Positions 1 to 35,754 of a stretch of DNA of 35,754 bases are shown piece by piece. The notes beneath the pieces were generated by a model that saw only the letters and a list, made by a program, of their open reading frames with translations, had not been told where the DNA came from and searched no databases. The DNA comes from Brotaphodocola catenula (GTDB lineage Bacteria; Bacillota; Clostridia; Lachnospirales; Lachnospiraceae). Where the stretch lies: contig JAJEPU010000033.1 of assembly GCA_020686985.1 (NCBI GenBank), positions 1 through 35,754 of the forward strand, read 5' to 3'. Position 1 is the first letter of the stretch. Each line of letters opens with the position of its first letter. The translations under genes and the position numbers were made by a program.

Positions 1-33
1 AAAAGCAATATGCAATTAAAATACAGTAACTAT

Positions 34-67
34 GTGGCTTTCAGCCACACTCACGGCTTTGCTGTGA
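34..67. other. Two adjacent stem-loops after the pglX stop
   Basis: The first stem-loop pairs TGTGGCT (33-39) with AGCCACA (43-49) around a 3-base loop. The second pairs CACGGC (52-57) with GCTGTG (61-66), with one G-T wobble, around TTT. They lie in the AT-rich sequence immediately downstream of the premature pglX stop. No clear run of T follows on the minus strand, so a Rho-independent terminator is not well supported. They could be recombination-site arms or a weak processing or termination structure. Bases 1-72 hold no other recognisable gene. Confidence 0.4.
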
Positions 68-72
68 ATAAT

Positions 73-1953
73 TCAGGCTAATTGAACAAAGGTGCTATTA
101 TAATTTGAGAAAAAGTCATTGCAGAACACAAAGCTGCTTGTCTGAACAACTTCCCCATTTATCTCATCAAATGCATGTGGTCCTAAATGTGCCAAATTTA
201 TCAGTTCTTTGTTTAATAGTTTATCGCGTAAATTCTCATAGCTTGCAAGAAACATCCATGCATGTTGTGTTATCATCGCTTGATAACCACTCACTCGCGT
301 CATCAAACCACATCGTTCAATAAAGACAGCAAAGAGATCTACTTTACTATCAGGATAATTTGCTTTAACAAAGTCATTCACTTTAGGGCTTAAATTACTT
401 ATAGCTGCATACGGTGGATTCGTAATGGTCACCCAATATTTCCGTGCCATCGTCTCACCAATGTCAACAAGCCGATTCAGCTGCTCGGCAGTATCTTCCA
501 CGCCCACGCTATCCATGCTGATCTGACCATCGGTATCCTCCGCTGCCACAAATCGGCGCAGCAGCTCCCAGTTGTAGCCCTCCACATTCAGGATAGAGCC
601 GTACTCCTTGGCATCGGTCAGGGTATCCAACAGACCTTCCAGCTGCATCTTGGCGGCGTTTTTCTCGATATCGTCCAACCCTGCGCCGAAATATTTCAGA
701 TGCGCACGGTTGATGCTGTTGCTCTCCTGAATGGCATAGACATGACAGGTGTTCTCGCCGTTTAAGATACGGCGATTGTACTGCCGTGCTTTCATCATCA
801 CGGCGAAGTACGCCAGCTGATAGGCACGGTCGTCAATGTCCAGACCGTAGATGTTGTGTTCAAGAATGCTCTTTGCCGCATCACGCTGGCTGTAACCGGC
901 ACTCTCGTAGATCTGCATCAGCACATCAAAGGCGTATACGAGGATATGGCCGGAACCCATGCAGGGGTCGATGAGCTTGATGTCTTCCGGGTTCAGGGCA
1001 GCGTACTCTTTACGAATTTCCGAGAGTTTTGCCTGCACCTCCGGCTCCTGTTGTGCTTCTTCCAGATAGTATTTCCAGTTTTCTTTCAGGCCACAGTCCG
1101 GGTGTCCTTCCACCCACAGACGGCCAAGGCTATTTTCCACCATGTAACGGACGATCCAGTCCGGGGTGAACAGCTGGGTCACGGCAGGAATTTCCTCTTT
1201 GGTAATCTTTCCGTTCTTGGCGAATGCAGCGGCTTTCGGTTCGGTATTGTAATACTGGTACAGCCAGCCGATGATCTCCACCTGACCACCGCGCTCGATG
1301 TTGAAGTCATCCTCCGGGATATCGTGAATCAAATGATAGACCACGCCATCCTGGTCAATAACGGACAAGCTGAGCAGCAGCTCGGTGTAGTTCTTTGTCT
1401 TTTCAAACAGAGCAGGCAGAATCTCGTTCAGGGCATTGCACTGTTTCAGGAACATGATGCGGAACACTTCGTCCAGCTTATTGTCCTGCTTCAGCTGGAA
1501 AATCTGAGCCTCTTCCTCCGCAGTAAAGGGCAGCTCTGCGTCAAACGGCGTTGTGACCAGATCCGGCTCCAGCTTTCCGCTCTCGGAAGAAAGCACCCTG
1601 ATATGGGAAGGCAGATAGTCATTGACCTCCATGAAACGGATGGCGATCAGGCGGTTAAACCATGTATAGGCAACCTCCTCGATCACATACTGATATGCGG
1701 TTTTGTAGTCGGTATCCTTTTCCTTCTGCTGGATGACCTCTATCAGCTTGTCACGCTGGCGCACGGCCTCACCGGAAATCGAATACGGTTCTGCGGTGCC
1801 GATATCGAAGAACTGAGTGCCGCCGAAGCTCTGCGGCAGCGGCTTGGCAATACCGTCCTCCGTAATACCGATCAGGCGGGCATCATAGCTAACATCTGCA
1901 ATCAGCTTATTCCGCGCCCAAATCGCAAAATTCTTTATGGCTGTCTTGTTCAT
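73..1953 (-). CDS. BREX type 1 adenine methyltransferase PglX (BrxX), ending early at 626 aa
   Basis: PglX is the N6-adenine DNA methyltransferase of BREX defence. It marks self DNA and is also needed to exclude phage. The SAM-binding motif DPCMGSGHIL lies near residue 328 and the catalytic TNPPYAA motif near residues 509-515. A good AGGAGG site precedes the ATG by 9 bases, and brxC ends 20 bases upstream. Family members are usually about 1150-1250 aa, so this frame covers only the N-terminal region and the methylase core; the C-terminal target-recognition half is missing. Base composition drops from about 57% GC (481-540) to about 34% (301-420), almost exactly at NPPY, which suggests a recombinant 3' part. 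Neither other frame after the stop continues the protein. It may be a truncated gene, one state of a switching gene, or half of a split gene. Function of this short form is uncertain. Confidence 0.85.
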   Translation of the reverse strand: MNKTAIKNFAIWARNKLIADVSYDARLIGITEDGIAKPLPQSFGGTQFFDIGTAEPYSISGEAVRQRDKLIEVIQQKEKDTDYKTAYQYVIEEVAYTWFNRLIAIRFMEVNDYLPSHIRVLSSESGKLEPDLVTTPFDAELPFTAEEEAQIFQLKQDNKLDEVFRIMFLKQCNALNEILPALFEKTKNYTELLLSLSVIDQDGVVYHLIHDIPEDDFNIERGGQVEIIGWLYQYYNTEPKAAAFAKNGKITKEEIPAVTQLFTPDWIVRYMVENSLGRLWVEGHPDCGLKENWKYYLEEAQQEPEVQAKLSEIRKEYAALNPEDIKLIDPCMGSGHILVYAFDVLMQIYESAGYSQRDAAKSILEHNIYGLDIDDRAYQLAYFAVMMKARQYNRRILNGENTCHVYAIQESNSINRAHLKYFGAGLDDIEKNAAKMQLEGLLDTLTDAKEYGSILNVEGYNWELLRRFVAAEDTDGQISMDSVGVEDTAEQLNRLVDIGETMARKYWVTITNPPYAAISNLSPKVNDFVKANYPDSKVDLFAVFIERCGLMTRVSGYQAMITQHAWMFLASYENLRDKLLNKELINLAHLGPHAFDEINGEVVQTSSFVFCNDFFSNYNSTFVQLA

Positions 1954-1973
1954 GGAGCCAATCCTCCTGTCAT

Positions 1974-4900
1974 TTATAGTTCAATGTTGACGATTGTATC
2001 TTCGTCCATCTCTTTCAGCAGATTTTCACGCAATGCGGCAAGGTATTTATCAACGTCGTCCTTACTCTCCAACCGCCACGATGCAGTCTTGGCAACCGTC
2101 TTGATGGAAACATTCTTCGTGGTGCGCACCTTATATACCGGCTGCGGTTCTGCGACCTTTTCTGCCGGTTTCACGGTCTCGCCGCGTTTTTCCGCCTCTT
2201 CTTCCTGACGCTTGCGCTCTGCCTCGGCCTTTGCCGCTGCCTCCTGCACAAGACGGATATCTTCTGCGTTCATCTCGTTGAGCAGGCGCAGCTTCAGTGC
2301 CTCCGCCTTATCTGCATAGCTGCGCAGAGTGGAAACATTGTTGCAGTGCTCCGCACCGTCCATGATCTCCTTAAAGAGTTCCAGATAACGGTTGAACTTC
2401 GCATCCTTATAGGGCTTGGTGTTCAGCACTTCAAAGACACGGTTCCGATCCTGATTGATGGAATCTTTGACCGGCTCTGCCTGCTCTTCCAGAATGCGCA
2501 TATAGCAGTTCATAAACTTCTCGCGCAGCTCCGGCAGCTTCGGAATCTCCTTGTAGGGCTTCGGCATCCGGACAATGGTGCGCATCTTGGCCACCACGTC
2601 TTCCAGCTCTGCATCCACGATGTAGGTCTTGCTGTCCTCGTAGATATTCAGCATATCCAGCGCACGGGTGAAGATGGTCAGCTGCTCACTGCCAAAGAAA
2701 TCACGGATAGGCTCATAGTCCTCGCCAAAATCCATCAGATCGTCCTGCTCGTCAAATACGGTCTTAAAGAATTCCAGCGGTGCCTGAATCTGCACCAATG
2801 CGGAAAGCCGCTTCTTGCCCTTTTCCAGAATTTCTTTTCCGGGATAGGCGTAATTCTCATATTTCGGTTCCAGCCGCTCAATCTCAGTGATCCGATTCTC
2901 ACAATAGTGCTGGAAGTTCTTCATAATGGTATCTTCGTCATCGGCAGGCGGTGCCACCTTGAACAGCTCTTTCATCACGGTGCGAACGGCCTTTTTCTGG
3001 TTTTCCGGCACCCGGACGCGCACTTCCGTCAGCAGCTTATCCACGAACTGCTTCTTCGTGATGTAGCCGATGATTTCCTCTTCGGAACGGTTGTTCAGAT
3101 TGACGCTCTCCCCGTTGACCGTAAAGGACAGATCTCCACGCTTAAAGAGACGTGCCACCAGCCAATGGATGTCATCTTCCACAAAGCCATAGGGTGCTTT
3201 CATAAAGCGATCCTTGATGGTTTTCATAGAAGTTTTCATGTGCATCCGAGAGTTGCCTGCCACAAATTGCAACACATCATCCAGCGCGTGGACATTGGAT
3301 TCTCCGGTATCTCCCAGTGCCAGCGACAGCTGGTTGCTGGTCCTGAACATCTTCCGGATATCTGCTTCGCCCATCGCTGCGTCAATGTAGGACAGCTTAT
3401 GGTAAACCGTCTGCACCAGTCGGCCTATAGCCTCGTTGATGCGGCTGGTCACTTCCTTACCGGAGGTGTGCAGCACATCGCCATTGACATAGATGGTAGC
3501 CTCTTTCAGAGCTTCCGTCAGGTAAAGCTTGGCATTACCGTTGCGTTCCCGCATCTCTACGCGCTTTGCTTCCTTAATGGTCTCATACTTGGCAAGCTGC
3601 ACAGAAGTATTCTTGCGCAGGAACCGCTCAATTTTTAAGTATGCCCGCATTTCCGTCAGGAACGCATCATCATTCGGCAGAACCACAAGGACTTCCTTGC
3701 CCTGGCCGGAGAGCAGGCGCAGCGTACCATCATCGGTGCCGCCTTCATACCACGGGGTCAGCACACGGAGGCCGATATCGTAATTCTGGTTTGCCTTATA
3801 GGGGCGGTCATCCACTGTCTGATTGAAGGAGAACGCATACCGTCCGCCAAAGCTGGGGTACTGATACTTCTTGCTGGAGAAAATGTCCTCATAGATCATC
3901 TCCGCAATCTTCGTGATGACCTCCGGCATCTCCACATTTTCTTTTTCGATTTCGTTGTTAATTTCCTGTTCCTCATCGGTCAGGAATACATAGATGGAGC
4001 CATTCTTCTGGATCAGCATCTGGCGCATCAGCACTTTCAGTGCATCCTCCACCTGTGCCTTCAAAGAAATACGATCATCGTCAATGCTGGTAATCATCAG
4101 GCTGACGATGTTGTCCACGTTGGCTTCGATCTCCAGAACATATTTAATCAGGAAAAGGGTCTTCAACACATTGATCGCAAAGACATCTTTTTCCTTCTTT
4201 TCCGGGTTGATGTAGCTGTTGTCATAAGCGCGAATGATCACACTGCTGTGGCTGTGGTCGAGGAAGTTCTCCAATGCATCATAGAACCGATAGAACGGCA
4301 CGATTGCCCCCATCTCATCGTCCATCAGCTGCATGGCAGACTCTTTGAACAGAGCCAGCATGGAACGTTCACCCTCGGACAGGTGCTTGCCGGATGCACC
4401 GTGGGTACGGATACTGGTCAGCACGCTGGCAAGCAAATTAAACTGGTACGGAACAAAAGGATAAACCTCTGCAAAATCTTCTGCGTTGGCGTACAGTTTT
4501 TTCTCCACGCCGTCGTTGAAGACAATCAGATTTTTGATGATGGTTGCTTTCTGGTCATAAAGCAGACGCAGGCTCTGTGCTGCGGTCTCAGTCTTATCCA
4601 GAATACGCTTTTTGATAACAGCGTCCACATTGGCAGAGGACAAAGAAAGACGGGTATCGAAACGTCCCTGAATCTTGGAGAAGTCGTTACCTTTCACCTT
4701 GGTAATGGAGTCGATATCCTGCTGGCTCGTTACGATTACCCAAGCCTTACCCATGCATTCCTTGCCCAGTTCTTCCGTCACTGTCTGAAGGTTCAGCATC
4801 AGCTTGGAATCATCACCAATGTACTGACCGATCTCATCCACAAGGAAAACAACATGGTGGTTATTGCCTTTTTTATCAATGTAGGACTTTACACGCTTAG

Positions 4901-5627
4901 CAAAATCCTCAATGCTGATCTGGTAGCCCTCGGTTGCTTTCTCGCACCAGTTACGGGCAGCTGATTCGCTCATGAAATCCATGTCAGAAAGAACATCGAC
5001 AACAGAATCTTGAATGAAATCGAAGTCCTGACGAGAGCTTTCCCACGGATCGCCATACTCTTCTTCAAACTTTTCCTTAAACTCTTCAAAACGACCTTCT
5101 TCGGAAAGCCTACGCTCCAGGTCAGCAAGGTGAGGCATGGAACCGCAGAAGCCCTGCATCTCATTGAAGACCTTCAGGAATACGTTCACAATGGCATCTT
5201 TGTTTTCCTTGCCATTAGAATCACTTTTGGAATCAATGTTGAAAAGAATTACGTCCGATGGAGTGTTTGCTGCCAGCTGCATATCTGCCAGCACCATCTG
5301 ATTGGTAATCTTCTGATCTTCGATAAAGTAGTCGATGGCATGTTTGTCTCCGACCTGTTTATTCTGAAGCAGATAGGACAGGATTTTCAGGAAATGAGAT
5401 TTACCACTTCCAAAGAAGCCGGAAATCCAGACACCCATTTTCGGTGTGGTTCCCTGAATACCTTTTTTATATGCTGCAAAGAAATCCGCAAAATGACGCT
5501 GAAGCTCACGGGTCACAACATACTCTTCCAGCTCCTGCGCTACATTTGTCTCTTCACCCTGACCGACAATGATAACACCCTGTATCTCACGGTCAATTTT
5601 CTTTCGGAACATGTCCTTGATCTGCAT
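1974..5627 (-). CDS. BREX ATPase BrxC (PglY-like), 1217 aa
   Basis: BrxC is the large P-loop ATPase of BREX, a core component thought to act with BrxB and PglX/PglZ on incoming DNA. A Walker A motif, GFFGSGKSHFLK, sits near residues 64-75. A Walker B-like segment, VVFLVDEIGQ, lies near residues 256-265. Length and the opening MQIKDMFRKKIDR fit the family. I place the start at the second ATG because it has GGAGG eight bases ahead; the longer frame would add only five residues. Near the C-terminus there is a charged, Ala/Glu/Lys-rich stretch that probably forms a coiled coil (around residues 1120-1170), then a short conserved tail. The gene follows brxB by about 18 bases and precedes pglX by 20, so all are likely cotranscribed. 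Confidence 0.92.
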   Translation of the reverse strand: MQIKDMFRKKIDREIQGVIIVGQGEETNVAQELEEYVVTRELQRHFADFFAAYKKGIQGTTPKMGVWISGFFGSGKSHFLKILSYLLQNKQVGDKHAIDYFIEDQKITNQMVLADMQLAANTPSDVILFNIDSKSDSNGKENKDAIVNVFLKVFNEMQGFCGSMPHLADLERRLSEEGRFEEFKEKFEEEYGDPWESSRQDFDFIQDSVVDVLSDMDFMSESAARNWCEKATEGYQISIEDFAKRVKSYIDKKGNNHHVVFLVDEIGQYIGDDSKLMLNLQTVTEELGKECMGKAWVIVTSQQDIDSITKVKGNDFSKIQGRFDTRLSLSSANVDAVIKKRILDKTETAAQSLRLLYDQKATIIKNLIVFNDGVEKKLYANAEDFAEVYPFVPYQFNLLASVLTSIRTHGASGKHLSEGERSMLALFKESAMQLMDDEMGAIVPFYRFYDALENFLDHSHSSVIIRAYDNSYINPEKKEKDVFAINVLKTLFLIKYVLEIEANVDNIVSLMITSIDDDRISLKAQVEDALKVLMRQMLIQKNGSIYVFLTDEEQEINNEIEKENVEMPEVITKIAEMIYEDIFSSKKYQYPSFGGRYAFSFNQTVDDRPYKANQNYDIGLRVLTPWYEGGTDDGTLRLLSGQGKEVLVVLPNDDAFLTEMRAYLKIERFLRKNTSVQLAKYETIKEAKRVEMRERNGNAKLYLTEALKEATIYVNGDVLHTSGKEVTSRINEAIGRLVQTVYHKLSYIDAAMGEADIRKMFRTSNQLSLALGDTGESNVHALDDVLQFVAGNSRMHMKTSMKTIKDRFMKAPYGFVEDDIHWLVARLFKRGDLSFTVNGESVNLNNRSEEEIIGYITKKQFVDKLLTEVRVRVPENQKKAVRTVMKELFKVAPPADDEDTIMKNFQHYCENRITEIERLEPKYENYAYPGKEILEKGKKRLSALVQIQAPLEFFKTVFDEQDDLMDFGEDYEPIRDFFGSEQLTIFTRALDMLNIYEDSKTYIVDAELEDVVAKMRTIVRMPKPYKEIPKLPELREKFMNCYMRILEEQAEPVKDSINQDRNRVFEVLNTKPYKDAKFNRYLELFKEIMDGAEHCNNVSTLRSYADKAEALKLRLLNEMNAEDIRLVQEAAAKAEAERKRQEEEAEKRGETVKPAEKVAEPQPVYKVRTTKNVSIKTVAKTASWRLESKDDVDKYLAALRENLLKEMDEDTIVNIEL

Positions 5628-5645
5628 AACAGTTTCCTCCATCCA

Positions 5646-6221
5646 TTACTTTACCAGTCGGAATGCCCGGTAATAGTTATCGTCTTTAATCTCATTGAAC
5701 AGAATCAGCTCCTGCTCATTATAGGTTCCCGGAAAGAACATCACGACCGGGCAGCGCACAAATGCCTGATGCAAGTTGTTAAGCACCTTGTGGGAGCGCA
5801 AAATCGGATAGCACTTGCCGATACCGGTCAGGAACACGACTGCATTCTCCGGCGTATGTTCTTTGATATATTGCACGATCAGGCTGTCATCGTCATTTAC
5901 CTTCATGGAGTTGGTCACTGCCTTGACGATACGCTCGATCCCTCGCTTTTTTTCAAAGTCATAGCACTTTTCCATGAAGTTTTTCTTTTCCAAAAAGTCA
6001 ATGATGATATCATACAGGTCAAAGACCACAAGCTCAAAATCATCATCGCCCCGGTCATTCTTATTTTTCAGATACTCTACACGCTCCCGAACTTCCAGTT
6101 CCTTTTCCGGTGGATAATCAAACACCCAATAGTTGACCTCATTTGCGCGGCCTGTTCCTTTTCGGAAAGATGGCTTATGGATTGCAAGCTCCATCTCGTC
6201 CAGTCTTTGGCTTAAATCCAT
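5646..6221 (-). CDS. BREX protein BrxB (DUF1788), 191 aa
   Basis: This is a small BREX core protein of the DUF1788 family. Its biochemical role is not well defined; it is always found beside brxC. The sequence starts MDLSQRLDEME and contains the family-like stretch VFLTGIGKCYPILRSH near residues 128-143, followed by a VVMFFPGTY strand typical of a Rossmann-like or ATPase-associated fold. Length (about 190-200 aa) fits. The ATG lies one base after the brxA TGA, so translation is probably coupled. No membrane segment or signal peptide is visible. The identification rests on family resemblance plus position between brxA and brxC, which is the standard BREX type 1 order. Confidence 0.9.
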   Translation of the reverse strand: MDLSQRLDEMELAIHKPSFRKGTGRANEVNYWVFDYPPEKELEVRERVEYLKNKNDRGDDDFELVVFDLYDIIIDFLEKKNFMEKCYDFEKKRGIERIVKAVTNSMKVNDDDSLIVQYIKEHTPENAVVFLTGIGKCYPILRSHKVLNNLHQAFVRCPVVMFFPGTYNEQELILFNEIKDDNYYRAFRLVK

Positions 6222-6222
6222 T

Positions 6223-6831
6223 TCATCTTACCCCCGTCAGTGTTTTTACCATGATGCCAAGATCATGGTCATAAAGCCAATGCTCAAATGCAATATCAAG
6301 AATTGGCTTCAGTATTTTTCTTGTGCTGTTTGCCCGGTTGCTTTCTAAAAGCCCCGCTTCATAAAGCTGCGTTTTATAGCAGGAACCGAGGCGGCGCAGC
6401 GTATAGTCTTGAAGAGAAGCCACTTTCTCACTCTGTTCCTGCTTATTTTTGAAAAATATCCGGATATCTGCATCCGTCAGCTCATCGGAACCAAGAATCA
6501 TTTTTTCCCGCACTACTTCATACACAAAATCAAAGAACAGCGTGTCATGCAAAAGAGCCGCAGTCAGCACAAATAGTTTTTGTGTAGCAAGATCACTGCT
6601 CAAAAAGATTGGATAAAAGCTTTCATCTAATGTCTTGATACGGGCTGTTACGGTAGAATAAATCTGCTGCGCTCGTAGTTTTGTCGGTGCACCATAGATG
6701 TTTGTCTCTTCATTCAACTTTTTAATATCTGCAAAGCTCTTACCCTCGCTCAAAAGTTGCACGGTTTTCCGAAATTCCATGAACCAGAACGAAAATTTCA
6801 CTGCTCCGGCACTATACGGTTTTCTTTCCAT
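6223..6831 (-). CDS. BREX protein BrxA (DUF1819), 202 aa
   Basis: BrxA is the first structural gene of most type 1 BREX loci and encodes a small, mostly helical DNA-binding protein (DUF1819). The family-like N-terminus KPYSAGAVKFSFWFMEFRKT is present, as is the later helical part with LRRLGSCYKTQLYEAGLL. The frame is open up to 6891, but the ATG at 6831 is the best start: it has GGAGAG seven bases ahead and gives the usual family length of about 200 aa. This start overlaps the end of the HTH gene by 20 bases, which suggests coupled translation. The stop is one base before brxB. Confidence 0.9.
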   Translation of the reverse strand: MERKPYSAGAVKFSFWFMEFRKTVQLLSEGKSFADIKKLNEETNIYGAPTKLRAQQIYSTVTARIKTLDESFYPIFLSSDLATQKLFVLTAALLHDTLFFDFVYEVVREKMILGSDELTDADIRIFFKNKQEQSEKVASLQDYTLRRLGSCYKTQLYEAGLLESNRANSTRKILKPILDIAFEHWLYDHDLGIMVKTLTGVR

Positions 6832-7039
6832 CTTCGTTCTCTCCATTTCCGGATTTTGTTTTAATGTATTTGCCGCTTTTGATTCTGGCATCCTTCGGCT
6901 TTTCGGCGTTAATAGGAATGACCCACTGATGGCCTAAACGCTCGGCACCATCAATTCGCCCTTCCGTGCATAATGTCTGTACTCTCCTTGTGCAGATGCC
7001 CCATTTTTCAGAAGCCTGCTTAATCGTCATGAAATCCAT
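6812..7039 (-). CDS. Small helix-turn-helix protein heading the BREX operon, 75 aa
   Basis: This short protein has an excisionase/MerR-like winged helix at residues 4-45: TIKQASEKWGI, then TRRVQTLCTEGRI, then a wing ending in GHQWVIPINAEKP. A charged Lys/Glu-rich tail follows. The ATG has AGAGG about six bases ahead and lies roughly 50 bases downstream of a good promoter. Its stop is inside the start of brxA, so it is the first gene of the BREX transcript. Many BREX loci carry a transcriptional regulator (BrxR, a larger WYL protein); this one is unrelated in size but could have a similar regulatory role. That role is inference from fold and position. It could also be an orphan excisionase-type protein. 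Confidence 0.75.
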   Translation of the reverse strand: MDFMTIKQASEKWGICTRRVQTLCTEGRIDGAERLGHQWVIPINAEKPKDARIKSGKYIKTKSGNGENEDGKKTV

Positions 7040-7098
7040 ACGGAACCTCTTTTTCGATGTCTAAAGTCACTCGCAGCAAGTTAAAATTTCTCATTTAT

Positions 7099-7127
7099 AT
7101 TCTACTCCAAGAAACGAACAAAATCAA
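7099..7127 (-). promoter_or_regulatory. Sigma-A type promoter for the BREX operon
   Basis: On the minus strand a -35 box TTGATT (7122-7127) is followed, after exactly 17 bases, by a -10 box TAGAAT (7099-7104). This fits the housekeeping consensus well. The predicted start of transcription is near 7090, giving a leader of about 50 bases before the HTH gene. The surroundings are AT-rich, unlike the adjoining genes. It is a prediction from sequence only. Confidence 0.6.
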
Positions 7128-7176
7128 TCGAAAGTTCTTCCAAATTTTGAACGATTTTTTTAGAACCCACTCTTCT

Positions 7177-7234
7177 GCAAGCAGGGCTTTCGTGACACGA
7201 AAGCGATTTTCTGCTTGTTGGGGAAACTCCCCAA
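7177..7234. other. Cluster of inverted repeats beside the relaxase gene, candidate oriT or operator
   Basis: Three nested or adjacent dyads lie in 58 bases. CAAGCAG (7178-7184) pairs with CTGCTTG (7211-7217). Inside it, GCTTTCGTG (7186-7194) and CACGAAAGC (7196-7204) form a perfect 9+1+9 palindrome. Next to it, TTGGGGA (7218-7224) pairs with TCCCCAA (7228-7234). The cluster sits between the relaxase terminator and the BREX promoter. Dense perfect dyads next to a relaxase gene are typical of origins of transfer, but regulation of the BREX promoter about 50 bases away is also possible. No nick site was identified. Confidence 0.45.
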
Positions 7235-7305
7235 TCCCCATAGAACGCTGCCTGCGGCATCGGGCTGCGCATCCGTTCCGGATGCTTCAACGGCAGTTCC
7301 TGCCA

Positions 7306-7358
7306 AAGAAAAAAGCCCGGTGCAGAACGAGCATTACACCCACACTGCACCGGACTTT
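7306..7358 (-). terminator. Rho-independent terminator after the relaxase gene
   Basis: On the minus strand a 14-bp stem (7345-7358 with 7312-7325, one G-T wobble) encloses a loop of about 19 bases. A run of six T (7306-7311) follows. It begins four bases after the relaxase stop codon, so it should separate the ICE mobilization genes from the BREX operon, which then relies on its own promoter. Confidence 0.75.
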
Positions 7359-7361
7359 CCA

Positions 7362-8828
7362 TCATCGACTACTCTGTCTATTTTCTTCTTCCTGCCGCAC
7401 TTCCTGCTCATGCAGCTGCTCTTTTTTCTGCTCATCCTCTTTCAGGATTTCCTGCACAATCTTCTGCGCCACAAGCCAATCCTGCATTTCCGATTTGGTC
7501 TTGCGGTACTCTGCATAAGAGCTTTTCTTTCGTTCCAGAAGCATTGCATACTCTGCGTTCAGCTCGCTGATGCGCGGGAGCTTCTTGTCAGAGCCGTTCT
7601 CTTTCTTATAGGCATCAAATGCCTTTTTCGCTGCGCTGCGTAAGGCCAGCGTATCCCGATGGGCTTCATAGAACTCCCGATTGTAACCGGATGCTTTATA
7701 CGCGGCAAAAACATCTTTTGTCTTGGCATAATTGATTAGATGCTTCCGCAGCACCGACACTTCCGACATCCGTGCCTCATCTGCTTTTACAGATTCCAGC
7801 AGCGCATCACATTTTTCAGAAATTCCATCTGCCTTTTCCTTCAGCTCTGCATAACTCTTGATTCCATGCTCTTCCATGAACATCATAGCTTTTGCCATCT
7901 GCTTCAGATTAAAGACTTTCGCCCAACGCGCATATCCCGCGCCTCTGCCCTCCTGCATTTTGGCACGGACATCTATAAGGAACGACAGCTCCGCCTTCTG
8001 ATGCACCTGTGACGACCGTGCGCTTGTGCGGTTTTTCTCTACATATTTGCTTTTATGAACCGCATTTCCAGCAATCACTTCGCAGAGTTCTTCAACCGAA
8101 TATCCTTTACCAAGAGAGCGGAAACGAGCAAATCTGGCGTGGCCTTTTCCCCGCAGTGCAGGCTGTTTTCCATCTTTATACTCGTATCCTGCTTCCTGCA
8201 AAATTCCAATCAGTTCCCGGAAGTCTTTTGGTTTTCTTGCCAATGCTACATCAATGGCCTCGCAGATTTCATCTCGCTGCGATTTTTTCTCCGGGTATTC
8301 CGTTCTCTTCTGCCGCTCTCCATAGGGCTTCCGGATAATGACCGACAACTGGTGTTCCAGGCAGACGATATCACTGAGCCTTGCCAGTGCAAGACCGGAT
8401 AAGCGAAAATCTCGGAATTTTCTGGTGCAGTCTAATGTAGTCGAATTAAAAATAATGTGGTTATGAATGTGCGCGCGATCAACATGGGTTGCAACGATAA
8501 ATGCGTGTTTTCCCTTGGTGAATCGCATGGCCGTCTCATACCCAACCTTGTTTGCCTCCTCCGGCGTAATTTCTCCGGGCTTAAAGGATTGTCGAATCTG
8601 ATATGCAATCACATCATGCGCCTGGGTTCTACCCGTGATATGCTCATACTGCCGTTTGGAAAGCAGAAATTCTTCATCACAGATCTTTGCGTCACAGGCA
8701 TACGCACTAATGTATTTTCCATCTTCCGTCTTTGCTGCATTCTCAGAATAATCAGTACGGTCAGCCAAACACTGCGCTACCGTCTTTCCTTTATTGATAT
8801 GCAGCGCAATTAGTCTTGTAGCCGCCAT
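7362..8828 (-). CDS. ICE relaxase (mobilization nuclease), 488 aa
   Basis: The relaxase nicks one strand at oriT and pilots it into the recipient during conjugation. The N-terminal domain carries the metal-binding three-histidine motif as HVDRAHIHNHIIFN (around residues 114-127), as in MobA/VirD2-type relaxases; a Tyr near residue 28 (RTDYSEN) is a candidate nucleophile. The C-terminal half is rich in Lys, Glu and Ala and probably helical, with charged coiled-coil stretches. Length and sequence resemble the Tn1549/CTn4-type relaxase. The ATG has GGAGG ten bases ahead. Unusually, a UUCG hairpin with a T run lies between the upstream gene and this ribosome binding site. MobC is encoded three genes upstream. 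Confidence 0.9.
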   Translation of the reverse strand: MAATRLIALHINKGKTVAQCLADRTDYSENAAKTEDGKYISAYACDAKICDEEFLLSKRQYEHITGRTQAHDVIAYQIRQSFKPGEITPEEANKVGYETAMRFTKGKHAFIVATHVDRAHIHNHIIFNSTTLDCTRKFRDFRLSGLALARLSDIVCLEHQLSVIIRKPYGERQKRTEYPEKKSQRDEICEAIDVALARKPKDFRELIGILQEAGYEYKDGKQPALRGKGHARFARFRSLGKGYSVEELCEVIAGNAVHKSKYVEKNRTSARSSQVHQKAELSFLIDVRAKMQEGRGAGYARWAKVFNLKQMAKAMMFMEEHGIKSYAELKEKADGISEKCDALLESVKADEARMSEVSVLRKHLINYAKTKDVFAAYKASGYNREFYEAHRDTLALRSAAKKAFDAYKKENGSDKKLPRISELNAEYAMLLERKKSSYAEYRKTKSEMQDWLVAQKIVQEILKEDEQKKEQLHEQEVRQEEENRQSSR

Positions 8829-8845
8829 TTTTCATATTCCTCCAT

Positions 8846-8874
8846 CTAAAAAGAGCTACCCGAAGGCAGCTCTT
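8846..8874 (-). terminator. UUCG-loop terminator or attenuator directly before the relaxase gene
   Basis: On the minus strand AAGAGCTGCC (8865-8874) pairs with GGTAGCTCTT (8851-8860) around the stable TTCG loop, followed by a run of T (8848-8852). The relaxase GGAGG site starts only about six bases further on. The hairpin could end the upstream operon, or act as an attenuator that controls read-through into the relaxase gene. I see no clear separate promoter in the 17 bases that remain. Confidence 0.75.
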
Positions 8875-8889
8875 ACCAATTCACTATTC

Positions 8890-9159
8890 TCATTTTAACA
8901 TCCGTTCCCGATCATAAGCTCCCTGCAAATAAACGGCCTGCTTGATGATTTCTTCCATGTCGAAATAGATGCACATGATGCTTTCGTATAGCTTCCACAC
9001 ATTAGATTCGCTGCCGCCTACCATTTCCATCAGCTGGTCTTCCATCTTCGATTGCTCAGACTGTTTTTCCTGATAAGCAGTCTCCTCCACAAAATGATTC
9101 TCTCCATCTGTTTCCTCGTATCGTAAATCATAATAATCTTTCATAAACTGAATATCCAT
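8890..9159 (-). CDS. Small acidic conserved ICE protein of unknown function, 89 aa
   Basis: I do not recognise a named domain. The protein is acidic and appears helical, with a Glu/Gln/Ser-rich middle (around residues 20-45) and a C-terminal helix containing WKLYESIMCIYFDMEE. There is no signal peptide or membrane segment. Start and frame are well supported by AGGAGGG five bases before the ATG, and the gene lies 16 bases after the membrane protein gene. Similar small acidic proteins occur next to the relaxase in Tn1549-like elements, so a role in DNA processing or its control is possible but unproven. A terminator hairpin follows the stop codon. Confidence 0.7.
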   Translation of the reverse strand: MDIQFMKDYYDLRYEETDGENHFVEETAYQEKQSEQSKMEDQLMEMVGGSESNVWKLYESIMCIYFDMEEIIKQAVYLQGAYDRERMLK

Positions 9160-9175
9160 TTAATCCCTCCTGAAC

Positions 9176-9481
9176 TCAAATTGTCAAAATGTCCTCTACA
9201 CGCTCACACAGCTGTTCCATCAGTTCCATGATGCCGCCCGCACCAACCGCAGCTGCGAACAGTCCCATCTCAATCAGGGTCAGCAGGAACACATCGGTCC
9301 AGCTCGCCCGAACCACCGAATAGATGCCGCAGCCAAGAACGAAAAGCATAACCGGCGAAAGCACCCACAGGGATAGCTGCATCAGCAGATTCCAGATAAA
9401 GCATAGAAATCGCAGCAGAAACGCAACCGGCAGCAACAGAATTCTCAGCACCAGCTTCAACAAAAAACTTACGATCTTCAT
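9176..9481 (-). CDS. Small integral membrane protein of the ICE, about 101 aa
   Basis: The protein is dominated by hydrophobic segments: one or two helices at about residues 4-35 (IVSFLLKLVLRILLLPVAFL onward), one near 40-55 (VLSPVMLFVLGCGIYSVV), and one near 60-80 ending at an AAAVGAGGIM stretch. A short acidic C-terminal tail follows. I chose the ATG at 9481, with GGGG seven bases ahead; a GTG three codons earlier is an alternative. It resembles the small CD1845-type membrane proteins found between mobC and the relaxase in Tn1549-like elements. Its function is unknown; location in the cytoplasmic membrane is the only firm inference. Confidence 0.75.
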   Translation of the reverse strand: MKIVSFLLKLVLRILLLPVAFLLRFLCFIWNLLMQLSLWVLSPVMLFVLGCGIYSVVRASWTDVFLLTLIEMGLFAAAVGAGGIMELMEQLCERVEDILTI

Positions 9482-9574
9482 GAATTTCACCCCTTCGTTT
9501 TTCTTTTCATCTTCATTTTATCGTACCCGCTTGCCAAACACCACGATGTCAACAGGTAGACCCAAAAATATGTA

Positions 9575-9633
9575 ACGGCACAGACCGTTTCATCTGTGCC
9601 ATGTGCTGTAGAAATCCCGCACGTTTGTGCCGT
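9575..9633. other. Inverted repeats downstream of mobC, alternative oriT or terminator candidate
   Basis: GGCACAGA (9577-9584) and TCTGTGCC (9593-9600) form a perfect 8-bp stem around an 8-base loop. The left arm, extended as ACGGCACA (9575-9582), can instead pair with TGTGCCGT (9626-9633), so two mutually exclusive hairpins are possible. The site lies in the 150-base gap between mobC and the membrane protein gene. On the minus strand the first hairpin is followed by a T-rich but interrupted stretch, so a weak terminator is possible. Position next to mobC also makes it a second oriT candidate. Confidence 0.35.
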
Positions 9634-9965
9634 CATCGAATACCAGAAAGCCTCTTAAGGATCAGCTTCTGCATCTCCCAGAGTTCATCCAGCCGCCTCT
9701 GCAAATCCCGAATATCCTCCGCATAGATGCTTCCGGTTTCATTGGCTCGTTTTGCGTACTGATTCAGGTTATTGCTGCATCGGCGAAGAAGGGTGGATAC
9801 CTGCGCCACATCTGACAAATCAAGATTTACGCAGTACCCGTCCATCGCCATTTTTCTCATATAGGCACCGGTATTCCGAATCCCCAATTCCTTCTGCTTT
9901 TCACGAATCCTCGCCAGCTCTTCCGGGTTTACCCGGACATTGATCCAGTGTTCCCGAACACTCAT
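9633..9965 (-). CDS. MobC-like relaxosome accessory protein, 110 aa
   Basis: MobC proteins bind oriT as dimers and help the relaxase open and nick the strand. The N-terminus REHWINVRVNPEELARI forms the ribbon-helix-helix-like opening of the family. The conserved block DLSDVAQVSTLLRRCSNNLN with NQYAKRANETG (around residues 53-80) is the typical MobC signature. A heptad-like helix, DLQRRLDELWEMQKLILKRL, ends the protein and may allow dimerisation. The ATG overlaps the stop of the giant helicase gene (ATGA), with GGAGG upstream, so translation is coupled. Presence of MobC fits the MOBP-type relaxase encoded at 7362-8828. Confidence 0.9.
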   Translation of the reverse strand: MSVREHWINVRVNPEELARIREKQKELGIRNTGAYMRKMAMDGYCVNLDLSDVAQVSTLLRRCSNNLNQYAKRANETGSIYAEDIRDLQRRLDELWEMQKLILKRLSGIR

Positions 9966-12900
9966 AGTGCCACCTCCTCATCATCTCGATGTGTCATCGG
10001 CGGAATGCGCCCTACACGGTCACGCAGCTCTGCCAGGACAGACGGCTTTTCCGTTGTTTTCTCACGGTCAGGGTCATCCTTTCCACGGTCATCCATATTC
10101 AAAAGTGCGTCCAGTTCTGCCAGTCTTACACTCTTTTCTGCCAGTTCTGCCTCCTGTGGAAACGGCTTTCCAAGCTCTGCCTGCGCCGCTTCCTGTTGGC
10201 TCCTAAGATTGTCCAGCTGCTGTTCCGCTTTTTCCAGCCTTGCAGGAATCCCAGCAAGAGCATTGTCCAGACGCTGGATATTGCCCGCAGCACTGGTGCC
10301 GATGGGTACCCGGTGGGTCATCTCGCCTTTCAGCAACACCTGATACTCTTTCTGGAAGCTGTCAAATGCCAGTTCCATCTTGAAACCACGGTAACTGCCA
10401 AGCGGCACCGGCTCCAGACTCTGATTGGCTTTACAGATTGCGAGGATTGCTTCACCGGCCTCGGCTTTTTCAGTAAATCGCGCGCCATTCACCTCCATGC
10501 CGCAGAACCCCTCTTCCGGCAGTGGATGTGCCGCCACCGTCCGGATATCCGACTGAAAGCCCTTGATGAACCCCTGCGTTTTCTCAATCTCCGCAGGAAA
10601 ATATTTCATCAGCTTATCCTCCAATCGGTACTGCTGACTCTGATGGTCTGCCTTCAATACTTTCAGCCTTGCAACATCTACATCCAAGTCCATTTTTTCC
10701 TTGATCTGCGGGTCTCCTGCACAAAGTGCCTTGATCTCCGCATAGGAAAGTGCCTGCTCATCCACATCATCACAGGAACGAACCGGAGATTTGCTGGTCA
10801 TGATCTGACTGATAAACTTCTGCTTATTCTCCAGTGTCTGATAGAGGTAGGCATCAAAGGTTCCTTCCGTCACATACTGATAAACCTGCACCTCTTTATT
10901 TCGGTTTCCCTGACGAATGATACGGCCATTTCGCTGGGTCATGTCCGCAGGCCGCCAGCCCACATCCAGATGATGCACGGCCACCAGCCTGTCCTGCACG
11001 TTCGTGCCTGCGCCCATCTTCTGTGTCGAACCTAACAACACCCGAACCTGCCCGGTACGGACTTTGGCAAACAAATCCTTCTTTTTTGCCTCGGTATCCG
11101 CATCATGGATAAATGCGATTTCTTCTTCCGGTACACCGGACTGGATGAGTTTAGCACGGATATCCTCATACACGTTGAAGGTTCCATCGTTCTTCGGCGT
11201 GCTGAGGTCGCAGAACAGCAGCTGGGTCAGCTTCTCCGACTGTCCTTCCTCATAAATCCGAAGCACATTCCGCACACAGGCGTTGAGCTTGCTGTTGGGG
11301 TCATCCGGCAGAAGCGGGTTCATCAGCCGCTGATCCAATCCCAGCTTTCTGCCATCCGATGTGATTTTCAGCATGTTATCGACCGATGGGTCTACCACAC
11401 CGGAATGCACAGCCGCCGCCCGTTCCGAAAGCTCCGCCACCATCGCCTGCTGATGCTCCGAAGGCTGCACTACCACAGTTTCAAATTTTGCCTCCGGCAC
11501 CGGCAGATGCAGCTGATCAGAAGTCTTGATATCCGCCACTTCCTTGAACATATTCATCAGCTCCGGCAGGTTGAAGAACTTTGCAAATCTTGTTCTTGCC
11601 CGGTATCCGGTTCCCTCCGGTGCCAGCTCAATGGCTGTGGTAGTCTCACCAAAGGTAGAAGCCCAGCTGTCGAAATGGGTCAGCCCTTTCTGCTGCAATG
11701 TGCCGTACTGGAGATACCGCATCATGGTGTAAAGCTCCGTCATGCTGTTGCTGACCGGGGTGCCGGTCGCAAAAATGATGCCGCGCCCGCCTGTCAACTC
11801 GTCCATATACTGGCACTTCATAAACATATCCGAAGATTTTTGCGCTTCCGATGTGGACAAACCTGCGACATTGCGCATTTTTGTGTAGAGGAACAGGTTC
11901 TTAAACGCGTGTGCCTCGTCTACAAACAGCCGGTCTACGCCCAGCTGCTCAAAGGTAATCACATCGTCCTTTCGGTCGGTTGCCCGGAGTTTCTCCAATC
12001 TCGCCTCCAATCCTTTCCGGGTCTTTTCCATCTGTTTAATGGAAAAACGTTCGCCATTCTGGGATTTCATCTCAGCAATGGCATTTTCGATTTCATCAAT
12101 CTGTGCAGTCAAAATCCGCTCCTGCCGTTCTGCGGACACCGGGATTTTCTCAAACTGGGAATGCCCGATGATAACCGCATCGTAATCTCCAGTGGCAATT
12201 CGTGCGCAGAACTTCTTTCTGCGGGCGGTTTCAAAGTCCTTTTTACTTGCCACCAACAGTTTTGCACTCGGATACAAGCGCTGGAACTCGTTTGCCCACT
12301 GAAGGGTCAAATGATTCGGAACGACAAACATGGATTTCTGGCACAGTCCCAGCCGTTTTGCCTCCATAGCAGAAGCTGCCATCTCGAAGGTCTTGCCGGC
12401 ACCTACCTCGTGGGCCAGCAGCGTATTGCCGCCGTACAGTACATGAGCAATGGCATTCTGCTGATGTTCCCGCAGCCGGATTTCCGGATTCATACCGCCA
12501 AAGCGGATATGGGAGCCATCGTACTCACGGGGACGAGTACTGTTGAACAACTCATTATACTTTTCCACAAGTTCCGCACGACGATAAGGGTCTTTCCACA
12601 CCCAGTTCTGGAACGCATCCTTAATGGCCTGCTGTTTCTGCTGGGCGAGAGTGGTCTCCTTTTTGTTCAGCACCCGCTTCTGCTTGCCGTCTGCATCCTC
12701 CACCATATCGTAGATACGGATATCCCGCAGATTCAGCGTATCCTCCAGAATCCGGTAGGCGTTGGCTCGGCTGGTGCCGTAGGTCATATAGGCATGGACA
12801 TCATTCCGGCTCGGTGTACTCTTGCCGGTGATCTGCCATTCTGCCGTCATGGGAGAGAATTTCACTTCAATGTTTCGGCGCAGGTAAAACGGCGGTTCAA

Positions 12901-15900
12901 AGGTTTCTTCCATAAACTGCTGGATATAATCCCGATTGACCCATGTGGCACCAAGGCGCACATCAATCTCCGACGCATCCAGGTCTTTCGGCTGTGCTTT
13001 CTTCAAATATTCCGTGTTCACCGCAAAGGCAGAGTCCGAAGCCACAGCCAGTTCTGCTACACGGAGCTTTTCACGGACATTGCCGGACAGATATTCATCA
13101 GCCGTCACCCATCCGATTTCCTCGCCGCCCTGCGTCATCGGGTCTTTGAAAATGACACCATGCAGTTCCTGCTGGATTTTTTCATATTCTCCCGGCGTTC
13201 CTAAAAGCTCCGACATATAGGGCAAATCCACTCTGCCGTGCTCTCCGATAGAGATTGCCAGAGCTTCAGCCGGAGTATCTACGCTGGTAACAGCCCGTTC
13301 CGGTCGAATCGTCCGTTTGGTGAACATATCCGCCTTAGATTCCAGCCTGCCGTTTTCATCTACATTTTCCAGAGAGCAAAGCAGATAATAAGACGAATCT
13401 TCCGAAAAAGCCTGCGCATTTGCACGGGAGTTGATAAGCCCGTATTGATCGGCGAATCGGTCATAGGCTACATTCAGTTCCCGCTGTTTCTGGGCAATCG
13501 CGTCCTCCGGGTAATCGTTCAGCTGGTAGTCAATCAGTTCCTGCACAATGGTGCGAAGCTCCACCATGCCCTTAATTCTGCCGGTGGCTGTCGCAGAAAG
13601 GTCAGCCTTTCGCATGATGCTGTTCTCACGGAAGTAGACATCCCCATCCACCACTGCATAGGAGAAATTCTTTACATTGGGGTCTGCCGGAATGGTTTCG
13701 CCCTGCAAGGACAGTTCTTCCTCCGGTGCCAGCTCCTGCGCTTCATAGTGCCCGCCGATGTGCTGCACAGCCTCATGCAGCTGGTCTCCCAGATCCGCAC
13801 CTGGAATCGGAATGACCGTACATTCTTCCTTGCCGTACTGGGTACTCTCCGTTGTAATCTCACCCAGCACCATTTCCGGGTGGTCAACAAAGTAACTGTT
13901 AAGGGTAATACCCTCCGATGTCAGCCCCAGATGCACCCAATCCGGTTCGATATCAATGGGATGGTCTCTCTTTTGCAGGAAAATGATATCCGACACTACA
14001 TCTGTACCGGCATTGGCACGGAATGCGTTATTGGGAAGTCGGATGGCTCCCAGCAGTTCTGCCCGCTGCGCCAGATACTTTCGTGCATCTGGATTCTTGG
14101 AATCCATCGTATAGCGGCTGGTAACAAAGGCCACGATGCCACCGGGACGAACCTGATCCAATGCCTTGGCAAAGAAATAGTTGTGGATAGAAAAACCGAG
14201 CTTATCATAGGGTTTATCGCTGACACGGTAGTTGCCAAATGGCACATTGCCCACAGCCAGATCATAGAAATCGCGGCGGTCGGTGGTTTCAAAACCTGCC
14301 ACCTTGATTTCTGCCTGCGGATACAGCTTCTGCGCAATACGCCCGGTGATGGAATCCAGTTCCACACCATACAGTCTGCTTTCCAGCATGGAATCCGGCA
14401 GCATACCGAAGAAGTTGCCGACACCCATCGACGGTTCCAGAATATTGCCTTTCTCAAATCCCATACCGTCCAACGCTTCATAGATTGCACGGATCACGGT
14501 AGGACTGGTGTAGTGTGCATTCAGAGTCGAAGCCCTGGCTGCGGCATATTCTTCTTCCGTAAGAGCTGCTTTCAGTTCCTTATATTCGCCTGTCCAGGCA
14601 GCTTTCTCTGCGTCAAAGGCATCTGCCAGCCCGCCCCAGCCGACATAATTGGCCAGTGTTTCCTGTTCTTCCGGTGTCGCATCCCTGTGCTGGTTTTCTA
14701 AGGTTTTCAGCGTGTAGATAGCATCCATGTTGGCACGGAATTTCTGTTTGGGACTGCCTTCGCCAAGATGAAAGCTGTTGATACGATAGTTTTCTGCATG
14801 AGTGTTCTCCGGCTCTGTCTCTGGAATTACCGATTTTTGTTCCTCACTTTGCTTTTCTCTGCCGGGATTCAGATCAACCACCAGGTTATGCAGGTGAACA
14901 TTTTCCTCATGCTCCAAAAGTCTTGCCAGATTCTCCTTGCTTTCCGAGCGGAAGATCGGATACACGGAATCCGGGTCCCGAAGCTCCACATCAAAAAGCC
15001 CGACTTTTTCAATCGTAAATGCCTTTCCGTCCAGATACAGCGTATCGCCGACACGATAATCTGGCTGCACCGGAGCTGCCGGTTCTGGCTGCACAGTTGC
15101 AGGCTCTTTTTCAGCCTCCATATTCCTGCCGCGAATCTCCTGCAACGCCTCTGACGCACTCACATAATCGGCAAATGTCTGCACTTTTCCGTCCGAATAT
15201 CCGTAATACTCTTCTTTGACATAATCCCAGATGGCAAACGCATCTTTAGAATCCGGGAAGTTCTCGCCGGTCATCGTGACTACAAATCGTTCATTCGGTG
15301 CATAGCCTGACTCTCTGGCAAGTTCTCTGGCATGTTCCTGCATTTCCAGCACCAGAGGATCTGTCTCTGCGTGAGCCGATTCCGGTGCTTCTTCAGATTC
15401 CACATCCGGGAATGGAATGTCCTGCTGCAAATTCTGCTTGCTCTGTTCAACATAGAGCCAGTCTTTTGCTTCTCGTTCCTGAACTTTTTCAATCAGTTGC
15501 TGGCGGTAAGTCTCTGCCTCCCATTCGCTGGTAAACTCTTCGCTGACACCATCCGGCTCTACATGAATGCCGTCCTGAATATCATCCCAAACCGCATAGC
15601 CATCGTCTGTCTCCATCACGGTAAATCGCTGGGGTGCTGCCAACTCGCTCCGGGCATAGACATCCGCAGCCGTATTCAGCATATTGTCCACATGCTCATT
15701 TCCGGTATCATAGCGTTCCGGTGGCGTTGGCGGAAACACATGGGCGGCAGTCGGCATAGGAAGCGGTGCACCATATTCCTGCTCCAGCTTTCGATACTCT
15801 TCCATTTCCAGCGCGGTAAGATATTGACCATTTTCCACAAGCCGGTCTAACCGCTTATCCACCGCCGACCATGTGAGGCGCGCCTCCCGGTCATGGCCAT

Positions 15901-17350
15901 AATTGCGAAGCAGAATACCTTTTCCGTCATAATCCGCAAAACCGCGACTGCCATCCATAAAGGTATAGCTGTGACCACCGATACCGTATTCCGCTTTCAG
16001 AAATGCAGCTCGTTCTTTTGTGTCCCCTTGCTGCTGATACAGCGCATAAATCCGGATTTTTCCGCCTTCAAAATTGGAGCCTGTCCGTAGCATCCGGTCG
16101 ATTTCATCCTCAGAAATGACAAAAGCGGAGGGCTTTTCGCTCTCCGCTTCTCTGGCTGCATTTTCTGCCGCCGCATCAATTTTCTGAATCTGCTCTGCTT
16201 CGGACTGAAACAGGCTCATAAAATTTAACTGTTGATAAGTTCCGTCAGAATAACTTCCTCTGCCTGCGCTTTCAACATGTTCATGTGCTGCACCCAGGCC
16301 ATCTGGTTCGATTTCTTGTCCGGTGCCGGATTCGCTTTCAAAAGCTCCGCCATCATCTGCTCCATCCGTGCGGTCGCGGTCTCCTGAATCTCCCACAGAT
16401 GCGGGTACAGTTTCTCGGTCAGGATCAGGTGATTGTACAGCAGCGTGTTGTTCTCCTGCAGGAACGCTCTGCGCATTCTCCCGTACTTGCCCAGGGGCTT
16501 CTGTTCCTGCACCGACAACTGGATGTCCGGAATCAGGTAATCGCCGTTCTTCGTGTAATTCAGCTCCATCATAGTTTTGGCTCCTTTCTGCCTGCTTATC
16601 TCTTTCATAGGTTCGGATCGTGCGTTCAATTTCCCGGAAGATCTGGCTGGACATTTCGCTGACCGCAGTTCCCAGCACATTGGCAGCAGCCTGCGTATTA
16701 AAATCAAAGATGTCCAGAAAATCCTCGTGTTCAAAATAGTCATCTGCATTGCCCACCGTCCGGGTAAAGACGGAATATGCGATGCTGACAGCGGCAGCTC
16801 TCTTAAAGGAAGCTCCGATGTTGAGTTCATCATATCCTTCCAGATAGGAATCTGCAACGATGTCACTAATCTGCCTGCGGTTTTCCTCCCAGTAATCCCT
16901 TGCAAGGCGTTCTGCCGCTTCCATGATATGATTCTCCAGAGACCCGGCACCGGCAGGAACATCAAACGCTGCATCCAGTGCCCGAATGATCGGCTGCTCA
17001 TGCTCCGCGTTCATTTTCCAGAGCTGTACCGGGCGGGAATTCTTCCGTTCTCCGGTATCTGCCACATCAAATACATACCGCAATTTCGGCTGCTCCCCGC
17101 GCATATCCAAAAGAGCAATGCCCTTGGAGCCACGCTTTACATAGCGATTCATCCGGTCATTCCAGAGATCGTACTCTGCACAGGCCGTTGCTTCTGGTCT
17201 CTGCTTATAGATCATCAGCTGCTCCGCAAAGGGATACTTATAAAGCCGCGCGGATGTGGTCAGAAACGCTGTCCACTGTTCTTTGCTGCCAGTGATCTGT
17301 GCCGCAGCTTCCTGTGCCATCTGCATATAATAAGCCGTTTTTGTCATCAT
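9962..17350 (-). CDS. Giant DNA methylase-SNF2 helicase protein of Tn1549-type ICEs, 2462 aa
   Basis: This is the largest gene of the element. Domains in order: an ArdC-like N-terminal region (residues about 1-110, with YPFAEQLMIYKQRPEATACA); a low-complexity Asp/Glu/Gly linker; two related small modules with the pattern YAVWDD / FAIWDY (about 585-740) like the YodL/LPD domains of mobile-element polyproteins; an N6-methylase-like domain with LEPSMGVGNFFG (about 970) and GNVPFGNY (about 1033); and a superfamily 2 helicase with HEVGAGKTFEMA (about 1642), LFVDEAHAFKN (about 1805) and QRNGRIIRQGNRNK (about 2137). A coiled coil ends it. Methylase motif IV reads NVPF rather than NPPF/Y, so activity may be reduced. 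GGAGG precedes two adjacent ATG codons. Likely roles are protection or processing of transferred DNA; none is proven here. Confidence 0.88.
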   Translation of the reverse strand: MMTKTAYYMQMAQEAAAQITGSKEQWTAFLTTSARLYKYPFAEQLMIYKQRPEATACAEYDLWNDRMNRYVKRGSKGIALLDMRGEQPKLRYVFDVADTGERKNSRPVQLWKMNAEHEQPIIRALDAAFDVPAGAGSLENHIMEAAERLARDYWEENRRQISDIVADSYLEGYDELNIGASFKRAAAVSIAYSVFTRTVGNADDYFEHEDFLDIFDFNTQAAANVLGTAVSEMSSQIFREIERTIRTYERDKQAERSQNYDGAELHEERRLPDSGHPVVGAGTEAPGQVRENAQSVPAGEQHAAVQSPDPDRETVPASVGDSGDRDRTDGADDGGAFESESGTGQEIEPDGLGAAHEHVESAGRGSYSDGTYQQLNFMSLFQSEAEQIQKIDAAAENAAREAESEKPSAFVISEDEIDRMLRTGSNFEGGKIRIYALYQQQGDTKERAAFLKAEYGIGGHSYTFMDGSRGFADYDGKGILLRNYGHDREARLTWSAVDKRLDRLVENGQYLTALEMEEYRKLEQEYGAPLPMPTAAHVFPPTPPERYDTGNEHVDNMLNTAADVYARSELAAPQRFTVMETDDGYAVWDDIQDGIHVEPDGVSEEFTSEWEAETYRQQLIEKVQEREAKDWLYVEQSKQNLQQDIPFPDVESEEAPESAHAETDPLVLEMQEHARELARESGYAPNERFVVTMTGENFPDSKDAFAIWDYVKEEYYGYSDGKVQTFADYVSASEALQEIRGRNMEAEKEPATVQPEPAAPVQPDYRVGDTLYLDGKAFTIEKVGLFDVELRDPDSVYPIFRSESKENLARLLEHEENVHLHNLVVDLNPGREKQSEEQKSVIPETEPENTHAENYRINSFHLGEGSPKQKFRANMDAIYTLKTLENQHRDATPEEQETLANYVGWGGLADAFDAEKAAWTGEYKELKAALTEEEYAAARASTLNAHYTSPTVIRAIYEALDGMGFEKGNILEPSMGVGNFFGMLPDSMLESRLYGVELDSITGRIAQKLYPQAEIKVAGFETTDRRDFYDLAVGNVPFGNYRVSDKPYDKLGFSIHNYFFAKALDQVRPGGIVAFVTSRYTMDSKNPDARKYLAQRAELLGAIRLPNNAFRANAGTDVVSDIIFLQKRDHPIDIEPDWVHLGLTSEGITLNSYFVDHPEMVLGEITTESTQYGKEECTVIPIPGADLGDQLHEAVQHIGGHYEAQELAPEEELSLQGETIPADPNVKNFSYAVVDGDVYFRENSIMRKADLSATATGRIKGMVELRTIVQELIDYQLNDYPEDAIAQKQRELNVAYDRFADQYGLINSRANAQAFSEDSSYYLLCSLENVDENGRLESKADMFTKRTIRPERAVTSVDTPAEALAISIGEHGRVDLPYMSELLGTPGEYEKIQQELHGVIFKDPMTQGGEEIGWVTADEYLSGNVREKLRVAELAVASDSAFAVNTEYLKKAQPKDLDASEIDVRLGATWVNRDYIQQFMEETFEPPFYLRRNIEVKFSPMTAEWQITGKSTPSRNDVHAYMTYGTSRANAYRILEDTLNLRDIRIYDMVEDADGKQKRVLNKKETTLAQQKQQAIKDAFQNWVWKDPYRRAELVEKYNELFNSTRPREYDGSHIRFGGMNPEIRLREHQQNAIAHVLYGGNTLLAHEVGAGKTFEMAASAMEAKRLGLCQKSMFVVPNHLTLQWANEFQRLYPSAKLLVASKKDFETARRKKFCARIATGDYDAVIIGHSQFEKIPVSAERQERILTAQIDEIENAIAEMKSQNGERFSIKQMEKTRKGLEARLEKLRATDRKDDVITFEQLGVDRLFVDEAHAFKNLFLYTKMRNVAGLSTSEAQKSSDMFMKCQYMDELTGGRGIIFATGTPVSNSMTELYTMMRYLQYGTLQQKGLTHFDSWASTFGETTTAIELAPEGTGYRARTRFAKFFNLPELMNMFKEVADIKTSDQLHLPVPEAKFETVVVQPSEHQQAMVAELSERAAAVHSGVVDPSVDNMLKITSDGRKLGLDQRLMNPLLPDDPNSKLNACVRNVLRIYEEGQSEKLTQLLFCDLSTPKNDGTFNVYEDIRAKLIQSGVPEEEIAFIHDADTEAKKKDLFAKVRTGQVRVLLGSTQKMGAGTNVQDRLVAVHHLDVGWRPADMTQRNGRIIRQGNRNKEVQVYQYVTEGTFDAYLYQTLENKQKFISQIMTSKSPVRSCDDVDEQALSYAEIKALCAGDPQIKEKMDLDVDVARLKVLKADHQSQQYRLEDKLMKYFPAEIEKTQGFIKGFQSDIRTVAAHPLPEEGFCGMEVNGARFTEKAEAGEAILAICKANQSLEPVPLGSYRGFKMELAFDSFQKEYQVLLKGEMTHRVPIGTSAAGNIQRLDNALAGIPARLEKAEQQLDNLRSQQEAAQAELGKPFPQEAELAEKSVRLAELDALLNMDDRGKDDPDREKTTEKPSVLAELRDRVGRIPPMTHRDDEEVAL

Positions 17351-17371
17351 CTGTCTTTTTCCTCCTCTCCT

Positions 17372-17578
17372 TTATTCGTCCGGATATAAATCCAGTGCCT
17401 CATATTCTGCATCCGTCATCTCTGCCAGTTTCGCAAGCAGCGAGGCCGTCCACCTGCGCAGGTTTCTGTCTCTGCCGGTCAGACTTTTCTGCATCTTTTG
17501 AAGCTCTTCGATCAGCCCTGTCCTTGTGCCAGGGCTGTAAAGCATCATGAGCATCCATTCGTCATCCGTAAAACGCAT
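17372..17578 (-). CDS. Transposon-transfer-assisting-like small protein, 68 aa
   Basis: The protein opens MRFTDDEWMLMMLYSPGTRT and ends in the motif MTDAEYEALDLYPDE, both of which I recognise from small proteins of Tn1549-like elements named transposon-transfer assisting. The body is helical with no membrane segment. Its ATG directly abuts the stop of the YodL gene, with AAGGAG inside the upstream coding end, so the two are translationally coupled. The methylase-helicase gene starts 21 bases after its stop. The molecular role is not known to me; the name is by family resemblance only. Confidence 0.7.
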   Translation of the reverse strand: MRFTDDEWMLMMLYSPGTRTGLIEELQKMQKSLTGRDRNLRRWTASLLAKLAEMTDAEYEALDLYPDE

Positions 17579-18172
17579 TTATAACTCCTTTTCTTCGCAG
17601 CACCTGCGAGGCGGTGCAGGAGGCACAGCCTCTTGCTTTTCCTTCAGCCGATCCAGAACCGATGCTTTCTCCGTCGGTTCTTCCTTCTTTCCGTTATTGA
17701 TTACGCCGTCAATCATACCGTAATCGTCTTCCATTGCCATTTCAGTGGCTTTCAGGTAATTCTCCGGTTTCAAAAATCCGGGTAGTTCCTGGAAGCCGAT
17801 GGAATCCACATAGTGACAGCTTACAACACCATTCTGCCGTAAAGCCACGATGTCAGACACAGAAAGACTATGCCCAGTAAAATCATCAGGGCGGGAAACA
17901 TTGAATTTCGCATACAGTTCCTCCAACATCGTATTCTGATCCTTGTAGGGAAGAAGCGGAGCCGTATAAACCACCTCATAATGGTCAATATCCGGTTCCA
18001 GCCCCATCCGTTCCAGTTCGCGCATAGACGAAAAGCGTTCATATACCGTATCCTCGCTGCGGCGAAGCTGCAAAATCGCATACTGGTCGGTAGTACTGTC
18101 GAGAAATGCCATCATTCTTTCGTCCGGTGCCTGCGTTCCATGCACTTCATCCCATTTTTCAATTCTTGCCAT
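17579..18172 (-). CDS. YodL-domain mobile-element protein, 197 aa
   Basis: The central region (about residues 28-130) has the pattern of the YodL domain: YAILQLRRSEDTVYERFSSM, then YEVVYTAPLLPY, then DDFTGHSLSVSDIVALRQNG with a following VDSIGFQELPGF strand. The C-terminal 50 residues are charged and probably disordered, with a proline-rich end and CC pair (PPAPPRRCCEEKEL). The domain is common in conjugative elements of Firmicutes; its function is unknown. The gene overlaps the upstream one by 14 bases and abuts the downstream one, within the DNA-processing operon. Confidence 0.8.
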   Translation of the reverse strand: MARIEKWDEVHGTQAPDERMMAFLDSTTDQYAILQLRRSEDTVYERFSSMRELERMGLEPDIDHYEVVYTAPLLPYKDQNTMLEELYAKFNVSRPDDFTGHSLSVSDIVALRQNGVVSCHYVDSIGFQELPGFLKPENYLKATEMAMEDDYGMIDGVINNGKKEEPTEKASVLDRLKEKQEAVPPAPPRRCCEEKEL

Positions 18173-18467
18173 CGTTCATTTCTCCCTTCTCCATAAACGG
18201 CAGGCCGTTTTCCTTTGCTTCCTGCCGCTGCTGTTCCCGCCGCTTTTCACTATAAGGCGGTCGGATACCGACGCAGCGTTTCGGAATCGTATAAGTGACC
18301 GACCCATGCTCCCGGTGCTCCAAAATAAACTGCTCCGGATACTGTTTTCGCAGTTCCCGAAGCTTCTTAATCAGGCGGCTGTCATGGGTATAAATGCTGG
18401 CGGTTTCCAGTTCATTATCAAAATTGATGACGGTTTCCTGCTCTGCCTTCGTAAGCTTGTATTTCAT
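18159..18467 (-). CDS. Conserved ICE protein of unknown function, 102 aa
   Basis: I cannot assign a domain name. The N-terminal half (MKYKLTKAEQETVINFDNEL and a following helix) looks like a short globular fold: helix, ASIYTHDSRLIKKL, helix, and a strand pair ending VTYTIPKRCVGI. The tail is rich in Arg, Glu and Gln and probably disordered. There is a resemblance to small proteins encoded beside LPD16-like genes in other Clostridia ICEs. The start overlaps the previous stop by four bases (ATGA), so it is certainly part of the operon. Confidence 0.7.
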   Translation of the reverse strand: MKYKLTKAEQETVINFDNELETASIYTHDSRLIKKLRELRKQYPEQFILEHREHGSVTYTIPKRCVGIRPPYSEKRREQQRQEAKENGLPFMEKGEMNDGKN

Positions 18468-19351
18468 CGCTCTGCCTCCTTCGCCTTGGCAGCTTTCACC
18501 GGCGTATCCGTTCTGGAAGACAAATCCGAGAGTTTACCCAGCACAGATTCCCGTCTGCTGTTTTCCGCTTCCTCTGCACGATCACAAAGTTCATCATAGT
18601 CAATCCGCGTCATGGTGCGGCCACCGAACCCATAATCCGAAAGAATCTGGTCTCTGGCTGCATTCATGCTGATTTCCGGGTTGTCGATCTGTCCACCGTC
18701 AATTTCCGTAAAGTCCTTATGATATAAGGTATAGTCGTAACCGTCCTCACAGGTCTGAATGGCAAGAAAGCCCTTGCTTCCCAAATCCCACGCACTGCGT
18801 TCTTCCGTAATCAGCGGCTCCGGGCGGCATGTACCACCGCCGCGTTCCAGCATTTCTGCCAGCTGACAGATGTGCAAAACATCATACCCCAGGCGCAAAT
18901 GATATTCGTCCATATATTCGCAGCGAGCTGAGAACTTCCGGTTCGGATACTCGATCTCCACTGCACTGCCATCCGGAATTTTGAACCGATCCTCGTAGTT
19001 GCTGGTGATAAACCGGATATTTTTTGCATTCTCCAGCTCAGGATCAGCCTTTTTCATCTGCCAGAGAACCTTTCTGCCGCCGCGTACCTGCTCCAGCATC
19101 TCCGGAGCTACCGGCGCAACGGCAAGACCGTCAAGCTGGGGAATCTTCTGAAGTGCTACCACCCTTGCGCTTTCTTCCAGCGTAGAAGACGGCTGTTTAT
19201 CCAACACATCCCAGCCAATGTGTCCCTCGGTGGTCTGCACCTTGCTGTCCATATCAAAGCAATGGAATTCCACGCCGTCCTGCTTTTCCTGCAAGGAAAG
19301 CAGCGCAGCATTATCCACCAAATAAGCTGCATTCATCATTTTCATGCTCAT
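18464..19351 (-). CDS. LPD16-like mobile-element protein, 295 aa
   Basis: The sequence resembles the LPD16-containing proteins (large polyvalent protein-associated domain) of Clostridia ICEs. Recognisable stretches are IRFITSNYEDRFKIPDGS (about residues 112-130), FSARCEYMDEYHLRLG, the Gly-rich RGGGTCRPEP, and a C-terminal YDYTLYHKDFTEIDGGQID segment that is followed by DYGFGGRTMTRIDY. No catalytic motif or membrane segment is visible. The ATG overlaps the topoisomerase stop (ATGA), with GGAGGT just ahead. Its role is unknown; operon position suggests DNA processing or regulation of transfer. Confidence 0.7.
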   Translation of the reverse strand: MSMKMMNAAYLVDNAALLSLQEKQDGVEFHCFDMDSKVQTTEGHIGWDVLDKQPSSTLEESARVVALQKIPQLDGLAVAPVAPEMLEQVRGGRKVLWQMKKADPELENAKNIRFITSNYEDRFKIPDGSAVEIEYPNRKFSARCEYMDEYHLRLGYDVLHICQLAEMLERGGGTCRPEPLITEERSAWDLGSKGFLAIQTCEDGYDYTLYHKDFTEIDGGQIDNPEISMNAARDQILSDYGFGGRTMTRIDYDELCDRAEEAENSRRESVLGKLSDLSSRTDTPVKAAKAKEAER

Positions 19352-21426
19352 TTTTTACCTCCAAACTCCAGCTTAAATGCTGCTGCACCGTCCTCGCCGG
19401 CCTCTACACGAACGGTTGTGTCATAGTAACGTCCAGACTTCCTGGAATAGCAATGGGTAAGCCGTGCTTTTCCCTGATTTACCAGTTGCTTTGCCAGTTC
19501 CTCTGTCATCTGTTTTCCCAGTGTCTGAAAGAACCTGTTTTCCTTCCAGAGCGCAAATCTACAGCCCTTATCCCTGCAAAACCATCCCTTTGCCGTTTCG
19601 CAGACATCACCGCCGCAGGCGGGGCAGGAACCAATGACTTTGCGTTCCGGCTGCATCAGAACATCGGCACCTTTCACAGCCTCGTAGGTTTTTACAAGTC
19701 CGCTGACCATGCTGCTGATTTCACCCATAAAGGCATCGCTGTCATACTCGCCGTGTTCTATTTTCAGCAGTTTTTCCTCCCAGTCTGCCGTCATGGATGG
19801 GGACTGAATCTGTTCCGGCACCACCGTCACCAGTGCATTTCCCTTGTCCGTAGAGCAAAGGTATTTCGTCTTCTTATCGCCCCTGCGCTCGATAAACCCT
19901 TTCTGTACCAGTTTTTCGATGATGGCAGCGCGTGTGGCTGGTGTGCCGATGCCTTTTCGCTCTACACCAGCCGGAAATTCATCCGAGCTGGCACTTTCCA
20001 TCGCTGAAAGCAGAAGATCTTCGGTAAACCTCTTGGGTGGGCTGGTCTTGCCTTCTTTCAGATCGACACCGGCAAGTTCCAATGTCATGCCTTCCGAAAG
20101 CTCCGGAAGATCACCTGCCTCCGCATTCTTCTCAGCATCTTCAACCGGCTTTCCTGCATATTGCCTCCAGCCCATATCCGTGACTGTTTTGCCTTTCGTG
20201 CGGAACTTCTGACCGGCACACTCCGCTTCTACTATGGTTTCTGCATAGTGGCAGGGTGTTCCGACCGCACAAATCAGCCGCACCGCCAGCAGAGTAAGAA
20301 TCGCTTGTTCTCCACTGGGAAGCGAGGAAATGTCATAACCCGCCGCTGTTTTTGTAGGGATGATGGCATGGTGATCGGTGACTTTCTTAGAATTGATGAC
20401 CTGCGCTGCATTCACCGGTGCCGGTACATCCGCCTGAATCTGAAAGCTCTGCTGGATCACAGAAACAAGTTCCGGCACCAGCGGTGCCATATCATCCGTC
20501 AGATACCGGCTGTCGGTACGGGGATATGTCACGAGTTTCTTCTCGTACAGAGCCTGTGTGTAATCCAGGGTCTGCTGGGCAGTGAATCCCAGCTGCCGAT
20601 TTGCTTCTCTCTGAAGCGATGTCAGATCAAACAAGGCCGGGGGCTTCTCTGATTTTTCTTTCTGCTCTACCTTGGTAATGATGGCACTTCCTGCCTGGCA
20701 ACACTCTGCCACCAGTTTTTCTGCTTCTGCTTTTTCTTTCATTCGCTCACCGCCCGCTTGAAAATCCCGAAATTTTAATTCTGCCGAGTAGAACGGCTCC
20801 GGCTTGAACGCCCGGATTGCTGCATCTCGCATAACCACCATCGCAAGCGTTGGTGTCATCACGCGCCCCACATTCAGGGTCTGCCCATACAGACATGAAA
20901 AAAGCCGGGTGGCGTTGATTCCGACAATCCAGTCGGCTCGCTCCCGGCATAAAGCCGCCTCATATAAGGCATCATATTCTGTTCCCGGTCTGAGCTTCTG
21001 AAAGCCTTCCCGGATAGCACTGTCCTCCATTGATGAAATCCAAAGCCGTTCCACCGGCTTTTTGCAGCCGCACTGATGGTAAACCAGTCGGAAAATCAGT
21101 TCGCCCTCACGCCCTGCATCGGTTGCACAGATCAGACTCTCCACATCTTTCCGCTGCATGAGCTTTTTCAGGATTCCGAACTGCTTTTTCGTGCTGGCGG
21201 ACACCTGATACTGCCAATGTTCCGGCAAAATCGGAAGATCATCATACTTCCACTTTGCATACTTTTCATCATAGGCTTCCGGCTGGGAAAGTTCCACCAG
21301 ATGCCCCACACACCAACTGACAAGGTAGCCATTGCCCTCCATATAACCGTCCCCGCGCTGATCTGCCCCGATCACTTTCGAGAGACTCATGGCAACCGAG
21401 GGCTTTTCCGCTAATACAAGCTTCAT
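19348..21426 (-). CDS. Type IA DNA topoisomerase III, 692 aa
   Basis: Topoisomerase III relaxes and decatenates DNA by passing single strands and is common in ICEs, where it helps resolve transferred or replicating DNA. The Toprim domain opens at MKLVLAEKPSVAMSLSKVIG and contains TDAGREGELIFRLVY (about residues 103-117). The active-site Tyr is in TYPRTDSRYL (about 297-306). A C-terminal zinc-ribbon-like region has CPACGGDVC and CRDKGCRF (about 603-628). I chose the ATG at 21426, which has AAAGGAG nine bases ahead and the canonical family N-terminus; the frame remains open 17 codons upstream through a hairpin. An intrinsic terminator lies immediately before its ribosome binding site. Confidence 0.93.
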   Translation of the reverse strand: MKLVLAEKPSVAMSLSKVIGADQRGDGYMEGNGYLVSWCVGHLVELSQPEAYDEKYAKWKYDDLPILPEHWQYQVSASTKKQFGILKKLMQRKDVESLICATDAGREGELIFRLVYHQCGCKKPVERLWISSMEDSAIREGFQKLRPGTEYDALYEAALCRERADWIVGINATRLFSCLYGQTLNVGRVMTPTLAMVVMRDAAIRAFKPEPFYSAELKFRDFQAGGERMKEKAEAEKLVAECCQAGSAIITKVEQKEKSEKPPALFDLTSLQREANRQLGFTAQQTLDYTQALYEKKLVTYPRTDSRYLTDDMAPLVPELVSVIQQSFQIQADVPAPVNAAQVINSKKVTDHHAIIPTKTAAGYDISSLPSGEQAILTLLAVRLICAVGTPCHYAETIVEAECAGQKFRTKGKTVTDMGWRQYAGKPVEDAEKNAEAGDLPELSEGMTLELAGVDLKEGKTSPPKRFTEDLLLSAMESASSDEFPAGVERKGIGTPATRAAIIEKLVQKGFIERRGDKKTKYLCSTDKGNALVTVVPEQIQSPSMTADWEEKLLKIEHGEYDSDAFMGEISSMVSGLVKTYEAVKGADVLMQPERKVIGSCPACGGDVCETAKGWFCRDKGCRFALWKENRFFQTLGKQMTEELAKQLVNQGKARLTHCYSRKSGRYYDTTVRVEAGEDGAAAFKLEFGGKK

Positions 21427-21445
21427 TCGATACTGCTCCTTTCGC

Positions 21446-21483
21446 AAAAAAATTAGCAGCCAGGCACCGAAGCGCATGACTGC
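21446..21483 (-). terminator. UUCG-loop terminator or attenuator directly before topoisomerase III
   Basis: On the minus strand a 12-bp stem (21472-21483 with 21456-21467; one mismatch and two G-T pairs) closes on a TTCG loop. TAA and seven T (21446-21452) follow. The AAAGGAG ribosome site begins four bases after the T run. This is the same design as before the relaxase gene: stable UUCG hairpin, T run, ribosome site, start codon. Confidence 0.75.
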
Positions 21484-21490
21484 TATGTAA

Positions 21491-21645
21491 GGAACGGTAT
21501 TCTGTTTTAGGTCTACAAACTGGGGCTTTTATGATCTTGCCACAGCTTATCAGTCTATGCACGTCAACTGTTGAAACCGCCGTGTACCGAACGGTACGCA
21601 CGGTGGTGTGAGAGGACGGCGGCTAGTCACCGCCTCCTACTCGCT
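21491..21645 (+). mobile_element. 3' remnant of a group II intron (end of the maturase, domains V and VI)
   Basis: A 27-codon frame (21491-21574) ends in TAYQSMHVNC and stop, like the C-terminus of an intron-encoded reverse transcriptase. It runs straight into a domain V structure: ACCGCCGTG (21576-21584) pairs with CACGGTGGT (21599-21607), above it TACC pairs with GGTA, and the two-base CG bulge typical of domain V is present at 21597-21598. The CGC triad suggests the IIC class. Domain VI follows: GAG-AGG-GGCGG (21610-21622) pairs with CCGCC-CCT-CTC (21630-21642), leaving A21639 bulged as the branch point. The rest of the intron is missing, so it is a dead fragment, opposite in direction to all genes here. 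Confidence 0.78.
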
Positions 21646-21652
21646 TGTGCCC

Positions 21653-21684
21653 ATGTTTCGGCCCTCCACATCATCACTCCGCGC
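21653..21684. repeat. Direct repeat flanking the glycosyltransferase gene, copy 1
   Basis: This 32-base stretch matches 23352-23383 at 27 of 32 positions in the same orientation. The shared core is TCGGCCCTCC and TCACTCCGCGC. It lies just after the group II intron remnant and about 80 bases beyond the glycosyltransferase stop. The other copy lies about 90 bases before the glycosyltransferase start. Confidence 0.65.
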
Positions 21685-21766
21685 ATGCGTTGTGCCTCGC
21701 CGCAACGCATTCTGCCCCTCGCTGACTCATCGCCAGGCATCGCTGATGGTGTTCGTCTGCCCATCC

Positions 21767-23263
21767 TCACTTCTGCAGTATCTGCTTTTCGTTCTCCTGC
21801 ACACGCCGCTCGAGCGCTGTATACTGCCGGAGCTCGTCCTCGGTAAATCCCCGGAACTTCGCCTGCTCGTAGTCACGCTCCGCGGCCGCGATATCCTGCA
21901 GCACCGCATCCGACGCCGGCAGCAGCTCGAGACGAATCTTCCGCGGCTCGCTTTTTTTCTTCGTCATTCCGTTCGCGTCTGCATCCTGTGCCTCGCCACG
22001 CTTTCCGAAAAGACCGGTCGCCTCGGCTATTTCCGCCGCTTCACGTCGTTTCCTCGGCACGTCGACCACTTCGAGCATCCCGCGTGAGACCAGCTTCTGC
22101 AGCGCGGCGCGCAGATCCTCGCGGCTCATATGCATCAGCTCCGCGAGATCCTTCCGGCTCAGCGCCTTTCCGGCATCCTTTCGATCAGTCGCCTCCACGG
22201 CATCTTCCCGCGCAGGCATCTGCGCTTCAGCCCCTCGAGTGAGCGCCTTTCCCGCGTCCTTCCGATACAGCAGCAGCGACAGCTCCGCCAGCGTCATATC
22301 ATACTTCAGCGCCACCGACTCGAGATAGCGCTCGAGCAGCTTCCGGTCGCGGTACTTCTCCACGATGATCCCATCCTCCGAAATCACCTCCTGCAGCGCC
22401 TGGCTCCGCTCCTCACCGAGCTTCTGCGTCCCCGGAATCGTCGCCGGGAACACGAAACCATCCTTCGCCGCATCCACTAGAAAATGATAGACCTGCAGCC
22501 GCTTCCGCTCATACGCATCCTCATCCAGCACATGCTTGAAGAAGTCGTTGTAGCACTCGAACATCGCGAGTTTCATCTCCACCGTCCGCGCGAAGCTGAT
22601 CTTCTGATTCACCAGCGAACCCTTCGTCTTCACATAATAGTAGACCGGCGTCCGCAGCGCATAGAACGTCGTCGCATAGCGCACATACTCGAGATTAAAC
22701 AGAAAATCCTCGCACCAGCTGAGCTTCGCATCCATCCGGATCCCGTGCGCCTCCACAAGCGAGCGCCGGTACAGCTTATTCCACAGCACCCCATAGTAGT
22801 AGTCCGCCGGGTTCTCCATCATGAAGCCAACGAACGCTTCACGCCCGATCACCTGGTCCGCGTCGATATCCCCCTTCCGCGACACCATCTCTCCGACGAC
22901 ACGATAGAAATCCGCGATCACCATGTCGCAGCCCGTCTCCTCGGCCGCCCGCACCATCAGCTTCGTCGCATCCGCCGTCAGCCAGTCATCACTGTCCACG
23001 AACTGCAGAAACGTACCCCGCGCCCGCGCGATCGCCTGGTTTCGCGTATCCGACACCCCCGTATTCTCCTTATGCACGACCACCACGCGCGCATCCGCCC
23101 GCGCATATCCGTCGCAGATCTCCCCGGACCGATCCTTACTTCCATCATCCATGAGGATCAGCTCGAAATCCCGAAACTCCTGATTCAGAATACTGTCCAC
23201 ACAGCGCGCGAGACTCTTCTCCGCGTTATACACCGGCACGATGATACTGACCTTCGGCTCCAT
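21767..23263 (-). CDS. GT2 family glycosyltransferase fused to a MarR-like winged helix, 498 aa
   Basis: The N-terminal domain is a GT-A fold, family 2 enzyme that transfers a sugar from a nucleotide donor: KVSIIVPVYNAEKSLARCVD (residues 4-23), LMDDGSKDRSGEICDGYA, and the metal-binding QFVDSDDW near residue 90. Such enzymes usually build surface polysaccharide. From about residue 300 the protein changes to a MarR-type arrangement: helix YLESVALKYDMTLAELSLLL, an HTH with SRKDLAELMHMSREDLRAAL, and a final helix GFTEDELRQYTALERRV. The segment RKDAGKAL is duplicated between the first helices and the HTH. I chose the ATG at 23263 because GGAGGT precedes it; the frame is open 74 codons upstream through repeats. 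Codons are strongly GC-rich (about 63% at 23041-23100), unlike the ICE, so it is probably acquired. Function of the fusion is unknown. Confidence 0.85.
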   Translation of the reverse strand: MEPKVSIIVPVYNAEKSLARCVDSILNQEFRDFELILMDDGSKDRSGEICDGYARADARVVVVHKENTGVSDTRNQAIARARGTFLQFVDSDDWLTADATKLMVRAAEETGCDMVIADFYRVVGEMVSRKGDIDADQVIGREAFVGFMMENPADYYYGVLWNKLYRRSLVEAHGIRMDAKLSWCEDFLFNLEYVRYATTFYALRTPVYYYVKTKGSLVNQKISFARTVEMKLAMFECYNDFFKHVLDEDAYERKRLQVYHFLVDAAKDGFVFPATIPGTQKLGEERSQALQEVISEDGIIVEKYRDRKLLERYLESVALKYDMTLAELSLLLYRKDAGKALTRGAEAQMPAREDAVEATDRKDAGKALSRKDLAELMHMSREDLRAALQKLVSRGMLEVVDVPRKRREAAEIAEATGLFGKRGEAQDADANGMTKKKSEPRKIRLELLPASDAVLQDIAAAERDYEQAKFRGFTEDELRQYTALERRVQENEKQILQK

Positions 23264-23351
23264 AGGCACCTCCATCAAAAAACTACTTCTAGTTGTACCA
23301 TAAAACCCTCCCGTTGACACTCGTATATTTCTGCTCACTTTTCCCGGGCCA

Positions 23352-23490
23352 ATGTCTCGGCCCTCCGCCTGCTCACTCCGCGCCCACGCGTCCGCACCCT
23401 CCACCTTCTCACGTCGCGTCCACCCATTCGCACTCGTTGCCTTTATCGCGCCCATGCCTCCGCCCACTACCTCCTCACGTCGCATCGAAG
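23352..23490. repeat. GC-rich degenerate repeat block, including copy 2 of the direct repeat
   Basis: Copy 2 of the flanking direct repeat is 23352-23383. It is followed by further degenerate copies of the same motif, recognisable as CCTCC, then CTCAC, then CGCG or CGTCGC, near 23362, 23398 and 23460. Together they form three to four irregular units of about 35-60 bases. The block lies upstream of the glycosyltransferase start. No promoter could be defined with confidence in 23264-23351. Confidence 0.55.
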
Positions 23491-23496
23491 CACCAA

Positions 23497-23627
23497 TTCC
23501 CTCATGAAAATGTCATATTACAGCATAAATTCGCTCATGAAAGTGTAATGAAGCACGGATTATTCCCTCATGAAAGTGGCAAAATACTGAAAAGAACGCT
23601 CATAAAAGTGGCAGAGCACGGAAATCT
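23497..23627. repeat. Four tandem repeats of about 33 bp with a CTCATGAAAGTG core
   Basis: The cores begin at 23501, 23534, 23567 and 23599, giving spacings of 33, 33 and 32 bases. Two cores are identical (CTCATGAAAGTG) and the other two differ by one base each. The 20 bases between cores are AT-rich and not conserved. The array lies between the GC-rich repeats and the end of the conjugation operon, in about 530 bases without a gene (23264-23790). Regular spacing of three helical turns suggests repeated binding of a protein on one face of the DNA. Confidence 0.75.
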
Positions 23628-23741
23628 GAATGGTAAAATTCCGAGTTGTTGAGCTGTTCTTACTTTCTATTTTATCAGATATCGCCTACAGAGTCCATAG
23701 CTTCATAGCTCAAAACAGTTCACCCACCAACCATTTGGCTA

Positions 23742-23770
23742 TGTAAAGGGGACGGCTTTTCAGCCGCCCC
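23742..23770 (-). terminator. Terminator closing the conjugation operon
   Basis: On the minus strand GGGGCGGC (23763-23770) pairs with GCCG-A/T bulge-CCCC (23748-23756) around a 6-base loop and is followed by TTTACAT. The T run is short, so termination may be partial. It starts about 20 bases after the stop codon of the DUF4366 protein gene and would separate the transfer operon from the glycosyltransferase. Confidence 0.6.
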
Positions 23771-23790
23771 ACCGGTCAACGCTGCGTTAA

Positions 23791-24954
23791 TCAGACAGGT
23801 TCATCGTCCGATTCCGCTTCATAATCCTCGTTGACATCCACTTCTTCGTCCTCGTCACCATCATCCTCCGGCAGCTGGAGCGTATCTTCATCCTCATCGT
23901 GATAATCCGCATCCGGGTCCGGCTGATTTTTCTTGGACGCAGGCTTTACGCCCTTCATCTTGATATAGAGATAACCGCCGACACCGGCTGCACCGATCAC
24001 AAACAGAAGCAGCATAATCATCGGAAGCGGAGACGATTTCTTCTGCTCGCTCTCTGTTTTCTGCTCTTCCGGTGCCGGTTCCGTCTCCTGCGGCTTTTCG
24101 GTTTCCGCAGGTTCCGTGACTTCCGGCTCCTTCTCCCGATACTTGGCAGCTTCCTCTTCATCCATCAGCGCAAGCAGATCGGCCTCGTCCACCATGTTCA
24201 GGAAATGCACATTCTGGTTGCCGTCTTTATCGCGGTCGATGATCAGATAAAAGGTGTTGCCCGCCTTTGTCACCAGCGTAATGAACTGCTGGCTGGATTT
24301 ATCTTCTTCCTCACCGATATCGTCCACCAGCGTCATATTTCCTTCCGGAGTCAAAGCTGCACTGGATTTCGTCTCATCCTCGTATGACATTCCACTCTGC
24401 ATCAGATCCAGAAACAGCTTCAGCGCATCTTCACTGAACATGCTGCTGTCTTTTGCAGAATCCGTGACATTCAGGTACTTTCCATGTGCATACCCGGTTT
24501 TGCCGTTGAAGTTTACCTTATACCAGTCACCGCATTTTTCGACAATCTCCACCGTATCGCCGGAATGCAGATATCCGATAATCTCCTGATCCATGCCGGG
24601 ACCGGAACGAAAATGCAGACTGGTGATCCCCGGCACCACCGTACCAGTCTGCTTTTGGGACTTTTCGCTGCCGATATTGTATTCTTTGCCGCCCACCGTA
24701 ACGATCAGGTTCCCATCCGCATCCGTAGAGACCTCATAGCCATCCGGCAGAACCTGCATGTCCGGGTCGATTTCGATGCTGTCGGTATTGTCCGTTTTCC
24801 CCGCATTTGTGCTTTCTGCTGCATCCGTCTCCTGTGCAGCGGTACTGACAGGCGTGTTCTTCTGCACATCATCGCCCGTATAGGCAAATGCAGTGGTCGT
24901 AAAGGTTCCTGCCGCCATCACGCTGGCAAGCAGCATTGCCATCATCTTTTTCAT
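23791..24954 (-). CDS. CD1107-family (DUF4366) membrane-anchored protein with SH3 domain, 387 aa
   Basis: This is a surface component typical of Tn1549-like conjugation operons. Residues 1-24 are a signal peptide (MKKMMAMLLASVMAAGTFTT then AFA). A bacterial SH3 domain lies near residues 108-163 (SLHFRSGPG, GYLHSGDTVEIVE, WYKVNFNGKTGYAHG) and may bind cell wall. The DUF4366 part follows, with FYLIIDRDKDGNQNVHFLN near 233-251. A Pro/Glu-rich spacer leads to one membrane helix (PLPMIMLLLFVIGAAGVGGY, about 307-326). The cytoplasmic tail is extremely acidic. The start overlaps the DUF4315 stop by four bases. It probably helps the secretion channel cross the wall; the exact role is unknown. Confidence 0.88.
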   Translation of the reverse strand: MKKMMAMLLASVMAAGTFTTTAFAYTGDDVQKNTPVSTAAQETDAAESTNAGKTDNTDSIEIDPDMQVLPDGYEVSTDADGNLIVTVGGKEYNIGSEKSQKQTGTVVPGITSLHFRSGPGMDQEIIGYLHSGDTVEIVEKCGDWYKVNFNGKTGYAHGKYLNVTDSAKDSSMFSEDALKLFLDLMQSGMSYEDETKSSAALTPEGNMTLVDDIGEEEDKSSQQFITLVTKAGNTFYLIIDRDKDGNQNVHFLNMVDEADLLALMDEEEAAKYREKEPEVTEPAETEKPQETEPAPEEQKTESEQKKSSPLPMIMLLLFVIGAAGVGGYLYIKMKGVKPASKKNQPDPDADYHDEDEDTLQLPEDDGDEDEEVDVNEDYEAESDDEPV

Positions 24955-25202
24955 TCCATATCCTCCGTTTCTTTCTCATCCAGTTTCAGGTTCTCCGGGT
25001 TGGGAACCGCAGCCTGCGCCAGCTGAATGATGACTGCCAGCTGTTCCGGGGTCAGGCTCTGGGCATGTACCATTTCACAGATTTCGCTGTTTTCCTGCTC
25101 GTGGTACTTTCTGTCCCATTCCTTTCTGCGCTCCTCCCATTCATCGCGTTTCCTGCGGGCTTTCTCGCGCTCCGCAGCAATCTTTTCCAGTTTCAAGCTC
25201 AT
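24951..25202 (-). CDS. DUF4315 family protein, 83 aa
   Basis: This is a small, highly charged helical protein. Residues 1-42 form a probable coiled coil (LEKIAAEREKARRKRDEWEE onward), followed by LTPEQLAVIIQLAQAAVPNP and a short acidic end. It matches the DUF4315 proteins that sit between the NlpC/P60 and DUF4366 genes in Tn1549-type elements. An AAAGGA site lies seven bases before the ATG, and the stop overlaps the next start. No signal peptide or membrane helix is present, so it is likely cytoplasmic. Function is unknown. Confidence 0.85.
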   Translation of the reverse strand: MSLKLEKIAAEREKARRKRDEWEERRKEWDRKYHEQENSEICEMVHAQSLTPEQLAVIIQLAQAAVPNPENLKLDEKETEDME

Positions 25203-25237
25203 ATCGTATCCTTTCCGGGCGAATAAACGCCCTATTT

Positions 25238-27007
25238 TTATCGAATTCTTCCCATGCAGTAGTAGTGCTGCCGCCAGTAGCTCGTCTCAATGGAAGCATA
25301 GGAAATTGGTGAGCCACAGTGGATCATCATCCCGTTGCCGACATAAATGCCCACATGGGATGCGCCACTGGTGTTGTAGGTTTTCTGGAAGAAGATCAGG
25401 TCTCCGGGCTTTGCCTCACTCTTCGGGATAATGTCGCATTTTCCCATCAGACCGTTGGCCGTCTGCCTGCCTACATTCCAGCCATTGCCGCAGTGGTTGA
25501 TGACCCAGCTTACAAAACCGGAGCAGTCAAAACTGGTACTCGGCGAGCTGCCGCCCCAAACATAGGGATAACCGAGATATTTCTCTGCTTCGGTAATCAT
25601 CTTCCGGAATTTTTCATCCGTCAGAGCTTCGCCCGGAATGTCGTAATCCTGGTATTCTCCGCTGGAACCCGCGCCATCCGGCGTTGCAAAGGCTATGCCT
25701 GCAAACAGGTCATCTCGATTGCCCCGGCACTCCAGTGTGACTTCGTATCGTTGCAGCTGGTCATCTGTAAGGCCGGAATTTCTTGCAACATAGTCAACGC
25801 CCCGATTGAGCAGTGTTACATTGAGGATTTTATACTCATACTGTACCGTCACCTGATAGGTGTAGGTGTGTCCGGTTCCGGTGATTGGATTGTAGCGATA
25901 GCCCACACGGGTTTCCTTCCTTGTCCGGATTTCCACCTTTTCCTCCAACTTCAGCTCATACTGCGCTTCAAAAATACTCTGGAGCCGCGCCTGCACCTGG
26001 CTTCTCGTATAGTTTTCAAATTCTACGGTCAGCAGAGATGCAAGCTCATAGGGATTGTGACCAATCTCTGCCAGATTGTAGCGATACTCGTCATAGCCCG
26101 GATGGTCGGTTTCAATGCGGTCGATTTGTTTGCGAAGTTTATCTTCCAGCCTGGTATAATCCGTCTCCACGCCTTTCAAATCTTCATCTTCTGCCGTGTA
26201 GGAAGTCCCCAGCACCACATTGCCGCCGCCATTGATCAAGACGGAGCATGACGAAACCGACCCGGCAATCACCAAAACAAGCAGTCCCACGGCTGCGATA
26301 CCGATGATGATATGCGAGTGGCTCTGCACAAACTGAAATGCCTTTTCCGTTATACTGACAGTACCCTGTGCAGCTTTGGCTGTGCCAGATGCTGTGTTCT
26401 CCGCAGCGGCCGCACCTGCCTTCGCAGCGGCATACTCTTTTTTGATGGCCTGCTTCTGCCGCCATCGGGAAAAGAGATTGGAACCAGCCTGCGGATCAGA
26501 CTTCATGCGTTCCGCAAAGATGGAATCTACGGCATCTTTATTTCCCTTTTTCTCCAACCGCTCCAGCTTTTTGTACTGCCGCAGCTTTCGACCATATTGG
26601 AACCGGGAACCAGCACGGGCTGCACCTTCCGCTGAGCCTTCGGTAAAATGCGCTGCCTCCACACCAGAATTATTATCCTGGTCGGCATTGCGCACACTCT
26701 GATGTGCCTTGGCTGAAAGTGCATCTGCCGCAAGATTTCCCGGCTTCTTTGGCTTTCCGCCTTTTTTCCCGGAAGCTGCTGCATTCTTTTTCGCTTTTAC
26801 TTCCTGATCTGATTTCAGCTTCTTACTGCGCATCTTAGCAAGATCGGCCTCGTGACGAATCTGCCTTCGGTGTTCCGCTTTTTTCTTGCCGCCGTCTCCC
26901 GTACTGCTATCTGCGGTTTTGCTTCTGGAATCGCGAAGGGTGTTCTCCGCACCCTCGCGCTCCTGCCGCAGCTTGTCTCCGAGATTCGGATTTTTCTTGC
27001 CAGCCAT
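25238..27007 (-). CDS. CD1108-family protein with C-terminal NlpC/P60 peptidase, 589 aa
   Basis: The protein opens locally the peptidoglycan for the conjugation channel, as VirB1-like hydrolases do. Residues 1-220 are basic and Lys/Ala-rich, probably cytoplasmic. One membrane helix follows (HIIIGIAAVGLLVLVIAGSV, about 232-251). The middle region is of unknown fold. The C-terminal 120 residues are an NlpC/P60 (C40) domain: YPYVWGGSSPSTSFDCSGFV contains the catalytic Cys, ASHVGIYVGNG the catalytic His, and MIHCG the third polar position. The ATG has GGAGGC about eight bases ahead and lies one base after the VirB4 stop. Length and layout match the ICE family. Confidence 0.9.
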   Translation of the reverse strand: MAGKKNPNLGDKLRQEREGAENTLRDSRSKTADSSTGDGGKKKAEHRRQIRHEADLAKMRSKKLKSDQEVKAKKNAAASGKKGGKPKKPGNLAADALSAKAHQSVRNADQDNNSGVEAAHFTEGSAEGAARAGSRFQYGRKLRQYKKLERLEKKGNKDAVDSIFAERMKSDPQAGSNLFSRWRQKQAIKKEYAAAKAGAAAAENTASGTAKAAQGTVSITEKAFQFVQSHSHIIIGIAAVGLLVLVIAGSVSSCSVLINGGGNVVLGTSYTAEDEDLKGVETDYTRLEDKLRKQIDRIETDHPGYDEYRYNLAEIGHNPYELASLLTVEFENYTRSQVQARLQSIFEAQYELKLEEKVEIRTRKETRVGYRYNPITGTGHTYTYQVTVQYEYKILNVTLLNRGVDYVARNSGLTDDQLQRYEVTLECRGNRDDLFAGIAFATPDGAGSSGEYQDYDIPGEALTDEKFRKMITEAEKYLGYPYVWGGSSPSTSFDCSGFVSWVINHCGNGWNVGRQTANGLMGKCDIIPKSEAKPGDLIFFQKTYNTSGASHVGIYVGNGMMIHCGSPISYASIETSYWRQHYYCMGRIR

Positions 27008-27010
27008 CGC

Positions 27011-29398
27011 TTACGCCTCCTTCGCTTCCTGCACTTCGGTTAATTTTGTCGTCATAATCCGGTACAGTTCCAGATCGGTCGGGAAACGATCAACGAACGG
27101 CAAAATCACATTTCCGTAGAACAGCAGTCCTTCGCCTTCACCGGAGTGGGTCACATAGGACAGCTGATGTGGGCTGATATTCAGCTGATCCGCCAGAATC
27201 TGACGATCACCGGCTGCTTGATTCAGCATATAAATGAAGTCGCTGTTTTCAAAAATGTTCGTCACTTCGCGGGAAGAAAGCAGGTCTTTCACATTCTGGG
27301 TGATGCCGGTGGGAATACCGCCCCATTTACGGAATCGCTTCCAGATTTCCACGCTGTAGGCCGCTGTCTGCTCTTCTTTCAAAAGCAGATGGAACTCGTC
27401 CATATAGTAGCGGGTGGCTTTACCGGCATTACGGTTGGCGGTCACACGCCCCCAGACCTGATCCTGCACCACCAGCATCCCGATCTTTTTCAGCTGCTTG
27501 CCCAGCTCCTTGATGTCATAGCAGACCAGCCGGTTATTGATATCTACGTTGGTGCGGTGGTTGAACAGGTTCAGAGAACCGGTTACATAGATTTCCAGTG
27601 CCGTTGCCACATGGTGTGCCTCCTTTTCATCCTGCCGGAGCAGAGCTTCGTACAAATCCTGCAAAACGGGCATGTTCTCCGGCACCGGGTGTTCAAAATA
27701 GGTCTGGTAAATCTGATGAACACAGCGGTCGATGACCGTCTTTTCTACCGGCTGCAAGCCTTCTTTTCCGCCCACGATCAGCTCACACAGGGACAGGATG
27801 AAATCTGCTTTCAGGGCAATCGGATTATCCTCTTCCGAATAGTTCGCATTGATGTCCATTGGGTTGATATACTGCGTGCTGGAAGGGCTGATTTTAATGA
27901 CCTGCCCCTCAAATTTCTGCACCAGTGCTGTGTACTCAGCTTCGGGATCGCACACGATTACATCGTCATCCGTCACCAGGAACGCATTGGCGATTTCTCT
28001 CTTGGCAGAGAAGGATTTACCGGAACCGGGGGTACCCAGAATCAGCCCGTTGGGGTTTTTGAGCTTTTTCCGGTCAACCATAATCAGGTTGTTGGACAAA
28101 GCATTCAGCCCATAGTACAGAGCCTCTTTCCCGGTCTGAAACAGTTCCTGGGTGGTAAACGGCACGAAAATTGCCGTGCTGCTGGTAGTCATGCTGCGCT
28201 GAATCTCAATCAGGTTCTGTGCCAGCGGCAGGCAGCTCATCAGCCCCTGCTCCTGCTGGAAGTCCAGACGGCGCAGGTTGCAGTTGTACTTTTGTGCAAT
28301 GCTGGAAGCCTGAAACACATTGGTTTCCAGCTCCTGCTCCGTTTCGCCGGTGTTCATCACCAGAAAGGTCAGCAGGAACATACGCTCATTCTGGCTCTGC
28401 AATTCCTTCAGCAGTGCCTTTGCGTCCTTACCGTAAGTTGCCAAATCGGACGGAATGATGTCCATATCGTATCCGGAACGGACTGCTTTCTTCTGTTCCT
28501 CAATCTTGGAACGATCCAGCTCCGTAATGGTGTGCTTAATGGACTTGATTGCTTTATTCTGGTCTACTGACTGAATGTGCATGGTCACGATCTGGCTGGA
28601 TTCCATATCCAGAAAGTCCTTCAGCAGCTGATCCGAAAGGTCGGAAGCTGTGATCTGGAGATAGGACATGGAACCATACATCCCGCCCATCTGAAAAATC
28701 CGGTTCTTCGGAAAGGCAAATCCGGTCGGAGCAATAAAGTCCTTTACCGACAGCCCACTCTCCGGCAGCCATTTCCAATCGAAATTGAATCGGTCATGGT
28801 CACCCATGTGGAACATATCGTGCATCAGATGAAGCCGTTCCTTGCCGTTCAGCAGTTTTGCCTGGACACCCAAACGTTTGAAGTTGTTCATCAGGTCGAT
28901 CTCAATGTGAATGAGCCTCGGCTTTGCCTGTTTCATGGATTCCGCCTCAATGCCAAACGTCAGATACTTCGTCTTGGTCAGGCCGTTGTTGCCCTGGGCA
29001 AGCTGGCGGCGCAGCATGGTGCTGTACTCCGTGCGCACCGGATTGAAATGATCCTTCTGGTACGGAATACGCACCATCTTCTCAAAATTCGAGGCATCCG
29101 TAGCCATATTCATAAAAGAAAGCTCAAAGCGGATGCTGGAATCAAAGAAGTTTAGGAAGCTGCACCATTCCTCAAAGATAGCCGTCTGATCCTCCTGTTG
29201 TGCCAGCTGATAATTGATGTCCTGAAACTGAATGGTTTTGGTGTAGTAGTTGTCCGTCACACGGCAGATACCATCCGGGAACATCCGCTGAAAAGGAATG
29301 CTCTCCTGTGCCGAATGCGGAACCGTGCGGTCACCCCTTGCACGGTCGATCACCATCTGCACCTGTTTCTGCTCTGCGGCTGACAGATGGGACGGCAT
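27011..29398 (-). CDS. VirB4-type conjugation ATPase, 795 aa
   Basis: VirB4 (TraE-like) is the conserved motor of type IV secretion systems. The Walker A motif GLILGTPGSGKSFSAKREI lies near residues 447-465, and a Walker B-like RYYMDEFHLLLKEE near 672-685. The N-terminal half, with LSFMNMATDASNFEKMVRIP, belongs to the VirB4 N domain. I moved the start to the ATG at 29398, which has AGGAGG eight bases ahead; the longer open frame begins at a TTG inside prgI. The protein then starts MPSHLSAAEQ. It is followed closely by the NlpC/P60 gene. Confidence 0.93.
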   Translation of the reverse strand: MPSHLSAAEQKQVQMVIDRARGDRTVPHSAQESIPFQRMFPDGICRVTDNYYTKTIQFQDINYQLAQQEDQTAIFEEWCSFLNFFDSSIRFELSFMNMATDASNFEKMVRIPYQKDHFNPVRTEYSTMLRRQLAQGNNGLTKTKYLTFGIEAESMKQAKPRLIHIEIDLMNNFKRLGVQAKLLNGKERLHLMHDMFHMGDHDRFNFDWKWLPESGLSVKDFIAPTGFAFPKNRIFQMGGMYGSMSYLQITASDLSDQLLKDFLDMESSQIVTMHIQSVDQNKAIKSIKHTITELDRSKIEEQKKAVRSGYDMDIIPSDLATYGKDAKALLKELQSQNERMFLLTFLVMNTGETEQELETNVFQASSIAQKYNCNLRRLDFQQEQGLMSCLPLAQNLIEIQRSMTTSSTAIFVPFTTQELFQTGKEALYYGLNALSNNLIMVDRKKLKNPNGLILGTPGSGKSFSAKREIANAFLVTDDDVIVCDPEAEYTALVQKFEGQVIKISPSSTQYINPMDINANYSEEDNPIALKADFILSLCELIVGGKEGLQPVEKTVIDRCVHQIYQTYFEHPVPENMPVLQDLYEALLRQDEKEAHHVATALEIYVTGSLNLFNHRTNVDINNRLVCYDIKELGKQLKKIGMLVVQDQVWGRVTANRNAGKATRYYMDEFHLLLKEEQTAAYSVEIWKRFRKWGGIPTGITQNVKDLLSSREVTNIFENSDFIYMLNQAAGDRQILADQLNISPHQLSYVTHSGEGEGLLFYGNVILPFVDRFPTDLELYRIMTTKLTEVQEAKEA

Positions 29399-29417
29399 TC
29401 GGATGTCCTCCTGCTTT

Positions 29418-29810
29418 TTATTCTTCGCTGTCAGCTTTTCGAGAATTTTGAACAATGCGATTTACCTCCATTTCCACGTCTGCCTGCTGAACCAGCAGTG
29501 CATAGTAATTTTTTGTTTTGTAAGGCCGCGTTTTCGGCCGCTTGAACTTTGCCTCATAGAAGTGCTTTGCCACCACTTCCAGCGGCTGACCATCTTTCTC
29601 ATACATGGCAAGAAAGAAAAGCGGCAGCATCACTGCCATCATGCCAAGTGCAGCAAGACTAAGATTCCCGCTGGATTTAAGCAAAAAGAAAACCGGAACG
29701 CCAATCAGCGCACCGGCTCCGAAGCAGAGAATCTGCCGTTTGGTCAGGTTCATAAAGACCTTAGTTTTGACCTTTGAAAGGTCTCGCGGCACAGAAATAT
29801 AAGATGCCAT
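29418..29810 (-). CDS. PrgI family membrane protein, 130 aa
   Basis: PrgI-family proteins are small inner-membrane components encoded just before VirB4 in Gram-positive conjugation operons. Residues 1-24 (YISVPRDLSKVKTKVFMNLT) are the typical opening. Two membrane helices follow: about 29-46 (LCFGAGALIGVPVFFLL) and 50-70 (LSLAALGMMAVMLPLFFLAM). The C-terminal part, with KTRPYKTKNYYALLVQQ, is cytoplasmic. GGAGG lies seven bases before the ATG. The gene is 18 bases after the VirB6-like gene and about 20 bases before virB4. Confidence 0.88.
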   Translation of the reverse strand: MASYISVPRDLSKVKTKVFMNLTKRQILCFGAGALIGVPVFFLLKSSGNLSLAALGMMAVMLPLFFLAMYEKDGQPLEVVAKHFYEAKFKRPKTRPYKTKNYYALLVQQADVEMEVNRIVQNSRKADSEE

Positions 29811-29828
29811 GAATCATTCCTCCTCTCC

Positions 29829-30695
29829 TTAGTGCGCTGCAAACACGGACTTCGCGAGGCTTCCCGTCTTAAATAGGGTAAATGCCAGCAAAACCGTATA
29901 GCCCATAACGCCCCAAATGCTGCTGATGATGTTATCCGAAAAGGACAGGTTCTGAATCAGAACTGCATAGATGCCCACACAGATCATGATAAGAAAGCCC
30001 TGAAATCCCAGTGCAAACAGGGAGCGCAGATAGTTTTGACCGGTATGGCTCTGCTCATGGTTTCCAAAGGTTGCGAACGGAATCGGTGCAAGGCTCACCA
30101 TGAGATATATTTCCACCATTCGGCCATACACGATGACAAAGATGATTGCCGACAACGCCAGCATCGTGACCTGAACCACAAAGGTCTGCAAATACAGTCC
30201 CAGCAGCGGTCCTAAGTCCATCCCTTCCAGCGTGGCCTGCATTGCTGTCAGGGTCGCATCGCTGACGGACGTACTGCCGGAAATCAGACCGCCGCTTCGG
30301 GAGATCACTTGCTGCGCTACATCAAAGACAGCCATCGTGATATTGAATGTGTTCGAGATCAGGGTCACTGCCAGAAAGGTCTTAAAGACCCATTTGAAAA
30401 ATGTCCATGTCTCGAAATTTGCCAGATTGTTATGCTCGATAAGCATCTGGATCAGCTCATAACAGGCGATGAATGTCAGCACCATTCCGGCAATGGGCAG
30501 GATCACGGATTCCGAGATGTTGCGGATCATAGAAAAGACCGCAGGTGAAAAGTTCGCCGGTGTGGTTCCCACATCGCCTGCGATCTGTCCAACCTGCTGG
30601 TTGACCGAATCGAACATCCCTGAAAGATTTCCCATGATGCCGCTGATGATCATGCTCTTGAGCCAATCTGTGATCTGTTCAAGGATACTCTGCAT
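29829..30695 (-). CDS. VirB6/TrbL-like channel protein, CD1112 family, 288 aa
   Basis: This is a polytopic membrane protein expected to form part of the inner-membrane pore for DNA transfer. Five to six hydrophobic helices are visible, at about residues 55-80 (VILPIAGMVLTFIACYELIQ), 100-125, 165-190 (FVVQVTMLALSAIIFVIVYG), 195-210, 225-250 (ALGFQGFLIMICVGIYAVLI) and 258-278. The short amphipathic N-terminus is followed by a Gln/Gly loop. AAGGAGG lies six bases before the ATG. Composition and gene order match the CD1112 family of Tn1549-like elements, where it normally follows maff2. Confidence 0.88.
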   Translation of the reverse strand: MQSILEQITDWLKSMIISGIMGNLSGMFDSVNQQVGQIAGDVGTTPANFSPAVFSMIRNISESVILPIAGMVLTFIACYELIQMLIEHNNLANFETWTFFKWVFKTFLAVTLISNTFNITMAVFDVAQQVISRSGGLISGSTSVSDATLTAMQATLEGMDLGPLLGLYLQTFVVQVTMLALSAIIFVIVYGRMVEIYLMVSLAPIPFATFGNHEQSHTGQNYLRSLFALGFQGFLIMICVGIYAVLIQNLSFSDNIISSIWGVMGYTVLLAFTLFKTGSLAKSVFAAH

Positions 30696-30710
30696 GAGCC
30701 GCCTCCTTTC

Positions 30711-30809
30711 TTACGCAAACACGCCGAACAGCTTCGCCATCCGGGACAGAAGCATGAACAGCTGTGAGAAAAGAGACAGTGCCGATGCAGTTGTAGTAAG
30801 AAACGCCAT
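30711..30809 (-). CDS. Very short hydrophobic protein between maff2 and virB6, 32 aa
   Basis: This ORF is too short for most gene finders. It begins with ATG eight bases after a perfect AGGAGG, which is strong evidence of translation. The product, starting MAFLTTTASALSLFSQLFML and ending FGVFA, is a single amphipathic or membrane-spanning helix with three basic residues at its middle and end. The stop is 15 bases before the virB6-like start. I do not know a family for it. It might be a small membrane subunit of the conjugation channel, or a leader whose translation couples to virB6. Confidence 0.5.
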   Translation of the reverse strand: MAFLTTTASALSLFSQLFMLLSRMAKLFGVFA

Positions 30810-31001
30810 AGATTTGTCCTCCTGTAACTTGTCCGGCCTATCAGCCGGTGCGATTCTAAACTGCGGTTCTGCGTCATACTTCCAACATGTGCACCTGCCG
30901 GAGAGCGCAGAAAATAGCCAGCTGCGGAGATTGCCTGCACCTGACTATGTAACAGGCAGCTTTCGCCGCCCGGTCGGAATCTTCGCTCCGACAGTTTTCG
31001 C

Positions 31002-31085
31002 TTAACCGAACAGACCAGAAAGCAGCGGCACCAGAGTCGTGCCGATCAGTGCCACGCCGCCGCCAGCCATCAGCTGTTTTATCCC
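31002..31085 (-). pseudogene. 3' fragment of maff2, cut by insertion of a second element
   Basis: Only the last 27 codons remain: GIKQLMAGGG, then VALIGTTLVPLLSGLFG and stop. I recognise this as the C-terminal end of Maff2-family small membrane proteins, which normally have about 60-70 residues and precede the virB6-like gene in Tn1549-type ICEs. Immediately upstream of the Gly codon the frame meets a TAA (31089-31091), and sequence similarity ends. The N-terminal part and the coupling-protein gene should lie on the far side of the inserted element, beyond the right edge. The 192 bases between here and the 32-aa ORF (30810-31001) hold small hairpins (for example GTCGGA with TCCGAC near 30974-30993) but no other gene that I can support. 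Confidence 0.8.
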
Positions 31086-31126
31086 CAATTAGGTGTAAAA
31101 CTCTGCTCGATGGCGGGCGGCGGCGT
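31054..31126. repeat. 17-bp inverted repeat centred on the maff2 junction, candidate att site
   Basis: The minus-strand maff2 bases ATGGCTGGCGGCGGCGT (31054-31070) recur on the plus strand at 31110-31126 with one mismatch. The dyad centre is at about 31090, within five bases of the point where maff2 similarity ends. The recombinase stop is about 50 bases further right. Large serine recombinases act at att sites with partial dyad symmetry and cross over at the centre, so this fits a hybrid attL/attR site. The arms are wider apart than in well-studied sites, so it remains a hypothesis. Confidence 0.5.
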
Positions 31127-31159
31127 ACAAAAAATCTATATGGTGTTTTTTAGAGAACC

Positions 31160-31191
31160 GTCCCGGCGGGACAGGTCAGGCAGTGACCTGT
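31160..31191. other. Two stem-loops over the recombinase stop codon
   Basis: GTCCC and GGGAC (31160-31172) pair around GGC, and ACAGGTCA (31171-31178) pairs perfectly with TGACCTGT (31184-31191). The second spans the recombinase stop codon. No T run follows on the minus strand, so simple termination is unlikely; mRNA protection or a recombination accessory site are possible. Confidence 0.4.
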
Positions 31192-32846
31192 TCCACCTCC
31201 GGGATGGGTTTGAGATTAAAATGAATTTCGATAGAAATGTGTCTTGTTTTATCTTCGTCAATGCGTTCATGCACGACGATTTCTTTGATTAAGCGGTTAA
31301 GGGTGGCTGCGTCCAGCTCTGTGATGTTGGCATATTCCTGAATGGCTTCCACCCATTGTTTTGCGTCATTGGCAAGCTGGACTTCATCAGACAGCCGCTT
31401 TCTGCCCTCGGACACTTTTGCTTTAAGCTCCGTCTGCTCGGTCTGTGTCTTTTCCAGCATGGTGTTGAAATTCTGCTCACTGATACGCCCTGCAATCATA
31501 TCCTCATAAAGCCGCATGACCATTTTGTCCAGAACCTCAATCCGTTCCTCGTCCCTTGTAAGGGAGCGTTCCATTGCTTCCCGCTGTTCCCGCTGCTCTG
31601 CTTCACAGGTATTGGTCAGGCGGTCGGCAACCGCTTCCCCGTCCATCAGGGCAGCTCTGGCACATTCCCGGATTTTCCGCAGCACATGGCTGTAAAGGGT
31701 GTCATAGTCAATCCGGTGCTGGGTGCAGTGGTTCTTTCCAAAGGCGTTGTAGGTCTTGCAGGAATAAATCCGCTGGGGATGTTTTGCGTTTGTGTAGCGT
31801 ACCGTCAGCGACTTCCCACACTCGCCGCATTTTAACAATCCGGCAAACAGGCTGATTTCATCGGTCTGCCCCGGACGCTGGCGGGATTTCAGCTTGTTCT
31901 GCACAATGTCAAAGCTCATGCGGTCAATCAGCGGTTCATGCTGTCCCTCCACCACAATCCAGTCCTCCGGCTTCTTTTCCCCAATTGTGCCGATTTTGAA
32001 ACGGTAGTCTTTTTTCTGGGAAGCAATCGCACCGGTGTAGACGGGATTCATCAAAAGGTCTTTGATAACGGAGAAGTCCCACATATACCGCCCGTTTTCC
32101 GGGTCTTTCTTTTCCCATTTGGTTCGGGTGTTGCGAAGCCCCCGTTCCCGGTTCCACCATGTGGGGCAGGGGATTTTTTCTTCCTCCAGCCGTCTGCGGA
32201 TATAGTTCGGACCATGACCGTTCAGGGCATATCCGAAAATCAGCCGCACAATCGGGGCGGTTTCCTCGTCAATGAGCAGATGGTTTTTGTCCTCCGGGTC
32301 TTTCCGATACCCAAACGGGGCAAGACACCCGGTAAACTGTCCTTTCTGCGCTTTCAGAAGATAAGAGGAATGGACTTTCTTGGAAATATCCTTGCTGTAC
32401 ATCTCATTCAGGATATTCTTGAACGGGGCGATGTCGTTGTTATCCCGCAGGGTGTCGATACCGTCATTCATGGCAATATAGCGGACACCGTTTCTTGGGA
32501 AAAAGTCCTCAATCAAATGCCCGGTTTGCAGATAGTTCCGCCCCAGTCGGCTGAGGTCTTTCGTGATGACAAGGTTGATTTGCCTGCGCTCAATAGCTCT
32601 CAACATCCTCTGTAAATCAGGACGCTCCATATTAAGACCTGTGAAGCCATCGTCCTGATAGACTGCCACAACCTCCCATCCCTGCTTTTCGCAGTATTTT
32701 TCCAGCATATCCCGCTGGTTGGCGATACTGGCACTTTCGCCTTGCAGGTCATCGTCCTTTGACAGCCTGCAATAGACCGCCGCACGATAGCCCCCGGCAA
32801 GTGCCGAACCGATTGTTCTGTATTCCATTTCGTTCATCATAGCCAT
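31176..32846 (-). CDS. Large serine recombinase (TnpX-like, with DUF4368), 556 aa
   Basis: This enzyme integrates and excises the inner element. The catalytic domain spans residues about 17-160, with the nucleophilic Ser in AVYCRLSKDD and the conserved LSRLGRNYLQTGHLIE helix. The recombinase domain follows (APFGYRKDPEDKNHLLIDEE onward). A zinc ribbon is present in LKCGECGKSLTVRYTNAKH with YSCKTY (about 338-366). A coiled coil (about 410-500) and a DUF4368-like end close the protein. The ATG begins directly after the stop of the upstream small gene, so translation is coupled. Length and layout match TnpX/Tn4451-type transposases. It lies next to the maff2 junction, as expected for an element-end recombinase. 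Confidence 0.93.
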   Translation of the reverse strand: MAMMNEMEYRTIGSALAGGYRAAVYCRLSKDDDLQGESASIANQRDMLEKYCEKQGWEVVAVYQDDGFTGLNMERPDLQRMLRAIERRQINLVITKDLSRLGRNYLQTGHLIEDFFPRNGVRYIAMNDGIDTLRDNNDIAPFKNILNEMYSKDISKKVHSSYLLKAQKGQFTGCLAPFGYRKDPEDKNHLLIDEETAPIVRLIFGYALNGHGPNYIRRRLEEEKIPCPTWWNRERGLRNTRTKWEKKDPENGRYMWDFSVIKDLLMNPVYTGAIASQKKDYRFKIGTIGEKKPEDWIVVEGQHEPLIDRMSFDIVQNKLKSRQRPGQTDEISLFAGLLKCGECGKSLTVRYTNAKHPQRIYSCKTYNAFGKNHCTQHRIDYDTLYSHVLRKIRECARAALMDGEAVADRLTNTCEAEQREQREAMERSLTRDEERIEVLDKMVMRLYEDMIAGRISEQNFNTMLEKTQTEQTELKAKVSEGRKRLSDEVQLANDAKQWVEAIQEYANITELDAATLNRLIKEIVVHERIDEDKTRHISIEIHFNLKPIPEVEQVTA

Positions 32847-33044
32847 TTACCCACACAATCCAGACGGTATCTGGCTCTTTTGAACCTCATCTTCATTATA
32901 GCCTATATCTTTCTTTTTAGCAAGATATTCTTTTGTATTTATTTTACCGTATTTCTGGGAAATCAGGCTGACGAACACATCGGTTGCGTCCAGTTCCCCG
33001 TCAAATACAGTGGTCACATGAATCTCTGTTTTGTTTTTTGCCAT
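32847..33044 (-). CDS. Small recombinase-associated protein, 65 aa
   Basis: The protein begins MAKNKTEIHVTTVFDGELDA and ends QKSQIPSGLCG. Similar small proteins with the VFDGELDATDVFV pattern occur directly upstream of serine recombinases in other Clostridia elements, but I do not know an established name or function. GGAGG lies ten bases before the ATG. Its stop codon is immediately followed by the recombinase ATG, so the two are expressed together. It may be a recombination directionality or accessory factor; that is inference from position only. Confidence 0.7.
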   Translation of the reverse strand: MAKNKTEIHVTTVFDGELDATDVFVSLISQKYGKINTKEYLAKKKDIGYNEDEVQKSQIPSGLCG

Positions 33045-33088
33045 AGGCAGTTATCCTCCATACATGAAAATAGCCAGACAGAGGGTGT

Positions 33089-33273
33089 CGGCAACGAAGT
33101 CCGGCAACGGGCTTCAAAAGACCTTGCAAACAATCTCAATCTGGCGATGGTTACTATTTATACTTTTCTTTTATTTTTCTGTTGTTTTGGTTGTTATAAG
33201 GGAGAAAAGCCCGGAAATAAGGGGTTTTCCCCGGCAACCGGCTCGGCAACGGGATAGCAACAGGGGGTGCAAC
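33089..33273. repeat. Iteron-like GCAAC repeats flanking an AT-rich stretch, candidate origin of the inner element
   Basis: CGGCAAC occurs at 33089 and 33102. After an AT-rich stretch (about 33135-33200, mostly A/T with TATTTATAC and TTATAA) it occurs again at 33232 and 33244. The core GCAAC then continues at 33257 and 33269, giving four copies spaced 12, 11 and 12 bases. Two inverted copies (GTTGCCG at 33349 and 33362) lie within the end of the helicase gene. A hairpin of GGGG-TTTT-CCCC sits at 33221-33232. Repeats about one helical turn apart beside an AT-rich segment, next to helicase and primase genes, resemble a replication origin. Confidence 0.5.
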
Positions 33274-33285
33274 GGGCGGTCATTT

Positions 33286-34680
33286 TCAGAATGGAAGCTC
33301 CATCTGTTCTGTGACCTCCACAAAACCATCCATCGTTTTTTCAGACGGGTTGCCGGAGTCCGTTGCCGGGTTTTCACGCTCCCAGCCCTTTTGTCTGCCA
33401 TATTCGGAAAACATTCTTGGGTTCGGGAAGTACCGCCAGCCGGTAATGCACTGGTTCATAATCTCGTTGATTTCCCGGATTTCCCATTGCTTCGGCTCGT
33501 CAAAGGTGTGGTTCAAGGCTTCCTTGTAAAGCTGCTTGGAACAGACCATGCTCCCGGTGTACTTATCAAGATACGCCTGTATCATTCCGGCTTTGGTGTC
33601 CTCCGGCATAAAATCCCGCTGGTGTTCTTTGAGATACCGCTGCATGGTGGGGCTGAAAGCCAGCTTGAACCTGCCGCTTCGGTAAATCTCCATAGCTTCT
33701 GCCCACATCTGCTCGATATAGGCTCTGGAAGCGGCTTCGTCCTCCAAAATGTGAACCTCCGCCTGCTCCGGGTACACCATGACCGGGATAAAACGGCGGT
33801 TGCCTGAACGGTCAAGGGGCAGGAAGTCAAGGGCATTGGAAGTGCCGCCAAACACGCACTGACGAGGGCGGTCTGCCGGGTGGGTTTCATAGGGTATCTT
33901 GTAAACCTCTTTCTGCCGGCTTAAAAACGACTTGATTTCCTCAATGCTCTTGGCGTTGGCGGTTGCCATCATTTCCGACATTTCGATAATCCAGTGACCT
34001 TGCAGCTTACGGTACACATTGTCATCGTCCAGCTTCCGCAAATCATCGGAGAACCACTCGTCCCGGACTGCCAGCAGACGGAAGAAGGTGGACTTGCCAG
34101 CCCCCTGACCGCCTACCAGGCAGAGCATGATTTCAAACTTGCACCCCGGCTGAAAGGCTCGTGAGATTGCACCCAGCAGGAACAGCTTCAATGCTTCATA
34201 GGTGTAATCGTCTGCGTCAGCCCCCAGAAAGTGCCGCAGGCAGAAACGGATTCGCTCTGTCCCGTCCCACACAAGGGTATTGAGATAGTCCCGGATGGGA
34301 TGGTACTTGTTTTCATTTGCCACAATCCCGATGGCGTTATCAATCTTTTTCTCATTGGTAAGCCCGTAGGTTTCTTCCAGATAGAGAAGCAGATATTTCA
34401 TGTCCGTATCGTTTAAGGCGGTGCTGTCCCTGTGGAAGCCGATGGGCTTTATGATGTCCTTGCGGTCGGTCAGGATGTTGTATGCGATAGCCCCGGAAAG
34501 CAGCGGGTCACGCTGGAATACGGTCAGGCAGTTCCGTATGCTCTGACGGACACCGCCTTTCTCGGTGGTTTCCAGCCCCGCCTTGATTTCCTCAATGCTC
34601 TGGGGCGGCTGCATGGCGTTCATGGTGTTTTTTAGTTCTTGCTGCGTCTGCGGCTGCAAGCTCTGCCATTCGCTGTTCAA
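33286..34680 (-). CDS. VapE-type (virulence-associated E) helicase, 464 aa
   Basis: VapE-like proteins are P-loop ATPases related to the helicase of phage and satellite replication modules. The Walker A motif GGQGAGKSTFFRLL lies near residues 187-200. A Walker B-like WIIEMSEM is near 232-239, and the later FGGTSNALDFLPLDRSGNRR near 272-291 is the typical sensor region of the family. The open frame starts with TTG at 34680, with AAGGA eleven bases ahead; ATG codons at 34623 and 34614 are alternatives. The start overlaps the primase gene by about 90 bases, so both are probably needed together. It likely unwinds the inner element for replication. Confidence 0.88.
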   Translation of the reverse strand: MNSEWQSLQPQTQQELKNTMNAMQPPQSIEEIKAGLETTEKGGVRQSIRNCLTVFQRDPLLSGAIAYNILTDRKDIIKPIGFHRDSTALNDTDMKYLLLYLEETYGLTNEKKIDNAIGIVANENKYHPIRDYLNTLVWDGTERIRFCLRHFLGADADDYTYEALKLFLLGAISRAFQPGCKFEIMLCLVGGQGAGKSTFFRLLAVRDEWFSDDLRKLDDDNVYRKLQGHWIIEMSEMMATANAKSIEEIKSFLSRQKEVYKIPYETHPADRPRQCVFGGTSNALDFLPLDRSGNRRFIPVMVYPEQAEVHILEDEAASRAYIEQMWAEAMEIYRSGRFKLAFSPTMQRYLKEHQRDFMPEDTKAGMIQAYLDKYTGSMVCSKQLYKEALNHTFDEPKQWEIREINEIMNQCITGWRYFPNPRMFSEYGRQKGWERENPATDSGNPSEKTMDGFVEVTEQMELPF

Positions 34681-35236
34681 GCTGTATCACATCCTTTCCG
34701 TATTCCGTAATCAAAGCCGCTTTTTCCTCTGTTTCCCCGAACAGCAGCACATCCAGCAGATATTCCACATGGTCTTGCTTCTGTAAGGCTTCCACAAACC
34801 GGGGATGAAAGACTTCCTCCGGGGAGTGCGGGGCATATTCCTTTCTCCACACTCGGAGTAGGTGGAGATAATCGGCAAGAATACGGAAGCAGCGGTTTTT
34901 TGCTTCCTGAAACTGTTCCTCCGGGGATTTCTGCCGGGGCTTGGGCTTTTTTGCTTTTCCCGGCGGTTTCCAGTCCTCATAGGAAAGCCCGAAGTCCTGT
35001 GCCAGTTGTACGGCGGCGTCTTTCTTTCCCAGCCCATACAGGGCGGCGGCAAAATCAATCACATCCCCATCCGCACCGCAGCCGAAGCAGTGGTAACGCC
35101 GATCCAGCTTCATGCTTGGGGTTTTATCATGATGGAACGGGCAGCAAGCCATCCCGTTCCGCCCTACATGGATTCCATAATGCTCCGCAGCCTGTCTGGT
35201 TGTGACGGACTGCTTCACAGCTTCAAATACATTCAA
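34592..35236 (-). CDS. CHC2 zinc-finger primase-like protein, 214 aa
   Basis: The N-terminal 65 residues form the DnaG-type zinc-binding domain: CCPFHHDKTPSMKL followed by YHCFGCGADGDVIDF. These bring the Cys, His, Cys and Cys ligands together. There is no Toprim catalytic domain; the rest is helical and charged, ending in KKHHERHAAAPEH. It may therefore recognise start sites and depend on a partner for RNA synthesis. The start is a TTG with AGGAGGG six to seven bases ahead. It overlaps the VapE-type gene, a pairing common in mobilizable elements of Firmicutes. Confidence 0.88.
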   Translation of the reverse strand: MNVFEAVKQSVTTRQAAEHYGIHVGRNGMACCPFHHDKTPSMKLDRRYHCFGCGADGDVIDFAAALYGLGKKDAAVQLAQDFGLSYEDWKPPGKAKKPKPRQKSPEEQFQEAKNRCFRILADYLHLLRVWRKEYAPHSPEEVFHPRFVEALQKQDHVEYLLDVLLFGETEEKAALITEYGKDVIQLEQRMAELAAADAARTKKHHERHAAAPEH

Positions 35237-35301
35237 ATCTATCCCTCCTTGAAAAAAGAAAAAACACCTGACATTCTCTGATTGAAAATGGCAAGTGCCT
35301 G

Positions 35302-35754
35302 TTAAAGTTCCATATCCTGTTGTCTGTGTTTCGCCTGTGCCGGGGCGGTTCTTTGTGCTTTTTTCTCGTCAGTCTTATCCTGCAAGATTTCTTTGATAGG
35401 CTGTTTCTTGGGCGGCTCTTTACTTTCCTCTGTGCCGGGTGTGGCTTTCCGTACCCAGTAGCGGATGTCCCGCAGCTTCTTCAAATCCTCCTGTACCTCG
35501 GTCAGCGGTACTTTCAGCTCTGCGATTTCGCTAAGAAGCATTTCCTGCTCCTCTTGCAGCTCCTTTTGGGTACTGTCCTTATCGTCCGGGTGCTTGGCAA
35601 GATAGGCGGCGGCTTTCGCATACCGGGCAACCTCTGGGTGTTCCTGTTTGAATTTCTCCTTTGTTTTCTTAAAAAATATCTTCTGGTACTTCTCATAGAC
35701 AGGCTTACATTCCTTGCAGTCTGTCCGGCTGGCAAGAATCCCGTCAATCACTTT
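35302..35754 (-). CDS. C-terminal part of a MobA/MobL-type relaxase (open at the window edge)
   Basis: The frame is open to the right edge, so this is a partial gene. The visible 150 residues contain TDCKECKPVYEKYQKIFFKK, then KFKQEHPEVARYAKAAAYL, then a coiled coil (EELQEEQEMLLSEIAELKVP region) and a Lys/Pro-rich tail ending HRQQDMEL. I recognise this as the C-terminal end of MobA/MobL family proteins of small mobilizable elements. The catalytic N-terminus is not in the window. The gap before the primase start (35237-35301) contains only a small GGCA/TGCC hairpin. Confidence 0.7.
   Translation of the reverse strand, partial: KVIDGILASRTDCKECKPVYEKYQKIFFKKTKEKFKQEHPEVARYAKAAAYLAKHPDDKDSTQKELQEEQEMLLSEIAELKVPLTEVQEDLKKLRDIRYWVRKATPGTEESKEPPKKQPIKEILQDKTDEKKAQRTAPAQAKHRQQDMEL

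Follow-up and report, generated by a model that had tools for sequence, protein, structure and literature searches.

The window analysed here, a stretch of 35,754 nucleotides from Brotaphodocola catenula, is the whole of contig C39 in an assembly of 112 contigs (98.8% complete), and its base 1 is a contig end. Close to that end, on the minus strand, the open reading frame 73..1953 encodes a protein of 626 aa that matches positions 1-602 of 1174 of the PADLOC PglX profile PDLC02521 (E 2.4e-239) and model positions 1-626 of 1210 of the NCBIfam family BREX_1_MTaseX. According to these profile matches, the N-terminal half of PglX alone is encoded in the window, in agreement with a preliminary description of this DNA, which had noted that pglX stops at 626 codons and that the C-terminal half of the protein is absent from the frame. 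Upstream of the gene, at higher coordinates of the window, are brxC, brxB and brxA, and the coordinates of these and the other features discussed below are collected in Table 1.

Table 1. Features of the pglX end of the window and of the adjoining BREX genes.
Feature	Positions	Strand	Basis
Insertion sequence end, probable IS1380 family, body unassembled	1..77		91-99% identity to ends of 14 other contigs
14-bp terminal inverted repeat; inverted at far junction on C32	64..77		Sequence comparison
5-bp target-site duplication; repeated beside far junction on C32	78..82		5-mer comparison of element ends
5' part of pglX, BREX-1 adenine methyltransferase	73..1953	minus	ORF translation and profile matches
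AT-rich island start in pglX, from NPPY on; continues ~245 codons on C32	83..420	minus	GC and GC3 profiles
NPPY codons, residues 512-515	409..420	minus	Translation
brxC	1974..5642	minus	PDLC02471 1-1190 of 1190; BrxC domains
brxB	5646..6221	minus	Profile and domain matches
brxA	6223..6891	minus	Profile and domain matches

On the brxA side, positions 7362-34680 of the window hold genes for a relaxase, NikA/MobC, a topoisomerase, a TraG-like ATPase, PrgI, TrbL_2 and a large serine recombinase. Since these conjugation-type genes lie on that side, the BREX operon is probably located in an integrative mobile element. A single frame of 2462 aa, with SNF2/helicase domains and methylase-like matches, occupies positions 9962-17350.

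When the own genome was searched with the profile, the rest of PglX (profile positions 601-1166) was located at 43461-45158 of another contig, C32, where this 3' piece lies 73 bases from the contig end and is open over 588 aa. Instead of an intact PglX of about 1200 aa, the genome thus encodes two separate pieces, one with 625 residues and the other with 588. The fit of the two pieces was evaluated with separate BLASTP comparisons, in which they abutted without gap or overlap on the intact PglX of G021, a genome of the same genus (1159 aa; N piece at 5-583, C piece at 584-1159), and of G048, from the same order (1216 aa; 7-628 and 629-1215). Both of these loci also contain brxC and pglZ, and that of G021 additionally brxL, while no NCBIfam model matched its candidate brxB. 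In five of the seven complete relatives, the alignment of one or both pieces ended short of the junction. Beyond the 3' piece, C32 continues with pglZ and brxL, so that every gene of a type 1 BREX set is found on the two contigs taken together, with a single interruption, brxA, brxB, brxC and 5' pglX being in the window and 3' pglX, pglZ and brxL on C32. We infer that C39 and C32 are physically joined through one element.

Other genes accompany the BREX operon on C32. Between 3' pglX and pglZ there is an accessory insertion in the operon, formed by a DUF3990 gene and then small frames (L026 16294-17390), and right after brxL (L026 9356-11600) there is a CBASS-like pair, consisting of a SLATT_4 two-TM effector and a SMODS nucleotide cyclase, with a RelA/SpoT-domain gene next to it. 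A resistance operon on the same contig was also considered, but Pfam assigned the two genes in question, located after phospholipase-D genes, to response regulators and histidine kinases, respectively; they adjoin FUSC_2 ("fusaric acid resistance protein-like") and choloylglycine-hydrolase genes. No antibiotic-resistance family was found among the Pfam-scanned ORFs, which were part of those in the last 19232 of the 45231 bases of C32.

The complete relatives were obtained from a search that gave PglX matches in 11 of 61 genomes, leaving aside the own genome, G024 (cut by a contig end) and G013 and G019 (frame fragments of 81 and 104 aa). Extra partial matches in G012, one in a 360-aa frame and another, of 27%, in a 515-aa frame, were also excluded. 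In the seven relatives pglX is an open frame of 1159-1239 aa, and the intact homologues of about 626 aa considered in the preliminary description were not among them.

The sequence that interrupts the gene could be recognized from its recurrence at contig ends. Bases 1-82 of the window are repeated, with 91-99% identity, on 14 other contigs of the own genome, in all cases 52 bases or less from the contig end. The terminal sequence of C32 recurs at 12 other places, all of them within 2 bases of a contig end, and corresponds to the opposite end of the same kind of element as on C39. Altogether, 28 ends of the element (15 left and 13 right) are present on 27 contigs. The element is thus a multi-copy insertion sequence, probably active in recent times, and is behind many contig breaks. 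Its high copy number caused the assembly to break within it, which is why the window stops at this point, and because the contig stops inside a repeated element the end of the window has the appearance of a truncated gene.

Following the gene, the pglX sequence gives way at base 77 to the terminal repeat, within which the TGA of the truncated gene is located. The frame is made up of 625 pglX codons, one mixed codon and the TGA from the inserted element, so that the end of the ORF at codon 626 is due to the in-frame stop supplied by the terminal repeat. Both pglX junctions show the 14-bp inverted repeats and an identical 5-bp flank, and of the two sequence variants in which the element exists, both junctions carry the same one. 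The missing half is therefore behind the far end of a transposable element with a target-site duplication, and the proposal that the truncation came from an exchanged copy, through recombination of partial copies, was not supported, nor was an inverted copy.

The 5-mer at the pglX junctions was found on C39 only among the 15 left ends, and on C32 only among the 13 right ends. As a control, 12 of the 14 other left ends had their 5-mer in common with at least one right end, and those of C80 and C77 matched none. Identical 5-mers were present in 27 of the 195 left/right pairings, and three 5-mers, that of the pglX junction included, were found once per side. The other target sites of the element are mostly AT-rich as well, and because of this composition 5-mer sharing is weak evidence for most end pairs. 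An exact-pattern scan for the element end gave no matches in a genome-contig collection from which the own or very near genomes are possibly absent. The arrangement of the junctions also bears on a possible artefact of assembly or binning, by which C39 and C32 would not be neighbours and the ends of pglX would have been wrongly joined to element ends. Such an error is scarcely credible: while 27 of the 112 contigs end in the element and none spans it, the break in pglX falls on one and the same residue in C39 and C32, with the same 5-bp flank, and these contigs carry opposite ends of the same variant of the element and complementary halves of a BREX operon.

Since the body of the element is absent from the assembly, as expected for a collapsed repeat, its family was judged from relatives; a search of the own genome with the PF13701 profile gave no matches. 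The 82-base element end was matched in 5 of 99 genomes, including the own one. The copy in the congener G015 shows 88% identity over 77 bp to the left end of the window, and the same identity to the left end on contig C34, which is longer and aligns over 129 bp. This element of G015 measures 1.2 kb, shares the terminal repeat and is flanked by a 5-bp duplication, the resemblance being at the left end only, with just the 16-bp terminal repeat in common at the right end. It contains two transposase fragments with NF033539 scores of 137 and 34 bits, and the copy in G012 reaches 57 bits, all three values being below the curated cut-off of 180 bits. Members of the IS1380 family are about 1.7 kb long, have short terminal inverted repeats starting with CCT and generate target duplications of 4-5 bp. 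A CCT-starting terminal repeat, of 14 bp, and a 5-bp flanking duplication are also present here, although, unlike those members, the element is known from its ends alone, without a transposase. Judging by its relatives and by these traits, the inserted element probably belongs to the IS1380 family.

Phase variation by recombination, in which the pglX seen here would be just one of the arrangements of a locus that switches by means of a recombinase and another partial pglX, has precedents in the literature: pglX is the altered gene both here and in the phase-variable loci of L. rhamnosus (PMC7513527). The composition break analysed below, which falls on a conserved motif, could also speak for it. 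Unlike in those loci, neither a second pglX nor an adjoining recombinase was found here, and the break in the gene is accounted for by a transposon end and a target duplication, which makes this explanation extremely improbable. In the own genome, three regions were matched by the PglX profile, corresponding to the two halves of the same gene and to a 605-aa methylase-like frame on contig C38 that covers profile positions 444-575 only. The C half of PglX gave a single match, to itself, and no second pglX was found in the assembly by either profile or protein searches. Regarding the elements of a switch that the preliminary description had suggested looking for, the sole 3' half sits behind the other end of the insertion sequence on C32, and positions 1-2100 of the window contain just two inverted repeats, short and imperfect (12 and 15 nt). 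Among the ORFs scanned beside either half, a set that left out the small frames between 3' pglX and pglZ, there is no site-specific recombinase, the adjoining genes being brxC on one side and the DUF3990 frame on the other. The serine recombinase of the window (31176-32846) is 29 kb from pglX.

Short PglX frames do exist in the order. The part of the AT-rich island (see below) on the C side gave matches in 38 of 392 genomes of the order, the own one included, and seven loci were inspected, namely the six with two matches per contig plus one best match. Short frames, six in total and of 815-892 aa, were present in five of these loci, in four of them alongside a full PglX frame of 1203-1247 aa; another locus had two long frames (1178 and 1128 aa) and another a single PglX. 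In all six short frames (loci L120, L121, L122, L123 and L125), the end comes at a conserved SW.F..HPL motif, immediately beyond the target-recognition domain. A role as switch cassettes was considered and dropped, as the downstream neighbour tested in four of the five loci was in no case a recombinase, but Abi_C, a PglZ domain or a frame with no Pfam match. They may be separate genes for a stable short second PglX, and no such frame was found in the stretches searched at the own locus. As for the possibility that the PglX of B. catenula is short by nature, at about 626 aa, its probability is practically negligible: short frames occur in the same order, but with the larger sizes just mentioned, and the frame of G024, which at 608 aa is near 626, starts as early as base 3 of its contig and runs off the contig end. 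Besides the fact that the seven complete relatives are open over their full length, the stop lies within the repeat of the element and the remaining gene is present and open.

A fall in GC content coinciding with the NPPY codons had been described previously, and it was confirmed, with values of 0.583 at positions 481-600 and 0.342 at 301-420. Third-position GC, in steps of 30 codons, is 0.53-0.77 for codons 1-510 and 0.20-0.30 for codons 511-600; on C32 it stays at 0.10-0.43 until around 245 codons past the junction and is then 0.50-0.80 to the end of the gene. The composition break starts some 114 codons before the insertion and reverses only after that stretch of C32, and the break and the truncation are separate features. 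The insertion site lies inside an AT-rich island of about 360 codons, which takes in the final third or so of the methylase domain, together with the target-recognition domain. A comparable dip exists in five of the seven complete relatives (G021, G012, G048, G005 and G010), beginning later than NPPY in G021 and G048, and in G037 and G026 third-position GC is low almost throughout. When the relatives were compared with each other (21 pairs), identities were 38-63% ahead of the island, 26-44% within it and 44-65% past its end. When the own PglX was compared with the relatives in steps of 40 residues, identity was already low at residues 401-520, went up again at residues 521-600 in three of the seven, G037, G021 and G048 (50-70%), and then fell near the junction. 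Conservation with respect to the relatives is therefore unchanged at NPPY, where only base composition shifts, and the idea of this motif as a crossover point was not sustained. These sequence data fit a fast-evolving or exchanged specificity region. Outside the own genome, the best match to the C-side part of the island in the 392 genomes of the order had 44% identity over nearly the full length, there was one weak match of 62% over 26 residues, and no donor for the island was found among these genomes.

All these data give us high confidence that a single insertion sequence, probably an IS1380-family member, has split a normal full-length pglX within a type 1 BREX operon, and that BREX is most likely off. 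An intact pglX, in an operon with the order brxA-brxB-brxC-pglX-pglZ-brxL, would have been hit by a single insertion, with the in-frame TGA of the terminal repeat ending the ORF at codon 626; the truncated product would retain its N-terminal portion and the greater part of the methylase domain, without the target-recognition and C-terminal domains, and the fall in GC at NPPY marks the start of an AT-rich variable region that spans the insertion and ends on C32. The terms "split gene" and "off state" used in the preliminary description were thus appropriate for the outcome.

The activity of a working split PglX (626 + 610 aa), or a reversible off-switch based on precise excision, with altered or conditional BREX activity as a result, is very unlikely. 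The C piece can be read as an open 610-aa frame with its ATG within the element end, and neither of the pieces has internal stops, but no promoter-like site was detected in the last 172 bases of C32, element end included, and the cut parts most of the methylase from target recognition. What the scan of this contig end did reveal was a single terminator-like palindrome, located within the pglX piece and recorded on both strands. With respect to a reversible switch, precise excision is atypical of IS elements.

The consequences of the interruption can be considered in the light of the proteins of known structure. Residues 67-622 of the N piece align to 55-619 of E. coli BrxX (8ZEK, also 9EWZ), and residues 1-571 of the C piece to 623-1208 of Salmonella PglX (8C45). 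These proteins belong to operons with the same genes as here, and unlike them the PglX of B. catenula is interrupted, near their residue 621-622. In the work on E. coli BrxX, the hinge is located at 638-675 and the target-recognition domain at 651-837, which situates the cut around 30 residues ahead of the latter (PMC11842806). The same work indicates that defence and methylation by type 1 BREX need site binding by BrxX/PglX, and that deletion of brxX is not toxic (PMC11842806), so that a silent BREX, tolerated by the cell, is likely. The insertion would most likely silence both BREX methylation and defence.

Frequent pglX disruptions have been interpreted as a possible sign of phase variation (PMC9122589), and a literature search covering titles and the beginning of abstracts revealed no published report of an insertion sequence in pglX. 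With pglX disruptions already in print, the gene split described here is an ordinary instance. It shows that a plain insertion sequence can cause a pglX disruption and adds one more natural interruption to those known, while removing a false lead, i.e. truncation of pglX by gene exchange, and illustrating that a contig which stops within a repeat can mimic a truncated gene. The AT-rich, poorly conserved middle part of pglX, present in five of the seven relatives, constitutes a lead for studying changes in target specificity.
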